DNA of 64,000 nt from Thalassovita autumnalis (GTDB taxonomy: Bacteria > Pseudomonadota > Alphaproteobacteria > Rhodobacterales > Rhodobacteraceae): NCBI RefSeq assembly GCF_001458255.1, contig NZ_CYSB01000038.1:62001-126000 (forward strand). Reading direction: 5' to 3'. The position numbers were made by a program, and so were the translations under genes. Shown here one piece after another: positions 1 to 64,000 of this stretch; positions within the stretch are counted from its first letter, which is position 1, and every line of letters begins with the position of its first letter. The notes under the pieces are model-generated. The model had not been told where the DNA came from. It was given only the letters and a program-made list of their open reading frames with translations, and searched no databases.

Positions 1-1297
1 GCTGGCGGCGCAACAGGCCTGGGCAGCGATGTCGGGCACCGAACGCGGCCGCATTCTGCGCCGCGCCGCCGATATCATCCGCGAGCGCAATCATGAGCTT
101 TCGGTTCTGGAAACCCATGACACCGGCAAGCCGTTGCAGGAAACGCTGGTGGCAGATGCCACCTCGGGCGCCGATGCACTGGAATATTTTGGTGGTCTTG
201 CAGGCAGCCTGACCGGCGAACACATCGCGCTAGGCGACGGCAACTTCGCCTATACCATGCGTGAGGCGCTGGGCCTTTGTGTGGGCATTGGTGCCTGGAA
301 CTACCCGACGCAGATCGCCTGCTGGAAAGGCGCACCGGCGCTGGCCTGTGGCAATGCGATGATCTTCAAGCCGTCGGAAACCACACCCTTGTCGGCGCTG
401 AAAGTGGCGGAAATCCTGCATGAGGCCGGTCTGCCCGCTGGCCTTTACAACGTGGTGCAGGGCACCGGCAAAGTGGGCGCGCCACTGGTGACGGATCCGC
501 GGGTGAACAAGGTCTCGCTGACCGGATCAGTGCCGACCGGGCGCAAGGTCTATGCGGCGGCGGCCGAGGGCATGAAACATGTCACCATGGAATTGGGCGG
601 CAAATCCCCGCTGGTGGTCTTTGATGACGCCGACCTCGACAGCGCGGTCAGCGGCGCGATCAACGCGAACTTCTATTCCACCGGCCAGGTCTGTTCAAAC
701 GGCACCCGTGTCTTTGTTCAGAAAGGCATCAAAGAGGCGTTTTTGAACCGTCTGGCCGAACGTCTGCAGGGCGCCAAAATGGGCGATCCGCTTGATGAGA
801 GCGTGAACTTCGGCCCCATGGTTTCAGCCGCGCAGCTGGCGATCGTCGAAGGCTATATCGCCAAAGGCAAAGAAGAGGGCGCGCGTCTGGTCGCCGGGGG
901 CAACCGGCTGGATCAGGAGGGTTACTGGATTGAACCAACCGTCTTTGCCGATGTGACCGACGATATGGTTGTGGCACGCGAAGAGATCTTTGGCCCGGTG
1001 ATGTGTGTGCTTGACTTTGACGACGAAGACGAGGTTCTGGCACGCGCCAATGACACCGAATTTGGTCTGGCCGCTGGCGTCTTCACCGCCGATCTGGCGC
1101 GCGGCCACCGCATGGTTGCAGGGTTTGAGGCAGGCACCTGCTTCATCAACTCCTACAATGATGCGCCGGTCGAAGTGCCGTTTGGCGGGTCGAAAATGTC
1201 CGGGGTTGGCCGTGAAAACGCCAAAACCGCGATCAACCACTACAGCGAGCTGAAGTCGGTCTTTGTACGTCTGGATGCCTGCGAAGCAGCATTCTGA
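1..1297 (+). CDS. betB: Betaine aldehyde dehydrogenase (5' partial)
   Basis: NAD-dependent oxidation of betaine aldehyde to glycine betaine, the second step of choline oxidation in the cytoplasm. The reading frame is open to the first base of the window, so the true start lies upstream; about 432 residues are present of roughly 485 in the family. Visible ALDH features are the NYP and KPSE segments of the cofactor site, the conserved MELGGKSP glutamate region, the catalytic cysteine in GQVCSNGTR, and EEIFGPV near the C terminus. betA follows 133 bp downstream on the same strand, which supports betaine aldehyde over another aldehyde as substrate. The betaine assignment rests on family resemblance and this neighbour. 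Confidence 0.93.
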
Positions 1298-1317
1298 GGT
1301 TTGAGCGGGTTGGGGGC

Positions 1318-1368
1318 AGATCCCCCGGCCCATCGCCCACCCACCCGCCCCGATGCGCCGGGGGATCT
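1318..1368 (+). terminator. 12-bp hairpin between betB and betA
   Basis: Bases 1318-1329 are the exact reverse complement of 1357-1368 (12 bp, GC-rich, 27-nt loop), followed by only three T. It could be an attenuating or mRNA-end-stabilising hairpin that sets the betB/betA ratio. No full T-run, so strong termination is doubtful. Confidence 0.5.
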
Positions 1369-1430
1369 TTCAAGATCTGGCGCGTCCTAAGGGGGCAGGG
1401 GCGGGCCACATCTGTTTCTGGAGAAGCGAA

Positions 1431-3089
1431 ATGGAAGCGGATTTTGTCATTGTCGGCGCGGGCTCTGCCGGGTGCGCCATGGCTTACCGGCTGAGCGAAG
1501 CCGGTGCATCGGTCATTGTGATCGAACACGGGGGCACCGATGTGGGCCCCTTTATTCAGATGCCGGCGGCGCTGAGTTATCCCATGAACATGAGCCTTTA
1601 TGATTGGGGCTATATGTCAGAGCCGGAGCCGCATCTGAACAACCGCGAACTGGTCTGTCCACGCGGCAAGGTGATTGGTGGATCCTCCTCCATCAACGGG
1701 ATGGTCTATGTGCGCGGCCATGCTCATGATTTCGACCACTGGCGCGATCAGGGCGCGGATGGCTGGGGCTATGCGGATGTGCTGCCCTATTACAAACGTA
1801 TGGAAAGCTGGCACGACGGCGGTCATGGCGGCGATCCCAGCTGGCGCGGCACTGATGGCCCGCTGCATGTCACCCGGGGGCCCCGCAACAACCCGCTGCA
1901 CGCCGCCTTTGTTGAGGCGGGACGGCAGGCGGGCTACCCGGTCACGCAGGATTACAACGGCGAACAGCAAGAGGGCTTCGGCCCGATGGAGCAGACCGTC
2001 TACAAAGGGCGCCGTTGGTCGGCGGCCAATGCCTATCTGCGTCCGGCGCTGGAGTGTGAAAACTGTGAACTGATCCGCGGCCTTGCCTGCAAAGTGGTGA
2101 TCGAAAATGGTCGCGCCACCGGGGTGGAGATCAAGCGCGGCGGCAAGGTTGAGGTGATTTCGGCCCGCCGTGAGGTGATCCTGTCGGCGTCCTCGCTAAA
2201 CTCGCCCAAGCTGTTGATGCTGTCGGGGATTGGCCCGGCGCAGCATCTGGCAGAGCATGGGATTGAAGTGGTCGCGGACCGGCCCGGCGTCGGGCAGAAC
2301 CTGCAGGACCATCTGGAGGTCTATTTCCAGATGGCGGCAAGCCAGCCGATCACCCTCTATAAATACTGGCCGCTGGTGCGCAAAGCGATGGTGGGGGCGC
2401 AGTGGCTCTTTACCAAAACCGGTCTGGGCGCCTCGAACCAGTTTGAAAGTGCTGCTTTCATCCGCTCACGTGAGGGGATTGATTACCCGGATATCCAGTA
2501 TCACTTCCTGCCGTTGGCGGTGCGCTACGATGGCAAGGCCGCGGCCGAGGGGCATGGGTTCCAGGCGCATGTCGGGCCGATGCGGTCGGAAAGCCGGGGC
2601 AATGTGACCCTGCGCTCCGCCGATCCGAAGGACGCGCCGGTCATCCGTTTCAACTACATGAGCGAAGAAAGCGACTGGCGCGATTTCCGCCAGTGTCTGC
2701 GCCTTACCCGTGAGATCTTTGGCCAGGAGGCGTTCAAGCCTTTCGTCAAACATGAGATCCAACCGGGCAAGGATCTGGTCACCGATGATGAGTTGAACGG
2801 GTTTATCCGCGAACACGCTGAAAGCGCCTATCACCCTTGTGGCACATGCCGGATGGGGCGTGCTGATGATCCGATGGCCGTGGTTGACCCGCAGGCGCGG
2901 GTGATCGGGGTTGAGGGCTTGCGCGTCGCTGACAGCTCGGTCTTCCCGCGGATCACCAATGGCAACCTCAACGGGCCGTCGATCATGGTGGGCGAAAAAG
3001 TGTCAGACGCTGTGCTGGGTCGTGGGCCGTTGCCGTCGGACAATGCCGCGCCCTGGATCAACCCCAATTGGCAGAGCTCGCAGCGCTAA
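1431..3089 (+). CDS. betA: Choline dehydrogenase (GMC oxidoreductase)
   Basis: FAD-dependent oxidation of choline to betaine aldehyde, feeding BetB. The 552-residue product has the length of the family. The N-terminal dinucleotide-binding motif is GAGSAG at residues 9-14; the GMC signature is [18 protein letters not shown]. Near the C terminus HPCGTCRMG carries the catalytic histidine and [14 protein letters not shown] the second active-site region. I start at ATG 1431, preceded by GGAG; an upstream in-frame ATG at 1353 lies in the intergenic hairpin region and would add 26 residues with no family match. A terminator follows at 3116. Other GMC alcohol dehydrogenases look similar, but the betB neighbour favours choline. 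Confidence 0.93.
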
Positions 3090-3115
3090 GCGCTACCTCT
3101 CTGATATGAAAACAC

Positions 3116-3146
3116 ACGGCGCGTGGGGCTTCCGCGCGCCGTTTTT
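3116..3146 (+). terminator. Rho-independent terminator after betA
   Basis: ACGGCGCG (3116-3123) pairs with CGCGCCGT (3135-3142), followed by a T-run. It ends the bet transcript. Confidence 0.85.
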
Positions 3147-3304
3147 GTTGCCGTTGTTCTCGCTGGGATGCGGGGACTAGATCTTACGAGCCATGGGCCG
3201 GGTGCCGTTATTTTAAGAAAGCCACAGCATAAGTTGATCCGGGTCAAAGTGGGGCGGCCCTGCCAGGGGTAGAGTCGGGGCAAGACAGAACAAGGAGAAA
3301 CGCA

Positions 3305-3547
3305 ATGTCGCACACCCCACATGAACTGGCCGAAGAATTCCCTGAATTTGTTGAAAAAATGTCGGCGCTGAAGGTTTCAGATGCGCATTTTGCCAAGCTG
3401 GCAGAGGCCTATCATGAGCTGAACCGCGCCGTGCACCGGGCGGAAACCAATGTGGAGCCGCTTGAGCAACTGGCAGAGGCTGAGCTGCGCAAAAAACGCT
3501 CAGCGCTCAAGGATGAGATCTATGCTTATCTGAAAGATGCGGCCTAA
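3305..3547 (+). CDS. YdcH/DUF465 family small protein
   Basis: An 80-residue, charged, probably all-helical protein. The HELAEEFPEF start and the final ALKDEIYAYL segment match the short coiled-coil DUF465/YdcH family common in proteobacteria; its function is not established. A good AAGGAG ribosome binding site sits before ATG 3305. The gene stands alone between two terminators (3116-3146 and 3603-3626), so it is a single-gene unit with its own promoter in 3150-3290. Nothing in the neighbourhood suggests a specific job. Confidence 0.8.
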   Translation: MSHTPHELAEEFPEFVEKMSALKVSDAHFAKLAEAYHELNRAVHRAETNVEPLEQLAEAELRKKRSALKDEIYAYLKDAA

Positions 3548-3602
3548 CGCACCGGGGTCTGAAAGGCTTTAAGATTTCATGCTTGTCAGGTTATGCCTGA
3601 CC

Positions 3603-3626
3603 AATGGGGCCGTCTGGCCCCATTTT
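3603..3626 (+). terminator. Terminator after the YdcH gene
   Basis: AATGGGGCC (3603-3611) pairs with GGCCCCATT (3616-3624), a 9-bp stem with a 4-nt loop, followed by T's. The A-rich flank makes it usable from both sides, so it may also end the convergent regulator gene at 3665. Confidence 0.8.
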
Positions 3627-3664
3627 CGTGTCGCGCCACATTCTTGTGGCGCATTATGGTGCCG

Positions 3665-5062
3665 TTATTCCACCTTATAGGGCAGCAATTCACGCCTATT
3701 GGTGTTGATGGTCAGGCGCCGCTCCAGTGGGGGGACAGATCGCTGGTGGCAGGTTTGTCGTTCGCAGATCCGGCAGGAAATGCCGATCGGCTCAAAGGTT
3801 TGCGGGTTTGAAAGGTCCAGGCCGTCCGCGTAGACCAGATCCGCGGCATGACGCACCTCGCAGCCCAGGGAAATGGCGAAACGACGCACTGGGGCGCCAA
3901 AGCTGCCACCCCATTTTGACACATCCCGCGCCAGGCTGATGTAGCGCACGCCATCTGGAGTTTCGGCCAATTGGCGCAGGAAACGGCCCGGCGTTTCAAA
4001 GGCGCGGTGCACATTCCACAGCGGGCAGGCGCCGCCAAAGCGGGCAAATTGCAGCCGGGTGGCCGAATGGCGTTTGGTGATGGTGCCCGCCTGATCGACC
4101 CGCACAAAGAAGAAGGGGATGCCCTTGGCTCCGGGGCGCTGCAGCGTCGACAGCCGGTGGGCGATCTGTTCGATCGAGGCGCCGAACCGGTGTGACAGCA
4201 GTTCCAGATCGTGGCGGGTGGCCTGTGCTTCGGCCAGAAAATCGCCATAGGGCATCAGGGCGGCGCCAGCGAAATAATTGGCCAGCCCGATCTTGGCGAT
4301 CGACCGGGCCTCCTCGGATTGGAAGCGGGCCAGATCCAGCGTGGCCTCCAGCAGTTTGTCCTGTTGCAGCAGCGAGATCTGCAGCAGTAGCTGGAAGGTC
4401 TGGGTTTCCGGCGCGGTGCGCGAGGACATGGTCAACGTTCGGGTGTCGGCATCATAATGGCGCACTGGTGCGCTGTCGTTGAAGTTGACCTTCAGTCCGG
4501 CGGATTTCAGCGATTTCAACGCATGTAGCCGAATGCCACCCGGGCCTGCGGCACGTGCGAAGCTTTCAGCCGCCCGGTCCACTGCGTCGATGTAGTTGTC
4601 GCAATAGTGGAAGAAGTCGCGCACCTCTTCCCAGGGGCTCTGTTGGCTGCCGCGATCTTCACGCCCCAGCGCCTCATCCAGGGAGGCGAGGCGTTCATGG
4701 GTCTGCCGGTAGGCGCGGTGCAGATCCAGAAAGGCCCGCGCCAAAGCCGGCGCGTTCGAAGCGGTCAGTCGCAGATCGGCCAGCGGCGGCATGTTATCTG
4801 CGAACAGCGGGTCCGCCAGCGCCTCGCGCATATCACTGACCAGCCGCTCACTGTCACCGGTGCTAAGTTCGGTGACGTCAAAACCAAACTCCTGCGCCAG
4901 GGCCAGAACCACCGTGGTCGAAACCGGGCGGTTGTTGTTTTCCATCTGGTTCAGATAGGGCAGGGACACGCCGAGTTTGCTGGCAAACTCCTTCTGCGTC
5001 AGGCCCAGCCGCTGCCGTGTTTCGCGCAGTTTCGCCCCAGCGTAGAGTTTTTGCGTGGCCAT
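3665..5062 (-). CDS. pccR: Short-chain fatty acyl-CoA regulator (PccR/RamB-like, XRE family)
   Basis: A 465-residue transcription factor. Residues 10-65 form an XRE helix-turn-helix (LRETRQRLGLTQKEFASKLG and following). A long central ligand-type domain follows, then a C-terminal cysteine-rich segment with ISCRICERQTCHQR, as in the ScfR family (RamB, PccR). PccR of Rhodobacter sphaeroides controls pccB in response to propionyl-CoA metabolism and needs TTTGCAAA repeats in the pccB promoter. Here pccB lies 1.5 kb away, and both its promoter (6444-6496) and this gene's own promoter (5085-5116) hold TTTGCAAA-type sites. Regulation of pccB and autoregulation are therefore likely. The gene name is by homology and context. 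Confidence 0.88.
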   Translation of the reverse strand: MATQKLYAGAKLRETRQRLGLTQKEFASKLGVSLPYLNQMENNNRPVSTTVVLALAQEFGFDVTELSTGDSERLVSDMREALADPLFADNMPPLADLRLTASNAPALARAFLDLHRAYRQTHERLASLDEALGREDRGSQQSPWEEVRDFFHYCDNYIDAVDRAAESFARAAGPGGIRLHALKSLKSAGLKVNFNDSAPVRHYDADTRTLTMSSRTAPETQTFQLLLQISLLQQDKLLEATLDLARFQSEEARSIAKIGLANYFAGAALMPYGDFLAEAQATRHDLELLSHRFGASIEQIAHRLSTLQRPGAKGIPFFFVRVDQAGTITKRHSATRLQFARFGGACPLWNVHRAFETPGRFLRQLAETPDGVRYISLARDVSKWGGSFGAPVRRFAISLGCEVRHAADLVYADGLDLSNPQTFEPIGISCRICERQTCHQRSVPPLERRLTINTNRRELLPYKVE

Positions 5063-5084
5063 GCGGCTGCCCTCGAATTTACAG

Positions 5085-5116
5085 ATTTGCTCTTACGTGA
5101 TCGTAAGTTTGCAAAC
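5085..5116 (-). promoter_or_regulatory. Candidate PccR autoregulatory sites
   Basis: GTTTGCAAAC (5107-5116, a perfect palindrome) and ATTTGC (5085-5090) lie 23-55 bp upstream of the pccR start. The core matches the TTTGCAAA element known for ScfR regulators. Binding is inferred. Confidence 0.6.
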
Positions 5117-5139
5117 CCCTGGGCGCAAGGTGGCTTGGC

Positions 5140-6357
5140 TTATGCGGATTGCAACTGTTTGTCGCGGCGGATCACATAGAGGATGCAGGCCATCGACAGG
5201 ACTGAGGACAGGGTCATCAGGCTGATCAGCGGCAACTCATTGCTGCCGGGCTGGACCAGCACGCCCGCAAAGGCCGACAGCGCCGCGCCGCCGCCAATCA
5301 TCAAGGTGCTGCCCAGACCTGCCGCGGTGCCTGCCAGATGGGGCCGCACGGACAGGAGGCCCGCGGTGGCATTGGGGATGGTCATGCCGTTGCCGATCCC
5401 CACAATGATCATGGAGCCGAAGAAAATGATCGGGCTGCTGATGCCAATCAGGATCAACCCATAGGCCAGCAATAGGCCAGCCGTGGCAAGGGAGGTGCCG
5501 CACATCACCATGCGGGTCACGCCAATACGGGCGGAAAAGCGGCCCGAGATAAAGTTGCCAAGGAAGTAGCCGATCCCCGGCGTGGCCATCCACATGCCCA
5601 ATTGTGTCAGCGGAATGCCAAAATACTCAGTGCCCAGATAGGGCGCGCCGCCGAGGTAGGCAAAGAACGCACCGGACCCCAGCGCGGTGGCCATCGCATA
5701 GCCCCAGAACCGGTGCGAAGTCAGGATCTCCGGGTATTCACGGATCTGCTGGCGCATCGGCGTGCCAGTGTGGCGCGCGGTTTCGCCCTGATCAAAGTAG
5801 ATCAAGGCAAAGATCAACACGCTGGCCACAAACAGCAACTGGAAGGAGGACTTCCAGCCAAAAAGACTGTCAAGCAACCCGCCAAGCGCGGGCGCAATCA
5901 TCGGCACCAGCGCCATGCCCATGGTGACATAGCCCATGACCGAGGCAGCCTTGTCCTGCGGATAAAGATCACGCACCACCGCCCGGCTGAGCACGATCGC
6001 GACCGCAATCACCGCCTGCATCATGCGAAACAGCATGAACACCTCAGCTGTGGGCGCCAACAGGCAGCCGAGCGTTGCGATGCTGAACAACGCCGTGCCC
6101 CAGAGCAGCACGGGCCTGCGGCCAAAACGATCCGAGAGTGGGCCGATAAACAGCTGCATCACCGCATTGACCCCGAGGTAGAGCGCGACCGAAAGCTGCA
6201 TGAAGGCATAATCGGTCTGATAATATTCCGCCATGTTGGGCAGCGAAGGCAGGAAGATATTCATCGCCAGTGCAGACATGCTGGCAAGGATGATCAGCGT
6301 TGCCATGGTGGGGGGCGTGCTGCGGTCTAGGAATCGGATCTCAACGCGGTCATTCAT
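5140..6357 (-). CDS. Bcr/CflA-type MFS drug/solute exporter
   Basis: A 405-residue inner-membrane major facilitator with about 12 hydrophobic segments. The motif-A loop GPLSDRFGRRPVLLWG follows TM2, and the ALAMNIFLPSLPNM segment in TM1 is typical of the Bcr/CflA (DHA1) drug-exporter branch. The gene sits between pccR and pccB and is divergent from pccB, so the 205-bp interval to pccB serves both promoters. It may be drawn into PccR control because the TTTGCAAA boxes lie between the two starts. Substrate unknown; no sign of truncation. Confidence 0.87.
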   Translation of the reverse strand: MNDRVEIRFLDRSTPPTMATLIILASMSALAMNIFLPSLPNMAEYYQTDYAFMQLSVALYLGVNAVMQLFIGPLSDRFGRRPVLLWGTALFSIATLGCLLAPTAEVFMLFRMMQAVIAVAIVLSRAVVRDLYPQDKAASVMGYVTMGMALVPMIAPALGGLLDSLFGWKSSFQLLFVASVLIFALIYFDQGETARHTGTPMRQQIREYPEILTSHRFWGYAMATALGSGAFFAYLGGAPYLGTEYFGIPLTQLGMWMATPGIGYFLGNFISGRFSARIGVTRMVMCGTSLATAGLLLAYGLILIGISSPIIFFGSMIIVGIGNGMTIPNATAGLLSVRPHLAGTAAGLGSTLMIGGGAALSAFAGVLVQPGSNELPLISLMTLSSVLSMACILYVIRRDKQLQSA

Positions 6358-6443
6358 TTGTTAATCATATTCGGTGTGGCTGACCCGGCGCAATAGGCGA
6401 GGATAGGGTAAGCGTATTCTACCTCAGGCTAAAAGCGAATATA

Positions 6444-6496
6444 TTTGCAAGTTTGCATTTAGCACTCACTGTTCTGCCAAGTGTTTGCAAATTTGC
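6444..6496 (+). promoter_or_regulatory. Candidate PccR operators upstream of pccB
   Basis: Two clusters: TTTGCAA at 6444-6450 plus TTTGCA at 6452-6457, and TTTGCAAA at 6484-6491 plus TTTGC at 6492-6496. The clusters start 40 bp apart, about four helical turns. They resemble the paired TTTGCAAA element shown to matter for pccB in R. sphaeroides, though spacing within each pair differs (8 bp between starts here, 12 there). Confidence 0.65.
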
Positions 6497-6562
6497 CGGA
6501 TTCCTCTTTGAGTCGCGCCTCAGCCCCCCTATACCCTTGAGCAAACCATGAAGAGGTCCGTC

Positions 6563-8095
6563 ATGAAAGATATTCTCCAGCAATTGGAAGACCGCCGCGC
6601 CGCAGCCCGTCTGGGCGGTGGCCAGCGCCGCATCGACAGCCAACATAAAAAGGGCAAGTTGACCGCACGCGAACGTATTGAGCTGCTTCTGGACGAAGAC
6701 AGCTTTGAAGAGTTCGACATGTTCAAAACCCATCGCTGCACCGAATTTGGCATGGAAAAGGACAAGCCCGCAGGCGACGGTGTGATCACCGGCTGGGGTA
6801 CGATCAACGGCCGTATGGTCTATGTCTTCTCTCAGGACTTCACCGTTTTCGGCGGCTCGCTGTCCGAAACCCACGCCCAGAAGATCTGCAAAATCCAAGA
6901 CATGGCGGTGCAGAACGGTGCGCCGATCATCGGCCTGAACGACTCGGGCGGGGCGCGTATTCAGGAAGGTGTCGACTCGCTGGCGGGATACGCCGAAGTG
7001 TTCCAGCGCAACATCATGGCCTCGGGCGTGGTGCCGCAGATTTCGGTGATCATGGGCCCCTGTGCCGGTGGCGCGGTCTATTCGCCCGCGATGACCGACT
7101 TTATCTTCATGGTCAAAGACACCTCCTACATGTTTGTGACCGGCCCGGACGTGGTGAAAACCGTGACCAATGAGGTTGTGACCGCCGAAGAGCTGGGCGG
7201 TGCCTCCACCCACACCAAGAAGTCCTCGGTCGCTGATGGCGCCTTTGAAAATGACGTTGAAGCGATGGCCGAAGTGCGCCGTCTGGTCGACTTCCTGCCG
7301 CTCAACAACCGTGAAAAGCCGCCCGTACGCCCCTTCTTTGATGAGCCGGGCCGCATCGAAGCCTCGCTCGACACGCTGGTGCCGGAAAACCCCAACACCC
7401 CCTATGACATGAAAGAGCTCATTCATAAGATCGGGGATGAGGGCGACTTCTACGAAATTCAGGAAGACTACGCGAAAAACATCATCACCGGCTTCATCCG
7501 TCTGGAAGGTCAGACCGTGGGTGTTGTTGCAAACCAACCGATGGTTCTGGCGGGCTGTCTGGACATTGATGCCAGCCGCAAGGCCGCCCGTTTCGTGCGG
7601 TTCTGCGACTGTTTCGAAATTCCGATCCTGACACTGGTGGACGTGCCGGGCTTCCTGCCGGGGACCAGCCAGGAATATGGCGGCGTGATCAAACACGGCG
7701 CGAAACTGCTGTTTGCCTATGGCGAAGCCACGGTGCCGAAAGTGACTGTGATCACCCGTAAGGCCTATGGTGGCGCCTATGACGTGATGGCGTCGAAGCA
7801 CCTGCGCGGTGATTTCAACTACGCCTGGCCAACCGCGGAAATCGCTGTGATGGGTGCCAAAGGCGCGACTGAGATCATCCACCGCGCCGATCTGGGCGAT
7901 GCCGAAAAGATCGCGGCCCACACCAAAGACTACGAAGACCGTTTCGCCACCCCCTTTGTGGCGGCCGAACGGGGCTTCATTGATGAGGTGATCCAGCCGA
8001 AATCGACCCGTCGCCGTGTCTCCCGCGCCTTTGCCAGTCTGCGCAACAAGCAGCTGAAGAACCCGTGGAAAAAACACGACAACATCCCGCTGTAA
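6563..8095 (+). CDS. pccB: Propionyl-CoA carboxylase, beta (carboxyltransferase) subunit
   Basis: Carboxyltransferase half of propionyl-CoA carboxylase, which makes methylmalonyl-CoA from propionyl-CoA together with PccA (10464). The 510-residue protein has family length. Visible features are the N-terminal helix with [20 protein letters not shown], the first oxyanion-hole region [31 protein letters not shown], and the second crotonase half with [16 protein letters not shown] and [11 protein letters not shown]. Start ATG 6563 is chosen because GAGG lies 6 nt upstream; ATG 6548 lacks a site. Control by PccR through the boxes at 6444-6496 is likely. Five small genes separate it from pccA. Confidence 0.96.
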
Positions 8096-8169
8096 ATTGA
8101 GTGCCGCCGTGTAAGCGGCGGCCTCCATATGACTCCCGCAGGCTTTGTGCTGCTTTTGAGGTATCTCAA

Positions 8170-8529
8170 ATGACCCGCCGCAATTGGCATATCCTGACAG
8201 ACGGTGACGCGCTGGTTCTGGCGCGGCGCGTCCCTGTGCGTATGGATTTTGCGGCGACGGCTGATTTTCCTGCTTGCAACCGCTTGCTGCTTGCACAACA
8301 AATTCGTCAGGACATTTGGCGCAGGCTGCAGCGGCTCAAGGGATATGCACCGGTGGTGCGGATCCAAAGCGATGGCAACCGGTTGCAGGTCACCGCTGGC
8401 GGGCAGGTTGATGGGGCGATCCCTTCGGATCTGTCGGATCAGGTGGCTGAGATTTTGAACACACCAGCGCTGCGCCAGCGTTGGATCGCCCATGCGGCCC
8501 GCACCCGAGAGGGGCAGCGCCATGTCTAG
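8170..8529 (+). CDS. Conserved hypothetical protein in the pcc locus
   Basis: I do not recognise a family. The 119-residue basic protein has no signal peptide or membrane segment and is predicted soluble. It starts MTRRNWHILTDGDALVLARR and is rich in Arg and Gln. ATG 8170 has GAGG 8 nt upstream, 74 bp after pccB, so co-transcription with pccB is likely. Its last 8 bases overlap the next gene, which suggests coupled translation. A role tied to the carboxylase is possible only by position. Confidence 0.7.
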   Translation: MTRRNWHILTDGDALVLARRVPVRMDFAATADFPACNRLLLAQQIRQDIWRRLQRLKGYAPVVRIQSDGNRLQVTAGGQVDGAIPSDLSDQVAEILNTPALRQRWIAHAARTREGQRHV

Positions 8530-8935
8530 GGGGATCAGACATACCGCCGCGCTTGGGGGCATCCTTTGTTGGATCGGCGCGGCCACGGCGGCAGGGCAAG
8601 AGGAGGCTCTCGCCGCTGTGCCCTCCGGGCTGACCCTTGCCTTGATGGATAAACGGATCGAAGCACAGCCCGACGGATCGGATTGGGCACGCTTCCGCTT
8701 TGTGGCACCGGCCCTGGCCGAAGGCGTGGGGTACGACGTGGTTGAGGGCGATTTTGCCCACCTCTGCCATGAGGTTGCCCTGCCGGATCTGCAGGATCGC
8801 GGCCGCGCTGTGGCGCAGGTGGTGATCTCCCTGTCTTCAAAAGAACTTGGTTTCGGCGAAATTCAGCCTGAAATCATTCAGTTTTTCGAGGCTTTTCGCA
8901 TCGAAAACGACCGCTGCATCTGGGAGGCATTCTGA
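8522..8935 (+). CDS. Small exported protein, DUF6497-like
   Basis: A 137-residue protein with an N-terminal signal peptide (hydrophobic stretch to about residue 24, GAATAAGQ cleavage region), so probably periplasmic. The mature part holds two cysteines (in HLCHEV and NDRCIW) that could form a disulfide. It resembles a Rhodobacteraceae family sometimes mislabelled acetolactate synthase; I am unsure of the DUF6497 name. Start ATG 8522 overlaps the upstream gene and follows a GAGGGG ribosome binding site. Function unknown. Confidence 0.7.
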   Translation: MSRGIRHTAALGGILCWIGAATAAGQEEALAAVPSGLTLALMDKRIEAQPDGSDWARFRFVAPALAEGVGYDVVEGDFAHLCHEVALPDLQDRGRAVAQVVISLSSKELGFGEIQPEIIQFFEAFRIENDRCIWEAF

Positions 8936-9149
8936 TGTTCCCACTATATGTTGCGAAACCGGTGGTGACTCCAGCACAGGTTGCGGCTTTGACGTCACAG
9001 ATCGGCGCGCTGCGGGTGGTTGCGTATGCTTGCACCCGGGCTTCCTGTATGATCGGATCAGGCGGCGATTGCGTCGCTCGCACCTCACAAAGGGGGCAGG
9101 TTGGGGCAAAAGCCCTTAATTGGTTGTTCCATTCGAACAGGAGAATCAC

Positions 9150-9290
9150 ATGTCGAACTGTTTCAAAACCGTTCTGGCGCTGGGTCTGGTTGCTGCTCTG
9201 GCAGCCTGCGCACAGCAAGAAGAAGAATACGTTGTCGTCGAGCCCGAGCCGATCTCGGTTGAGCCCGTCTACACCGGCAAATACAAGTAA
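9150..9290 (+). CDS. Tiny lipoprotein (46 aa)
   Basis: Only 46 residues: MSNCFKTVLALGLVAALAAC with a lipobox LAAC at residues 17-20, then a short acidic mature part EEEYVVVEPEPISVEPVYTG. It would be lipid-anchored with about 27 residues exposed in the periplasm. AGGAG stands 6 nt before ATG 9150. The gene has its own 214-bp upstream region and a 10-bp hairpin directly after it (9315-9341), so it may be a separate transcript. Similar tiny lipoproteins occur in roseobacters; no function is known to me. Confidence 0.82.
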   Translation: MSNCFKTVLALGLVAALAACAQQEEEYVVVEPEPISVEPVYTGKYK

Positions 9291-9314
9291 TGTAGGCTAT
9301 CGCCTTCTTACACA

Positions 9315-9341
9315 GGAACAGGCCGCGGGTCGGCCTGTTCC
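9315..9341 (+). terminator. Hairpin after tiny lipoprotein gene
   Basis: GGAACAGGCC (9315-9324) and GGCCTGTTCC (9332-9341) form a perfect 10-bp stem with a 7-nt loop. No T-run follows, so it may protect the 3' end rather than terminate fully. Confidence 0.6.
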
Positions 9342-9377
9342 GGTCAGCCCGCGCGCCCTTATCAAAGGGAGCAAATC

Positions 9378-9728
9378 ATGCTGAAACATCGCGGGTTTCC
9401 GGGCCGTATGCCCAGCACCGATTACCAATTCACCATCCGTCGTGCGAACCCCAAAGGGGCAACCGCATTGATTGCGCGCGAACGCTACCGTGACCGCCGC
9501 CCGCCAGACCGGCGTGCCGACACCGCCTTTATGAAGGCGCTGTGGGAGCATTTTGGCGATCAGCCGTTTGAACGCGGCAATCTGGATGCAGGCCGGTTGA
9601 GCTGGATGTTTGGCCGTGAGGTGCTTGCTGCCGAAGATCCCTTTGATCCCGAAAGCTATGAGGCGCTCCTTGTCATTGATGAGGCCAAAGCGCGCGCGGC
9701 TTTTCCTGAGGCTTTTGAGGAAGAGTAA
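9378..9728 (+). CDS. Conserved hypothetical protein
   Basis: A 116-residue soluble protein that I do not recognise. The N-terminal half is very basic (FTIRRANPKGATALIARERYRDRR), the C-terminal half acidic (FDPESYEALLVIDEAKARAAFPEAFEEE). Codon use looks like the neighbouring genes and GGGAG precedes ATG 9378, so it is probably real. It lies in the pccB-pccA interval on the same strand. The Arg-rich front could bind nucleic acid, but that is a guess. Confidence 0.68.
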   Translation: MLKHRGFPGRMPSTDYQFTIRRANPKGATALIARERYRDRRPPDRRADTAFMKALWEHFGDQPFERGNLDAGRLSWMFGREVLAAEDPFDPESYEALLVIDEAKARAAFPEAFEEE

Positions 9729-10104
9729 TCGGCATGAACTTGCGCAGCCCCCAGAGATTTGAGCAGGAAGCGGCCCAAAGCACCGCGGCAGGTGCCGCGC
9801 GCTTGGCTGACTGCGCGCTCTGGGGCAGCGTGATCTTCGTAGGCAGCGCCCCAAAGCCTGGGGGCGTCTCTACAGCTTGTGTCCCAAGCCATACCCCTTC
9901 CCTTTACGGACGGAGGCGCCACACCCCTGGCCCTTCGTCCATTTTTTCCGCCATCCCCCGCATTACGGCCCGCAGCCGCGCCTTTGTGGCCCCGCAGAAC
10001 CGGCAGAGCTTTGCCGATTTTGCCGCCCCCGCAGCGCGCCCCTTGGCAGCGGCAGCGGATGGCGATGTTCTCTCTTTCAGAGCAACAAGAAAGAGAGGCT
10101 ATTC
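9729..10104. other. 376-bp interval with no supported gene
   Basis: Open frames run through here on both strands but give Pro/Ser/Arg-rich translations without family character or ribosome binding sites. The only clear structure is the inverted repeat at 10070-10097 just before the next gene. The promoter of the lipoprotein gene at 10105 presumably lies here. Confidence 0.6.
10070..10097 (+). promoter_or_regulatory. Inverted repeat covering a ribosome binding site
   Basis: CTCTCTTTC (10070-10078) is the exact complement of GAAAGAGAG (10089-10097), with a 10-nt loop. The right arm contains the AGAGAGG ribosome binding site of the lipoprotein gene starting at 10105. Folding in the mRNA would hide it. 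Confidence 0.6.
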
Positions 10105-10323
10105 ATGCAGTACAGAACACCAGCCGCGAAAGTTTGGATCCTTGCCGTCCTCGGCGCCACTGCGCTCAGCGCCTGCGGTGACTCGGTCGCGGAACGGGCG
10201 CTTTACGGCGCCGGCGCGGGCGTGGCCACAGCGGCCGTCGTCGATGGCAACCTTGGCACCGGCGCAGTTGCCGGCGCTGCGGCCAACGTCGCTTACTGCG
10301 AACTTTACCCGTCACGCTGCTGA
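10105..10323 (+). CDS. Small lipoprotein with glycine-zipper-like segment (72 aa)
   Basis: A 72-residue protein. Residues 1-24 form a signal with lipobox LSAC (Cys24). The mature part has an alternating Gly/Ala stretch (YGAGAGVATAAVVDGNLGTGAVAGAAANVAY) like glycine-zipper outer-membrane lipoproteins, and ends CELYPSRC. AGAGAGG lies 6 nt before ATG 10105, inside a hairpin arm. A terminator at 10373 closes the unit before pccA. Function unknown; membrane association is inferred. Confidence 0.8.
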   Translation: MQYRTPAAKVWILAVLGATALSACGDSVAERALYGAGAGVATAAVVDGNLGTGAVAGAAANVAYCELYPSRC

Positions 10324-10372
10324 TGCGGCGCTGACATCCGTGCGGGCTGTGCCCGTGCGCCATCAAGAATTG

Positions 10373-10408
10373 AACCCCACCCCGGCCGCGCGCCGTGGTG
10401 GGGTTTTT
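10373..10408 (+). terminator. Terminator before pccA
   Basis: AACCCCACC (10373-10381) pairs with GGTGGGGTT (10397-10405), followed by T's. It separates the small lipoprotein gene from pccA, which then needs its own promoter in the 55 bp that follow, or readthrough. Confidence 0.85.
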
Positions 10409-10463
10409 GTTGCCATGTGTCCGGGCAGCCTCCGCCCGGATGCCAAATTGGAAGGGACGAGAA

Positions 10464-12512
10464 ATGTTCAATAAGATCCTGATCGCGAACCGGGGCGAGA
10501 TTGCCTGCCGCGTCATGAAAACTGCCCGCAAGATGGGTATCAAGACCGTTGCGATCTATTCGGATGCAGACAAACAGGCGCTGCATGTGAAAATGGCGGA
10601 TGAGGCGATCCACATCGGCCCGCCGCCTGCGAACCAGTCCTATATCGTCATCGACAAGGTGATGGATGCGATCCGCCAGTCGGGCGCCGAAGCGGTTCAC
10701 CCTGGCTATGGCTTCCTGTCGGAAAACGCCAAATTCGCTGAGGCGCTGGAGGCCGAAGGCGTTGCCTTTGTCGGCCCGCCCAAAGGCGCGATTGAGGCCA
10801 TGGGCGACAAGATCACCTCGAAGAAGATCGCTCAAGAGGCCGGCGTGTCCACCGTTCCGGGCTACATGGGCCTGATTGAGGATGCCGATGAGGCGGTGAA
10901 GATCTCCAACGAAATCGGCTATCCGGTGATGATTAAAGCCTCCGCCGGTGGTGGCGGTAAAGGCATGCGGATTGCCTGGAACGATGACGAGGCTCGCGAA
11001 GGGTTCCAGTCGTCCAAAAACGAAGCGGCGAACAGCTTTGGTGACGACCGGATCTTCATTGAGAAATTCGTCACCCAGCCGCGCCACATCGAAATTCAGG
11101 TGCTTTGCGATGCGCATGGCAACGGCATCTACCTGAACGAACGTGAATGCTCGATCCAGCGCCGGAACCAGAAGGTTGTGGAAGAGGCCCCGTCGCCGTT
11201 CCTGGACGAAGCCACCCGCAAGGCCATGGGCGAACAGTCCGTCGCGCTGGCCAAGGCCGTGGGCTATGCCTCTGCCGGTACCGTTGAATTCATCGTCGAT
11301 GGGGACAAGAACTTCTACTTCCTGGAAATGAACACCCGTCTGCAGGTGGAACACCCTGTGACCGAGCTGATCACCGGTGTCGATCTGGTCGAACAGATGA
11401 TCCGCGTCGCCAACGGTGAGCCGCTGAGCATCACGCAGGACGACGTACAGATCAACGGTTGGGCCATTGAGAACCGCGTTTACGCCGAAGATCCCTATCG
11501 TAACTTCCTGCCCTCCATCGGCCGTCTGACCCGCTATCGTCCGCCGGCAGAAATCGCTGCGGGTCCCATGCAGGACAATGGCAAATGGGCCGATGATGCC
11601 ACCGTTGGCGAAGGCTTTGCCGTGCGCAACGACACCGGCGTCTTTGAGGGTGGTGAGATCTCGATGTATTACGACCCGATGATCGCCAAGCTTTGCACCT
11701 GGGCGCCGACCCGTGGTGAGGCGATTGAGGCCATGCGCAACGCGCTGGACGGGTTTGAGTTGGAAGGCATCGGCCACAACCTGCCTTTCGTCAGCGCAGT
11801 GATGGATCATCCGAAATTCATCAGCGGTGACATGACCACCGCCTTCATCGCCGAAGAATACCCCGAAGGTTTCGAAGGGGTGGACCTGCCGGAAGAGGCG
11901 CTGAAACGCATCGCTGCCGCCTGTGCCGCCATGCATCGCGTCGCCGAAATCCGCCGCACCCGTGTTTCGGGCCGGATGGACAACCACGAACGCCGTGTTG
12001 GCACCGATTGGGTTGTGACCCTGCAAGGCGCTGAGTTCGGTGTTGAAATCGACGCTGACCACGAAGGTTCTACTGTGAAGTTCGCCGATGGCAGCAGCCT
12101 GCGCGTGGCCTCGGACTGGACACCGGGCGATCAACTGGCCGAACTGACCGTGGGCGGTGAAACCCTGGTCTTGAAGGTCGGCAAAATCTCGGGCGGCTTC
12201 CGCATCCGCAGCCGTGGCGCCGATCTGAAGGTCCATGTGCGCACCGCGCGTCAGGCCGAACTGGCCAAGCTGATGCCGGAAAAACTGCCGCCGGATACCT
12301 CGAAAATGCTGCTCTGCCCGATGCCGGGTCTGATCGTGAAGATCGACGTGGAAGTGGGCGACGAAGTGCAGGATGGTCAGGCGCTCTGCACCGTTGAGGC
12401 GATGAAGATGGAAAACATCCTGCGCGCCGAAAAGAAAGCCGTGGTCAAAAAGATCAACGCGGCCGCAGGCGACAGCCTGGCCGTGGATGATGTGATCATC
12501 GAGTTCGAATGA
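10464..12512 (+). CDS. pccA: Propionyl-CoA carboxylase, alpha (biotin carboxylase/BCCP) subunit
   Basis: ATP-dependent carboxylation of its own biotin and delivery of CO2 to PccB. The 682-residue protein has the biotin carboxylase domain first (MFNKILIANRGEIACRV; ATP-grasp loop KASAGGGGKGM; EMNTRLQVEHPVTE), then a linker domain, and a biotinyl domain at the C terminus with EAMKMEN, where Lys648 would carry biotin. Start ATG 10464 follows AAGGGACGAG; the frame is open further upstream but without matching residues. Together with pccB and mcm it forms the route from propionyl-CoA to succinyl-CoA, which also serves the ethylmalonyl-CoA pathway in this group. Confidence 0.96.
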   Translation: MFNKILIANRGEIACRVMKTARKMGIKTVAIYSDADKQALHVKMADEAIHIGPPPANQSYIVIDKVMDAIRQSGAEAVHPGYGFLSENAKFAEALEAEGVAFVGPPKGAIEAMGDKITSKKIAQEAGVSTVPGYMGLIEDADEAVKISNEIGYPVMIKASAGGGGKGMRIAWNDDEAREGFQSSKNEAANSFGDDRIFIEKFVTQPRHIEIQVLCDAHGNGIYLNERECSIQRRNQKVVEEAPSPFLDEATRKAMGEQSVALAKAVGYASAGTVEFIVDGDKNFYFLEMNTRLQVEHPVTELITGVDLVEQMIRVANGEPLSITQDDVQINGWAIENRVYAEDPYRNFLPSIGRLTRYRPPAEIAAGPMQDNGKWADDATVGEGFAVRNDTGVFEGGEISMYYDPMIAKLCTWAPTRGEAIEAMRNALDGFELEGIGHNLPFVSAVMDHPKFISGDMTTAFIAEEYPEGFEGVDLPEEALKRIAAACAAMHRVAEIRRTRVSGRMDNHERRVGTDWVVTLQGAEFGVEIDADHEGSTVKFADGSSLRVASDWTPGDQLAELTVGGETLVLKVGKISGGFRIRSRGADLKVHVRTARQAELAKLMPEKLPPDTSKMLLCPMPGLIVKIDVEVGDEVQDGQALCTVEAMKMENILRAEKKAVVKKINAAAGDSLAVDDVIIEFE

Positions 12513-12522
12513 TAAGATGTTG

Positions 12523-12561
12523 GGCAGGGTTACATACCCTGCCTGCGGTCTGCCCGCAGGC
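12523..12561. terminator. Two overlapping hairpins after pccA
   Basis: GGCAGGGT (12523-12530) pairs with ACCCTGCC (12536-12543), and GCCTGCGG (12541-12548) pairs with CCGCAGGC (12554-12561). There is no T-run. They lie between the ends of pccA and the convergent DUF4174 gene, so may serve both. Confidence 0.5.
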
Positions 12562-12587
12562 GGTGCCATCCCTTATTGGGGTGGCTC

Positions 12588-13088
12588 TCACTCCTTGCCC
12601 AGCTGTTCCCGGATTTCCTGCTGCCGTGTCGGCCATTTGTCGATGGAGCGGGTGATTTCGCGCACCGTCCAGGGGGCGGGTTTGCGCAGTTTGACTTCAC
12701 CGTCCTTGTCGATCAGCGCCAGCATGAAGCCGCGCGGGCGCAGCTTCTTGCGCAGGGCGGAACCGCTTTTGCGGTCGGTGTCGGTCATCACAACCACATC
12801 GCGCAGCAGCAGCTCTTCGATGTCGGATTCCAGAAACCGCATCTGTTCCACAAAACGCGGATCGGCGGCGGCGTCGGCAAAGACGACAATGGGCCGTTTG
12901 ACCCAGAGAAAGTCATCCAGCGTCACATCGGCGCTGTCCACGATGGGCAGGGCAGGGGCGGCAGCCGCTCCCGGTTCAGTTGCAGCTGCGGGCGCAGCTT
13001 CGGCCTCCGTGGCCTCTTGCGCCGCCAAAGAGGTGCCGCCCAGCATGGGCAGCGCCAAAAACGTAAGAATTCCAAACACTCGTCGCAT
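12588..13088 (-). CDS. Exported DUF4174 protein
   Basis: About 166 residues. A signal peptide ([23 protein letters not shown]) is followed by an Ala/Glu/Pro-rich linker and a thioredoxin-like DUF4174 domain ([22 protein letters not shown] onward, [21 protein letters not shown]). DUF4174 proteins are periplasmic, lack a redox CXXC and have no settled function. AGGAGG stands 10 nt before ATG 13088; a TTG at 13091 is 7 nt from it and could be the real start. It is transcribed against pccA and divergent from mcm, a break in an otherwise plus-strand locus. Confidence 0.85.
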
Positions 13089-13244
13089 CAAAGCAAGGCC
13101 TCCTGTCGATCACGATATAGGCATCCTTGCCCCGATTGCGACCGTGAAATGCACAAATCTTGGTGTGTCGGCAGGGCCGCAGGCCATCCCACCCCATTCC
13201 CGGACAAAGGGCGCCCCTCCCGGCGCAAAGAAGAGGACCAAAGC

Positions 13245-15374
13245 ATGACCAACAGCAAAGACGATTGGCGCAAACTGGCCGAGAAAGAACTGCGCGGCCG
13301 CCCGCTGGATGATCTCAACTGGGACACGCTGGAAGGCATCAAGGTGCAGCCGCTCTACACGGCTGAGGACACCGAAGGCCTGCCGCATATGGGTGAGCTG
13401 CCGGGCTTTGGCCCCTTCACCCGTGGCGTGAAGGCCACGATGTATGCCGGCCGTCCCTGGACCATCCGCCAATATGCCGGTTTTTCCACCGCCGAAGAAT
13501 CCAACGCCTTTTACCGCAAGAACCTTGCGGCAGGTCAGCAGGGTGTTTCGGTCGCTTTCGATCTGGCCACCCACCGCGGCTATGACAGTGACCATGAACG
13601 GGTTGTTGGTGACGTCGGCAAGGCCGGTGTGGCGATTGACTCGGTTGAGGATATGAAAATCCTATTTGACGGCATTCCGCTGGATAAGGTTTCGGTCTCG
13701 ATGACCATGAACGGCGCGGTGATCCCGATCCTGGCAAGTTTCATCGTGGCCGGTGAAGAACAGGGCCATGACAAGAGCCTTCTGGCGGGCACCATTCAGA
13801 ACGACATTCTGAAAGAGTTCATGGTGCGCAACACCTATATCTACCCGCCTGAGCCGTCGATGCGGATCATCTCGGACATCATCGAGTACACCTCGAATGA
13901 GATGCCGAAGTTCAACTCGATCTCGATCTCCGGCTACCACATGCAGGAAGCGGGTGCGAACCTGGTACAGGAACTGGCCTACACGCTGGCCGATGGCCGT
14001 GAATATGTGCGCGCCGCGATCAACGCCGGCATGGACGTAGACAAATTCGCCGGCCGCCTGTCGTTCTTCTTTGCCATTGGCATGAACTTCTTCATGGAAG
14101 CCGCCAAACTGCGCGCGGCGCGGATGCTGTGGCACCGCATCATGACCGAATTTGGCGCCCAGTCCGAACGTTCCAAGATGTTGCGCACCCACTGCCAGAC
14201 CTCAGGCGTCAGCCTGCAGGAACAGGATCCTTATAACAACGTGATCCGTACTGCTTATGAGGCGATGTCAGCGGTTCTGGGCGGCACCCAGTCGCTGCAC
14301 ACCAACGCATTGGACGAAGCCATCGCCCTGCCGACCGAGTTCTCGGCGCGGATTGCCCGCAACACCCAGATCATCCTGCAGGAAGAAACCGGTGTGACCA
14401 ATGTGGTCGACCCGCTGGCAGGTTCTTACTACGTGGAAAGCCTGACCAATGAACTGGCCGAAAAGGCCTGGGCCTTGATCGAAGAGGTTGAGGAAATGGG
14501 GGGCATGACCAAGGCCGTGGCCTCAGGCATGCCGAAACTGCGGATTGAGGAATCGGCGGCGAAACGTCAGGCGATGATCGACCGCGGCGAAGAGGTCATT
14601 GTGGGCGTGAACAAATACCGCCTGTCCGAGGAAGACCCGATCGATATTCTGGATGTGGACAACGTCGCGGTGCGCGAAAGCCAGATTGCCCGTCTGAACC
14701 AGATCCGTGAGACCCGCGATGAGGCGGCGTGCAGCGCTGCGCTGGAGGCCTTGACCAAAGGCGCCTCCGAAGGGGGCAACCTGCTGGCGCTGTCCGTCGA
14801 AGCCGCCCGCGCCCGTGCAACAGTAGGGGAAATCAGCATGGCCATGGAAAAAGAATTCGGCCGTCACCGCGCCGAGGTCAAAACCCTCGCCGGGGTCTAC
14901 GGTGCCGCCTATGAAGGCGACGAAGGTTTTGCCGCCATTCAGAAATCCATCGAGGCCTTCGCCGAGGAAGAGGGCCGTCGCCCGCGTCTCTTGGTGGTCA
15001 AAATGGGTCAGGATGGCCACGACCGTGGCGCCAAGGTGATCGCCACTGCCTTTGCCGACATCGGCTTTGACGTGGACGTTGGCCCGCTGTTCCAGACCCC
15101 GGCTGAGGCCGCACAGGATGCGGTGGACAACGATGTGCATGTGGTTGGCATCTCGTCCCAGGCCGCCGGTCACAAGACGCTTGCCCCGCAGCTGATCGAG
15201 GCGCTGAAAGAAAAAGACGCCGAAGACATCATCGTGATCTGCGGCGGCGTGATCCCGCAGCAGGATTATGAGTTCCTGCAAAACGCTGGTGTGAAGGCGA
15301 TCTTCGGCCCCGGCACCAATATTCCTGAGGCGGCAGAGGACATCCTGAAGCTGATCCGCGAAGCCCGCGCCTGA
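13245..15374 (+). CDS. scpA: Methylmalonyl-CoA mutase, large subunit
   Basis: B12-dependent rearrangement of methylmalonyl-CoA to succinyl-CoA, the last step after propionyl-CoA carboxylase. The 709-residue protein has the TIM-barrel substrate domain ([38 protein letters not shown]) and a C-terminal cobalamin domain with DGHDRG at 590-595, where His592 would be the lower cobalt ligand. Single-chain homodimer type; no small-subunit gene is near. ATG 13245 is preceded by GAGG; the frame runs on upstream across the divergent DUF4174 gene and is not coding there. The epimerase and MeaB genes are not in this window. Also called mcmA/bhbA. Confidence 0.96.
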
Positions 15375-15516
15375 TGTGATCGCGTGCTGGGGGGCGGCAG
15401 GGCAGGGAGGGCGTTGCCCTCTTCGCCCCTCCTGCGGCGGGCCGCCTTCACCAAGAGTACTTGCGGTAAGATGAATGCGCAGGAAACGGATCGTGCGCTG
15501 AAAAGAACACTCTAAG

Positions 15517-15549
15517 ATCCCCGGCAGACCAGCTGTCGGGGATTTTTTT
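15517..15549 (+). terminator. Rho-independent terminator after methylmalonyl-CoA mutase
   Basis: ATCCCCG (15517-15523) pairs with CGGGGAT (15537-15543), then seven T's. It ends one base before the likely GTG start of the next gene. Confidence 0.88.
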
Positions 15550-15550
15550 C

Positions 15551-16492
15551 GTGAAGACCACCTCCCAACCCAACTCAATGATCGCGCAGAGCTTTCTGCT
15601 GCTGCTCTGCCTTGCTGCCGTTTGGGGCGGCTCCTTCCTGTTTGCCGAACTTGCTCTGCGCGAGGTACCCCCCCTGACCATCACCCTGCATCGGGTGGTC
15701 TGGGCGGTGCCTGCGCTGTTGCTGGCGCTGCGCTTGGGGGGGCTGGCGCTGCCCCGGTCTGCGCGGTTCTGGGGTGGCGCCTTGGGGATGGGGCTGTTGA
15801 ACAACGCGATCCCATTTTCGCTGATCTTCTGGGGGCAACAGCAGATTGAGGCCGGGCTGGCCTCAATCCTGAACGGCACCACAGCGATGTTCGGCGCAGT
15901 AGTGGCGGGGCTGTTGCTGCCGGATGAGCCGTTGACGCGAAACAAACTGACAGGCGCCGTGCTGGGCCTTTCGGGCGTGGCGGTCATCATGGGACCAGAG
16001 GCGCTGGGCGGTTTTGATCCGGCCAATCTGGCGCAGCTGGCGGTGCTTGGGGCGGCGCTATCTTATGCGCTGGCCAGTGTCTGGGGCAAACGCCTGCTGG
16101 GCGGCCATCCACCTTTGGTGAATGCCTCGGGCATGCTGATCGGCGCGGCTGTCTTGATGCTGCCCGTGGTGTTGCTGGTCGAAGGTCCACCCCGGTTTGA
16201 CCTCTCCGCGGGCACTTTTGGCGCGCTCGCCGGGCTGGCGCTCCTGTCGACGTCATTGGCCTATGGCCTTTACTTTGCGATCCTGCGCCGGGCTGGGGCG
16301 GCCAATCTGATGTTGGTCACCCTGTTGATCCCACCCTTTGCCATTGCGCTGGGCGCTCTGGTCCTGGGGGAACGGATCGGCGCGGCCGAGGGGGTAGGCT
16401 TTGCGGTGATCGCTCTGGGCTTTGTGGTGACAGACGGACGTCTATTGTCACGGTGTCGCCGCGTAAGCCAAACGCGCGGCGCAGGCTCGTAA
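15551..16492 (+). CDS. DMT-superfamily transporter (EamA)
   Basis: A 313-residue inner-membrane protein with ten hydrophobic helices in two EamA repeats (AAVWGGSFLFAELALREVPP opens repeat 1; second repeat from about residue 155). Such proteins export small metabolites; the substrate cannot be read. The start is uncertain: GTG 15551 directly follows the terminator T-run and its GGGGA would lie in the terminator's 3' arm; ATG 15578 has no ribosome binding site. A dispersed repeat sits just after the gene at 16506. Confidence 0.85.
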   Translation: MKTTSQPNSMIAQSFLLLLCLAAVWGGSFLFAELALREVPPLTITLHRVVWAVPALLLALRLGGLALPRSARFWGGALGMGLLNNAIPFSLIFWGQQQIEAGLASILNGTTAMFGAVVAGLLLPDEPLTRNKLTGAVLGLSGVAVIMGPEALGGFDPANLAQLAVLGAALSYALASVWGKRLLGGHPPLVNASGMLIGAAVLMLPVVLLVEGPPRFDLSAGTFGALAGLALLSTSLAYGLYFAILRRAGAANLMLVTLLIPPFAIALGALVLGERIGAAEGVGFAVIALGFVVTDGRLLSRCRRVSQTRGAGS

Positions 16493-16505
16493 CCTCAACA
16501 CCCCT

Positions 16506-16540
16506 TTTCAATGTTCCCCAAATACTCCCGCCGGAGGCGG
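16506..16540. repeat. Dispersed intergenic repeat, copy 1
   Basis: 16506-16527 is identical over 22 bp to 28697-28718. The shared core ends CCCCAAATACTC and is followed here by CCGCCGGAGGCGG, a small hairpin. Related copies lie at 41315 and 44965. It sits between convergent genes. Confidence 0.75.
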
Positions 16541-16554
16541 CGCAGCGGTGGTCA

Positions 16555-16584
16555 CAAAAAAGGCGCCCGAAACAGGGGCGCCTT
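16555..16584 (-). terminator. Terminator after nhaA
   Basis: Read on the minus strand: an 8-bp stem AGGCGCCC (16561-16568) with GGGCGCCT (16576-16583), followed by a run of T's (the A's at 16555-16561). Confidence 0.85.
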
Positions 16585-16609
16585 CTTGCAGTCTTTCAGT
16601 ATGAAGAAA

Positions 16610-17791
16610 TCAGGCCGCTTCGGTCTGCGGCTCTTCCTTCTCGCGTCCCGCCAACAGAAGCGCACCGGCGCCCAACAGGGCCGAGATGGCTGAACCGGAC
16701 AGCACGCCAAGGCGCACCTGGTTCATCATCGCCGCATCCGAGAAGCTGAGCGAGCCGATGAACAGCGACATGGTAAAGCCGATGCCCGCCAAACAGGCGA
16801 CGCCATAGATATGCATCCAGTTGGCGCCATGTGGCATGCGTGACATGCCGGATTTGACCATCACATAGGTGATGCCGAAGACACCCAGCTGCTTGCCCGC
16901 GATCAGACCCAGGGCGATGCCCAGCGGCAGCGGCGCAAGGAGATCGGCAAAGGTCATGCCCTGCAGCACCACACCGGCGTTTGCAAAGGCAAAGATCGGG
17001 ATGATCAGGTAGAGCACATAGGGCGTCAGGCCGTGTTCCAGCGAATGCAGCGGGCTCTTGCCCCATTTGTCGGTCAGCGGGATGCAGAAGGCGGTGACAA
17101 CACCGGCCAGCGTCGCATGGACACCCGATTTCAGCACGAAGAACCACATCACCACACCCAGCATCAGCGCCGGGGCCACGCGGTGCGCACCTTTCAGGTT
17201 CAGCCAGATCAGCCCGCCCAGCGGCAGCAGCGCCAGATAGAGGTAATCCACCTTCAGCTCCGCCGTGTAGAACAGCGCGATGATCACGATGGCGCCAAGG
17301 TCATCAAGGATGGCCAGCGTCAGCAGGAACACCTTCAGCGATGCGGGCGCGCGGGTCCCCATCAGAGCCAGGATCCCCAGCGCAAAGGCAATGTCGGTTG
17401 CGGCGGGAATGGCCCAGCCGGAAATCGAAGGCAGCCCCCAGTTGAAGAAGGCAAAGATCAGCGCCGGGACGATCATACCGCCCACAGCCGCCATGCCCGG
17501 CAGCACCACATCGGCGGGGTTCTTCAGTTTGCCTTCCATCATCTCACGCTTCAGCTCAAGACCGATGAGGAAGAAGAAGATCGCCATCAAACCGTCGTTG
17601 ATCCACAGGATCAGCGGTTTCTTCAGCCCTTCACCGTCCAGTGTGACCGCCAGATAGCTGCCCAGCACGCTTTCATAGGTTCCAGACAGGGCCGAGTTTG
17701 CGACGACCAGCGCGGCCACAGCGGATAGCATCAAGAGGATGCCACCAGAGGCCTCATGCCTGAAAAATTTGTCGATTGCGCGAAGCAGCAT
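16610..17791 (-). CDS. nhaA: Na+/H+ antiporter NhaA
   Basis: A 393-residue inner-membrane antiporter that extrudes Na+ for H+ and helps pH and salt balance, fitting a marine bacterium. Visible motifs are the N-terminal AIDKFFRHEASGGILLM, FFFLIGLELKREMMEG, the ATDIAFALGILALMG helix, and LDDLGAIVIIALFY, which holds the paired aspartates of the ion site. Length and order agree with the family. AGGA precedes ATG 17791, and a terminator follows at 16555. It is a single-gene unit. Confidence 0.95.
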   Translation of the reverse strand: MLLRAIDKFFRHEASGGILLMLSAVAALVVANSALSGTYESVLGSYLAVTLDGEGLKKPLILWINDGLMAIFFFLIGLELKREMMEGKLKNPADVVLPGMAAVGGMIVPALIFAFFNWGLPSISGWAIPAATDIAFALGILALMGTRAPASLKVFLLTLAILDDLGAIVIIALFYTAELKVDYLYLALLPLGGLIWLNLKGAHRVAPALMLGVVMWFFVLKSGVHATLAGVVTAFCIPLTDKWGKSPLHSLEHGLTPYVLYLIIPIFAFANAGVVLQGMTFADLLAPLPLGIALGLIAGKQLGVFGITYVMVKSGMSRMPHGANWMHIYGVACLAGIGFTMSLFIGSLSFSDAAMMNQVRLGVLSGSAISALLGAGALLLAGREKEEPQTEAA

Positions 17792-17883
17792 TGCGTTTCC
17801 TTTGCTCTGTATCCAAGTTTCCTGCCGAGATGGGTTGATTTTTGCTTAGTGCAATACCAACGACTGGGGAGAAAAACTGTTTA

Positions 17884-18495
17884 ATGCTGGTTCTAGACCA
17901 TATTGCCGTGGCGGCAAACACACTTGATGAGGGCCGCGCCTTTGTGGCGCAGCGTCTTGGGATTGAAATGGGGCCCGGCGGTCAACATGCGCGCTTTGGC
18001 ACCCATAACCTGCTGATCGGATTGGAAGACGGGCTATATATGGAAGTCATCGCAATTGACCCAGAGGCACCCCCACCCCCGGATGCCCGTTGGTTTGATC
18101 TGGATGGCTTTGCCGGTGCGCCTTGCCTGCACAATTGGATCTGCCGGTCTGAGGATATTGAGGCCGCGCTGGCACAGATGCCCGCAGGGGCCGGGCGGGT
18201 CGTGGATTTGGCACGGGGTGATCTGCGCTGGAAGATGGCGGTGCCGCAGGAGGGCAAGCTGCCCTATGATGAGATCTGTCCGGCGTTGATGCAGTGGCAG
18301 GGGGATCACCCGGCGGCCAAGCTGCCGCAAAGTGGCGCGCGCCTGAAACGGTTGGAGCTGACCCATCCAGACGCGGATACGCTGGCGGCGACATTGGCAC
18401 CGTTGCTGCAGGATCCGCGGATTGCCCTGCAAACCGGTGACGCCCCTTTGATGCGTGCTTGTTTTGAGGTTGAAGGGCAGGAGCGGTGGCTGTGA
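17884..18495 (+). CDS. VOC/glyoxalase-like protein
   Basis: A 203-residue soluble protein with the glyoxalase-type start MLVLDHIAVAANTLDEG and GPGGQHARFGTHNLLIGLEDGLYMEVIAIDP, as in the VOC superfamily (Glyoxalase_3-like branch). Metal-ligand candidates are His6 and the Glu in YMEVI. The reaction is unknown. GGGAG lies upstream of ATG 17884; a further in-frame ATG at 17842 has no site. The last four bases overlap the next gene's start (GTGA), so the two are translationally coupled. Confidence 0.82.
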   Translation: MLVLDHIAVAANTLDEGRAFVAQRLGIEMGPGGQHARFGTHNLLIGLEDGLYMEVIAIDPEAPPPPDARWFDLDGFAGAPCLHNWICRSEDIEAALAQMPAGAGRVVDLARGDLRWKMAVPQEGKLPYDEICPALMQWQGDHPAAKLPQSGARLKRLELTHPDADTLAATLAPLLQDPRIALQTGDAPLMRACFEVEGQERWL

Positions 18496-18986
18496 CCCCT
18501 GAGATCCGACCGGCCAAGGCGGCAGATGCGGCGGCAATTGCGGCGATCTGGAACAAGATCATCGTTGAAACCACGGTGACCTTCACCACGATTGAAAAGA
18601 CCCCCGAGGCTGTGGCCGAAGATATTGCCGCACGTCAGGCGGCGGGGCAGGGCTATCTGGTGGCCAGTGACGGGGCGCAGCTTCTTGGTCTGGCCTGTTA
18701 CGGGCCGTTTCGCGGCGGGCCGGGCTACCGTTTTGCGATGGAACATACGATCTACCTCAGTGAGGCGGCCAAAGGCCAAGGGCTGGGGCGGCGGCTGATC
18801 ACCGCGCTTGAAGAGCACGCGCGCGCCGCTGGTCACAGCTGCCTGATTGGGGCGGTCAGTGGGGAAAACACCGCCGCGCAGGCCTTTCACAGCCGCATGG
18901 GCTACGTTGAGGTCGGCAGATTACCGCGCGTTGGGCATAAATTCGGCCGTTTCCTCGATATGGTCTTGATGCAGAAGCTGCTTTAG
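18492..18986 (+). CDS. GNAT N-acetyltransferase (phosphinothricin acetyltransferase-like)
   Basis: A 164-residue acetyl-CoA-dependent acetyltransferase. MTPEIRPAKAADAAAIAAIWN and TVTFTTIEKTPE match the Pat/MddA branch, and AAKGQGLGRRLITALEEHAR is the acetyl-CoA P-loop. Members acetylate phosphinothricin, methionine sulfoximine/sulfone or related amino acids. I take GTG 18492, 8 nt after AGGAG and overlapping the upstream stop, rather than GTG 18486, which is too close to that site. Confidence 0.88.
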   Translation: MTPEIRPAKAADAAAIAAIWNKIIVETTVTFTTIEKTPEAVAEDIAARQAAGQGYLVASDGAQLLGLACYGPFRGGPGYRFAMEHTIYLSEAAKGQGLGRRLITALEEHARAAGHSCLIGAVSGENTAAQAFHSRMGYVEVGRLPRVGHKFGRFLDMVLMQKLL

Positions 18987-19131
18987 GTCTTTCTATCGCG
19001 CAACTTACACCGCCCCCCAAACCCACCGCAGCTATTTGGCGGTGGGATCTGCAATATTTCTCAAGACATTCTGAACCCTGAGATCCACCTTACACCCTGA
19101 CAGCCGCAGCCCGGCAGGATAGACTGACCCC

Positions 19132-19824
19132 ATGTCCATTTGGAAACGCATAGGCGAGGCGCTGAGCGCCCTGACCAGCGGTGAGCCGCTGAGCGAGATC
19201 TTTGACCGGCTGCGCACGCCGCCGGAACGCTCGGTCGCGTTCACGATTGCGGTGATCGCGCTCTCGGCCAAGATGGCCAAGGCGGATGGTCTGGTGACCC
19301 GGGATGAGGTCACCGCGATGCGTGAGGTGTTCCAGATCGCGCAGGAAGATGAGGCTGGCGCCGCCCGTGTCTTCAATCTGGCGCGGCGCGATGTGGCTGG
19401 CTTTGAGGATTACGCGCTGAAGATCCGGCGAATGTTTGACAGTTCAGACACCTGCCTGTGTGATCTGATGGAGGGGCTGTTCCACATTGCAATGGCGGAT
19501 GGCACCTACCACCCGGCGGAGGACGATTTCCTGCATCAGGTGGCCGATATCTTTGGCATTGCCGATCACGACTTCCGCGCGCTGCGGGCCCGTTTTGTGC
19601 CGGATGCCGCGCCGGATCCCTATACCGTGCTGGGTGTGGCGCCGGAAACGCCGATGTCTGACATTCGCAAGGCCTGGAAACGTCTGGTGCGCGATACCCA
19701 TCCCGATGCGATGATGGCACGCGGCGTCCCGCAGGAGATGATCCGCATGGCCGAAAAGCGGATGATTGACCTCAACCGCGCCTGGGAAGAAATCACCGCA
19801 CTGAAGGGGCCAGAGGCCGCCTGA
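19132..19824 (+). CDS. TerB-DnaJ domain protein (DjlA-like)
   Basis: A 230-residue protein. Residues about 35-150 form a TerB-like helical domain (VIALSAKMAKADGLVTRDEV; HIAMADGTYHPAEDDFL), and residues about 165-225 a J-domain (DPYTVLGVAPETPMSDIRKAWKRLV) with the HPD motif, which stimulates DnaK. Unlike DjlA of E. coli there is no clear N-terminal membrane helix. The start has only a weak ribosome binding site. It overlaps the next gene by one base (TGATG), so the pair is coupled. Confidence 0.88.
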   Translation: MSIWKRIGEALSALTSGEPLSEIFDRLRTPPERSVAFTIAVIALSAKMAKADGLVTRDEVTAMREVFQIAQEDEAGAARVFNLARRDVAGFEDYALKIRRMFDSSDTCLCDLMEGLFHIAMADGTYHPAEDDFLHQVADIFGIADHDFRALRARFVPDAAPDPYTVLGVAPETPMSDIRKAWKRLVRDTHPDAMMARGVPQEMIRMAEKRMIDLNRAWEEITALKGPEAA

Positions 19825-20861
19825 TGCGGATCGCCACCTACAACGTCGAATGGTTCAACAGCCTCTTTGATGATGCGGGCACCCCGCTGGAGGATGGTGG
19901 CTGGTCGTCCCGGCGTGATGTCACCCGGGTCCAGCAGCTGACGGCGCTGGGCATTGTCTTTACCGCGATGGATGCCGATGCCGTGATGGTGATTGAGGCA
20001 CCGGATCAGAACTCCCGCCGTCAGACCGTACCTGCGCTGGAGGCGTTTGCCGCCAAGTTTGACCTGCGCGCGCGCAAGGCGGTGATCGGCTTTGCCAATG
20101 ACACCCAGCAGGAAATTGCACTGCTTTATGACCTGGATGTGCTGCAGGCCCGTCATGACCCGCAGGGCGATGAAACCGGCAAGAAGGGCAGCCAGGGCGC
20201 GCCGCGGTTTGATGGGGTGTTCCGCATTGATCTGGATGTGGACGCGACCGAAGATCTGGTGCGGTTTTCCAAACCTCCGCTGGAGCTGGCGCTGGAAACC
20301 GCTTCTGGCTTTCAGTTCCGCATGATCGGGGCGCATCTGAAATCGAAAGCCCCCCATGGCGCGCGGGGGCGGGATGCGGTGATGCGGGCCTCCATCGCCA
20401 ATCGGCGCAAACAGCTGGCGCAGGCCATCTGGCTGCGGCAGCGGGTGGAAACCCATCTGGCGGCGGGCACCCCGCTGATGGTGCTGGGGGACCTGAACGA
20501 CGGCCCCGGCCTGGATGAATACGAAGATCTGTTTGGCCGGTCCTCGGTTGAGATTGTGCTGGGCCAGAAGGGGCAGCACGATCCGCAGCTGTGCCTCTTT
20601 GATCCGCACGCGCAGGCGGTGCTGAACAATCGCTGGGCCTCTCCCTCCTCGTCACGGTTCTATATCGCGGAGGAGAAGCGGTATCTGCAGGCGCTCTTGG
20701 ACTACATCATGATTTCGCCTGATCTGCGGGGCCGGTCGCCTGAGTGGCGGATCTGGCACCCGTTTGAGGATCAGGCCTGTTTCGGGCGCCCTGAACTGCG
20801 TGAGGCGCTGTTGGCCGCCAGTGACCATTTCCCGGTGGTGCTGGACATCGACCTGCCGTGA
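19824..20861 (+). CDS. Endonuclease/exonuclease/phosphatase-fold protein
   Basis: A 345-residue metal-dependent hydrolase of the DNase I/inositol phosphatase fold. Signature pieces are RIATYNVEWFNS at the N terminus, GAHLKSK, the LGDLNDGPG metal/catalytic segment, and the C-terminal ASDHFPVVLDI with the catalytic Asp-His. There is no signal peptide, so it is cytoplasmic. Substrate unknown (DNA, phosphodiester or phosphoester). It is coupled to the J-domain gene through TGATG. Confidence 0.88.
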   Translation: MRIATYNVEWFNSLFDDAGTPLEDGGWSSRRDVTRVQQLTALGIVFTAMDADAVMVIEAPDQNSRRQTVPALEAFAAKFDLRARKAVIGFANDTQQEIALLYDLDVLQARHDPQGDETGKKGSQGAPRFDGVFRIDLDVDATEDLVRFSKPPLELALETASGFQFRMIGAHLKSKAPHGARGRDAVMRASIANRRKQLAQAIWLRQRVETHLAAGTPLMVLGDLNDGPGLDEYEDLFGRSSVEIVLGQKGQHDPQLCLFDPHAQAVLNNRWASPSSSRFYIAEEKRYLQALLDYIMISPDLRGRSPEWRIWHPFEDQACFGRPELREALLAASDHFPVVLDIDLP

Positions 20862-20970
20862 GCGGCAGGGGCCGGATGCGCGCAAGCGGGATGAGCGAAA
20901 ATAGGCGCGAATTCGGTGAGGCGAATACACCAGCCTCGGAATCGCCCCGCTGACGCGCTATACTGGCACC

Positions 20971-21366
20971 ATGAGACATCTGCTGATCCTCCCCGTGTTC
21001 TGCGCCGCATTCGTCGCGCCCTATGCAACCCCGCTTGCCGCGCAAGAGGCTGAGGCGGAGGAGGAAGGGTTTTCCCTGATGGAGGAGGGGGCCAAGCTGT
21101 TTCTCAAAGGCATCATCCAGGAGATGGAGCCCGCCATTGATGAGCTGAATGACCTCACCGCCGAAATGGAACCTGCGCTGCGGGCCTTGGTGGATGAAAT
21201 GGGCCCGGCCTTCATGGAGCTGCTGGACAAGGTCGATGACATCACCATGTATCACGCCCCCGAGGTGCTGCCGAACGGCGATATCATCCTGCGCCGTAAA
21301 CAACCTGATGAGGTTGAGCCTCCTGCGGGGGAAGCCAATAATGAAAACGGCGCAATCGATCTGTGA
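20971..21366 (+). CDS. Conserved small periplasmic protein
   Basis: A 131-residue protein with a signal peptide (to about residue 24, TPLAAQ). The mature part is very acidic and helical (KLFLKGIIQEMEPAIDELNDLTAEMEPALRALVDEM), with a short repeat built on EMEPA, then a proline-rich tail. Homologues in roseobacters carry the misleading label AAA+ ATPase; no Walker motif is present here. The start has a weak ribosome binding site. It converges on ppx with a 12-bp gap. Function unknown. Confidence 0.8.
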   Translation: MRHLLILPVFCAAFVAPYATPLAAQEAEAEEEGFSLMEEGAKLFLKGIIQEMEPAIDELNDLTAEMEPALRALVDEMGPAFMELLDKVDDITMYHAPEVLPNGDIILRRKQPDEVEPPAGEANNENGAIDL

Positions 21367-21378
21367 TCGCGGATCTGA

Positions 21379-22953
21379 TCAGCCTTTGATCTTGACCGTG
21401 ACCTCAGCATCCAGCGATCGCGCCAGCGAATTCAGACGGGATTCCGCCACTTCGCCAAACAGTGGTTCCGCATCACGGCTGAGGATCAGCTCCAGCTGCT
21501 TTTTCTTCGGAAACAGACGGAATTCACCGATTTTCTGATCCGCCTTGGGCCAGAGCATGGCGCCCAGACGCATGGCCTTGCCCAAAACCTCGGCCTCTTT
21601 GATGGCCTTTTCATCCAGAATGTCGAAGATCCCGGGGAAGCGGCTGTCTGAGCGGCTGTTCTTGTACCGGTTCATCAGCGCCAGCCCCAGAAACACCCGT
21701 TCGGAATGACGCAAACCGCCAAGGTTGGCGCGGGTCACATTGTCAAAACAGACCTCCGCCCGGTAATCGGGATGGGCGCGCCAGCTGACATCATGCAGCA
21801 GGCAGGCGGCTTTGATCAGCCGTTTGCGTTCCCATTTGGCGGATTTGAACAGCGGCGAGACAAAGTCATAAAGCGTTTTGCCAAAGCCGGGCAGGCGGGC
21901 GTCTTTGGCCTCAGCGAACCGCGCGGCCTCAATCAATGGATCACGCTGGCGCAGCTGATCGGGCATCTGCTCATACAGCAGCCCCTCGCGGATCCCGTAG
22001 GAGGAAATGGCAATGTCATGTGGCTTGAAGGTGCGGATCAGCCGTTTCAGCACCTCGCAGGCGATCGGGACAAGGATCATCCGCGCCTCTGAGATGCCGC
22101 AGGTTTTGCGCAGGGTCTCGATGCCCTGTTCTTCGATATAGGCGACAGTGTCGCGCACCGATTTTGCGGTCATCCGATATTCATGCAGCACGTGCAGCGG
22201 ATAGCCCCGGCGCACCATGTCGATCTTGGCAATCGCCCGCCAGGATCCGCCGACCAGAAACAGGCGGTTGGGTTGCGGGCCCATCTGTTGTGCCAATTCG
22301 TCCATCACCGCGGCGATATGGGCCTTGCGTCCCTTTTTGCCACCTTTGATGTCGCGCAGCTTCAGCGGCCCCAGTGAGGAGGTGACGCGCTTGCCCACCT
22401 GACCATCGTTGATCTCGGCCAGTTCCAGTGAGGAGCCACCGATGTCACAGATCAGCCCGTAGGCCCCCGGCCAGCCCAAGAGAACCCCCTGTGCGGAGAG
22501 CCGCGCCTCTTCCTGACCGTCGATGACATGAACCTTGATGCCGGTTTCGCGCTCAACCTCGGCCACAAAATCCGGGCCGTCCGTTGCATCGCGCACCGCC
22601 GCAGTGGCCACCGCCGTCAGGGTTGGGGCATCCATGCCCACGGCCAGTTTCTGAAACCGCCGCATGGCCGAAAGCGCCCGTGCGCGTCCTTCCGGGTTCA
22701 GCTTGCCGGTTTCGGCCAGTCCTGCCCCCAGCGCACACATGATTTTTTCGTTGAAGAAATAGGCGGGTGAGCGCGCCGCGCCGTCAAACACCACCATCCG
22801 GACCGAGTTTGAGCCGACATCAATCACCCCAACCCGGCTGAGCGCGCGCGAAGCCGGATCGTTGAACAAAGGCCGCCCAAAGGGACCCCAATCATCTGTG
22901 GTGTCGCCCTTTTCAGGCAGAGGCTGAGCCACATGGCCGGTGGAATCGTCCAT
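21379..22953 (-). CDS. ppx: Exopolyphosphatase (Ppx/GppA family)
   Basis: Removes terminal phosphate from polyphosphate. The 524-residue protein begins with the ASKHA phosphate loop GVIDVGSNSVRMVVFDG (about residues 41-57); LICDIGGSSLELAEI is the second nucleotide/phosphate loop. The C-terminal half is an HD-like helical domain (AACLLHDVSWRAHPDY). An AAGGAA site precedes ATG 22953. It follows ppk by 51 bp and is the last gene of a four-gene minus-strand set, so polyphosphate synthesis and breakdown are probably co-transcribed. GppA activity (pppGpp) is possible too. Confidence 0.93.
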   Translation of the reverse strand: MDDSTGHVAQPLPEKGDTTDDWGPFGRPLFNDPASRALSRVGVIDVGSNSVRMVVFDGAARSPAYFFNEKIMCALGAGLAETGKLNPEGRARALSAMRRFQKLAVGMDAPTLTAVATAAVRDATDGPDFVAEVERETGIKVHVIDGQEEARLSAQGVLLGWPGAYGLICDIGGSSLELAEINDGQVGKRVTSSLGPLKLRDIKGGKKGRKAHIAAVMDELAQQMGPQPNRLFLVGGSWRAIAKIDMVRRGYPLHVLHEYRMTAKSVRDTVAYIEEQGIETLRKTCGISEARMILVPIACEVLKRLIRTFKPHDIAISSYGIREGLLYEQMPDQLRQRDPLIEAARFAEAKDARLPGFGKTLYDFVSPLFKSAKWERKRLIKAACLLHDVSWRAHPDYRAEVCFDNVTRANLGGLRHSERVFLGLALMNRYKNSRSDSRFPGIFDILDEKAIKEAEVLGKAMRLGAMLWPKADQKIGEFRLFPKKKQLELILSRDAEPLFGEVAESRLNSLARSLDAEVTVKIKG

Positions 22954-23004
22954 GGCGATGTTCCTTCTTTACCAATACCTTGATGCCTTGACCCGGCGGC
23001 CGGG

Positions 23005-25179
23005 TCAATCATCCGTATGGGTCAGTTTCGGTACATCTTTTGCGCCCGCAGATCCACGACCGGACAGTGAGGGATTTTCCATGAAGAAGCGGTGGCAGTT
23101 AAAGTTGAAGCCGCCTTCGACACGCTCGGCACGGGTGAATTTCCCGTCAGGTGCCATGACCCAGCTTTGTGCCACATCCGCCAGATTTGCCGCCATCACC
23201 TGGCTGACGATCTGGGCTTTCACGGTGGGGTTGGTGATTTCCACCAGCGTTTCCACCCGGCGGTTCAGGTTGCGGCCCATCCAATCGGCTGAGGACATGT
23301 AGACTTTGGCCTTTTTCGAGGGCAGGCCGTGGCCATTGCCGAAACAGGCGATGCGCGAATGTTCAAGGAACCGCCCGACAACCGATTTCACCCGGATGTT
23401 TTCGCTCAGGCCTTTGATGCCGGGGCGCAGACCACAGATGCCGCGGATCACAAGGCTGATTTTCACACCCGCCTGACTGGCCTTGTAGAGGCCATCGATG
23501 ATCTCAGGATCGATGAGGGAGTTCATCTTGGCCCAAATCTCGGCCGGACGGCCAGCGCGGGCGTGTTCGGCTTCTTTTTCAAAGTTTTCCAGCAGGCGCT
23601 GTTTCAGGCCAATGGGGGAAATCGCCAGATTTTCCAGCCCTTCAGGTTCGACATAGCCGGAAAGGTAGTTGAACACTTTGGTGGCGTCGCGGCCCAGCTT
23701 GTCATCGCAGGTGAACAGGCTGAGGTCGGTGTAGATCCGGGCGGTGATCGGGTGGTAGTTGCCGGTGCCGTAATGGGTGTAGGTGACCAGCCGGTCGCCT
23801 TCGCGGCGCACCACGGTGGAGATTTTGGCGTGGGTTTTCAGATCGACAAACCCGTAAACCACATGGGCGCCAGACCGTTCCAGCCGGCGCGACTGGCGGA
23901 TGTTGGCAGCCTCATCAAACCGCGCTTTCAGCTCGACCAGCGCGGTGACGGATTTGCCATCCTCTGCCGCCTCGCACAGGGCTTCGACGATGGGGGATTT
24001 CTTGGAGGTCCGGTAAAGCGTCTGTTTGATCGCCACCACATTCGGATCAGCGGCGGCCTGTTTCAGGAAGCGCACCACCATGTCGAAGGTTTCATAGGGG
24101 TGGTGCAGCAGCATGTCCTTCTGCTTGATCGCGGCAAACATATCGCCGTCAAAATCCTGCACCCGTTCCGGCACCCGTGGGGCGAAGCTGGGCCACAGCA
24201 GATCGGGCCGCTCATCCGAGACCAGCTCTTTCACGTCAGCGATGCCGATCATGCCGTCCACTTCGACGATCTCATCCGCATCAACGTGCAGCTCTTCGGT
24301 GATCACCGATTTCAGCATCTCCGGCGCCCCGGAGGAGATTTTCATCCGCACCACTTCGCCACGGCGGCGGCGTTTCAGCGCCACCTCAAATTCGCGCACC
24401 AGATCTTCGGCTTCTTCCTCGACCTCAAGGTCGCTGTCACGCAGCACCCGGAAGGTGCAATGGCCTTTCATGTGATAGCCGGGGAACAGCTTGTCGGTGA
24501 ACAGCAGCAGCATCTCTTCCAGCGGCAGGAAGCGCAGGGTGCCGTCACTGGCGGGCAGTTGCACAAAACGGCTGATCCGCGCCGGGATCGGCAGAAGGGT
24601 GATCAACTGCCGTTTGCCGGGGCGGCGTTCCAGCTGCAAGGCCAGCGAAAAGCCGGTATTGGGGATAAACGGGAACGGGTGCGCCGGGTCCACCGCCAGC
24701 GGTGACAAGACCGGAAACACCTGATTGAGGAACACATCCTCAAGATAGGGCATATCCGCATCCTCGACCCCGGTGCGGTCCAGAATATGGATGTTTTCTG
24801 CCGCCAGCTGGTTGCGCAGATCATCAAAGATCCGCTGCTGGCTCATCATCAGATTACGCGCGTCTTCATTGATCAGCACCAGCTGCTCAGACGGGCTCAA
24901 CCCATCGGCGGCCGGGGTCTGGTGGCCTTCGCGCTTCAGCTCGCGCAGGCCAGCGACGCGGACGGTGTAAAACTCATCCAGGTTGGTGGCCGAGATGGAC
25001 AGGAACCGCACCCGTTCCAACAGCGGCACCTTGGGGTTTTCCGCCTCTTCCAGCACGCGCCAGTTAAAGCCCAGCCAGCTGAGTTCGCGGTTATAGAACC
25101 GGGCGGCCCCGGTTTGGTCGAGATCGGGAAGGTCGATCGGTTCCGGGAAGGGAGCGTTCAGAAAATCTGCGTGTGACAT
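23005..25179 (-). CDS. ppk: Polyphosphate kinase
   Basis: Reversible transfer of ATP gamma-phosphate to polyphosphate. The 724-residue protein has family length: N-terminal domain ([19 protein letters not shown]), head domain, and two phospholipase-D-like C domains. The histidines [12 protein letters not shown] and [10 protein letters not shown] lie in the catalytic region; RRVETLVEI is near the end. The ribosome binding site before ATG 25179 is weak. It lies between hdaA (51 bp upstream) and ppx (51 bp downstream). Confidence 0.96.
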
Positions 25180-25230
25180 GAGGCGCTTATGCTCAAAGCA
25201 TGTGAAACTATGGTGACGAGAGTGCCGCCC

Positions 25231-25932
25231 TTAGCCGGGATTGTCCAGCAGATCGGGCAATTCGCTCTGGCCCAGTACCTCCGCCGCCAGTTTGCGCGTT
25301 ACCGGACGCTTGCGCGCCAAGGCTTCGCGGTCAATGGCAGCCACCAGATCACGAGCGGCATCAAAGCTGCGGTCCATCCGCGCCACCAGATAGGAAATCA
25401 CATCCGGGCTGGGCATCAGCTGACGGTCGGCAAAGAGTTTGGCCACCACGGCGGACAGCAGCTGATCATCGGGCTGTTCCAGATTGACCGATTGGGTGCC
25501 CTGCATCCGGCTCATCAGATCCGGCAGGCTGAGCCCCCACAGATGCGCCGGCCGATCTGCGGTGATCAGTAGGGGGAAACCTTCGGCCAGCACCAGATTG
25601 TGCAGGTGAAACAGCGCTTCTTCCAGCGGGCGCAGGCCGGCGATGTCCTGCACATCCTCCACCACCACAGGGCCCATCGCGACGGCGGGGATTTCCACAT
25701 CGCCCAGATCCGTGGCCTTCAGGATCAACGCGCCCGAGGTCACCGCCCACACATGGGCCAGATGGGTTTTACCGGATCCTTTCGGACCGATCAGCGCCAG
25801 TTTGCGCCCGGACCAGTCGCGCCAGTTTTCCAACAGGACAACCGCCATCGCATTGGCCGGAGAGACAAAAAAGTCTTCCCGTCCCAGCGCGGGACGCACT
25901 GGTAGATCAAAGCTTAATTGGCGGTGGTTCAC
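25231..25932 (-). CDS. hdaA: DnaA-like regulatory protein HdaA
   Basis: A 233-residue AAA+ protein lacking the DnaA DNA-binding domain, like Hda/HdaA, which with the beta clamp promotes DnaA-ATP hydrolysis to prevent over-initiation of replication. QLSFDLP at residues 4-10 is a clamp-binding motif; the Walker A loop is GPKGSGKTHLAH and VVVEDVQDI the Walker B. I start at GTG 25932, which overlaps the upstream stop codon (GTGA) and places the clamp motif at the N terminus; longer forms add unrelated residues from the neighbour gene. Confidence 0.9.
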   Translation of the reverse strand: MNHRQLSFDLPVRPALGREDFFVSPANAMAVVLLENWRDWSGRKLALIGPKGSGKTHLAHVWAVTSGALILKATDLGDVEIPAVAMGPVVVEDVQDIAGLRPLEEALFHLHNLVLAEGFPLLITADRPAHLWGLSLPDLMSRMQGTQSVNLEQPDDQLLSAVVAKLFADRQLMPSPDVISYLVARMDRSFDAARDLVAAIDREALARKRPVTRKLAAEVLGQSELPDLLDNPG

Positions 25933-26996
25933 TCGTCGCGCTTTCCGGCGTGGCCTTGGTAGAGTCGGCCCCCTTTGTAATTGTCCATGCCAAAGCGGGC
26001 AACCACACCGATGGAGGCCGCCACCGGCACTGCCACCAGCATGCCGACAAATCCAAAGAGCGAGCCAAAGACCGACAACGCAAAGATCAGCCAAACCGGG
26101 TGCAGCCCAACCGAGCTGCCAACCATCTTGGGCGTCAGCACATTGCCCTCAATCACCTGACCCAACACAAAGATGCCGGCGACCAGACCGATCGACAGCC
26201 AATCGCCCCAGAACTGAAACAGCGCCAGACCAATGGCCAGCACACCGCCAAACAGTGCCCCGATATAGGGGATGAAGGTCAGCGCCCCGGCGACAAAGCC
26301 AACCACCAGGCCAAATTGCAGCCCCACCAGCATCAAGGCCACCGCATAATAGGTGCCCAGCACCAGACAGACCGTGCCCATGCCGCGAATGAAAGAGGCC
26401 AGCGTGCCATCGATCTGTTTGGCCAGCTGACGGATCACCGGCGCATGATCGCGCGGCAGCATATCGTCCACCTTGGCCACCATCCGGTCCCAGTCCAGCA
26501 GCAGATAAAAAGCCACCACAGGCACGATCACAAAGAGCATCACAACGTTGATGATCGACAAGGCTGAGGAGAAGACCGCGTTCAGCAGCTCGCCGCCTTT
26601 GGATTCGATGGTCTGGCCGATCTGCTGCAGTGATTGGTTCAGGGTGGAGGTTTCATCCAGGATCTGTGGGAAACGCTGGATCAGGAAGGCCCAGAGATCC
26701 TCAAAGACCTGCGGCATCACCTGCAACAGCGCCGCCGACTGGTTGATCAGTGAGGGCACCACCAAGAGCACCAGCATAACAAAGGTCAATACAGCCACGA
26801 TGGTGATGATTGCAGTGGCAAAGACTCGAGAAAATCCCCACGCCTCCAGCCGATCGGCGACCGGATCCAGGAAGTAGGCAATCGCGCCGCCCAGAACAAA
26901 GGGCAGGATCACATCGCCCAGATACCACAGCGCTAGCGACGATGCCGCCAAGGCCACACCCCAATACCCTACCTGTTCCTTCGCTGACAAAGCCAT
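25929..26996 (-). CDS. AI-2E/PerM family membrane transporter
   Basis: A 355-residue inner-membrane protein with about eight hydrophobic helices (GVALAASSLALWYLGDVILPF; FVLGGAIAYFLDPVADRLE is the family start). A central cytosolic part lies about residues 60-200. GNVLTPKMVGSSVGLHPVW is the PF01594 signature. Family members are permeases of uncertain substrate; an autoinducer role should not be assumed. It is the first gene of the hdaA-ppk-ppx set and overlaps hdaA by four bases. AGGGGG precedes ATG 26996. Confidence 0.9.
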   Translation of the reverse strand: MALSAKEQVGYWGVALAASSLALWYLGDVILPFVLGGAIAYFLDPVADRLEAWGFSRVFATAIITIVAVLTFVMLVLLVVPSLINQSAALLQVMPQVFEDLWAFLIQRFPQILDETSTLNQSLQQIGQTIESKGGELLNAVFSSALSIINVVMLFVIVPVVAFYLLLDWDRMVAKVDDMLPRDHAPVIRQLAKQIDGTLASFIRGMGTVCLVLGTYYAVALMLVGLQFGLVVGFVAGALTFIPYIGALFGGVLAIGLALFQFWGDWLSIGLVAGIFVLGQVIEGNVLTPKMVGSSVGLHPVWLIFALSVFGSLFGFVGMLVAVPVAASIGVVARFGMDNYKGGRLYQGHAGKRDE

Positions 26997-27274
26997 CTGC
27001 GCCCCCTGTTTTTGCTTAGCCTCCTATGTCGTCGGTTCTGGGCGACAGATCAAGGGGCAGGGCAGGGGGACGCCCTGTTTCGGCGGCTTCTAACCGGTTG
27101 CAGTGGCGCGTTTTACCGGCAGGCGGGAGTGCCTTATGGTCGCCGCTTGGCCGCGCGGGCGTGGGACTGGGGAAAAAGACCGGCGGCCTTGGGGCCACCT
27201 TGCCCCTTGTCTGCCTTGCGCCCCTCTTCTAAACCCGTCTCTAACCAAGTTTTACCAATCCCAAGGGGTCATCC

Positions 27275-28627
27275 ATGCGTCTGTCGCGCTATTTCCTGCC
27301 CGTTCTGAAAGAAAACCCGTCCGAGGCGCAGATTGTCAGCCACCGTCTGATGCTGCGCGCTGGCATGATCAAACAGCAATCCGCCGGGATCTATTCCTGG
27401 CTGCCGCTGGGCTTCAAGGTGCTGCGCAAGATCGAAAACATTGTGCATCAGGAACAGATCCGCGCCGGTCACATCCCGATGCAGATGCCGACCCTGCAGT
27501 CCGCCGATCTCTGGCGTGAGTCGGGCCGTTATGACGGCTACGGTGAGGAAATGCTGCGGATGCAGGACCGTCACGGCCGTGACATGCTGTTTTCGCCCAC
27601 CGCAGAAGAACTGTTCACCGATGTGTTCCGCGCCCATGTGAACAGCTACAAAGACCTGCCGCTGACGCTCTATCAGATCCAGTGGAAATTCCGCGATGAG
27701 ATCCGTCCGCGTTTCGGCGTGATGCGGGGCCGTGAGTTCTATATGAAAGACGGCTACAACTTCGACCTCACCAAAGAGGACGCGCTGCACGCCTATAACC
27801 GCCACCTGGTCAGCTACCTGCGCACCTATGAGCGTATGGGCCTGCAGGCGATCCCGATGCGCGCGGATTCCGGCCCGATTGGCGGTGATGACACACACGA
27901 ATTCCTGGTGCTGGCCGAAACTGGTGAGTCCGAGGTCTTCTATGACCGCGAAATCACCGATCTGACCTTTGGTGAGCGTGAGATCGACTATAACAGCGTG
28001 GAGCAGTGTCAGGCCGTGCTGGAAGAGTTCACCTCGCGCTATGCCCGCACCGATGAGACCCATGATGAGGCGCTGTTTAACGAAGTGCCTGAGGAACGCC
28101 GCTGCGTTGCCCGCGGCATTGAGGTGGGTCAGATCTTCTACTTCGGCACCAAATACTCCTCGGCCCTTGGCGCCACCGTCCAAGGCCCTGATGGCAAACC
28201 GACTGAGGTCCACATGGGCAGCCACGGCATCGGCGTTAGCCGCCTGCTGGGCGCCATCATTGAGGCCAGCCATGATGACAATGGCATCATCTGGCCGGAA
28301 GGTGTCACCCCGTTCCACGTTGGCATCGTGAACCTGAAACAGGGCGATGAGGAGGCCGATGCCGCCTGTGAAGCGCTTTACAACAGCTTCACCGCAGTGG
28401 GTCTGGAACCGCTTTATGATGACCGCAAGGAACGCGCTGGTGGCAAGTTCGCCACCATGGACCTGATCGGCTTGCCCTGGCGCATCACGGTTGGCCCGCG
28501 TGGTCTGAAAAACGGTGTGGTCGAACTGACCTGCCGCCGCACCGGCGAAAGCGAAGAGATGACCCCGGAACAGGCCGTTGCGAAGATCATCGAGATCTAC
28601 GCGCCTCACCGCGTCAACGTCTTCTGA
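27275..28627 (+). CDS. proS: Prolyl-tRNA synthetase (short type)
   Basis: Charges tRNA-Pro. The 450-residue protein is the short form found in alphaproteobacteria, lacking the long editing insertion of the E. coli enzyme. Class II motifs are visible: [16 protein letters not shown] (motif 1 region), [28 protein letters not shown] (motif 2), and [13 protein letters not shown] (motif 3). An AAGGGG site precedes ATG 27275. A terminator follows at 28653. In many relatives lolC follows directly, but here 3.7 kb of other genes intervene. Confidence 0.97.
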
Positions 28628-28652
28628 TCGCACCCTGCACGATAGACCATCC

Positions 28653-28678
28653 AGGCCACCTCTCGGGGTGGCCTTTTT
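28653..28678 (+). terminator. Terminator after proS
   Basis: AGGCCACC (28653-28660) pairs with GGTGGCCT (28667-28674), followed by T's. Confidence 0.88.
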
Positions 28679-28696
28679 CGTTGCTGAACCTCACCC

Positions 28697-28718
28697 TTTC
28701 AATGTTCCCCAAATACTC
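28697..28718. repeat. Dispersed intergenic repeat, copy 2
   Basis: Identical over 22 bp to 16506-16527. It lies between the proS terminator and the haloalkane dehalogenase gene. Confidence 0.75.
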
Positions 28719-28811
28719 ACTGCGCGGCCGCAGATACAGCAAGCGAAGCTTTCGATTTGGCGGCGGGCACAATCGGTGCATTATACCGGTTCAGACCGGA
28801 GGGAGGCCGCG

Positions 28812-29714
28812 ATGAAGTTCTTGCGTACAGAAGACAGCCGTTTTGAAGGGCTGCAGGATTATGATTTTGCGCCGCAGTATCTGACTGTTGGTCAGGGCGC
28901 TGCGGCGCTGCGGATGCATTATGTTGATGAGGGCCCGCGGCAGGCGGCCCCGGTTCTGATGCTGCATGGGGAGCCGACCTGGTCCTACCTTTACCGGCAC
29001 ATGATCCCGCTCTTCACCGCCGCCGGGCATCGGGCCGTGGCGCCTGATCTGATTGGATTTGGCCGTTCTGACAAACCGACGCAGCGCAGCGATTATAGCT
29101 ATCAATCCCATGTCGACTGGCTGGCCGATTGGCTGGTGCAGATGGATCTGCAGGGGATCACATTGATCTGTCAGGACTGGGGTGGGCTGCTGGGGCTCAG
29201 GCTGCTGGCAATGATGCCGGATCGTTTTGCCCGGCTGGTGGTGGCTAACACGGCCCTGCCAACGGGGGATCAGCCGATGAATGAGGCGTTCAAAAGCTGG
29301 CGCGCCTATTCGCAGGCGGCAGATCCGTTCAACGCGGGCCGGATCGTCTATGGTGGGACCATCAGCAAGCTGACCGAGGCTGAGGTTGCCGCCTATAACG
29401 CCCCCTTTCCTGATGAAACCTATTTGGCCGGCGCGCGGCAGTTTCCCATGTTGGTGCCGGACAACCCCGATGATCCCGCCGCCCAGCCCAACCGCGATGC
29501 CTGGCAGGTGCTCAGAGGGTTGGATCTGCCGGTGCTGACCGCCTTTGGCGCTGAGGATAAGGTGATGGCGGGGATTGATGGGGTGTTTCAGAAATTGATG
29601 CCGGGGGCGGCGGGGCAGCCGCATGTTCTGTTCCCGGCGGCAGGGCATTTCCTACAGGAGGATGTCGGCCCCGAACTGGCGCGCAAAACACTGGCGTTTA
29701 TCGCGAGTACCTGA
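28812..29714 (+). CDS. Haloalkane dehalogenase-like alpha/beta hydrolase (subfamily I type)
   Basis: Hydrolyses carbon-halogen bonds through an aspartate ester. The 300-residue protein carries LHGEPTWSYLYR (oxyanion region), nucleophile Asp122 in CQDWGG with the halide-binding Trp123 next to it, likely acid Asp249 in FGAEDKV, and base His279 in AGHFLQED. This pattern is that of subfamily I enzymes (DhlA type), not epoxide hydrolases, which lack the Trp at this place. A strong GGAGGG site precedes ATG 28812. Marine roseobacters meet algal haloalkanes, which fits. Substrate is unknown. Confidence 0.9.
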   Translation: MKFLRTEDSRFEGLQDYDFAPQYLTVGQGAAALRMHYVDEGPRQAAPVLMLHGEPTWSYLYRHMIPLFTAAGHRAVAPDLIGFGRSDKPTQRSDYSYQSHVDWLADWLVQMDLQGITLICQDWGGLLGLRLLAMMPDRFARLVVANTALPTGDQPMNEAFKSWRAYSQAADPFNAGRIVYGGTISKLTEAEVAAYNAPFPDETYLAGARQFPMLVPDNPDDPAAQPNRDAWQVLRGLDLPVLTAFGAEDKVMAGIDGVFQKLMPGAAGQPHVLFPAAGHFLQEDVGPELARKTLAFIAST

Positions 29715-29731
29715 AGGAGCGCGTGACCGCG

Positions 29732-30217
29732 TTACATCAACAGCTCTTCGACCAGTTGTGAAAACAGCTGGGATTTGCCGCTGACCCCGGCCTTGCGGTA
29801 GATCGCGGTGGATTGCGCCTTGACCGTGCCTTGTTTGGTTTCCCTCAGCGCAGCAATCTCACTGGTCGACATGCCTTTCAGCATCAGCCAGGTGACGTCC
29901 CGCTCGGCCTCGGTCAGTTCAATCCGGGCAAAAAACTCCTCGACGGCATCGGTAAACTCACCCGCGGTCAGGCGGTGGGCGTGGTCCGCGCGCGCCTTGG
30001 CGGCCTGGGCGGAGAGGCTGAGGCGCAGGCTGGTGAAGGCGCCTAGGATAAGCCCGGCACAGGCCCCCAGTTCGACCACTTCCCGGGTTTGCCACCGCAG
30101 CGGCAGGGAGGGCAGATCAAAGATGGAGGCCAGGATTTCCCAGGTGAAATAGCCGCCGCAGAGGCACTGCAGCAGCACCAGCCCCAAGCCCAGCCCCGTG
30201 CTAAGGCCAGACCCCAA
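29732..30217 (-). CDS. Membrane-anchored LuxR-type HTH protein
   Basis: A 161-residue protein with two hydrophobic segments at the N terminus (about 4-33 and 47-70), then a coiled stretch and a C-terminal LuxR/GerE helix-turn-helix (about 98-158: LTEAERDVTWLMLKGMSTSEIA, TVKAQSTAIYRKAGVSGKSQL). There is no receiver or autoinducer domain, so any signal would come from the membrane part. It converges on the dehalogenase gene and lies 74 bp after the exported-protein gene at 30292, perhaps in one transcript. Target unknown. Confidence 0.85.
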   Translation of the reverse strand: MGSGLSTGLGLGLVLLQCLCGGYFTWEILASIFDLPSLPLRWQTREVVELGACAGLILGAFTSLRLSLSAQAAKARADHAHRLTAGEFTDAVEEFFARIELTEAERDVTWLMLKGMSTSEIAALRETKQGTVKAQSTAIYRKAGVSGKSQLFSQLVEELLM

Positions 30218-30291
30218 ACTTGAACCGAGTTTCGGGCGCAGCGCTGCCGAGCTGGCGTTTTTTCTTGTTCATGATCCCCATCTTGCGGTGC

Positions 30292-30732
30292 TCAGCGACT
30301 ATGGCGGTCACCACCATCGCGGTTGCGCTCTGGCCTCTCGGAACGCTCCCTATCATCTGGGCGATCTGGAATAAGATCCGCTGGAAGGGCGCCAGGTCCC
30401 GGTGTGGGGATTTGACCGGGACCTGGCAGCGGTAGAACGGTCGGTGCAGAAGGGACTTTCCCTGCGTTTTCCTTGGCGTTTGCATCCAACGCAAACACCC
30501 GATCACGCAAAACCTCGTCAGACTTTCGATGGATGACAACTTCACGCAAGTTCTCGCCATTCTCGGCCGTGATGAGAATTCGGCCCAGCCAGGTGCGTTT
30601 GACCTCGACGATCACATAGCCATCCGCCTCGATCCGAGACACGATCGCGGCGTCGACCCTTTCTTCGGCCTGTAGGACGACAGGCCAGGACAGAAGAAAG
30701 CCCAGAAGGGGAGCGTAAAGAGGTCGCATCAT
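30292..30732 (-). CDS. Small exported hypothetical protein
   Basis: About 146 residues with a signal peptide (MRPLYAPLLGFLLSWPVVLQAEE). A short folded region follows (DAAIVSRIEADGYVIVEVKRTWLGRILITAE, about 28-58) and the C-terminal half is Pro/Gly then Arg/Asp-rich and probably disordered (GPGQIPTPGPGALPAD, RPDDRERSERPERNRD). The folded part resembles short domains in roseobacter exported proteins of unknown function. Either ATG 30732 or ATG 30729 can start it. Another frame open at 30201-30560 overlaps it but lacks a signal or ribosome binding site and is rejected. Confidence 0.72.
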   Translation of the reverse strand: MMRPLYAPLLGFLLSWPVVLQAEERVDAAIVSRIEADGYVIVEVKRTWLGRILITAENGENLREVVIHRKSDEVLRDRVFALDANAKENAGKVPSAPTVLPLPGPGQIPTPGPGALPADLIPDRPDDRERSERPERNRDGGDRHSR

Positions 30733-30775
30733 ATCAGCCTTTAGCTTCTACACATTTCGCCTACCGCGTTGGGGA

Positions 30776-30794
30776 AGGGGATGTCAAATCCCCT
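30776..30794. terminator. Short hairpin after the repeat-protein gene
   Basis: AGGGGAT (30776-30782) and ATCCCCT (30788-30794) with a 5-nt loop, no T-run. A weak stop signal for the minus-strand gene at 30822. Confidence 0.45.
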
Positions 30795-30821
30795 AAACCG
30801 TAACGATATGGGCGGTGGGGA

Positions 30822-31490
30822 TCACTCCGTGGTGGCACCCCCCTCAGCTGCGCCGCCCGCACCCGAACGATCCCCGCCACCTTTGCCGGGGCCGTTGCCC
30901 CGTGCCGCGCCCGGGCCTTTGCCAGCCCGTTTGCCGTGGCCCGCGCCATCCCCCGAGGGCGCACCGGCCAGATCCAGCGCGGCAACTTCGTCCCGCAGGG
31001 CCTGACGCTGTTCGTCTGTCAGGGCGGATTTGTCGATTTCGGCCAATGTGGTGGTTTCACCGGTGAGGGGATCTGTGACCTCAACCGCGCTCATCAGTTC
31101 GCGTTTGACATCGCGCCGGGTCACGCCCTGGGTGCGGGCCTCTTCTAGGATATCGGCCAGTTCTTCATCGCTGAGCGCGGTAATGTCGATTTCGTCCAGC
31201 GCCACCAGAATGCCGGTGTCAGGATCGGTCACGGTGACATCGTCCAGCAGCGCCGATTTGATGGCCTCTTTGGCATCTTTGCGGCTGTAGCCGAGATCCT
31301 GCAGTTCTTTGCTGATCGCATGGATTTGCGCGCGGGTCAGGGCCGCCAGATCCACCTCCGTCAGGGCGACGGTGTCACCGCTGATCGGGTCGGTGACCTG
31401 CGGCACCTCTTGCGCCGCGAGCGGCAGTGCGCAGACGGCGCTGGTCAGAAGGGCAGAGAACCCGGCCCGGATCCAATAGGTATATGTCAT
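30822..31490 (-). CDS. Exported protein with three VTDP-type internal repeats
   Basis: A 222-residue protein with a signal peptide (GFSALLTSAVCALPLAAQ). Three repeats of about 51-55 residues begin with VTDP at residues 32, 87 and 138; each reads VTDP-x-(S/T)-G, then (A/T)L-x-E-(I/V)-D and a helical (A/S)LT/S segment. The tail from about 180 is Gly/Ala/Lys/Arg-rich and looks disordered. I do not recognise a family. AAAGG lies 7 nt before ATG 31490; a GTG at 31511 would add seven residues that spoil the signal. Calcium or polysaccharide binding through the Asp-rich loops is possible but unproven. Confidence 0.78.
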   Translation of the reverse strand: MTYTYWIRAGFSALLTSAVCALPLAAQEVPQVTDPISGDTVALTEVDLAALTRAQIHAISKELQDLGYSRKDAKEAIKSALLDDVTVTDPDTGILVALDEIDITALSDEELADILEEARTQGVTRRDVKRELMSAVEVTDPLTGETTTLAEIDKSALTDEQRQALRDEVAALDLAGAPSGDGAGHGKRAGKGPGAARGNGPGKGGGDRSGAGGAAEGGATTE

Positions 31491-31750
31491 TCGCGTGCCT
31501 TTCGTTTTCACTGGTCGTTTCTGCGTGTGGCGGTGGCGTGACGCTGGGCCCTGATGGCCGCGAAACGGCGGCGACCTCTATTGGTCAAAAGCTTGTTTTT
31601 GTGCGCATAAACCAAAGTCATACGGTGTATTTGCGGGGGATTTCGTGGTTTTGGCCGCGAATGGCAGCAGATAGGCGGTGTACTTGGCCCGCTGTCCGCG
31701 CCTAGGCTGGGGCCAGCGTGACAGGGCGCATCATTGGGCAGGAGCAGCAG

Positions 31751-32269
31751 ATGATCGTGAGAACACTAACCCTAATCGCAGGGCTGTCCGGGGCGGCGGT
31801 CACGGCGCAGTTCCCTGAGTTTTCGCAGCAATATGCCCAGCGTCTGGGCGGCGCGGTGGATGAGCTGACAGCGGTGGTTGCGGATTTTGATACCTCGGCA
31901 CAGGCTTCGGGCCTCACCCGGCAGGAGGCATTGGCGCAGATGCAGGGAAGTGACTTCCTGACCCGCCGTCGCGCCGATATGGAAACCACGCTGCAACGTC
32001 ATGAGCGGCTGAGCGCGGCCATGTCGGCCTTGCAGGATGCCGGACCCTTCACCCGCGCCTATGAGCTGCGCCACTTCTCAGACGCTGAGATCGCGCGCCG
32101 CACATATGATGCCTATAAACCGGCGCTGCCCCTGACCTTTGAAGGGGCCGCCTTTGCCATTGCGGGCTACGCCGGTGCGGCGCTGATCATGGCGCTGCTG
32201 CTGGCCCTGCTGAAATGGCCTTTCAGTCGGGGCAGGCAGGCCCGATCTGGGCGCAGAGCTGCCCGCTAA
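31751..32269 (+). CDS. DUF2937 family membrane protein
   Basis: A 172-residue protein with the family's opening (VRTLTLIAGLSGAAVTAQFPEFSQQYAQRLGGAVDEL), a long helical middle, and a C-terminal membrane helix (AAFAIAGYAGAALIMALLLALL) followed by a basic tail. Function unknown. AGGAG stands 6 nt before ATG 31751; the frame is open further upstream without support. It lies 79 bp before lolC on the same strand. Confidence 0.85.
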   Translation: MIVRTLTLIAGLSGAAVTAQFPEFSQQYAQRLGGAVDELTAVVADFDTSAQASGLTRQEALAQMQGSDFLTRRRADMETTLQRHERLSAAMSALQDAGPFTRAYELRHFSDAEIARRTYDAYKPALPLTFEGAAFAIAGYAGAALIMALLLALLKWPFSRGRQARSGRRAAR

Positions 32270-32348
32270 GCCCTTGGGGCGCCGAAAGGCTTGACCTTAT
32301 CGCAAGGCTGGTTCACCTCTGACAGCACACAACCGGGATGAGGCGGAT

Positions 32349-33638
32349 ATGGCGGGCACACCCCCACCTTTTGCACGATTTGAATGGATGATTGCGTGGC
32401 GCTACCTGCGGGCCCGCCGCGCTGAGGGTGGGGTCAGTGTGATGACCTGGATCTCATTGATCGGCATCACGCTGGCGGTATTCGCCTTGATTGCCACCCT
32501 GGCAGTACGCGCAGGATTTCGGGCGGAATTTGTCGACACGATCCTGGGATCCAACGCCCATGTGACGGTCTACAGTATCGGCACGGTGGATCCCAACACT
32601 GGCCGGATTGACCGGTCTATCCCCGACTATCAGGCCATGGCGGACCGCCTGCGCACGGTGGAGGGCGTGACCCGCGTCGCGCCGCTGATCAAGGGCCAGG
32701 TCATGGCCAACCGTGGCAGCTACAACGCCGGGATCGAAGTTTACGGCATCTCGCTGGAGAACCTCAAAACCATCCCGCGTATCGTGAACCCCGAAACCGG
32801 ATTTGGCGACATCTCCCGTTTTGGCGAAGGGGTGGCCATCGGGTCCGGCGTGGCGCGTGAGTTGGGCGTGACGGTGGGCGATAAGATCAAGGTGATTTCC
32901 CCCAATGGGGTGAAAACCGCCTTTGGCACCTCACCGCGCGTGAAAGCCTATGAGGTGATCTATGTCTTCTCGGCCGGGCGCTATGACATTGACCGGGTGC
33001 GCGTCTACATGCCCTTCACCGAAGCGCAGAGCTATTTTAACCGCGACGATGCCGCCGACGAGATGGAAGTCATGGTGCGCAGCCCGGAAAACATCGATGA
33101 CCTGCAGCTGCCGCTGTTGCAGGCGGGCGGGCAGGGCACCCAGCTTTGGACCTGGCGCGATGCCTCGGGCAGTTTCCTCAGGGCGTTGAAAATCGAAGAC
33201 AATGTGATGTTTGTCATCATGTCGATCCTTGTGTTGATCGCGGCGATGAACATCGTGTCGGGCCTGATCATGCTGGTGAAAAACAAAGGCCGTGACATTG
33301 GTATCCTGCGCACCATGGGGCTGACCGAAGGCGCGGTGCTGCGGGTGTTTTTCATCTGCGGCTCTCTGACTGGCATGGTGGGCACTCTGGCGGGGGTGAT
33401 CCTGGGCTGCCTCTTTGCTTATTACATCGATCCGATCTTTGCCTTTGTGAACTGGATGGCCGGCGGGCAGGCCTGGGACCCCTCGATCCGGGGCATTTAC
33501 CATCTGCCGGCAAAACTGCAGCTGGGCGATGTGGTGACGGCGGTGTCGCTGTCGCTGAGCCTCAGCTTTATTGTCACGATCTTCCCGGCCCGCCGTGCGG
33601 CCCGGATGAACCCGGTGGAGGCCCTGCGTTATGAGTGA
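32349..33638 (+). CDS. lolC: Lipoprotein-releasing ABC transporter permease LolC/E
   Basis: Inner-membrane subunit that extracts lipoproteins for LolA with the ATPase LolD. The 429-residue protein has TM1 ([23 protein letters not shown]), a large periplasmic domain (about 55-280) and three C-terminal helices, with the FtsX-type segment [23 protein letters not shown] and the end [10 protein letters not shown]. As in other alphaproteobacteria one gene stands for both LolC and LolE, so a homodimer is likely. lolD overlaps its end by eight bases. Confidence 0.94.
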
Positions 33639-34308
33639 TCCGGTTCTGAGCCTTGAGGGCATCACCAAAACCTATGCCAAGGGCAGCGCCAATCCGGTTG
33701 CCGTGTTGCGCGGGGTGGATCTGACCATCCAGCCGGGCGAAGTGGTCGCTCTGGTTGCGCCTTCGGGCGCCGGCAAATCGACTTTGCTGCATATCGCTGG
33801 TCTGCTGGACACGCCGGATCAGGGGCAGGTCACATTGGCGGGGCAGGCGCTGACCGGTCAGTCTGATCGCCGCCGCACCCGGGCCCGGCGCGAAGATGTC
33901 GGCTTTATCTATCAGTTCCATCATCTGCTGCCTGAGTTCAGCGCGCTGGAAAACGTGGTACTGCCGCAGCTGGCCAATGGTGTGGCCCGGGCTGAGGCGG
34001 TGACGCGCGCCAGTGACCTGTTGTCCCGTGTGGGCGTCGGCGCACGGGCGGACCACCGGCCTGCGGCCCTGTCGGGCGGGGAACAGCAGCGGGTGGCCTT
34101 CTGTCGGGCCTTAGCAAATGAACCACGCCTTTTGTTGGCCGATGAACCCACTGGCAATCTGGATCCTGCCACCTCGGATCAGGTGTTTGACGCGCTGATG
34201 ACGCTGGTGCGCTCCACCGGGATGGCGGCGCTGATTGCCACCCATAATATGGAGCTGGCCGGGCGCATGGACCGGATGCTGCGGCTGGAGGCCGGGCAGC
34301 TTGGCTGA
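33631..34308 (+). CDS. lolD: Lipoprotein-releasing ABC transporter ATPase LolD
   Basis: A 225-residue ATPase that powers LolC. It has Walker A (APSGAGKST), the Q-loop [15 protein letters not shown] typical of LolD/MacB, the signature LSGGEQQRV, and Walker B ([12 protein letters not shown]). The start codon lies inside the end of lolC. dnaE, a common next gene in relatives, is absent here; a P-loop NTPase gene follows instead. Confidence 0.95.
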
Positions 34309-34371
34309 GACCGCTTGACGCTACCGTTGTGATCCGTCAGTTTCGCGCTCTTTCGTTAAAGGAATTGTGTG

Positions 34372-34923
34372 ATGCAGGCAGCGATGCAACGGGTGATGAT
34401 TGTGGGCCAACCCGGATCGGGCAAGTCCACATTGGCGCGTCAGATCGGGGCCATCACGGGGCTGCCGGTGGAACATATCGACCGCATTCACTGGATGCCC
34501 GGTTGGCAGGAACGCCACCGGAAGGAAAAGACCCGCATGTGCCATGAGGTGCATGCCCGCGACCGCTGGATTTTTGAGGGCGGCCATTCCGCCACCTGGC
34601 GCGAACGTCTGGCCCGCTGTGATACCTATATCTGGGTTGATCTGCCGCTTGCCCTGCGGTCTTGGCGGGTGCTGAAACGCACCCTGCGCCACTATGGTCG
34701 CAGCCGCCCGGACCTGCCCGAGGGATGTCCGGAACAGATCTCATGGGAGTTCTACCGTTGGATCTGGGACACCCGCAAAACCGGCCGTATCGGCCCCGCG
34801 CGGTGCCTGAGATCGGCGCAGAAAACCAAAGCCGCCCACCATCTGCGCAGCCCGGCGGAGGTCAAACGGTTCGTTGTGAACCTGGCCGCTGCCTATGGCA
34901 CCCCGGTTCCGCCGGTGGATTGA
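34372..34923 (+). CDS. P-loop NTPase (FlaR/adenylate-kinase-like)
   Basis: A 183-residue soluble protein with Walker A GQPGSGKST near the N terminus, HIDRIHWMPGWQER, and WIFEGGHSATWRERLARCDTYIWVDLP as in the family loosely called DNA topology modulation protein FlaR. These look like small-molecule or nucleotide kinases; the name FlaR gives no reliable function. AAAGG lies 9 nt before ATG 34372. It follows lolD by 63 bp. Confidence 0.83.
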   Translation: MQAAMQRVMIVGQPGSGKSTLARQIGAITGLPVEHIDRIHWMPGWQERHRKEKTRMCHEVHARDRWIFEGGHSATWRERLARCDTYIWVDLPLALRSWRVLKRTLRHYGRSRPDLPEGCPEQISWEFYRWIWDTRKTGRIGPARCLRSAQKTKAAHHLRSPAEVKRFVVNLAAAYGTPVPPVD

Positions 34924-34930
34924 GCAAAAC

Positions 34931-34944
34931 CTGACACGCATCAA
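34931..34944 (+). promoter_or_regulatory. FNR/FnrL-like box before the cytochrome genes
   Basis: CTGAC-ACGC-ATCAA matches the FNR-type consensus TTGAC/T-N4-ATCAA except for the first base. It lies 68 bp before the cytochrome c start and about 35 bp upstream of a possible -10 (TTATAG, 34972-34977). Confidence 0.5.
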
Positions 34945-35011
34945 AGCGCCAGCGGGCGGAACCTGTCACACTTATAGGACCAAATGAGGTTCCAAGTGAC
35001 AGGAGGCCCCG

Positions 35012-35497
35012 ATGTCAGATGCACCTAAAACGTCCCCAAAGGCCCAAGTGGTCTTTGCCCTAAGGCACTGCCGCAGAGCGATCACATTGCTGGCGATGGT
35101 CTGGGCATTGCTTGTGGTTTTGCCCACGGTCGCCACCGCGCAAGAGATCGACAATAGCGCCGATGTGGCCACGGGCCGCGCCCTTTACATGACCCATTGC
35201 GCCACCTGCCACGGGCTGGAGGCAGAGGGAAACGGCCCGATGGCGCCTGTGTTGCTGGTGCAGCCCAAATCCCTGGCAGCGTTGAGCGTTGAAAATGGCG
35301 GGATCTTTCCGCTAAAGCGTGTTGTGGCGCGCATTGATGGGCGCGATCCGCTGGTCAGCCATGGATCCGCAATGCCGGTTTACGGCGAGGTCTTTCAAGG
35401 CGATGATCGCGCTATGAAAACTGAAACCGGCCAGCCGATGCTGGCAGGTGGCCCGATTGTGGATCTGGTCGCCTATTTAAGGAGCATCCAGCAATGA
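35012..35497 (+). CDS. Cytochrome c (class I-like), exported
   Basis: A 161-residue protein with a basic N terminus and a hydrophobic export segment at about 23-43 (cleavable at ATAQ, or an anchor). The single heme site is CATCH at 63-67; the distal methionine is probably in SAMPVYGE. The C-terminal DLVAYLRSIQQ helix is typical of mono-heme cytochromes c. AGGAGG precedes ATG 35012. Its stop overlaps the next cytochrome's start (ATGA), so the two are made together. The electron partner is unknown. Confidence 0.88.
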   Translation: MSDAPKTSPKAQVVFALRHCRRAITLLAMVWALLVVLPTVATAQEIDNSADVATGRALYMTHCATCHGLEAEGNGPMAPVLLVQPKSLAALSVENGGIFPLKRVVARIDGRDPLVSHGSAMPVYGEVFQGDDRAMKTETGQPMLAGGPIVDLVAYLRSIQQ

Positions 35498-35925
35498 CTT
35501 TTGTCGCCCGTTGCACCCCTTTTGCCTTTGTCGCGTTGGCGGCCTGTGCCCCCAGCCAGGACGTTGCCATGCCGGAACCTGCTGAGGGGGCGCTGCTGTT
35601 TGCGCAGAATTGCGCCATCTGCCATGGCGCCAACGGGCAGGGCGGTAGCACCGGCACGGACGGCCCGCCGCCTGCAGACCTGACGCGTCTGTCACTGGCC
35701 AATGGCGGCGTGTTCCCGCGTGAAATGGTGCTGACGACGGCGGATGGCTACAACCGGCAGGCGCTTGGCGATCAACGGATGCCGGAATTTGGCGGCTTTC
35801 TGGGTGGTGAAACCGTGCCGCTGGATGTCAGCGGCACCGCATCGGCCGAGGATGCCAATCTGACCCCGGTGCCACGGGCGCTGGCTGCCCTTGTGGCCTA
35901 TCTGGAAACCCTGCAGGTGGAGTGA
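35494..35925 (+). CDS. Lipoprotein cytochrome c
   Basis: A 143-residue protein with lipobox LAAC (Cys18) and heme site CAICH at 40-44; the Met ligand is probably in QRMPEFGGF. It ends LAALVAYLETLQ, like its partner, so the two are paralogues: one soluble or signal-anchored, one lipid-anchored. They share the arrangement LxxENGGIFP/LANGGVFP between heme and Met. A joint periplasmic electron-transfer role under low oxygen would fit the FNR-like box at 34931. Confidence 0.88.
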   Translation: MTFVARCTPFAFVALAACAPSQDVAMPEPAEGALLFAQNCAICHGANGQGGSTGTDGPPPADLTRLSLANGGVFPREMVLTTADGYNRQALGDQRMPEFGGFLGGETVPLDVSGTASAEDANLTPVPRALAALVAYLETLQVE

Positions 35926-35931
35926 TCGCGC

Positions 35932-36618
35932 TCAGCTGCAGATGCCGTTCAGATCGGCATCTTTCCACGGCACCACCGCGGCGCGGTCGATCCGTGTTTG
36001 CAGCAGCTGCACCGGCATTACCTCAGACAGCATCGCATGCAGCCGCTTTGTGCGCTGCGCCTTTGGAGCCAGGGCGCGGCAACAGGTGAACTCTTCCACA
36101 ATTGCGGCCTGCTGTTCAAAGGGGAAGCTCAGGAAATCGGGCTGGCTGTCCAGTTCAAACAGATAGGGATCATGGCCCGGCTTATGTTCGCTGGCGGCGC
36201 GCCAGGGGGTGTAACCGGTGCGATCACGGTTCTGCCATTGCCAGACATGGGTCATCTCATGGGCAAAGAGCATCAGATCCCACAGATCAGTGCCCTGCGG
36301 GTATTCATGTGTGAAATCAGGCCGGTAGAGGTCTTTGCGGTAAAAGACGTTCTGATAGACGGCAATCGCCCCGGGGGAGGTTTTGAACGTCTCCCCTTTG
36401 ACCGGGGGAAACACCCGCTCCTGACAGGTCACCCGGGGCCGCGCGGCATAGGTAAAGGTCACGCTGCGGGCAAAATGCCCGTCGTTAAACCGCACCGGTT
36501 TCGGATCCAGCTGGTCGCCATAAAACGTCCGCGCATAGGCGCGTTCGCGTTCCGTCAGGGGACGGCCACAGGCGGTGAGCAGCAGGCAGCAGGCCAGGAG
36601 GCCGATCAGAATGCGCAT
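35932..36618 (-). CDS. Lipoprotein with HExxH zinc-peptidase-like motif
   Basis: A 228-residue lipoprotein (MRILIGLLACCLLLTACG, lipobox LTAC). HEMTHVWQWQNR carries an HExxH metal site, followed by a conserved DSQPDFLSFPFEQQAAIVEEF segment; this arrangement occurs in roseobacter proteins called vgr-related protein. Peptidase activity is likely but not shown; the third zinc ligand may be a Glu in VEEF. I start at ATG 36618, which gives a clean lipoprotein signal; ATG 36633 adds five residues. Confidence 0.8.
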   Translation of the reverse strand: MRILIGLLACCLLLTACGRPLTERERAYARTFYGDQLDPKPVRFNDGHFARSVTFTYAARPRVTCQERVFPPVKGETFKTSPGAIAVYQNVFYRKDLYRPDFTHEYPQGTDLWDLMLFAHEMTHVWQWQNRDRTGYTPWRAASEHKPGHDPYLFELDSQPDFLSFPFEQQAAIVEEFTCCRALAPKAQRTKRLHAMLSEVMPVQLLQTRIDRAAVVPWKDADLNGICS

Positions 36619-36706
36619 AGGGTCAGACTGCACCTCTGGCGGCGCAAGGTCCAGCCCTATGAAACGATCCTAACGGGCGATCCAGATCGGCAATCCGTGG
36701 GGCTGA

Positions 36707-36820
36707 TTATTGCAGGATGTGATAAGGCAGCAACCGCTCAGGAGTCGCCGCATGGGTCGACATGATGGAAAACGCCGTGAGGGCCGCAGCCGACCCCAGA
36801 ACCAGAGTGATAAAGCGCAT
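36707..36820 (-). CDS. Tiny exported peptide A (37 aa)
   Basis: A 37-residue open frame: MRFITLVLGSAAALTAFSIM, then STHAATPERLLPYHILQ. The first 20 or so residues are a signal-like hydrophobic helix, with a possible cleavage after THAA that would leave a 12-residue peptide. A perfect AGGAGG sits 8 nt before ATG 36820 (36829-36834). The start of peptide B (36926) is alike: MRF, VLG, A13, A16 and S18 are shared. It may instead stay in the membrane. No known family. Confidence 0.6.
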   Translation of the reverse strand: MRFITLVLGSAAALTAFSIMSTHAATPERLLPYHILQ

Positions 36821-36885
36821 GACCGTTACCTCCTACCGTACCGAAAACGCAAAACATGATCACAGCTCAAACCGAGCATAAACGC

Positions 36886-36919
36886 CCTCTGGCCCGACCC
36901 GAAAAGGCGAGGCCAGAGG
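36886..36919. terminator. Inverted repeat between peptides A and B
   Basis: CCTCTGGCC (36886-36894) and GGCCAGAGG (36911-36919), 9-bp stem. On the minus strand it follows peptide B, with only a short T-stretch, so it could end or attenuate that transcript. Confidence 0.45.
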
Positions 36920-36925
36920 CGGGGC

Positions 36926-37048
36926 TTAACCTGCTGTGTAAGCAGGGACCGAGTGAGGAACCTCACTCGCCGCGCCGGGGATTGACGCGATGGCTGACAG
37001 GGCTGAGGCAGCTATGACCCAGCCCAATACGACGGGCAGAAATCGCAT
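36926..37048 (-). CDS. Tiny exported peptide B (40 aa)
   Basis: A 40-residue open frame: MRFLPVVLGWVIAASALSAI, then ASIPGAASEVPHSVPAYTAG. It has a signal-like N terminus with a possible cleavage after PGAA, leaving about 13 residues. GAGAGG lies 6 nt before ATG 37048. The first 18 residues match peptide A at nine places. Bases 36951-36968 inside the gene form a perfect 8-bp inverted repeat with a 2-nt centre. The 148 bp upstream to the Lrp gene may hold the promoter of both peptides. Confidence 0.58.
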   Translation of the reverse strand: MRFLPVVLGWVIAASALSAIASIPGAASEVPHSVPAYTAG

Positions 37049-37196
37049 GGGTGGCCTCTCAGTTTATGGTGCGGGGTGGTCGCTAGCAGACAGCAAACAC
37101 CTTACCGCATGGTTAAGACAACGGTCGGAAGATGCAGCAATTTTACAGAATTTCTGTGGATAACTTTTCGAGCCCGCTCAAAGCCTTACCCATAGG

Positions 37197-37658
37197 TTAA
37201 CGCAGGGCGACCAGATCCGCGCGTTTGACCTCTTTGAGGATCACATTGGTCTGTGCCCCTGCGACCGCCTCAATCCTGAACAGCACCTCTTCGAGGAAGC
37301 GGTTATGCGCGGCGATGTCTTCGACCAGGACCCGCAGGTGATAATCGGCCTGACCGGTGGTGGCATAGCATTCCAGCACCTCCCGGCGTTCCCCGATCAC
37401 CCGGATGAAATCCTTCAGCTTTTCAGGGTCGTGGCGGGTCAATTGCACATGCACGATGGCGTGAAATCCTAGGCCCAGCTTCTCCAGCGCCAGCTGCGCG
37501 CCATAGCGCCGAATGAGGCCGCTTTCTTCCAACGCGCGGATCCGCCGCCAGCAGGAAGAGGCCGACAGCCCGGCCCGTTCTGCCAGATCAGCGTTGGACA
37601 TGCGGCAATCCTGTTGCAGCAGTTCCAGAAGGGTCAGGTCACGGTCATCGAGGTGCAT
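37197..37658 (-). CDS. Lrp/AsnC family transcriptional regulator
   Basis: A 153-residue regulator with an N-terminal helix-turn-helix (LDDRDLTLLELLQQDCRMSNADLAERAGLSASSCWRRIRALEE) and a C-terminal RAM ligand domain (FHAIVHVQL ... CYATTGQADYHLRVLVEDIAAHNRFLEEVLF). It is divergent from the indolepyruvate oxidoreductase gene, with 193 bp between. Lrp-type proteins next to amino-acid catabolic genes usually control them in response to the amino acid, here perhaps an aromatic or branched-chain one. Confidence 0.92.
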   Translation of the reverse strand: MHLDDRDLTLLELLQQDCRMSNADLAERAGLSASSCWRRIRALEESGLIRRYGAQLALEKLGLGFHAIVHVQLTRHDPEKLKDFIRVIGERREVLECYATTGQADYHLRVLVEDIAAHNRFLEEVLFRIEAVAGAQTNVILKEVKRADLVALR

Positions 37659-37694
37659 GAAACATCTGTCCAGATTTGGTGATTCAGGAAGACT

Positions 37695-37804
37695 CGCATT
37701 TTATCGCGATTGTCTTTTCTGGATAGTCTATCCGCATTTTGACGTCAAATTGGTCAATTCTGATCGTTTCATCGACCGGATAACATGTATTTTGACCGCA
37801 TTTT
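37695..37804. promoter_or_regulatory. Repeated CGCATTTT/ATTTTGAC motifs in the divergent promoter
   Basis: CGCATTTT occurs at 37695, 37733 and 37797; ATTTTGAC at 37736 and 37789. AT-rich repeated sites of this sort are expected for an Lrp-type regulator. The assignment is inferred from position. Confidence 0.45.
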
Positions 37805-37851
37805 TCAAATTGCCCGCGATAGTTTGCCCCAAACCACTCGCGAGGCATAAA

Positions 37852-40800
37852 ATGACCGCCCAGCCACAGGGATTCACCCAATATAAACTTAATGACCGCT
37901 ATGACCTGGAAGAGGGCCGCGTGTTCCTCACCGGAACGCAGGCGCTGGTGCGGATCATGCTGGAACAGACCCGCCGGGACCGGGCGGCTGGCACCAAGAC
38001 GGCGGGCTTCGTCTCGGGCTATCGTGGATCCCCCCTGGGCGGCCTGGATCTGGAACTGTGGCGCGCCCGCAAAACGGTTGAAGCGCATGACATCACCTTC
38101 ATGCCCGCCGTGAACGAAGATCTGGGCGCCACCGCTGTGCTGGGCGCCCAACAGGCCAGCCTTGACCCTGAATGTGAGGTCGAGGGGGTCTTTTCCATGT
38201 GGTACGGCAAAGGTCCGGGCGTTGATCGTTCGGGCGACGCATTGCGCCACGGCAACGCCTATGGATCCTCCCCCAAAGGCGGTGTGCTTGTGGTCGCGGG
38301 CGATGACCACGGTTGTGTAAGCTCCTCCATGCCACATCAGTCCGATGTGGCCTTCATGACCTGGTTCATGCCCACGCTGAACCCCGCCTCGGTTGAGGAA
38401 TATCTGGAGTATGGCGAATACGGTTTCGCCCTTTCCCGCTATTCCGGCACCTGGGTGGGGTTCAAAGCGATTTCGGAAACCGTGGAAAGCGGCCGTTCGG
38501 TGCCGCTGCACAAGGATCGGGAGTTTACCTATCCCGAGGTGGATCTGCCGCCCAACGGCATCCACGTGCGCCACGGCGACCTGCCCAGCCCCGAGATTGA
38601 GACCCGCATCGGCTATAAACTGAACGCGGTGGAGGCCTTTGTGGAGGCCAACCCGATCGACAAACGCATCTATGACGTCAAAGACGCCAAGTTTGGCATC
38701 GTCACCACCGGCAAAGGCCATCTGGACACGATGGAGGCGCTGCGCCTTTTGGGGCTGGACGCGGCCGCCTGTCGCCGTTTGGGCATCGACATCTACAAGG
38801 TCGGCATGGTCTGGCCGCTGGCCCGCCGTGACGCGCTTGCCTTTGTGAAAGGCAAGCAAGAGGTGCTGGTGATCGAAGAAAAACGCGGCATCATCGAAAG
38901 CCAGTTCAAGGAGTATTTCTACGACTGGCCCGGCGACAAACCAGAGAAAATGGTTGGCAAACACCGCGCCGCCGGCGATCCGCTCTTGCCCTGGACCGGT
39001 GAGCTGAGCCCGCTGGATCTGGTGCCGGTGATCGCCGAACGGCTGGAACGGTTCTTCCCCGAAGAGGGGCTGATGGCCAAGGCGCAAGAATTGACCGCGC
39101 CGAAGCCGCCGGTGCTGAACCTGCCCGGCGCCAACCGCACCCCCTATTTCTGCTCGGGCTGTCCGCATAATACCTCGACCAAAGTGCCCGATGGCTCCAT
39201 CGCGGCCTCGGGCATCGGCTGTCACGTCATGGCCTCCTGGATGGGGCGCAACACGGTGGGCTATGCCCAGATGGGCGGCGAAGGTGTGCCCCATGTGGTT
39301 GCCAGTAAGTTCAACGGTGGAAAGCATATTTTTCAGAACCTGGGCGAAGGCACCTGGTATCACTCCGGCTCTCTTGCCGTGCGGCAGGCAGTGGCGGAAA
39401 ACGCCAATATCACCTTCAAGGTGCTCTACAATGATGCGGTTGCCATGACCGGTGGCCAGCCGGTGGACGGGCCGGTTTCGGTGCTGGGCATCGCGCAGGC
39501 CAGCCGCGCCGAAGGGGTGCAGCGGATTGCACTGGTCTCAGATGACATCGGCAAGTTTGACCGCGCCGAATACCCCAGTGACATCACATTCCATCCGCGC
39601 GAAGACATGGATGCGGTGCAGCGTGAGCTGCGTGAGGTCAAAGGCGTTTCGGTGCTGATCTACGAACAGACCTGCGCCACCGAAAAACGCCGCCGCCGCA
39701 AACGGGGCAAGATGGAAGATCCGAAGAAATTTGCCGTCATCAACCCACTGGTCTGCGAAGGCTGCGGCGACTGTTCGGTGGCATCCAACTGCCTGAGTGT
39801 AGAACCGGTGGAAACCCCATTGGGCCGCAAGCGTCGGGTGAACCTGTCAAACTGCAACAAGGATTTCAGCTGCCTCAACGGCTTCTGCCCCAGTTTCGTG
39901 ACCATTGAAGGGGTGGAACGGCGCAAGAAATCCGGCGCCTATCTGGACATGCCGGCGCTGCTGTCGGATCTGCCGCAGCCCGAAATGCGTTCGCTCGCGA
40001 CACCGTTTGACCTGCTGGTCACGGGTGTTGGCGGCACCGGTGTTGTCACTGTCGGGGCGCTGATCACCATGGCTGCGCATATTGAGGGGCGCGGCTCCTC
40101 GGTGTTGGACTTCACCGGCTTTGCGCAGAAATTCGGCACGGTTCTCAGCTACATCCGTCTGGGCGAAACGCCCGAGGCGGTGCATCAGGTGCGCATCGAT
40201 CAGGGCGCAGCCCATGCGGTGATTGGTTGCGATATGGTGGTGTCCTCTGCGCCCAAAGCTTCGGTCCATTATCGTCCGGGGACTGAGGTGATCCTGAACC
40301 GTGCCGAAATGCCGACCGGGGATCTGGTGCTGAAACGGGACGCGGCGCTGAAGGTGGATCGCCGCGAACAGATGATCCGCAACGCGGTTGGCGCCGACAA
40401 CGTCGCGGGCTTTGATGCAAACAAAGCGGCCGAGGCACTGCTGGGGGATGCGGTTTTTGCCAATGTGATGATGCTGGGCGCGGCCTGGCAAAAGGGGCTG
40501 GTGCCGGTGTCAGAGGCGGCGCTGAAACAGGCGATTGAGCTCAATGGCGTGGCGATTGAGAAAAACGCCCGTGCCTTTGATCTGGGCCGCGTGATGGCGG
40601 TGGATGCCACCCGCGTTCTGCCGCAAGAGCCCGAGGTGGACGACAGCCTGGAGGCGGTGATCGCGCTGCGCGTCGACTTCCTGAAAGATTATCAGGATGA
40701 GGCCTACGCCCTGCGCTTTGCCGATGCCATCGCCGCCTTCCGCGCCAGCCTGCCCCCAGAACATGAGGAGGAGCTGACCCGCGAAGCGGCCAAAACCCTG

Positions 40801-41274
40801 TTCCGGCTGATGGCGATCAAAGACGAATATGAGGTGGCCCGCCTGCACAGCCAGACCGGTTTTGACGCTATCCTGAAGGCTGAGTTCGAAGATGGTTACA
40901 AAAAGGTCTACCACATGGCGCCGCCTCTGCTGTCCCGCAAGAAAGACGCCCGTGGCCGGCCAGTGAAACGCAGCTTTGGTCCCTGGATGTCACCTGTTAT
41001 GGCGCGCCTGGCGGGCCTCAAAAACCTGCGTGGCAGCATGCTGGACCTGTTCGGCTACACCGCCGAACGTCGGATGGAGCGGGGGCTGCGCGATTGGTTC
41101 ATCGCCGGTCTGAGCGATATCACCGGCAAAGTGTCTGAGGACACGCTGGAGGACACCCGCCGGTTCCTGACCCTGCCGCAGGAGTTCCGCGGCTACGGCC
41201 CGGTGAAAGAGGCCAGCGTCAAGGCGCTGAAACCCACCGCCGAAAAAGCCCTGCAAGCGGTGCGCGCGACTTGA
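37852..41274 (+). CDS. Indolepyruvate:ferredoxin oxidoreductase (fused subunits)
   Basis: Oxidative decarboxylation of arylpyruvates (and perhaps branched-chain 2-oxoacids) to acyl-CoA with ferredoxin, after transamination of the amino acid. The 1140-residue chain joins the IorA-like thiamine-diphosphate part (TQALVRIMLEQ; SGYRGSPLGG; the TPP region near FCSGCPHNT), a cysteine-rich iron-sulfur segment (CEGCGDCSVASNC and CNKDFSCLNGFC, about 630-680), and an IorB-like gamma part (VTGVGGTGVVTVGALI). This fused form is usual in proteobacteria that breathe oxygen. Start ATG 37852 has GAGG 6 nt upstream. Terminator at 41349. Confidence 0.93.
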   Translation: MTAQPQGFTQYKLNDRYDLEEGRVFLTGTQALVRIMLEQTRRDRAAGTKTAGFVSGYRGSPLGGLDLELWRARKTVEAHDITFMPAVNEDLGATAVLGAQQASLDPECEVEGVFSMWYGKGPGVDRSGDALRHGNAYGSSPKGGVLVVAGDDHGCVSSSMPHQSDVAFMTWFMPTLNPASVEEYLEYGEYGFALSRYSGTWVGFKAISETVESGRSVPLHKDREFTYPEVDLPPNGIHVRHGDLPSPEIETRIGYKLNAVEAFVEANPIDKRIYDVKDAKFGIVTTGKGHLDTMEALRLLGLDAAACRRLGIDIYKVGMVWPLARRDALAFVKGKQEVLVIEEKRGIIESQFKEYFYDWPGDKPEKMVGKHRAAGDPLLPWTGELSPLDLVPVIAERLERFFPEEGLMAKAQELTAPKPPVLNLPGANRTPYFCSGCPHNTSTKVPDGSIAASGIGCHVMASWMGRNTVGYAQMGGEGVPHVVASKFNGGKHIFQNLGEGTWYHSGSLAVRQAVAENANITFKVLYNDAVAMTGGQPVDGPVSVLGIAQASRAEGVQRIALVSDDIGKFDRAEYPSDITFHPREDMDAVQRELREVKGVSVLIYEQTCATEKRRRRKRGKMEDPKKFAVINPLVCEGCGDCSVASNCLSVEPVETPLGRKRRVNLSNCNKDFSCLNGFCPSFVTIEGVERRKKSGAYLDMPALLSDLPQPEMRSLATPFDLLVTGVGGTGVVTVGALITMAAHIEGRGSSVLDFTGFAQKFGTVLSYIRLGETPEAVHQVRIDQGAAHAVIGCDMVVSSAPKASVHYRPGTEVILNRAEMPTGDLVLKRDAALKVDRREQMIRNAVGADNVAGFDANKAAEALLGDAVFANVMMLGAAWQKGLVPVSEAALKQAIELNGVAIEKNARAFDLGRVMAVDATRVLPQEPEVDDSLEAVIALRVDFLKDYQDEAYALRFADAIAAFRASLPPEHEEELTREAAKTLFRLMAIKDEYEVARLHSQTGFDAILKAEFEDGYKKVYHMAPPLLSRKKDARGRPVKRSFGPWMSPVMARLAGLKNLRGSMLDLFGYTAERRMERGLRDWFIAGLSDITGKVSEDTLEDTRRFLTLPQEFRGYGPVKEASVKALKPTAEKALQAVRAT

Positions 41275-41314
41275 GCGACAAGACATTGAGTATTTAAGGA
41301 TCATTGAAAGGCGC

Positions 41315-41348
41315 TTTCATCTTGCCGCAAATACTCTGGGGGGGCTAA
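41315..41348. repeat. Dispersed intergenic repeat, copy 3 (diverged)
   Basis: TTTCAT...GCAAATACTCTGG, related to the copies at 16506, 28697 and 44965, followed directly by the G/C hairpin at 41349. The order repeat core then GGGGC-AAA-GCCCC hairpin recurs at 44965-45026. Confidence 0.65.
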
Positions 41349-41373
41349 GGGGGGGCAAAGCCCCCCCCTTTTT
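41349..41373 (+). terminator. Strong terminator after the oxidoreductase gene
   Basis: GGGGGGGC (41349-41356), loop AAA, GCCCCCCC (41360-41367), then C and TTTTT. Confidence 0.88.
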
Positions 41374-41377
41374 CATG

Positions 41378-42424
41378 TCAGACCCGCAATCCGTCTGTGT
41401 CAAAGAACGACAGACGTTCCGGATCAAAACTTAGGCCAACACGTTCGCCTTCGCTGAGCGCGGTGTCGCCGCTTTCGCGCACGGTGATCTGCCCAAGGGG
41501 GCCGCCATCTATCACCAGATAGCTGTCCGCACCCAGGTATTCGATCACGTCCACGGTGCCGTCACATTGGCCACTGCCCTCAGCGCCTAAGGTGATGTGT
41601 TCGGGGCGGATGCCGAGATGTTCGGCCGCGCGGTCGCCGGCGAAGGCGCCACCACGACCAGCGGTCAGGCTGTAGTGGCCGGCCTCGGTGGTGCAGGGCA
41701 GGATGTTCATCTTCGGGCTGCCGATGAACTGGGCGACAAACAGGTTGGCCGGGCGTTCATAAAGTTCGCGCGGGGTGCCGACCTGGGCAATTTTGCCAAA
41801 CTCCAGCACCACAATCCGGTCGGCCAGCGTCATCGCCTCGACCTGATCGTGGGTCACATAGATCATGGTGGATTTCAGTCGCTGGTGCAGCTTGGCGATT
41901 TCGTAGCGCATTTCGACCCGCAGCGCCGCGTCGAGGTTCGACAGCGGTTCGTCAAACAAAAATGCCGTGGGATCGCGCACGATGCAGCGCCCGATGGCCA
42001 CCCGCTGACGTTGGCCGCCTGACAGGTCCTTGGGACGGCGATCCAGATAGGGTTCCAGTTTCAGCACCTCGGCGGCGGCATCTACCTTGCGGGTGATCTC
42101 CTCCTTCGGGGCGCCCGAGGTTTTCAGGCTGAAGCCCATATTGTCGCGCACCGACATATGCGGGTAGAGGGCGTAGGACTGAAACACCATCGCCAGGCCA
42201 CGTTTGGCGGGGGGCTCGGCGGTGACATCGCGCCCGTCAATATCCAGCGTCCCACGCGAGATATCCTCCAACCCGCCGATCATCCGCAGTAGAGTGGACT
42301 TGCCGCAGCCTGAGGGGCCGACGAAGACGATGAATTCACCGTCTTCAATCTCCAGGTCGACACCTTTGATGACCTGCACCTCGCCGTACCATTTCTCAAC
42401 CGCGTTTAGCTTGATTGATCCCAT
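41378..42424 (-). CDS. Sugar ABC transporter ATPase (UgpC/MalK type)
   Basis: A 348-residue ATPase for carbohydrate import. Walker A is GPSGCGKST, the signature LSGGQRQRV, Walker [13 protein letters not shown], and the H-loop region [16 protein letters not shown]-terminal TOBE/OB domain follows from about 240. It would power the permeases at 43739 and 45066. Start ATG 42424 overlaps the hydrolase stop by one base (TGATG), so it is translationally coupled; it is the last gene of the LacI-controlled set. Confidence 0.93.
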
Positions 42425-43734
42425 CACTGCTCTCCTCTCTGCGGCTCAGTTTGCGTGGCGCCTTGATAGGCGGGCGCGCTGGGCGAGGCCCAGGCCAACC
42501 AGATCGCGGCGGTCCAGGTGAAGGTGCCACCGCCCGCCGGATCACCGGTATGCGGGTTGAAATATTCGGCAAAACCGCGTTCTGCCAGCAGTCGGGCGGA
42601 GCGGATGCGCAGCTCTTCTGCGGCGTCCGGGTGGCCCATATCGATCAGCCCCAGCGCAGTGATGGCGTTCATCATGGTCCAGGTCGGGCCGCGCCAGTAG
42701 CGCATGGCGTCAAACTTGGGATCGGTGACTTTCTGGCTGGGCACCGGGAATTGGCTGGCCTCAAAAGCCTCCATCAATTCACCCAGCATCACCGGGCATT
42801 CGATGCCCGCATACCAGCACAGGAAGGCTGCTGAGGTCACATTGCCCGCATGGGCCCCGGTTTTGAGGTCAATCGCTTCAAAGACGCCGCTGGCCGGGTT
42901 GCGCAGCCGTTCGGCGCCCTCTTCCAGCACATTGATCCAGCCTTCGATCTCGGCGCTGTCTTCGCCAAGTTCCGCGGCCAGAGCCAGCAGATCGCGGTTG
43001 GCGCGCAACAGGATGAAGGTCATGGTGGGATCCGCGACCTTGAAGGGCATGCTGTCGGCCATTTTGGCGTCATCCCAGCCCAGATCACGGCCCCGCTGCA
43101 CCAGGTAGAGGTAGCGATCATAGTCTTCTTTGGTGGGGCGCATATGCGGATCCACATGGGCGGTGTCGCGGCGGGTGTAGGGGTCAATCCCGACCGGATC
43201 AATGGCCGCCATCGGCCCGTCCCAGTCCACCGTATTATCGCGGCCCGACTCCCAGGGGTGGGTGACAAAGATCATGCCCTCATGGCAGCGCCACTGCATG
43301 AACCAGCGGTGCCAGGCCAGTAGCTTCGGGTACAGCGCTTCGATATGGACGCGGCCGGCAGCGCGGTCTTTTTCGTAGGTCAGCCGGGTAAAGGTCGCGG
43401 CGACGGGGGGCTGGCTGATGCCGGAGGAGGGCACCGGCCCCAGCCCCTCGGTGCCCCAGACCTCGGGCCCCGGGAAGTAGCCGGGATCCGGGCGGTGAAA
43501 CAGGATGTGGGGCAGCATGCCGGTGGGCCACTGGCCGGAAAACAGCGTTTCCAGCTCGGACCAGGCACGCGGCAGGTCAAACTGGGCAAAGCCCCAGGCG
43601 GCGAACCCGCTGTCCCAGTTCCACTGGTACGGGTAGAGCCCGTCTGTCGGCACGGAATAGCCGCCCCGGTCATTGCCGCGCAGCACCGCGCGGGCCTGCT
43701 CGTCTAGGCTGATGTGATCTCTGGCATTGGTCAT
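42424..43734 (-). CDS. GH63-type glycoside hydrolase (glucosylglycerate/mannosylglycerate hydrolase-like)
   Basis: A 436-residue (alpha/alpha)6-barrel hydrolase without signal peptide, so it acts on an imported sugar. [13 protein letters not shown] (about 36-48), [16 protein letters not shown] (about 159-174), [12 protein letters not shown] and [13 protein letters not shown] are as in the mannosylglycerate/glucosylglycerate hydrolases of GH63. By that comparison Asp166 would be the acid and Glu390 the base. The gene lies between permease and ATPase genes of an ABC importer. Trehalose- or sucrose-type substrates are possible; a glycosylglycerate or glycosylglycerol osmolyte seems the best guess. 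Confidence 0.82.
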
Positions 43735-43738
43735 TTTT

Positions 43739-44953
43739 TTATCCTTTGACGGATCCGGCCGTCAGGCCTTTGGTCATGAAGCGTTCAAGTCCCAGGAACA
43801 GCACCATGATCGGGACGGTGGCGATCACCGATCCGGCCATCAGGTGCTGGCGGGGAATTTCAGATGAGTTGAGGCTGGCAATCCCACGGGTCAGCGTGAA
43901 CTTGGAAGGATCATCCAGCAGCATGAAGGCCAGCAGAAACTCGTTCCAGGCAATCATGAAGACATAGAGCGAGACCGAAGCCAGCGCCGGCAGTGACAGG
44001 GGCAGGGTGATCTTCCAGATCACTGCCAGACGGCTGAGGCCATCCATCAGCCCGGCCTCTTCGATCTCATGTGGCAGGCCCCGGAAGTAACCCTGCAGCA
44101 TGTAAAGCGCGACGGGGATTGTGGTCACCGGATAAATCAGCAGGATCCCCACCACCGTATTGCGCAGCCCCGTGACCGAAAAGGCGATGTAGATCGGCAG
44201 CGCCAGCACGATGATCGGCACCATGTAGATCAACAGGATCGAGCGGGACAGCACCGCCCGGCCTTTGAAGCGCAGCCGCGCCACCGCATAGGCGCCGGGC
44301 ACCGAAAACAGCAGGGTGATGAAGACTGTCAGCACCGAAATCAGCATGGAATTCAGCAGGTAATCGCCAAAATTGAAGTCCCGGAACAGCTCCACATAAG
44401 AGCGGAACAGATCCCAGCCCTTGGACAGATCGATGGAGAAATCCAGCGGGTTCTTCAGCAGCTCGGATTGGCTTTTGAGGCTGGTCATCACCATGACGTA
44501 AAACGGGATCGCCACAATTGCGGTGAAGAAAATATAGCCAAACCCGGTGAGGAACCGGATCACCGCATCCTCAATCGCGTGGCGGGTCTGGGACCCGGGG
44601 CCGGTGACCTCGGCCAGCAGCACCGGCTGGCTGAGGCCAAAGATCAGGCCCAAGGCCCCATTGACCAGGATCCGCGCCGTCAGGCTCAGCTCTGCGACCA
44701 CCGGGGGCAGGCCGATCACCGACAGGGCCACCAGCGCAGCCGCCCCGATCACCATCGAGAGGGATTTTCCCGGCCCGGTATAGACAACTGCCAGGCCGCC
44801 GATAAGCCCCCAGAGGAGCGATAGCAACAGGTCCGGGCGAAACGCCTCACCCGTGGCAAAGGCGGCGGCCACGGCAAAGGTGGTGGCCAGAACCATCATC
44901 CACAGGGCGCCCAGCAGGGCGGCGGTAAAGGCGCCGTTCAGAAAGATCCGCAT
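43739..44953 (-). CDS. Sugar ABC permease (MalG type) with extra N-terminal membrane domain
   Basis: A 404-residue inner-membrane permease. The C-terminal 280 residues are a MalG-like domain with the EAA loop EEAGLMDGLSRLAVIWKITLPL that docks the ATPase. Ahead of it lie about 120 residues with three or four further hydrophobic stretches (GAFTAALLGALWMMVLATTF; LLLSLLWGLIGGLAVVYTG; MVIGAAALVALSVIGLPPVV), beyond the usual 280-300 residue length. AAGGAG precedes ATG 44953. It ends 4 bp before the hydrolase start. A repeat/hairpin stands between it and the upstream permease. Confidence 0.9.
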   Translation of the reverse strand: MRIFLNGAFTAALLGALWMMVLATTFAVAAAFATGEAFRPDLLLSLLWGLIGGLAVVYTGPGKSLSMVIGAAALVALSVIGLPPVVAELSLTARILVNGALGLIFGLSQPVLLAEVTGPGSQTRHAIEDAVIRFLTGFGYIFFTAIVAIPFYVMVMTSLKSQSELLKNPLDFSIDLSKGWDLFRSYVELFRDFNFGDYLLNSMLISVLTVFITLLFSVPGAYAVARLRFKGRAVLSRSILLIYMVPIIVLALPIYIAFSVTGLRNTVVGILLIYPVTTIPVALYMLQGYFRGLPHEIEEAGLMDGLSRLAVIWKITLPLSLPALASVSLYVFMIAWNEFLLAFMLLDDPSKFTLTRGIASLNSSEIPRQHLMAGSVIATVPIMVLFLGLERFMTKGLTAGSVKG

Positions 44954-44964
44954 CTGACCGCTCC

Positions 44965-45026
44965 TTTCAACGTTTCACAAATACTCTGGGGTGAATGGGT
45001 CGCAGACCCAGAGGGGCAAAGCCCCT
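44965..45026. repeat. Dispersed repeat, copy 4, with two tandem hairpins
   Basis: TTTCAACG...CACAAATACTCTGGGG (44965-44991), then TGGGTC/GACCCA (44996-45010) and AGGGGC/GCCCCT (45012-45026). It lies inside the importer operon between the two permease genes, where it may tune their ratio. Confidence 0.7.
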
Positions 45027-45065
45027 GAACAACAAGCGCCTGAACACGGCTCGTAAACAGACCCA

Positions 45066-46301
45066 TCACAGACCCTCCTCTCGGCTCATGAAGCGGAAGA
45101 AGAAGACCGAGAAGCTGAGCAGGCAGAGGAAAATCACCACCGCCACGGCTGCACCGGCCCCGATGTTGGAGATTGCAAAAGCCTGTTCATAGACATTCAC
45201 CGTCAGGGTCCGCGTGCCCGCATTGCCCCCTGTCAGCAGGAAGATGTCATCAAACTTGTTGAAGGTCCAAATGAAGCGCAAAAGGAACAGCACCGACAGG
45301 ATGCCAAGGAGCTGCGGCAGGCTGAGGTACCAGAACTTCTGGAACGGGCTGGCGCCATCCATATCGGCGGCCTCATACATATCGGTATCAATCGACTGCA
45401 TCCGCGCCAGAATGAACAGGAAGGACAGCGGGAAATAGCGCCAGATCTCAAACACCGTGACCATGATCAGCGCCAGGGGGCGTTCGCCAAAGAAGTTGAT
45501 CGCCCCTTCGGTCACCCCCATCCGGATCAGCAGCGCATTGGCCGAGCCTGAGAAAGGATCAAACAAGATCAGCCAACTGAAGGCGACGGCGATCACCGGG
45601 GCCACATAGGGAAACAGGTAAAGCCCGCGCAGGATGCCCTGACCCTTGAAGCTTTTGTTCAGTAGCAGGGCGGCAAACAGGCCGACACCCAGCGCACCGA
45701 TGGTGCCAAACACCGTGTAGAACAGGGTGACCCCCATGACGGCGATGAACTCATCACTATCAAAGATGCGGGCGAAGTTTTCGGTGGAAAACTCGAAATT
45801 CGTCAGGATGCTGTCCGCCTCACCGCTGACCTGCGGCTCGGACCCTTCGGCGGCCTCTTCGGCGGCGTCTTCATCCGCTGCGGCCACGGGAATGCGCAGC
45901 CGTTCGTTATAGCCCCCCTCCAGCTGGTCAAAGGCACAGCGCAGGTCGCGGCCGGTCAGGGCGCAGCCGGCAGGCAGATCGCCGGTGACGGTCAGATCCG
46001 TCGGCAGCGTGTCGGTGATCACGACGTTTTCGATCACCTTGTCCTGGCTGGAATTGCGCAGCCGGTATTCGATGCGCAGGCTGTCACCGGAACCGCGCAG
46101 GGATTCACGCAGGATCGGGGCAGGCGGGCGCAGATCGGCCAGACCAATGGGTTTGAAACTGATCCAGAAGATCGCCAGCAGCGGAATCACCACGACGAGA
46201 GCAACCGAGATCAACGTGGGTGCAAGCAACCCCCAGGCCAGCCGGGCTTCGCGCCGGGCAAGCGGAGTCACACCACGCGGAGGGAGCGGGGAATGTGTCA
46301 T
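45066..46301 (-). CDS. Sugar ABC permease (MalF type) with a large periplasmic insert
   Basis: A 411-residue permease. TM1 is at about 20-45. A periplasmic insert of about 140 residues (roughly 50-185) follows; its centre (IENVVITDTLPTDLTVTGDLP ... CAFDQLEGGYNERLRIPV) reads like a DUF11-type beta-sandwich, and it ends in an acidic linker (DEDAAEEAAEGSEP). The permease core follows, with the EAA loop EAADMDGASPFQKFWYLSLP. MalF has a periplasmic P2 domain at the same place, but of another fold. No clear ribosome binding site precedes ATG 46301; a hairpin does. Confidence 0.88.
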   Translation of the reverse strand: MTHSPLPPRGVTPLARREARLAWGLLAPTLISVALVVVIPLLAIFWISFKPIGLADLRPPAPILRESLRGSGDSLRIEYRLRNSSQDKVIENVVITDTLPTDLTVTGDLPAGCALTGRDLRCAFDQLEGGYNERLRIPVAAADEDAAEEAAEGSEPQVSGEADSILTNFEFSTENFARIFDSDEFIAVMGVTLFYTVFGTIGALGVGLFAALLLNKSFKGQGILRGLYLFPYVAPVIAVAFSWLILFDPFSGSANALLIRMGVTEGAINFFGERPLALIMVTVFEIWRYFPLSFLFILARMQSIDTDMYEAADMDGASPFQKFWYLSLPQLLGILSVLFLLRFIWTFNKFDDIFLLTGGNAGTRTLTVNVYEQAFAISNIGAGAAVAVVIFLCLLSFSVFFFRFMSREEGL

Positions 46302-46311
46302 GTCAGGAAGG

Positions 46312-46342
46312 GGGGGGGACCTGAACCGCAGTTCAGGCCCCC
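46312..46342 (-). other. Intergenic hairpin between binding-protein and permease genes
   Basis: CCTGAAC, loop CGCA, GTTCAGG (46320-46337), extended by G-run/C-run pairing. It lies after the binding-protein stop on the minus strand and probably raises binding-protein mRNA relative to the permeases. Confidence 0.6.
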
Positions 46343-46352
46343 GCCGTCACCG

Positions 46353-47699
46353 TTAGTTGATTTTCGACAGTTCGTCGTTCATGGCGGCCACGGCTGCGGC
46401 GGCATCCACCTCACCGTCGATGTATTGGCGCACCACGCGGTTGATCGCTTGGCTGTTGATCATTTTCGACGCCAGCGAGAGCTGACCTTCGGCCACGCCC
46501 CAGCGCTGGGCCACTTCCAGGCCACCGACGATTTCGTCAATCATCTCTTGCGCATAGAGGTCACCCAGCGGGGCCTTGCGGTCCACGCCAACCGGCAGGG
46601 TTGCCCACAGCTCTTTGAACTTCTTCGGCTCAGCTTCGGTGCCGGCACGCACAGGGAATTTGCCCTCAGGTGCGATCGACAGGGTCTGGCCGTAGCCCGC
46701 ATCCATCGAGAATTTCACAAACTCCATCGCATTGTCGGTGTCTGCGTCCGAAGTGATGCCGAAGTAACGCACGTCACCCCAGGCGGCGCCATCAGGGTTC
46801 GACGGGCCGGCGAAGTTGGTGACGATACCGGTCATAGAGGCCAGCGCCGCCGAGGTCGGATCATCGTTGATGGTGGGCGGGGCGCTGTCGCGCAGACCGG
46901 CCAGTTCATCCAGGATGAAGGGCGACCAGATGATCATCGCAGCATTGCCCGAGAAGTAGAGCTCACGCGATTGCTTCCAGTAGAGATCACCGGGAGGCGA
47001 GGCTGCGGCGATGGATTTGTAGAAATCCAGAACCTCAGTGGTGGCTTTCACGTCCAGCGGCTGGAAACCATCTGCGCCCACAGGGCTGACACCATTGGCC
47101 AGGAACACATGTTCCAGAACCTGGCTCATGAAGTTTTCATCCACTTTGGTGGCGGCAACGAAGCCGAACATCTCTGGCGGGTTGTGCAGTTTTTCCAGCG
47201 CGGCGGTGACAGCGCCAAAGGTGGTGGGGGCCTCAAGGCCGTTGGCCTCAAACAGGTCCTTGCGGTAAACCACCATCTGGGTCCAGCCATCGACGGGAAC
47301 CGAGGCGGTTTCACCTTCGTAGTTGGCCATCGCCAGGGCGCCGGGGGCGAACGTGTCGGTGCCCAGCTCAGAGACCACTTCGGTGGCAGCTTCGGTGTCC
47401 AGAATGCCGGCTTCGGCCCAGGGCAGGGCGTATTGCAGGGTGTGATAGATCACATCCGGCAGGTCGCCTGCCGCAAAGGCGGCGGTGGCGCGGGTGCCGA
47501 GATCGGATTCCGAAACCGGGATCACGGTCACTTCGATGCCGGTGGATTTCTGGAAATCGGCAGCCATGGCTTCCTGTTTCGCCAGACGCTCGGGCTGTTC
47601 TTCGGTGGTCCAGAAGCGAATGGTATCGGCCGATACCCCCTGGGCCATCAGAGCCAGCGCAAGCGCTGAGCCAGCCAGTAGTTTGCTATGTTTGGTCAT
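46353..47699 (-). CDS. Extracellular sugar-binding protein (family 1)
   Basis: A 448-residue periplasmic binding protein with signal peptide (LLAGSALALALMAQGVSA) and mature start DTIRFWTTEEQPERL. The DLPDVIYHTLQYALPWAEAGIL and PVDGWTQMVVYRKDLFEANG segments are typical of SBP family 1 (MalE/GgtB group). GGGAGGA lies before ATG 47699; an earlier in-frame ATG at 47720 would lengthen the signal. It is the second gene of the LacI-controlled set, 36 bp after the regulator. Confidence 0.93.
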   Translation of the reverse strand: MTKHSKLLAGSALALALMAQGVSADTIRFWTTEEQPERLAKQEAMAADFQKSTGIEVTVIPVSESDLGTRATAAFAAGDLPDVIYHTLQYALPWAEAGILDTEAATEVVSELGTDTFAPGALAMANYEGETASVPVDGWTQMVVYRKDLFEANGLEAPTTFGAVTAALEKLHNPPEMFGFVAATKVDENFMSQVLEHVFLANGVSPVGADGFQPLDVKATTEVLDFYKSIAAASPPGDLYWKQSRELYFSGNAAMIIWSPFILDELAGLRDSAPPTINDDPTSAALASMTGIVTNFAGPSNPDGAAWGDVRYFGITSDADTDNAMEFVKFSMDAGYGQTLSIAPEGKFPVRAGTEAEPKKFKELWATLPVGVDRKAPLGDLYAQEMIDEIVGGLEVAQRWGVAEGQLSLASKMINSQAINRVVRQYIDGEVDAAAAVAAMNDELSKIN

Positions 47700-47735
47700 G
47701 TCTTCCTCCCGTTTATTCATCTTGGTTAAGGTCTT

Positions 47736-48818
47736 TTATTCAGTGGGTCCCGCGGGGTTCGGCGCCGGCCCATGTGACGCCCGATCCAACAGGCGGGCGC
47801 GGGCCAATTCGCGCAGGTCTTCGGGATCGGCCCCCCGGATTTGTTGAATTAGTAATTCCGCCAGCCGTTTTCCGGCCTTGCGGCTATCCACCTGGAATGT
47901 GGTCAGGGGCGGATCGATCAGGCTGCCTTCGGGCAGGCCATCGTAGGAGATCAGCGACAGGTCCCGGCCGATGTGCAGCCCGCGGTCCCTGGCAACAGTA
48001 TAGGCGCCAAAGGCCGCCCGGTCGACCGAGTAGAGGATCGCGGTGGCCGGTTCATCCAGATCCAGCAGCGTTTCTGCGGCTTTGGCGCCGTCAGCAATGT
48101 TGACCGCAGGGGCGGTGATCAGGCTGGAATCCTGCGGCAGGCCAGCCAGTTGCAGCCCGCGCTGATAGCCTTCGAGGCGCAGTTTGGCATAGGTGTAGCC
48201 CGGCGCACCGGGGACAAATCCGATGCGGCGATGGCCTAGGCCTGCCAGCATTTCCACCGCTTCCACCATGCTGTCTTCGCTGGTGATGTCATACCAGCTG
48301 CAGCCGGTCGGATCGCCGGTCCGGCCATAAAGCACGAAAGGGATCTCCTGATCCCGCAGGAAGCTGATCCGGGGATCGCTGAGGCGGGTGCGGGGCAGGA
48401 TGAAGCCATCGGCCTTCTGGTCATCGGCAAGCGCTTCCAAGAGGCGCAGCGTGTCCTCATCGCTTTCGGCGGTTGAAACGGTGAGGGTCCAGTTCTGGGC
48501 TGAGGCGGCCTCGGACACGCCGGCAAGGAAATCGGCCACGAAGGGGCGGTGGCCGTCATGTTCGTTCACCTGCAGCACCAAACCCAGCGAGCGCACCAGA
48601 CCGGTACGGATCGCCTGCGCATGGCTGAGCGGGCGGTAGCCCATCTGGTCGGCCACTTTGCGCACCCGGATGCGGGTCATTTCAGAGATGTCGGAATAGC
48701 CGTTCAGGGCCCGGCTGACGGTGCCCTTGGACAGGTTCAGATGCTGCGCCAAATCATCGATGGTCACGCGTTTCGCGCGCCACGATTGGATGGCCTTTTT
48801 CTGGTCCTGTGTATTCAC
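47736..48818 (-). CDS. LacI family transcriptional regulator
   Basis: A 360-residue repressor. The N-terminal helix-turn-helix is RVTIDDLAQHLNLSKGTVSRALNGYSDIS, with the hinge YRPLSHAQAIRTG; a periplasmic-binding-protein-like effector domain follows (LGLVLQVNEHDGHRPF; GHRRIGFVPG). GTG 48818 is the start: GGGAGG lies upstream and the helix-turn-helix then falls at residue 16 or so. A perfect 16-bp palindrome at 48851-48866 is its likely operator, 33 bp upstream, so the regulator and the whole importer operon are probably repressed together and released by the imported sugar. Confidence 0.93.
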   Translation of the reverse strand: MNTQDQKKAIQSWRAKRVTIDDLAQHLNLSKGTVSRALNGYSDISEMTRIRVRKVADQMGYRPLSHAQAIRTGLVRSLGLVLQVNEHDGHRPFVADFLAGVSEAASAQNWTLTVSTAESDEDTLRLLEALADDQKADGFILPRTRLSDPRISFLRDQEIPFVLYGRTGDPTGCSWYDITSEDSMVEAVEMLAGLGHRRIGFVPGAPGYTYAKLRLEGYQRGLQLAGLPQDSSLITAPAVNIADGAKAAETLLDLDEPATAILYSVDRAAFGAYTVARDRGLHIGRDLSLISYDGLPEGSLIDPPLTTFQVDSRKAGKRLAELLIQQIRGADPEDLRELARARLLDRASHGPAPNPAGPTE

Positions 48819-48850
48819 GTCGATTCGTCCTCCCAGTCTCAGAAAAGTCT

Positions 48851-48866
48851 CCGAAACCGGTTTCGG
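48851..48866. promoter_or_regulatory. LacI-type operator
   Basis: CCGAAACCGGTTTCGG is a perfect palindrome with the central CG of LacI-family operators, 33 bp upstream of the lacI-type gene. Confidence 0.8.
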
Positions 48867-48968
48867 CAAACGATCTGTGCAGTTTTTGCCCGATTTTAGC
48901 ACGCTGCACTGCGGCGTTGCGCAAGTATTGGGCAGAAAAAACAGGCTGGCGGTGCAGCATGGAGCCAC

Positions 48969-49004
48969 AAAAAAGGCGGGTCTGTGAGGATCTCACAGCC
49001 CGCC
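48969..49004 (-). terminator. Terminator of the amino-sugar importer operon
   Basis: On the minus strand: GGCGGG...TGTGAG with CTCACA...CCCGCC (arms 48975-48988 and 48991-49004), followed by six T's. Confidence 0.88.
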
Positions 49005-49028
49005 GTGATGCGCCTTAGGGGGGTGTTT

Positions 49029-50024
49029 TTAGGTTACACGTTGCCCGTTTTGGTCGAAGAGATAGGACTTGGCCGGATCAAAGGCCAGACCCACGGTTTC
49101 GCCAATTTTCACCCCATGCTGGCCAAACAGGCGCAGGGTCATCGGCTGATCCTCCAGGGTGACGATGACGTTGGTGTCGCCACCCAGATGTTCCACATGG
49201 GTGACCTGACCGCTGAGCGGCCCGTCGCTGCTGATGGTCAGGTCCTCGGGGCGAATGCCGATGGTGCGCAGATCACCTGGGGTGATCTTGTCGGCGGCGA
49301 TAAAGTTCATCGACGGCGCGCCAAGGAAGCCCGCAACAAACTGGTTGGCCGGGTTGTTATAAAGCTCCATCGGCGAGCCGATCTGTTCCACACGCCCGTC
49401 GCGCAGCACCACGATCTTATCCGCAAGCGTCATCGCTTCGGTCTGGTCGTGGGTCACATAGATCATCGAGGCGTCCAGCTGACGGTGCAGGTTGGCGATC
49501 TCAATCCGGGTGTTCATTCGCAGCGCTGCATCAAGGTTCGACAGGGGTTCATCAAACAGGAAGAGTTTCGGCTGGCGCACAATGGCCCGGCCGATGGCAA
49601 CCCGCTGACGCTGACCGCCCGACAGTTCCGAGGGGTAGCGGTCCAGGTATTGTTCCAGATCCAGCATCCGGCTGGCCTCGGCCACACGGGCATCGATCAC
49701 CTCTTTTGAGCGTTTTGCCTGTTTCAGCGCCAATGTCATGTTGTTGCGCACATTGAGGTGCGGGTAGAGCGCGTAGCTCTGGAACACCATGGCGATGCCC
49801 CGTTTGGCGGGCGGGGTCAGGTTGACCAGATCCTCACCAATGTGAATATCGCCAGAGGAGGCATCCTCCAGCCCGGCAATCACCCGCAGCAGGGTGGACT
49901 TACCACAGCCCGAGGGGCCAACGAAGACAACAAATTCGCCTTCTTCGACCTCTAGATTGATGTCCTTCAAGACATGGACGGATCCGAAGGATTTGTTGAC
50001 GTTTTTCAGCGACAATGCGGTCAT
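49029..50024 (-). CDS. Sugar ABC transporter ATPase (UgpC/MalK type)
   Basis: A 331-residue ATPase with Walker [10 protein letters not shown], signature LSGGQRQRV, Walker [13 protein letters not shown] and a C-terminal TOBE domain. It is the last gene of the minus-strand amino-sugar importer operon, with AAGGAG before ATG 50024 and a strong terminator after it. It is a paralogue of the ATPase at 41378; each operon has its own. Confidence 0.93.
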   Translation of the reverse strand: MTALSLKNVNKSFGSVHVLKDINLEVEEGEFVVFVGPSGCGKSTLLRVIAGLEDASSGDIHIGEDLVNLTPPAKRGIAMVFQSYALYPHLNVRNNMTLALKQAKRSKEVIDARVAEASRMLDLEQYLDRYPSELSGGQRQRVAIGRAIVRQPKLFLFDEPLSNLDAALRMNTRIEIANLHRQLDASMIYVTHDQTEAMTLADKIVVLRDGRVEQIGSPMELYNNPANQFVAGFLGAPSMNFIAADKITPGDLRTIGIRPEDLTISSDGPLSGQVTHVEHLGGDTNVIVTLEDQPMTLRLFGQHGVKIGETVGLAFDPAKSYLFDQNGQRVT

Positions 50025-50034
50025 GGTCTGCTCC

Positions 50035-51054
50035 TTACAGGATCACGGGCTGGCCGGTGCGGATGCTTTCATCTGCGGCAAGGCAGATGCGTAGCGATTG
50101 CACGGCGTCATTCATATGGCGGGTGAGGTCCAGGTCTTCGGCGATGGCGCGCAGCATATGGGCTTGCTCACTGTCACACAGTTCCTGATGGCCGGGTTCC
50201 CCCGGCAGGTCGATCAATTGGTCGCCGCCAGTGCGATGCACCAGCAGGCTGCCCACAGCGGTGTGGCTGTCGACATCGGAGGAGTCGGATTTATCGCCCT
50301 CCACAATCGAGACGGAGCCGTTCGGGCTGACCACGTCTTTCACGAAGAACGCGGTTTCTGACATCATCGGGCCCCAGCCGGCCTCATACCAGCCGACCGA
50401 ACCGTCATCGAAGGTCACCTGCAGCTGGCCGTAATTGTACATGTCTTCGGCGATCTCATCGCTCAGCCGCAGGCCCATACCGTTGACCTTGACGGGTTGC
50501 GCATCGGTGATCTGGCACATGACATCCACGTAATGCACGCCACAGTCCACAATGGGGCTGGTGGTCTGCATCAGGTTTTTGTGGGTCTCCCACTCTGCCC
50601 CAGAACTTTGCTGGTTCAGGTTCATGCGGAAGACATAGGGCCCGCCCAGATCACGCGCTTCCTTGATCAGCCGCACCCAGGACGGGTGGTGGCGCAGGAT
50701 ATAGCCAACAACCAGCTTGCGGCCGGTCTCCTTGGCCTTGGCAACAACCCGTTCGGCATCAGCCACGGTAGTAGCCAGCGGCTTTTCGATAAAGACATGT
50801 GCGCCGGCCTCCATCGCCGCGCAGGCATAATCTGCGTGGCTGTCGGAGTAGGTGGCGATCACGGCCAGATCGGGTTTGGTTTCTGCCAGAGCGGTCTCAA
50901 AGTCCGAAAAGGCGGGGTATTGGCCCAGCTCGGGGTGGGTGACCACGCCAGAGCGGTTGACCAGACCAACGATCTCGGCCTCGGGGTGTTTGTGGTGGGC
51001 CAGGGCATGGGACAGGCCCATGTTGCCCAGACCTGCAATCAGAACTCGGGTCAT
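50035..51054 (-). CDS. Gfo/Idh/MocA family oxidoreductase
   Basis: A 339-residue NAD(P)-dependent sugar oxidoreductase. The Rossmann loop is GLGNMGLSH at the N terminus and the family's HVFIEKPLATTVADAE motif is present at about residue 93; the C-terminal half is the substrate domain, with VDCGVHYVDVMCQ carrying the usual catalytic histidine. Start ATG 51054 overlaps the permease stop (ATGA). Its place in the MurQ/importer operon suggests oxidation or epimerisation of an amino-sugar or its anhydro form; the exact substrate cannot be read. Confidence 0.88.
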   Translation of the reverse strand: MTRVLIAGLGNMGLSHALAHHKHPEAEIVGLVNRSGVVTHPELGQYPAFSDFETALAETKPDLAVIATYSDSHADYACAAMEAGAHVFIEKPLATTVADAERVVAKAKETGRKLVVGYILRHHPSWVRLIKEARDLGGPYVFRMNLNQQSSGAEWETHKNLMQTTSPIVDCGVHYVDVMCQITDAQPVKVNGMGLRLSDEIAEDMYNYGQLQVTFDDGSVGWYEAGWGPMMSETAFFVKDVVSPNGSVSIVEGDKSDSSDVDSHTAVGSLLVHRTGGDQLIDLPGEPGHQELCDSEQAHMLRAIAEDLDLTRHMNDAVQSLRICLAADESIRTGQPVIL

Positions 51055-51890
51055 TTTACCGCTCCTGATGTGATACCGCGGATCAGCTGACGCGAGAAGA
51101 TGACATAGAGCACCAGCACCGGCAGGATCGCCATCGACAGGGCTGAGAGGACCGCGTTCCAGTCGGTCACAAACTGGCCGATGAAGACCTGGCTGCCCAG
51201 CGTCAGGGTTTTGGTTTCCTCGGCCGGGGCAAGGATCAGCGGGAACCACAGGTCGTTCCAGATCGGGATCATGTTGAACACCGCCACCGTCGCCATGGCC
51301 GGGCGCACCAGCGGCAGCACCAGACGGAAGAAGATGGTGTATTCGCTGAGGCCATCAATCCGGCCCGCGTTTTTCAGATCATCGCTGATTTGGCGCATAA
51401 ACTCACTGAGGATGAAGACCGCCAGCGGCAGACCCTGCGCCGTGTAGACCAGGATCAGCGCCCAGAGGGTGTTCACCAGCCCGCTGGCCACCATCATGTC
51501 CAGGATCGCAACGGTGCCGATGCGGATCGGGATCATGATCCCCAATGCCAGATACAGGCCCATCAGCGTGTTGCCCTTGAAGCGGTATTCCGACAGGGCA
51601 AAGGCCGCCATGGCGCCAAAGAGCAGCACAAAGAACAGCGAGGCAACCGTGACGATGAAGCTGTTCTGGAAATAGAGGAAGAAATCCCCCTGTTTCATCA
51701 CCGTCTGATAGCCCACCATAGAAAAGCTGTCCGCATCCGGCAGTGCCAGCGGTTCGCGGAAGATCGCTTTGCGGGTTTTGAAACTGTTGATGATGATGAT
51801 GAACACCGGGAACAGCGCGATCAGCATATAGATGATCAATGCACCATGCATGGCGAACAGGTTAAAGCGGTTGGAGCGTGCCTTGTTCAT
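51051..51890 (-). CDS. Sugar ABC permease (MalG type)
   Basis: A 279-residue inner-membrane permease with six hydrophobic helices and the EAA-like loop KNAGRIDGLSEYTIFFRLVLPL. It pairs with the permease at 51901. GAGGG precedes ATG 51890; the frame is open upstream into the neighbour gene and was not used. Normal family length, in contrast to the extended MalG-type protein at 43739. Confidence 0.92.
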   Translation of the reverse strand: MNKARSNRFNLFAMHGALIIYMLIALFPVFIIIINSFKTRKAIFREPLALPDADSFSMVGYQTVMKQGDFFLYFQNSFIVTVASLFFVLLFGAMAAFALSEYRFKGNTLMGLYLALGIMIPIRIGTVAILDMMVASGLVNTLWALILVYTAQGLPLAVFILSEFMRQISDDLKNAGRIDGLSEYTIFFRLVLPLVRPAMATVAVFNMIPIWNDLWFPLILAPAEETKTLTLGSQVFIGQFVTDWNAVLSALSMAILPVLVLYVIFSRQLIRGITSGAVK

Positions 51891-51900
51891 ATCGCGGCCC

Positions 51901-52815
51901 TCACATCTGGTAGCGGCGCATCCGGGTCTGGATGCCAAAGAGGTAGATACAGACGCCGATCAGGATGATCACGAACATGGCCGAGGCAATGGCAGAGCCC
52001 ATATGTGGGTCCCCCAGTTGCAGCTGGAAGCCAAAGAACGTCCGGTACATAAACGTGCCGAGGATATCGGTGGAGAAATCCGGCCCCGCCAGCGCGCCCT
52101 GTGAGGCGTAGATCAGGTCGAAGGCGTTGAAATTGCCCACAAACGTCAGGATTGAGATGATCCCGATCGAGGGCAGGATCAGCGGCAGCTTGATCTTCAG
52201 GAAGGCGGACATGCCGGTGATACCGTCAATTTCGCCGGCCTCCAGCACCTCTTCGGGGATCGACAGCAGCGCGGCGTAGATCAGCATCATCGGGATACCC
52301 ACAAACTGCCAGACCGAGATCAGCGCCAGCGTGGTCAACGCGTATTCTTCTTTGCCCAGCCAGGGGGCGAAGAGGGATTTCAGGCCAACTGCATCCAACA
52401 TTGAGGGGGCAATGCCCCAGATCGGCGACAGGATCAGTTTCCAGGCAAAGCCCACGATCACGAAGCTTAGAATGGTCGGGATAAAGATAGCCGAGCGATA
52501 GAGCGCAGCAAACCGCAGGCGCGGGTGGCTCAATATCGCGGCAAGCACGATCCCGATGGGGTTCTGCACCAGCATGTGGATGATGAAGAACCAGAAGTTA
52601 TTGCCAAGCGCGTTCCAGAACTGTTCCGACCAGATCGGGTCCAGAAACAGGGTCTGAAAATTCTGCATACCGACATAGATGCGTTCCTGATCCACCCGGC
52701 TGTAAAGCGCCAGTCGCAGCGTGTTGAACAGCGGGAAAATCATCACCGCAGTGTAGACGAGGACGGCAGGGGCGAGGAAAACAATGATGTGCCAGGGAAA
52801 GCGGCGCTTTTGCAT
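51901..52815 (-). CDS. Sugar ABC permease (MalF type)
   Basis: A 304-residue permease with six helices (TM1 IIVFLAPAVLVYTAVMIFPLF) and the EAA loop EAGEIDGITGMSAFLKIKLPL. Standard length, no periplasmic insert. GGAG precedes ATG 52815. A 10-bp hairpin (52836-52865) separates it from the binding-protein gene. Confidence 0.92.
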   Translation of the reverse strand: MQKRRFPWHIIVFLAPAVLVYTAVMIFPLFNTLRLALYSRVDQERIYVGMQNFQTLFLDPIWSEQFWNALGNNFWFFIIHMLVQNPIGIVLAAILSHPRLRFAALYRSAIFIPTILSFVIVGFAWKLILSPIWGIAPSMLDAVGLKSLFAPWLGKEEYALTTLALISVWQFVGIPMMLIYAALLSIPEEVLEAGEIDGITGMSAFLKIKLPLILPSIGIISILTFVGNFNAFDLIYASQGALAGPDFSTDILGTFMYRTFFGFQLQLGDPHMGSAIASAMFVIILIGVCIYLFGIQTRMRRYQM

Positions 52816-52835
52816 GGGAAATCTCCGGCTGGGGG

Positions 52836-52865
52836 GATCCGGGCGACAGCGGCGCCGCCCGGATC
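52836..52865 (-). other. Intergenic hairpin between binding-protein and permease genes
   Basis: GATCCGGGCG (52836-52845) pairs perfectly with CGCCCGGATC (52856-52865). It follows the binding-protein stop and probably favours binding-protein mRNA over the downstream genes. Confidence 0.7.
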
Positions 52866-52886
52866 AATGGGTCACTTGAGATCAGC

Positions 52887-54140
52887 TTACTGCTGCGGGG
52901 CGTACCATGAGGCCAGGCCAGCCTGCAGTTTCGCGCCCAGAGCTTCGGGGGTCTCGGTGCCTTTGATAGCTGCAACCGAGGCGCCCCAGGTGTCGTTTTC
53001 CAGGTTCGGAGTGCCACGCGACAGGATCTGGTAGGTCGAACGGATGGTCGACTCACACTCACCACGCCAGGACACGAACTCTTTGGCCAGTGGATCGTTC
53101 AGCTCAACCGGGGTGTTCGACAGCGGGAAGAAGCCCGGCAGCGCGTTGCCGAAGATCGCCGCGAACTCAGGCGAGGCTACCCAGTTCAGGAAGGCTTTGG
53201 CCGCTTCGGGGTTGGCGCTCTTGGCGTTCATGCCGATGCCGATGTCGGTGTGATCCGAGATGTAGCAGGTGTCACCAGCGTTCATAACCGGCGGCTTGAA
53301 GGCGCCCATTTCGAAGTCAGCCTGGGTGTTGAAGCCGGCAATTTCCCAGCTGCCTGCCGGATAGATCGCGGCGCGGCCCAGGGTGAACAGGTTCTGGCTG
53401 TCAGGGTAGGTCTGGGCTTCGTAGCCGTCACCCAGATAGGCGCCCCATTTGGCCAGGGTGGCGTAGGGGGCAACCCACTGCTCATCGGTCAGCTTCTGCT
53501 CACCGGCGATCAGCGCACGACGGCCTTCTTCACCTTTCCAGTAGTTCGGGCCGATGTTGTTGTAGCCCATGGTGGCCGCTTCCCACTGGTCATTGGTGCC
53601 CATGGCCATCGGGATGTAGCTGCCGTCTGCTTTGAACGCTTCCAGCGCGGCAAAGAACTCAGCTTCGGTGGTCGGAACCTCTACACCAACTTCGGCGAAG
53701 GCGTCTTTGTTGTAGATGAAGCCGTGGATCACCGAGGCCATCGGCACACAGAAGCTGGCCGAGCCATCGTCGCTCTGCCATGCGGACTTCGCAACATCCG
53801 AGAAGTTGCTCATGCCGTCGGCGTCGCCCAGATCGGCCAGGTGGCCCGCATCATAAAGCGCCAGCGAGGCGTCAAACGGGCGACAGGTGATCAAGTCACC
53901 GGCCGAGCCTGCTTCCAGCTTGGAGTTCAGCACGGCGTTGTATTCTGCCGGGGCGGTGGGGTTGAAGTTCAGTTTGATGCCAGGGTTTGCGGCTTCAAAG
54001 GCGGGTATGATCTTGTCCTGCCACAGGGTCAGGTCATCGGTACGCCAGCTTTCGATGTTCAGCGTTACATCGGCGGCCAGTGCGCCGGATGCAGCCAAAG
54101 CGGTGCCCGACAAGAGGGCGCCAAAAATCGTCTTTTTCAT
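52887..54140 (-). CDS. Extracellular sugar-binding protein (amino-sugar operon)
   Basis: A 417-residue periplasmic binding protein. Signal peptide KKTIFGALLSGTALAASGALA, mature DVTLNIESWRTDDLTLWQ. It belongs to SBP family 1 (SAGDLITCRPFDASLALYDAG; SHAPE typical of oligosaccharide binders). Three cysteines are near CRPF, CYISD and GECES. GGGAG precedes ATG 54140. It lies 19 bp after murQ and upstream of its permeases; the ligand is inferred to be GlcNAc, MurNAc or a small oligomer from the surrounding enzymes. Confidence 0.92.
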   Translation of the reverse strand: MKKTIFGALLSGTALAASGALAADVTLNIESWRTDDLTLWQDKIIPAFEAANPGIKLNFNPTAPAEYNAVLNSKLEAGSAGDLITCRPFDASLALYDAGHLADLGDADGMSNFSDVAKSAWQSDDGSASFCVPMASVIHGFIYNKDAFAEVGVEVPTTEAEFFAALEAFKADGSYIPMAMGTNDQWEAATMGYNNIGPNYWKGEEGRRALIAGEQKLTDEQWVAPYATLAKWGAYLGDGYEAQTYPDSQNLFTLGRAAIYPAGSWEIAGFNTQADFEMGAFKPPVMNAGDTCYISDHTDIGIGMNAKSANPEAAKAFLNWVASPEFAAIFGNALPGFFPLSNTPVELNDPLAKEFVSWRGECESTIRSTYQILSRGTPNLENDTWGASVAAIKGTETPEALGAKLQAGLASWYAPQQ

Positions 54141-54158
54141 TGTGGTTCTCCCGGTTGG

Positions 54159-55064
54159 TTATTTGACTTTGGGTCTTGCTTCCAAATGGCGCAGCGCGGG
54201 GCGCAGATGTCCTTCGCTGCGGGAAAGCAGGTCGGCAGCTTGGGCAGGGCCCTCGGCACCGGCTGCAATGAGAATGGCGGGTTTCAGCGCGCCACCGGTC
54301 TGACGCAGGGCGTCATTGGCGGTGTCTGCGTCTGCGCCGGTGATGGTGCAGACGATGCTGCGGGCGCGGCCGTGCAGCTTGATGTTATCGGCGTGCATGT
54401 TGACCATCATCCCGTCATGGATATGGCCCAGATGCCGCGCCATCAGCGTCGACAGCATGTTCAGCGCGATTTTCTGCGCAGTGCCCGCGCCCATCCGGGT
54501 GGAGCCTGAAATGACCTCAGCCGGGGTGGGCAGCAAAATGGCGTGAACGGCTATGTTCAGCAGCGGCGTGTCGGGGTTGTTGGCAATCCCGATCACCGTG
54601 GCCCCGGCCTGGGCTGCCAAGCGTGCAGCCTCCATCGGGTAGGGGGTGGTGCCGCTGGCAGATAGGGTCAGGACCGTATCGGCGTCATTGAGATCTGCCA
54701 GTGCGGTGGCCAGACCGTCGGTGGCATCTTCGGTGTCGCCGGGCATCGAGGCTGTTGTGGGGATGCCCCCGGCCATCAGAATGCGGATGCGGCTTTCAGG
54801 TATGCCGAAGGTGCCGCCCAGTTCCATTGCGTCGGCTGCGGCCATCAGACCAGAGGATCCGGCCGCCACGTAGAACAGTCGGCCGTTGCCGCGCAGGCTG
54901 TCAGCCATGGCTTTGGCGCCGTCACAAATCGCGGGAAGGGCGCTGCGCACGGCGCCTGCGGCTTCGATCTGACCAAGCGCCAATACCTCACCCATCGCTT
55001 CCACCGGAAGCAGGTCCAGGCCCATGGCGTCCTTATGAAGCTGTTCTGTGGCTTTGGTCGTCAA
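54159..55064 (-). CDS. murQ: N-acetylmuramic acid-6-phosphate etherase
   Basis: Cleaves the lactyl ether of MurNAc-6-P to give GlcNAc-6-P and D-lactate. The 301-residue SIS-domain protein has AAGSSGLMAAADAMELGGTFG, LTLSASGTTPYPMEAARLA, and STRMGAGTAQKIALNMLSTLMA, all characteristic of MurQ. I take TTG 55064, with GGGGAG 8 nt upstream; no ATG fits. It is the first gene of the minus operon, ahead of an ABC importer rather than the PTS permease MurP, and divergent from a kinase gene at 55233 that could supply the phosphate. Confidence 0.88.
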   Translation of the reverse strand: MTTKATEQLHKDAMGLDLLPVEAMGEVLALGQIEAAGAVRSALPAICDGAKAMADSLRGNGRLFYVAAGSSGLMAAADAMELGGTFGIPESRIRILMAGGIPTTASMPGDTEDATDGLATALADLNDADTVLTLSASGTTPYPMEAARLAAQAGATVIGIANNPDTPLLNIAVHAILLPTPAEVISGSTRMGAGTAQKIALNMLSTLMARHLGHIHDGMMVNMHADNIKLHGRARSIVCTITGADADTANDALRQTGGALKPAILIAAGAEGPAQAADLLSRSEGHLRPALRHLEARPKVK

Positions 55065-55232
55065 TCGAATCTCTCCCCTTTCCGGCAATCATACCTATAC
55101 AATACCATTAGTCTACCATTTTGTGACGGTTTCGTTAAAGTCGATTGAATTGGCGTGAAATTTTCGAAATTTACGGTATTTGGTCTTAGTTGGGTATTCA
55201 AATTGGAATGCGGTTATTATAAAGGTGTCACT
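55065..55232. promoter_or_regulatory. AT-rich divergent promoter of the amino-sugar locus
   Basis: The interval is much richer in A/T than its surroundings. On the minus strand, around 55096-55117, TGGTAGACTAATGGTATTG appears; on the plus strand, around 55180-55199, TTGGTCTTAGTTGGGTATTC. The likeness (TGGT...CT-A-T-GG-TATT) in opposite orientation suggests paired sites for the GntR protein encoded at 56111. Confidence 0.45.
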
Positions 55233-56114
55233 ATGGTTGAGCTGAGACATGATTCCATTCTGGCGGTTGATGGCGGCGGCACGCGGTGCCGTCTGGTGTT
55301 GTGCGCAGGTGCGGCTGGGCGCTGGTCTGTTGAGATGGGCTCGGCAAATGTGTCCTCAGATTTTGATGGGGCCGCGGCGCAGATCCGCGCTGGGCTGACG
55401 GCGCTAGCCGCAGAAAGCGGCACGTCAGAAGAGGCGCTGCGCGACGTGCCCGCCTATCTGGGGCTGGCTGGGATTACCGGCCCGGCCCTAGCGGAGCGGC
55501 TGCAAAATGCCCTGCCTTTCAAACATGTGCGGATCGCGGATGATCGCCCCATTGCCCTACGTGGTGCGCTGGGCGCGCAGGATGGCGCGGTGGCCCATTG
55601 CGGCACGGGATCGTTTTTTGCCCTGCAGGCTGGCGGCGATATGCGTTTTGCCGGTGGCTGGGGGCTGGTTCTGGGTGATGAGGCCTCGGCAGCCTGGTTG
55701 GGGCGTCTTGCCTTGAGCCGGGTGTTAATCATTGTTGACGGGCTGGCCCCGGCCACAGACCTCAGCGCGGATATTCTGGCTGACTTTGGTGGGCCTGCCG
55801 AAATTGTTGCTTTCGCGGCGCGCGCGAAGCCGGTTGAGTTTGGCCGTTTGGCGCCGAAAGTCAGCGCGGCGGCTGAGGCGGGTGATGACTTGGGGCGCAG
55901 TCTGATGCAGGCGGCAGCCGATCACATCGCCACAACGCTGGCGCTTTTGGGCTGGCAGCCGGGGCAGGCGCTGTGCCTCACCGGCGGTATCGGGCCGCTT
56001 TATGGCGCTTTTCTGCCAGAGATGTTGCAAGCCGCCATTGGTGCGCCACAAGCCACCCCATTAGAGGGGGCACTGGCCCTGGCACGGCAGTTTTCAGAGG
56101 AGTTGCAGGCATGA
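55233..56114 (+). CDS. BadF/BcrA-type sugar kinase (N-acetylglucosamine kinase-like)
   Basis: A 293-residue ASKHA kinase. The phosphate-1 loop is AVDGGGTRCRLVL near the N terminus, HCGTGSFFA the phosphate-2 region, GWGLVLGDEASAAWLG a BadF/NagK hallmark and LTGGIGPLYG the adenosine loop. It would phosphorylate GlcNAc (and perhaps MurNAc) brought in by the divergent ABC importer, giving the substrates of NagA and MurQ. AAAGGTG precedes ATG 55233. It overlaps the regulator gene by four bases (ATGA). Confidence 0.87.
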   Translation: MVELRHDSILAVDGGGTRCRLVLCAGAAGRWSVEMGSANVSSDFDGAAAQIRAGLTALAAESGTSEEALRDVPAYLGLAGITGPALAERLQNALPFKHVRIADDRPIALRGALGAQDGAVAHCGTGSFFALQAGGDMRFAGGWGLVLGDEASAAWLGRLALSRVLIIVDGLAPATDLSADILADFGGPAEIVAFAARAKPVEFGRLAPKVSAAAEAGDDLGRSLMQAAADHIATTLALLGWQPGQALCLTGGIGPLYGAFLPEMLQAAIGAPQATPLEGALALARQFSEELQA

Positions 56115-56866
56115 CAGTTGCGGATTTTCTGCGCCCTGACGGGTGGTTGGGTAAAGACAGCGGACCACGCTACGTGCAGCTGCGCCGCCGGCTGGAAGAG
56201 GCGATCAACACCGGTCTGTTGCAGCCCAACAGTTCGCTGCCGCCGGAACGTGAGATTGCTGATCTGACCGACCTGTCGCGCGTGACCGTGCGCAAGGCCA
56301 TTCAGGAACTGGTGAAAAAGGGCGTTGTTGTTCAACGGCAAGGCTCTGGTTCCTTCGTGCGTGAAGCTGAGCCAAAGGTGGAACAATCGCTGTCGCACCT
56401 GACGTCCTTTACCGCCGACATGAAACGGCGCGGTCTCGACACCACCTCCAAATGGCTGGAGCGCGGCATCTTTTTGCCTTCGCCCGAAGAGGTGGTGGCG
56501 CTTGGCCTGGCCTCGGATGCATCGGTGGCCCGGATTTATCGCCTGCGTGAGGCGGGCGGGCGCCCGATGGCGCTGGAAAAGGCAGCGCTGCCGCTGGATA
56601 TCCTGCCAAACCCGCTGGATGTGACGACATCGCTTTATGCCCTGCTGGAACAGCACGGCAACCGGCCGGTGCGCGCGGTGCAGAAAATCTCGGCGGTGAA
56701 TTTGGAAAAACCCGAATGTGATCTGCTGGGCGTGCCCGAAGGCACCGCGGGCCTGTCGATCCAGCGGACCTCTTATCTGGAAAGCGGCCGCGTGGCCGAG
56801 TTCACCCAATCGCTTTACCGCGGTGACGCCTATGACTTCGTGGCGGAACTGCGTCTCTCCTCCTAA
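56111..56866 (+). CDS. GntR/HutC family regulator (NagR-like)
   Basis: A 251-residue repressor with an N-terminal winged helix (PRYVQLRRRLEEAINTGLLQPNSSLPPEREIADLTDLSRVTVRKAIQELVKKGVVVQRQGSGSFV) and a C-terminal UTRA ligand domain (PLDILPNPLDVTTSLYALLEQHG; SIQRTSYLESGRVAEFTQSLYRGDAYDF). NagR/DasR-type members respond to GlcN-6-P or GlcNAc-6-P, which fits the flanking genes. Start ATG 56111 overlaps the kinase stop. It probably controls both arms of the locus through 55065-55232. Confidence 0.9.
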   Translation: MTVADFLRPDGWLGKDSGPRYVQLRRRLEEAINTGLLQPNSSLPPEREIADLTDLSRVTVRKAIQELVKKGVVVQRQGSGSFVREAEPKVEQSLSHLTSFTADMKRRGLDTTSKWLERGIFLPSPEEVVALGLASDASVARIYRLREAGGRPMALEKAALPLDILPNPLDVTTSLYALLEQHGNRPVRAVQKISAVNLEKPECDLLGVPEGTAGLSIQRTSYLESGRVAEFTQSLYRGDAYDFVAELRLSS

Positions 56867-56891
56867 CTGATCTAACTGATAAGGTTCAGAC

Positions 56892-57917
56892 ATGACCCAC
56901 CCCACCCAGATGCGCCGTGAAATCGAAGAAATCCCACAGGCGGTTGAGCGCCTGTTGAGCGAAGGGGCAGGGGCGGTGACCGGTGCGGCCAAAGCCGTGC
57001 GCGATGGTGACATCCGCTATCTGATTTCGGTGGCGCGCGGCTCCTCGGATCATGCCTGCACCTATCTGAAATACGCATCTGAACTGATGCTGGGCCTGCC
57101 GATTGCCTCGGTCGGGCCCTCTGTGGCCTCAATCTACGGGGCGCCGCTGAAGGCGCAGGATGCGCTGTGCATCGCCGTCTCGCAGTCTGGTGCCAGCCCG
57201 GACATCGTGCAGCTGACCCAGCAGCTGACCGATGCCGGGGCCTATTCGGTGGCGATCACCAACAATGCGCAATCCGCGCTGGCCGGTGCCGCCTCAACCA
57301 CGCTGCCCATTCACGCAGGCCCTGAACTGTCGGTCGCGGCCACCAAAACCTATGTCACCTCGCTGGTGACTGGCCTGTGGCTGCTGGCGGAGATTAAGCA
57401 GGACGCCGCATTGCTGGCGGCGATCAAGGCACTGCCCGCACAGCTGGAGGCGGCGACCAAATGTGATTGGTCGGCAGTGGTCGATACGATTTCGGGCGAA
57501 TCGCTTTACACACTGGGCCGCGGGCCAAGCTGGGCGATTTCCAATGAGGCGGCGCTGAAGTTCAAAGAAACCTGCCAGATCCACGCCGAAAGCTTCTCCT
57601 CTGCTGAGGTGCTGCATGGGCCGGTGTCGATTGTTGATGCCGGGTTCCCGGTGATCGGCTTTGCCGCGGCAGATGCGGCGGAACCTTCGCTAGTTGAGGT
57701 GGCGGATACCATCGCCGGCAAAGGGGCCAAGGTCTTTGTGACCTCTGACAAGGTAAAGGCCGCCAACACGCTGGAGCATGTGCGCACCGATCACTGGCTG
57801 GCCGATCCGATCCCGCTGGTGGTCTCGTTCTATGCTATGGTGGAACAGGTGGCGGCCAAGATGGGCATCAACCCGGATGCGCCGCGCCACCTCAAGAAAG
57901 TGACGGAAACGGTATGA
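56892..57917 (+). CDS. SIS-type glucosamine-6-phosphate deaminase (NagB-II/AgaS-like)
   Basis: Converts GlcN-6-P to fructose-6-P and ammonia, in place of the classical NagB. The 341-residue protein has two SIS domains: the first with VARGSSDHACTYLKYASE and VSQSGASPD, then VAATKTYVTSLVTG, the second with LGRGPSWAISNEAALKFKETCQIHAES and VLHGP. It lacks the glutaminase domain of GlmS. It sits between the regulator and nagA, whose start overlaps its stop by four bases. Confidence 0.9.
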   Translation: MTHPTQMRREIEEIPQAVERLLSEGAGAVTGAAKAVRDGDIRYLISVARGSSDHACTYLKYASELMLGLPIASVGPSVASIYGAPLKAQDALCIAVSQSGASPDIVQLTQQLTDAGAYSVAITNNAQSALAGAASTTLPIHAGPELSVAATKTYVTSLVTGLWLLAEIKQDAALLAAIKALPAQLEAATKCDWSAVVDTISGESLYTLGRGPSWAISNEAALKFKETCQIHAESFSSAEVLHGPVSIVDAGFPVIGFAAADAAEPSLVEVADTIAGKGAKVFVTSDKVKAANTLEHVRTDHWLADPIPLVVSFYAMVEQVAAKMGINPDAPRHLKKVTETV

Positions 57918-59044
57918 GCACCACCACCTATCACGGCGGGCTGATCTTTGACGGCGAGGTCCTGCATGACGGCGCAGCCGTGACGGTGCAGGATGGCACC
58001 GTCGTGGCGCTGGGGCCTGAGACTGGGGCGGACAGCAGCGGCGATCAGGTGGATCTGGCCGGTGATATCCTCAGCCCCGGATATGTCGATCTGCAGGTGA
58101 ACGGCGGCGACGGCCTGATGCTGAACGACGCGCTGGAATTGGACACGCTGCGCCGGATGGGGCAGGCACATCGTCGCCTAGGGGCAACCCATATCCTGCC
58201 AACGTTGATCACCAACACGCTGGCCAAAACCGAAGCCACGATTGAGGTCACCAAAGAGGCAATCGCTGCAGGTGTGCCGGGCATTGCCGGCCTGCATCTC
58301 GAGGGGCCGCATCTGTCTGTCGCGCGCAAAGGCGCCCATGACGCCGCCCTGATCCGGCCGATGGAGGACAGCGATGTTTTGATGCTGACCGCCGCAGCGC
58401 GGGACTTGCCGGCGCTGATGCTGACGGTTGCGCCTGAAAACGTCACGGTGGATCAGGTGGCCGCACTGGTCGAGGCCGGTGCTGTCGTCTCGCTGGGCCA
58501 CACGGACGCGGATTTCGCAACCTGCACGGCCTATTTTGAGGCCGGCGCGCGCTGTGTCACCCATCTGTTCAACGCGATGAGCCAGATGGGCAACCGCGAA
58601 CCGGGGCTTGTGGGGGCGCTGCTGAACAGCGGCTTGGCCTCCGCCGGGTTGATCGCCGATGCGGTGCATGTGCACCCGGCCACCATCCGCAACGCCTGGG
58701 CGGCCAAACAGGGCCCGGGGGAGATTTTCCTGGTCTCAGACAGTATGGCGCCCGCAGGCACCGATCAGGCTGAATTTACCCTGGAGGGACGCCGCATTGC
58801 CCGCCGCGATGGGCGGCTGACGCTTGAGGATGGCACCCTGGCTGGGGCGGATCTGGATCTGACCACCGCGGTGCAGGTGATGTGTGATCAGGTCGGTGTG
58901 CCTCTGGCCGCAGCCCTGCGCGCCGCCACTTCGGTCCCTGCAGCCCTGATGGGGCTGGGCAATGGGATCGGGCGGCTTGAGGTCGGTGCAGCCAGTGAGC
59001 TGATCCGCATCCGCAGCGACCTTTCAGGCTGCGCTGCGGTATAG
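57914..59044 (+). CDS. nagA: N-acetylglucosamine-6-phosphate deacetylase
   Basis: Removes acetate from GlcNAc-6-P. The 376-residue amidohydrolase has the metal and substrate residues in GLHLEGPHLS, SLGHTDADFA, CVTHLFNAMSQMG and VSDSMAPAGT. Its C terminus is odd: after RLEVGAASELIRIRSDLSGCAAV the stop codon TAG is formed by the TA flank (59042-59043) and the first base of the mobile element at 59044-59296. The family usually has a further strand ending in VxxG, so some residues may have been lost. Activity is probably kept, since the catalytic core is whole. Confidence 0.92.
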   Translation: MSTTTYHGGLIFDGEVLHDGAAVTVQDGTVVALGPETGADSSGDQVDLAGDILSPGYVDLQVNGGDGLMLNDALELDTLRRMGQAHRRLGATHILPTLITNTLAKTEATIEVTKEAIAAGVPGIAGLHLEGPHLSVARKGAHDAALIRPMEDSDVLMLTAAARDLPALMLTVAPENVTVDQVAALVEAGAVVSLGHTDADFATCTAYFEAGARCVTHLFNAMSQMGNREPGLVGALLNSGLASAGLIADAVHVHPATIRNAWAAKQGPGEIFLVSDSMAPAGTDQAEFTLEGRRIARRDGRLTLEDGTLAGADLDLTTAVQVMCDQVGVPLAAALRAATSVPAALMGLGNGIGRLEVGAASELIRIRSDLSGCAAV

Positions 59045-59296
59045 GCTCAGGACCCATTGATTTTTCCGCACCGGCGCCAAAATCTCAATGGTTTGAGGCG
59101 CGCCGGAAAGAGTGGTTCTCTTTTCAAGCGCCTCACGCCGTTGAGATGCAGCGATTTGGACGTCTTCGATTTGGCGGTTTTTCGAACTGAGCCGCGTCAC
59201 ATGGCCTTGAAATAGATCACTATTCCTGCGGCCTTGTTCCTTGTCCGTTCGAAAATCTGCCAAACCGGTGCGGAAAAAATTAATGGGTCCTGAGCC
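59044..59296. mobile_element. MITE-like element, 253 bp, with about 31-bp terminal inverted repeats
   Basis: The left end (59044-59074) and right end (59265-59296) are inverted repeats: GGCTCAGGACCCATT at the left, AATGGGTCCTGAGCC at the right, both running into a CCGCACCGG/CCGGTGCGG inner part, with one extra T on the right. TA flanks both sides (59042-59043, 59297-59298), a likely target duplication. The interior cannot encode a transposase. TA-target IS630 or IS5-group transposases are candidates for mobilising it; I cannot name the parent. Confidence 0.85.
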
Positions 59297-59304
59297 TAAG
59301 CGGC

Positions 59305-59997
59305 TTATTCGGCCACTGTCAGGATTTCCTCCAGCGGCTTTTTCATCTTGGCCACAGCGGGCACCTGCGCATCTTCGCGTGGGTGACCCACGGCCACGAT
59401 CATGATGGGCTTTTCCGATTCCGGACGGCCCAGCATCCCGTTCAGAAAACGCATCGGGTTCGGCGTATGGGTCAGGCTGACCAGCCCGGCGTGGTGCAGC
59501 GCCGCCAGCAGGAAGCCCGAGGCGATGCCGGTGCTTTCCGGCACGTAGTAGTTTTTGAACCTGGTGCCATCGTCAAACTGGCCCCAGCGTTGGGCAAAGA
59601 TCACGATCAGCCAGGGGGCCTCCTCCAGATGTGGTTTGTGGTCATTGGTGCCAATCGGTTCCAGCGCTTTCAGCCATTCATCGCCTGCACCCCCATCATA
59701 AAAGCGGCGCTCTTCCTCTTCGGCGGCGTCGCGAATGCGGCGCTTCATCTCGGGGTTTGAGATGGCCACGAAATGCCAGGGCTGGTGGTTGGCGCCGGAG
59801 GGCGCGGTGCCAGCGGTGCGGATACAGTCCTCAATCACCTCACGTGAGACATCCCGGTCCGAATAATCCCGCACCGTATGGCGGCGTTTCATATGTTCAT
59901 AAAAGGCATGGGCCGCTGCCTGCATTTCGGCATCGGTCATCTCGGCACGGTCTGGCAGGTTGACGGGCTGGTATTCAATGTGGTCGCGGGCGAACAT
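59305..59997 (-). CDS. Nitroreductase family protein
   Basis: A 230-residue FMN-dependent oxidoreductase. MKRRHTVRDYSDRDVSREVIEDCIRTAGTAPSGANHQPWHFV is the family's FMN-binding start; the glycine- and proline-rich end MIVAVGHPREDAQVP is also typical. AGGAGG lies before ATG 59997, so the further upstream frame was not used. It converges on nagA, with the MITE filling the gap. Substrate (nitroaromatic, quinone or flavin) unknown. Confidence 0.9.
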   Translation of the reverse strand: MFARDHIEYQPVNLPDRAEMTDAEMQAAAHAFYEHMKRRHTVRDYSDRDVSREVIEDCIRTAGTAPSGANHQPWHFVAISNPEMKRRIRDAAEEEERRFYDGGAGDEWLKALEPIGTNDHKPHLEEAPWLIVIFAQRWGQFDDGTRFKNYYVPESTGIASGFLLAALHHAGLVSLTHTPNPMRFLNGMLGRPESEKPIMIVAVGHPREDAQVPAVAKMKKPLEEILTVAE

Positions 59998-60161
59998 GCG
60001 GGCTCCTCCTCTGGGTCTTTGAGGGCGCAGGGTATGTGGCTCTGGTCGGGGTCGCATTCCTCAGCTATGAGGAAGGCCTGATTGGATCCAAACGCCACAC
60101 TGCCCCAACGCGGCCGAACTGCGGCCCCTCTACGGCCCAAGTACTGCACAGGACAATTAAC

Positions 60162-60938
60162 ATGCGCGAAGACTTCGCTTTGCAAGCCCCTCTGCCAGAT
60201 CTGGCAGCGCCGCTGTCGGCGGTGACCCCGTTGATCGAGGCTATTGGTCAACCGGTGTTTATTCAGGCTGCGATGCAATTTGCTAAGCAGATGACCGGCG
60301 CCGATTTCACCTCGCTCTACTGCGAAGGGGACCGGGATGCGCCGCTGCTGATGGGCACCGCTTCCCACCTGGGCCAGTTGCGCGCCGATCGTGCAGCGGT
60401 TGGTTATCAGCGCCATTGGGGCGAAGACCGCAATGCCGCGCTGTTGCTAGGGGCCGAAGGCGAGGGCGATTTTTTCAGCCATCATGAGGCGGAGGATCTG
60501 ACCTCCTTCACCTATCGGCGGGATTGTTATGATCTGCCCGGGATCACCAGCCGGGTCAGTATGGTGCGGCGGCGGCCGGGCTTTGGCCTGGCGGTCAGCC
60601 TTTATAGCTCGACCGAGTTCGGCACCTTTCCGATCACGGCCCGCGATGGGTTGATCGCCACAATGGCCACGATCATGGCCGCGGCGGAGCGTCATGTTGG
60701 CTTTACCCTGAAAGAGGCTGAGGCCGGCGATCAGGATGTGCAAGCGCGCCTTGCGCTGAACCATCCGACGCTGACGAAACGTGAACGCGAAGTGGCGGCG
60801 ATGACCATCAAAGGGCGCACCGCGGCGGAGATTGCTGCGATTTTGGGGGTGGCAGAGACGACGGTGATCACCCACCGCAAAAAGGCCTACAAGCGGATGA
60901 ATGTCACCTCAATGCGCGAATTGCTGGCGCGGATGTGA
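60162..60938 (+). CDS. LuxR-type transcriptional regulator
   Basis: A 258-residue protein with a C-terminal LuxR helix-turn-helix (LTKREREVAAMTIKGRTAAEIAAILGVAETTVITHRKKAYKRM). The N-terminal 180 residues look GAF/PAS-like (ADFTSLYCEGDRDAPLLMG) and do not show the usual autoinducer-binding aromatic pattern, so a quorum role is not supported. AGGA precedes ATG 60162. It is divergent from the nitroreductase gene and converges on the alcohol dehydrogenase gene with a 3-bp gap. Target unknown. Confidence 0.85.
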   Translation: MREDFALQAPLPDLAAPLSAVTPLIEAIGQPVFIQAAMQFAKQMTGADFTSLYCEGDRDAPLLMGTASHLGQLRADRAAVGYQRHWGEDRNAALLLGAEGEGDFFSHHEAEDLTSFTYRRDCYDLPGITSRVSMVRRRPGFGLAVSLYSSTEFGTFPITARDGLIATMATIMAAAERHVGFTLKEAEAGDQDVQARLALNHPTLTKREREVAAMTIKGRTAAEIAAILGVAETTVITHRKKAYKRMNVTSMRELLARM

Positions 60939-60941
60939 CCA

Positions 60942-62078
60942 TCAGGCGGCGGCGTGCAGAACCTGTTCCAGCACATCTGAGGGCAGGGCAACCGGGTTCG
61001 CCTTCATCGAGGAGGAGGCCGCTGCCGCATCGGCAATCGCGGCAAAGGTTTCCGGCGATACCCCCATGGCCGCCAGCCCCGGCAGGCCGTGCTGCGCACT
61101 CCATTGTTCCAGTGTGCTGCGACGTTCGGTCAGGCTGCCATCGATCCAATCCTGCACCTCATCAAACCGGCCCAAGAGATCCGGCTGGTCTGCGCAGGCC
61201 TCTCGGTTGGCCGTTAGCACGTGGGACAGCAGCGCGCCGCAGATCGCGCCATGTGGTGCGGTGGGGGCAACGCCCCCGATCACACCGGCCAGCCCATGCA
61301 CGGCGCCAAGGCCCGCGTTGGCCAGCGCCAGACCACCGCAGAGGCTGGTGAAGGCCAGATCGTCCCGCGCCGCCGGGTCTTCGTCTTGCATCAACTGCCG
61401 CAGGGCCGACAGGCCGCGGGGAATGGCGGCGCGGCACAGCGCGTCGGTCAGTGGGTTGGCGCGGGCGCTGAGGTAGGGTTCGATCACTTGCGTCACGGCA
61501 TCAAGGCCCGAGGCCAGCGTCACCGCCTTGGGGGTGTTATCCGTCAGGCCAGGATCCACCAGCGCCAGATCGGCCAGCATACGGGCATCGCGCAAGGACA
61601 CTTTGCGGGCATGTTCGGGCACGGTGATCACGGCGTTTTTTGTGACCTCGGCGCCGGTGCCTGCGGTGGTTGGGATGGCGACGAAGGGCAGAGGATCGGC
61701 GGTCAGCGGCTGCCCTTTGCCCACCACCTCCAGATGGTCCATCGCGCCGCCCGGGGCAGGGATCAGTGCTGCCACCGCCTTGCCCAGATCAATCGCTGCC
61801 CCGCCGCCGAGGGCGACCACGCAATCCACGCCTGCGGCCTGTGCCTCGGAAATGGCTGCGTTCAACAGGGGCAGATCGGGTTCTTTGGCGCAGGTAAAGG
61901 GCACCACCTGGACCCCCAGGGCGCTGAGCGCCGGTATCAGCGCGCCGCCGTGGCGGGCGCTGGCCCCTTGCACTAGAAAGACGCGGCGCCCAAGGGCCGC
62001 GATGGCCTCGGGCGCCTCGGCGATCACGCCGCGGCCAAAACGGATCCGTCCGGCGCTGGCGAAATCGAAGGGGCTCAT
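60942..62078 (-). CDS. Iron-type alcohol dehydrogenase with an altered metal site
   Basis: A 378-residue group III alcohol dehydrogenase: NAD loop [11 protein letters not shown] and [12 protein letters not shown]. Metal ligands by position are Asp193, His261 and His276; the fourth, usually His in the DAxTH segment, is Gln197 here ([10 protein letters not shown]). GTG/ATG start choice is clear: ATG 62078 overlaps the glpK stop by four bases, so it is co-translated with glycerol kinase. A role in glycerol or short alcohol oxidation is suggested by that link only. Maleylacetate reductase is less likely. Confidence 0.87.
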
Positions 62079-63565
62079 ACGCTAAGGGTTGCCTGAACCG
62101 CGCGCTGCCAGCCGGCGTAGCGTTCATCGCGCGCCTCAGCCGCCATGTCCGGGGTGAAGCGGTTTTCCAGCGCCCAGCTATCTGCAAAGCCTGCCATGTC
62201 AGGGTAGATCCCCGCCTGCATACCGGCCAGCCAGGCCGCACCTAGGGCTGTGGTTTCCAGAACCTCAGGCCGGTCCACCGGGGCGCCAAGAATGTCGGAC
62301 AGGAACTGCATTGCCCAGTCCGAGGCACTCATGCCGCCGTCTACCCGCAGCACCTGTTCGCCGCCCTCATGACCAGCCCAGTCGGCGGTCATTGCTTCCA
62401 GCAGATCGCGGGTCTGGTAGCCGACGCTCTCCAGCGCCGCCTTGGCAAATTCCGCCGGGCCGGAGTTGCGCGTCAGCCCGTAAACCGCACCGCGACATTC
62501 GGCGTTCCAATAGGGGGCACCCAGGCCGGTGAAGGCGGGCACCATGATGACGTTCTGCGCTGGATCGGCACTTTCGGCGAGGGGCTGGGTTTCCTTGGCT
62601 TCGCGGATGATCTTCAGCCCATCCCGCAGCCATTGCACCACGGCGCCTGCGATAAAGATCGATCCTTCCAGCGCATAGGTCGGCTTGCCATCCAGCTGGT
62701 AGGCGATGGTGGTCAGCAGGCGGTTGTTTGACTGCACCGGCGTGTCGCCGGTGTTCAGCAGGGCAAAGCAGCCGGTGCCATAGGTCGATTTCAACATGCC
62801 GGGCTGGAAGCAGGCCTGACCCACCGTGGCGGCCTGCTGATCGCCAGCCACCCCGGTGATCGGGATTTCGCGCCCAAAGAGATCGGCGCGGGTGACACCG
62901 AAATCGGCGGCGCAATCCTTGACCTCGGGCAGCATCTGCATCGGGATGTTGAGCAGATCACAGATTGTCCGGCTCCAACGGCCTTTGCGGATATCGTAAA
63001 GCAGGGTGCGCGCGGCATTGGTGGCATCGGTGGCATGCACCTTGCCGCCGGTCAGTTTCCAGATCAGGAAGCTGTCCACGGTGCCAAACAGCAATTCACC
63101 CGCCTCGGCGCGGGCCCGCGCACCCTCCACATTGTCCAGCAGCCAGGCCAGTTTGGTGCCTGAGAAATACGGATCCAGCAGCAGGCCGGTGCGGTCGGTG
63201 AACATCGCCTCATGACCCGCCTCACGCAGGGCGGCGCAGGTATCGGCGGTGCGCCGGTCCTGCCAGACAATGGCGTTGTGGATCGGTTTGCCGGTGGCCT
63301 TGTCCCAGACCACGGTGGTTTCGCGCTGGTTGGTGATGCCGATGGCGGTGATGTCTTCGGGCGCGAGGCCCGCGCGTTCGATGGCGGCGCGGCAGGTGCC
63401 GGCGGTGGTGGACCACAAATCGGCCGGGTCATGTTCCACCCAGCCCGAGGCAGGGAAATGCTGCGGGAATTCTTCCTGCGCTGAGGCGGTGATCTTCAGA
63501 TCTTTGTCAAACAGGATCGCCCGCGATGACGTGGTGCCCTGATCGATGGCCAATACATATGTCAT
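62075..63565 (-). CDS. glpK: Glycerol kinase
   Basis: ATP-dependent phosphorylation of glycerol to glycerol-3-P, the substrate of GlpD encoded just upstream. The 496-residue FGGY kinase has [15 protein letters not shown] at the N terminus, [20 protein letters not shown], the [14 protein letters not shown] loop, and [26 protein letters not shown] lies before ATG 63565. It follows glpD by 212 bp holding several hairpins and overlaps the alcohol dehydrogenase gene. Confidence 0.96.
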
Positions 63566-63627
63566 GTGTCCCCCCAAGGCAGCCTATCCATCTGGCTGCC
63601 GGTAGCTGTGCACTCTCATTTCTTTGC

Positions 63628-63678
63628 GTTGCGCCCAAGGTCCCCGGCATTCGGGGTCTCCACCCTGTGGGGCGCAAC
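63628..63678 (-). other. Nested hairpins in the glpD-glpK interval
   Basis: GTTGCGCCC (63628-63636) pairs with GGGCGCAAC (63670-63678) and encloses CCCCG/CGGGG (63642-63646 with 63652-63656). The structure lies 63-113 bp upstream of the glpK start on the minus strand, so would be in the leader or in the glpD-glpK message. Confidence 0.55.
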
Positions 63679-63732
63679 GGGTTCTGGCCAGAGTGGCCGG
63701 AATTCTTAATCCGTTTCAAGCCGTGTTTATAC

Positions 63733-63749
63733 GGGGCCATGACGGCCCC
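63733..63749 (-). terminator. Hairpin after glpD
   Basis: GGGGCC, loop ATGAC, GGCCCC (63733-63749), 29 bp after the glpD stop on the minus strand; no T-run. It may lower readthrough into glpK or protect the glpD mRNA end. Confidence 0.5.
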
Positions 63750-63777
63750 AATACGGCCCTAACATCTCCTGCGGCGG

Positions 63778-64000
63778 TTAGGCGCGGGTGGCCTGCATCC
63801 AGTCCTGCAGGGTGGCCACCTGATCCTTGTCCAGCCGCAGCCCCAGTTTGGAGCGGCGCCAGATCACATCTGCGGCCTCCACCGCAAATTCGCGATCCAT
63901 CAGCCAGCGCACCTCACGTTCGGTCAGGGTGGCGCCAAAATCCTGGCCCAGATCCGCAGCGCTTTCGGCGCCGTTCAGGATCTGCGCGGCTTCGGTGCCA
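63778..64000 (-). CDS. glpD: Glycerol-3-phosphate dehydrogenase, C-terminal part
   Basis: The last 73 residues of a minus-strand gene that continues past the window. LTEREVRWLMDREFAVEAAD and VIWRRSKLGLRLDKDQVATL match the C-terminal helical domain of the FAD-dependent enzyme GlpD, which oxidises glycerol-3-P to dihydroxyacetone phosphate at the membrane. The stop codon is at 63778-63780. Its position before glpK supports the call. Confidence 0.85.
   Translation of the reverse strand, partial: GTEAAQILNGAESAADLGQDFGATLTEREVRWLMDREFAVEAADVIWRRSKLGLRLDKDQVATLQDWMQATRA

Follow-up and report, generated by a model that had tools for sequence, protein, structure and literature searches.

MgrB, MgtS and AcrZ are small regulatory proteins that span the inner membrane once. 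Another small inner-membrane protein, TimP of Salmonella, has 38 amino acids; its authors saw the full-size form alone despite a predicted cleavage site, and reported the N-terminal part to be better conserved than the C-terminal region (PMC7667032). On a larger scale, 'The Cryptic Bacterial Microproteome' counts in the Enterobacteriaceae 67,297 clusters of small intergenic ORFs that evolve under purifying selection and are mainly hydrophobic or potentially transmembrane, with about 88% of the 50%-identity clusters being genus-specific (PMC11188072). A search of the open-licence literature found no paper on the gene pair described here, on small proteins of Thalassovita, or on small transmembrane proteins of Rhodobacteraceae studied with Ribo-seq.

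The pair lies in a stretch of 64,000 nucleotides from Thalassovita autumnalis, which was analysed as a whole and is called the window here, and consists of pep1 with 37 and pep2 with 40 codons. Like MgrB, MgtS and AcrZ, its products are short and, by their predicted architecture, single-span inner-membrane proteins. In this respect they appear most like TimP, with which they share the size, a signal-like hydrophobic N-terminus that is better conserved than the tail and the intergenic location of a small gene (PMC7667032). Unlike TimP, the pair comes in two tandem copies and has neither an Rfam match nor TimR-like upstream complementarity, the likeness being one of architecture. With the microproteins of the Enterobacteriaceae (PMC11188072), the pair has in common that it is hydrophobic, potentially transmembrane, under purifying selection and genus-specific, but it stems from another bacterial group, consists of paralogues in tandem and has a block of conserved sequence upstream.

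pep1 and pep2 form a new microprotein family that is ordinary in kind, one pair among the very many genus-specific membrane microproteins now being recognised, and genes with products of 37 and 40 amino acids are easily missed owing to their size. What they offer is a clean, selection-supported family from bacteria whose small genes seem to be hardly charted. The family also has built-in natural variation, with two paralogues, a clade that has a single gene, a form without a tail and a genome that lacks both genes, and it is therefore easy to ask whether the helix or the tail matters.

The two genes and their relatives

Both genes are located on the minus strand, pep1 (MRFITLVLGSAAALTAFSIMSTHAATPERLLPYHILQ) at 36707..36820, as indicated by ORF reading, full-length orthologues, purifying selection and an AlphaFold2 model, and pep2 (MRFLPVVLGWVIAASALSAIASIPGAASEVPHSVPAYTAG) at 36926..37048, as indicated by ORF reading, homologues in eight of nine genus genomes, invariant residues and an AlphaFold2 model. 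They are flanked on the same strand by a Lrp/AsnC-type regulator (37197-37658) and a lipoprotein-type gene (35932-36618), both names being assigned from reading the sequences, and the stretch 36500-37300 is single copy in its own genome. An earlier, sequence-only reading had described minus-strand frames of 37 and 40 codons with good ribosome binding sites, and we found the ORFs as well as both Shine-Dalgarno sequences as described, AGGAGG 8 nt before the start of pep1 (36829..36834, minus strand) and GAGAGG 6 nt before that of pep2 (37055..37060, minus strand). Its figure of 563 bp for the surrounding gap is correct if the neighbour starts at the GTG at 36633, but becomes 578 bp from the likelier lipoprotein ATG at 36618. 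The statement that both products begin with MRF and share nine of their first 18 residues was borne out (M1, R2, F3, V7, L8, G9, A13, A16 and S18 without gaps). For residues 4-22 six identities were observed, a number that is reached in 2.1% of shuffles of one sequence compared with the other, and the N-terminal likeness, taken alone, is only mildly beyond composition.

The genus sample comprised nine genomes (G000-G008), with G000 being the window genome and G007 its sibling. A pep2 profile identified full-length homologues in eight of them (E 1.4e-18 to 5e-21) and none in G001 (best E 0.375), where the region in front of the lipoprotein-type gene likewise showed no such frame. The pep1 profile identified full-length genes in four of the nine (G000, G007, G006 and G004; E 3e-25 to 1.3e-24) and a form of 21 codons in G002 (E 2e-6); it found no pep1 in G001, G003, G005 and G008, and its matches in G008, G003 and G005 (E 0.002 to 0.06) are the pep2-type genes of these genomes. 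Paralogy of the two genes is seen in the ranking of matches, as the pep2 profile places the adjacent pep1 right after its own orthologues in G004, G000, G007 and G002 (E 0.006-0.025) and also next in G006 (E 0.13). The orthologues keep start, order and spacing. The Shine-Dalgarno sequence is kept for both genes in G007, G004 and G006 and for pep2 in G002, with AGGAG at a similar place before pep1 in G004 and G006 and GAAGG or GAAAGG before pep2 in G004, G006 and G002; in G003, G005 and G008 the one preceding the homologue is weaker, as is that of the short pep1 in G002.

Among 84,980 species genomes, six loci matched one peptide pattern, a scan that divergent relatives and records near the window's own may escape. 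They belong to Thalassobius sp. Cn5-15 (G006), Thalassovita gelatinovora (G002), T. litoralis (G003), T. mediterranea (G004), Thalassobius vesicularis (G008) and the Rhodobacteraceae MAG SP161 (G005). Profile searches of 295 family genomes from 294 genera, with G000 and G004 representing the genus itself, gave no convincing homologue in the 293 genomes of other genera. With a maximum E of 1, these searches matched in 212 of 295 genomes for pep2 and 232 of 295 for pep1, one of them scoring at most 25 first-look candidates per genome, so that weak relatives may escape. Among the matches listed outside the genus, the best two for pep2 consisted of 19 residues of a 124-codon frame (E 4.4e-4) and of a sequence with two internal stops (E 1.9e-3), while the best for pep1 was a piece of a 222-codon frame (E 1.5e-3); all of these were taken as chance, as were, as a group, the weaker ones listed. 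The same lipoprotein-type gene is carried by 137 genomes, and the region in front of it was inspected over up to about 900 nt in 30 of these loci, 28 of them from other genera; no such frame was present, the hydrophobic ORFs seen there being three unrelated ones, two in L123 and one in L132.

Pfam and NCBIfam gave no match above cut-off for either peptide; sub-threshold Pfam matches to DUF5543 (E 0.038) and TM_PetC (E 0.18) occurred in two relatives and none for the window's own peptides, and were set aside. There was no match in PHROGs and PADLOC at E up to 1 and none to plasmids in the pep2 search, and of 14 pattern stretches in viral contigs obtained with the pep2-type alignment none was confirmed. 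As far as searched, the family thus appears confined to Thalassovita. Elsewhere in the window genome (G000:C35:18767-19229), one frame of 86 and one of 101 codons each gave a weak match (E 0.36), the two lying about 394 bases from each other, and its sibling has three matches at even spacing; these suggest a small tandem gene repeat there.

Selection on the two frames

The window genome and its sibling differ by five bases over both frames, and all five differences are silent (P=0.003 for the pooled frames), where P compares the observed changes with a random placement of the same base changes. In three wider pairs, 13, 15 and 13 amino-acid changes were observed in pep1 as compared to 20.8, 20.8 and 23.6 expected (P=1e-4, 0.004 and 5e-5). 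Codons 1-24 of pep2 were compared in eight of 21 possible between-species pairs, with P values of 0.008, 0.088, 0.044, 0.091, 0.016, 5e-5, 1.5e-4 and 0.084, pairs that share branches and are therefore not independent; the sibling pair with its one change (P 0.67) is uninformative for this part.

In both genes constraint is stronger over the first 22 codons than over the tail. For pep1 of G000 and G004, pN is 0.10 and pS 0.67 in the first part versus 0.40 and 0.55 in the tail, and with P values of 0.014, 0.022 and 0.084 in three pairs the pep1 tail retains some constraint. Between clades, little or none is seen on the pep2 tail (pN 0.58 and pS 0.48 for G000 and G003), which carries insertions and deletions and was excluded from the pair test. 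The tail differs among orthologues as well as between paralogues.

We conclude that pep1 over its whole length and codons 1-24 of pep2 are under in-frame purifying selection. The sequence-only reading had named the absence of frame conservation in relatives as the result that would speak against it, and both genes proved to be conserved in frame; its description of related micro-genes whose hydrophobic N-terminus is conserved while the tail varies agrees with the profiles and with the codon selection. Because of the in-frame purifying selection, and because the orthologues keep start, order, spacing and mostly the Shine-Dalgarno sequence, both frames are real genes, kept by selection in one genus of marine bacteria.

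Predicted architecture and function

All ten distinct full-length members start with M-R-F, followed by a stretch of 18-24 residues that are neither charged nor strongly polar nor proline, an uncharged hydrophobic run that compares with 10, 15 and 16 residues in three signal-type N-termini of the window. Both products contain one hydrophobic helix that is long enough for a membrane span, but its hydrophobicity is moderate. Expressed as the sum over the best 19 residues on an insertion scale, it ranges from +0.1 to +2.0 in eight of the ten members and is -0.4 and -0.45 in the other two; on the same scale, a transmembrane segment of a neighbouring transporter scores -2.5 and the signal-type N-termini score +4.0, +1.6 and -0.7. 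The values lie between the transmembrane control and one signal-type control, overlap with the two other signal-type controls and do not decide between membrane span and signal peptide; the helices being only moderately hydrophobic, a signal peptide is therefore also possible. AlphaFold2 models show one helix each, from residue 2 to 25 in pep1 (mean pLDDT 79) and from 4 to 21 in pep2 (mean pLDDT 72), with loose tails of low confidence. A lone predicted helix is expected for any sequence of such type.

With regard to cleavage, the sequence-only reading had proposed an Ala-Ala site that would leave about 12-13 residues in both products. This fits the 37-residue frame well, where Thr-x-Ala followed by Ala-Thr-Pro (T22, A24, A25, T26 and P27) is invariant in all three distinct full-length sequences, with acceptable -3/-1 positions and the usual signal-peptide length of 24. 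In the 40-residue frame the best site, at position 21, Ala-Ile-Ala followed by Ser (Ser or Ala among the relatives), would leave 19 residues instead; this site is present in five of seven distinct sequences and is lost in G002 and G003, which have only other, shifted sites.

We consider it moderately probable that the two genes encode a tandem-duplicated, genus-specific pair of Sec-targeted, single-span inner-membrane microproteins, now diverged. The N-terminus with its one positive charge (M-R-F) and the single hydrophobic helix of about 18-24 residues would lead the proteins into the Sec pathway, and the helix would then come to lie across the inner membrane with the N-terminus inside and the short, flexible and variable tail in the periplasm. 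Ten residues of pep2 are invariant over the seven distinct sequences (M1, R2, F3, G9, W10, A13, A16, S18, A19 and P35). The small ones among them, G9, A13 and A16 (A19), would lie together with W10 along one face of the helix, and a small-residue face is typical of helix packing. Because these residues line one face, we propose that the pep2 helix likely packs against itself or against a larger membrane protein, which it would modulate. The helix may well be the working part of both proteins, a view we favour because the constraint lies there, because the pep2 cleavage site is not fully conserved and because one pep1 is without a tail. For the same two reasons of site and tail, and since the neighbours, read by eye, include no receptor or exporter gene that accompanies every copy, the proposal of secreted peptide signals is not supported; small membrane proteins, which had been offered as the fallback, fit better.

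The main rival to the membrane reading is that a peptide of 13 residues is cleaved from pep1. Signal peptidase I would then free mini-peptides of about 13 residues in the case of pep1 (ATPERLLPYHILQ) and of about 19 in that of pep2, which would act in the periplasm on an envelope protein or on the membrane. The acceptable pep1 site, kept in three of three distinct full-length sequences, would suit such a processing, as would the pep2 site in five of seven, the constraint on the pep1 tail (P 0.014, 0.022 and 0.084) and the fact that one control signal of the window is equally or more hydrophobic than the helices. Nevertheless we regard it as rather unlikely, given the loss of the pep2 site in G002 and G003, hydrophobic stretches of 18-24 residues that exceed all three signal-type N-termini (10, 15 and 16), the tail-less pep1 of G002 and the precedent of TimP, where a predicted site may stay uncut (PMC7667032).

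It seems improbable that the pair represents type I toxins, that is, small hydrophobic proteins that damage the membrane on overproduction and are silenced by an antisense RNA. Their size, hydrophobicity, tandem duplication and patchy presence within the genus are compatible with this, and so is the N-terminus that is better conserved than the tail, as described for TimP (PMC7667032); in addition, the hairpin behind pep2 has its T-run on the antisense strand in G004 and is called on both strands in G003. On the other hand, no consensus promoter was called on either strand of 36600-37300, a search of 36400-37400 against Rfam gave no hit at E up to 1, no TimR-like upstream repeat is common to the four loci searched, the ribosome-binding sites are open and strong, and the tails carry few charges. 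Hardly credible, finally, is the explanation by spurious ORFs or by translated regulatory leaders of the downstream gene that have no protein function. The frames are indeed short and without a database match above cut-off, and pep1 stands just before the lipoprotein-type gene, but the purifying selection acts in frame and keeps residues, not codons alone, and a distance of 2.7 to 10 kb separates the homologue from the lipoprotein-type gene in G003, G005 and G008.

The short pep1 of T. gelatinovora (L209:5070-5135) ends right past the helix after 21 codons, so that it consists of little beyond the helix. With its weak Shine-Dalgarno sequence it may be a tail-less form or a decaying gene.

Neighbourhood, transcription and upstream region

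The gene downstream of pep1 (35932..36618, minus strand) encodes a lipoprotein-type protein of 228 amino acids, counted from the ATG, which contains HEMTH (HExxH), has no Pfam or NCBIfam match above cut-off and is, by this motif, a candidate for an uncharacterised envelope metalloprotease. It is present in 137 of 295 family genomes. In five of the eight loci it adjoins the peptide gene or genes. G003, G005 and G008 have a single gene that is pep2-like, its start also resembling pep1, and that is located behind a ParE-like gene (named from sequence reading), with other ORFs between it and the lipoprotein-type gene in G003 and G008; in the other genus genomes, except G001 with neither gene, the pair stands directly before the lipoprotein-type gene. 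The gene upstream of the pair differs by lineage, being a Lrp-type regulator in G000 and G007, a divergent BadF-like kinase in G004 and G006 and a TRAP-binding-protein-like gene in G002, the latter two named by sequence reading.

An unrooted tree of three neighbouring proteins joins G000/G007 with G004/G006 and then with G002/G001, and sets G003, G005 and G008 apart. The likeliest history would be one ancestral gene followed by tandem duplication and by loss in G001; as the tree is unrooted, a loss of pep1 in the clade of G003, G005 and G008 is possible as an alternative.

In the eight loci a GC-rich hairpin is present downstream of pep2 or its homologue, at a distance of up to about 120 nt. 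It was called with a T-run on the sense strand in G003, G008, G005 and G006; in G002 a hairpin with T-run was recognised by eye, its loop of 12 nt being too long for the scan, which called none there. In the window the hairpin lies between pep2 and pep1 (36886..36919, minus strand, by reading) and has no clear T-run, and the terminator scan called none; G007 has the same hairpin, by eye. pep2 likely has its own terminator in part of the genus and may have one in the window, and looks like a transcription unit of its own. Between pep1 and the lipoprotein-type gene no terminator was apparent in the scan of the window, which suggests that these two are probably co-transcribed.

In the roughly 120 bases upstream of pep2, G000, G007, G004 and G006 share conserved blocks despite their differing upstream genes, and the alignment of these four genomes delimits one from CTTAACC to TCTGC (37086..37117, minus strand). 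In the window the TTAACC block has a near-repeat where the upstream regulator gene ends; this near-repeat was considered as the source of a TimR-like RNA and rejected, having no counterpart in G004 and G006 and not being called as a repeat. No sigma-70 consensus was called in the window. The site TTAA-N7-TTAA, the CtrA consensus, is not kept between lineages and was likewise rejected.

Farther upstream, 115 nt before the start of pep2 (37155..37163, minus strand), the window contains its sole copy of TTATCCACA, which equals the DnaA-box consensus and is a candidate site for DnaA. Shuffled windows contain it 0.13 times on average, with one or more copies in 12 of 100. TTATCCACA or TTACCCACA is also found at -114/-115 of pep2 in G007, G004 and G006, with G004 having a pair of such sites at a distance of 22 nt, of which one is TTACCCACA; G002, G003, G005 and G008 lack the motif before the gene. 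A replication origin was considered on account of TTATCCACA and rejected, since the GC skew does not change lastingly and has a positive value in 15 of 16 segments.

A more specific proposal is that the products of one duplicated gene became hetero-partners, with pep2 under a DnaA-box-bearing promoter tied to replication and pep1 coupled to the HExxH lipoprotein. We consider this highly improbable; if true, pep1 could gate the envelope HExxH lipoprotein, or the lipoprotein could trim the pep1 tail.

Beyond the lipoprotein-type gene and convergent with it, two tandem small c-type cytochrome-like proteins (CxxCH) are encoded at 35012-35925, and each of the nine genus loci read has at least one c-type cytochrome-like gene at that place.
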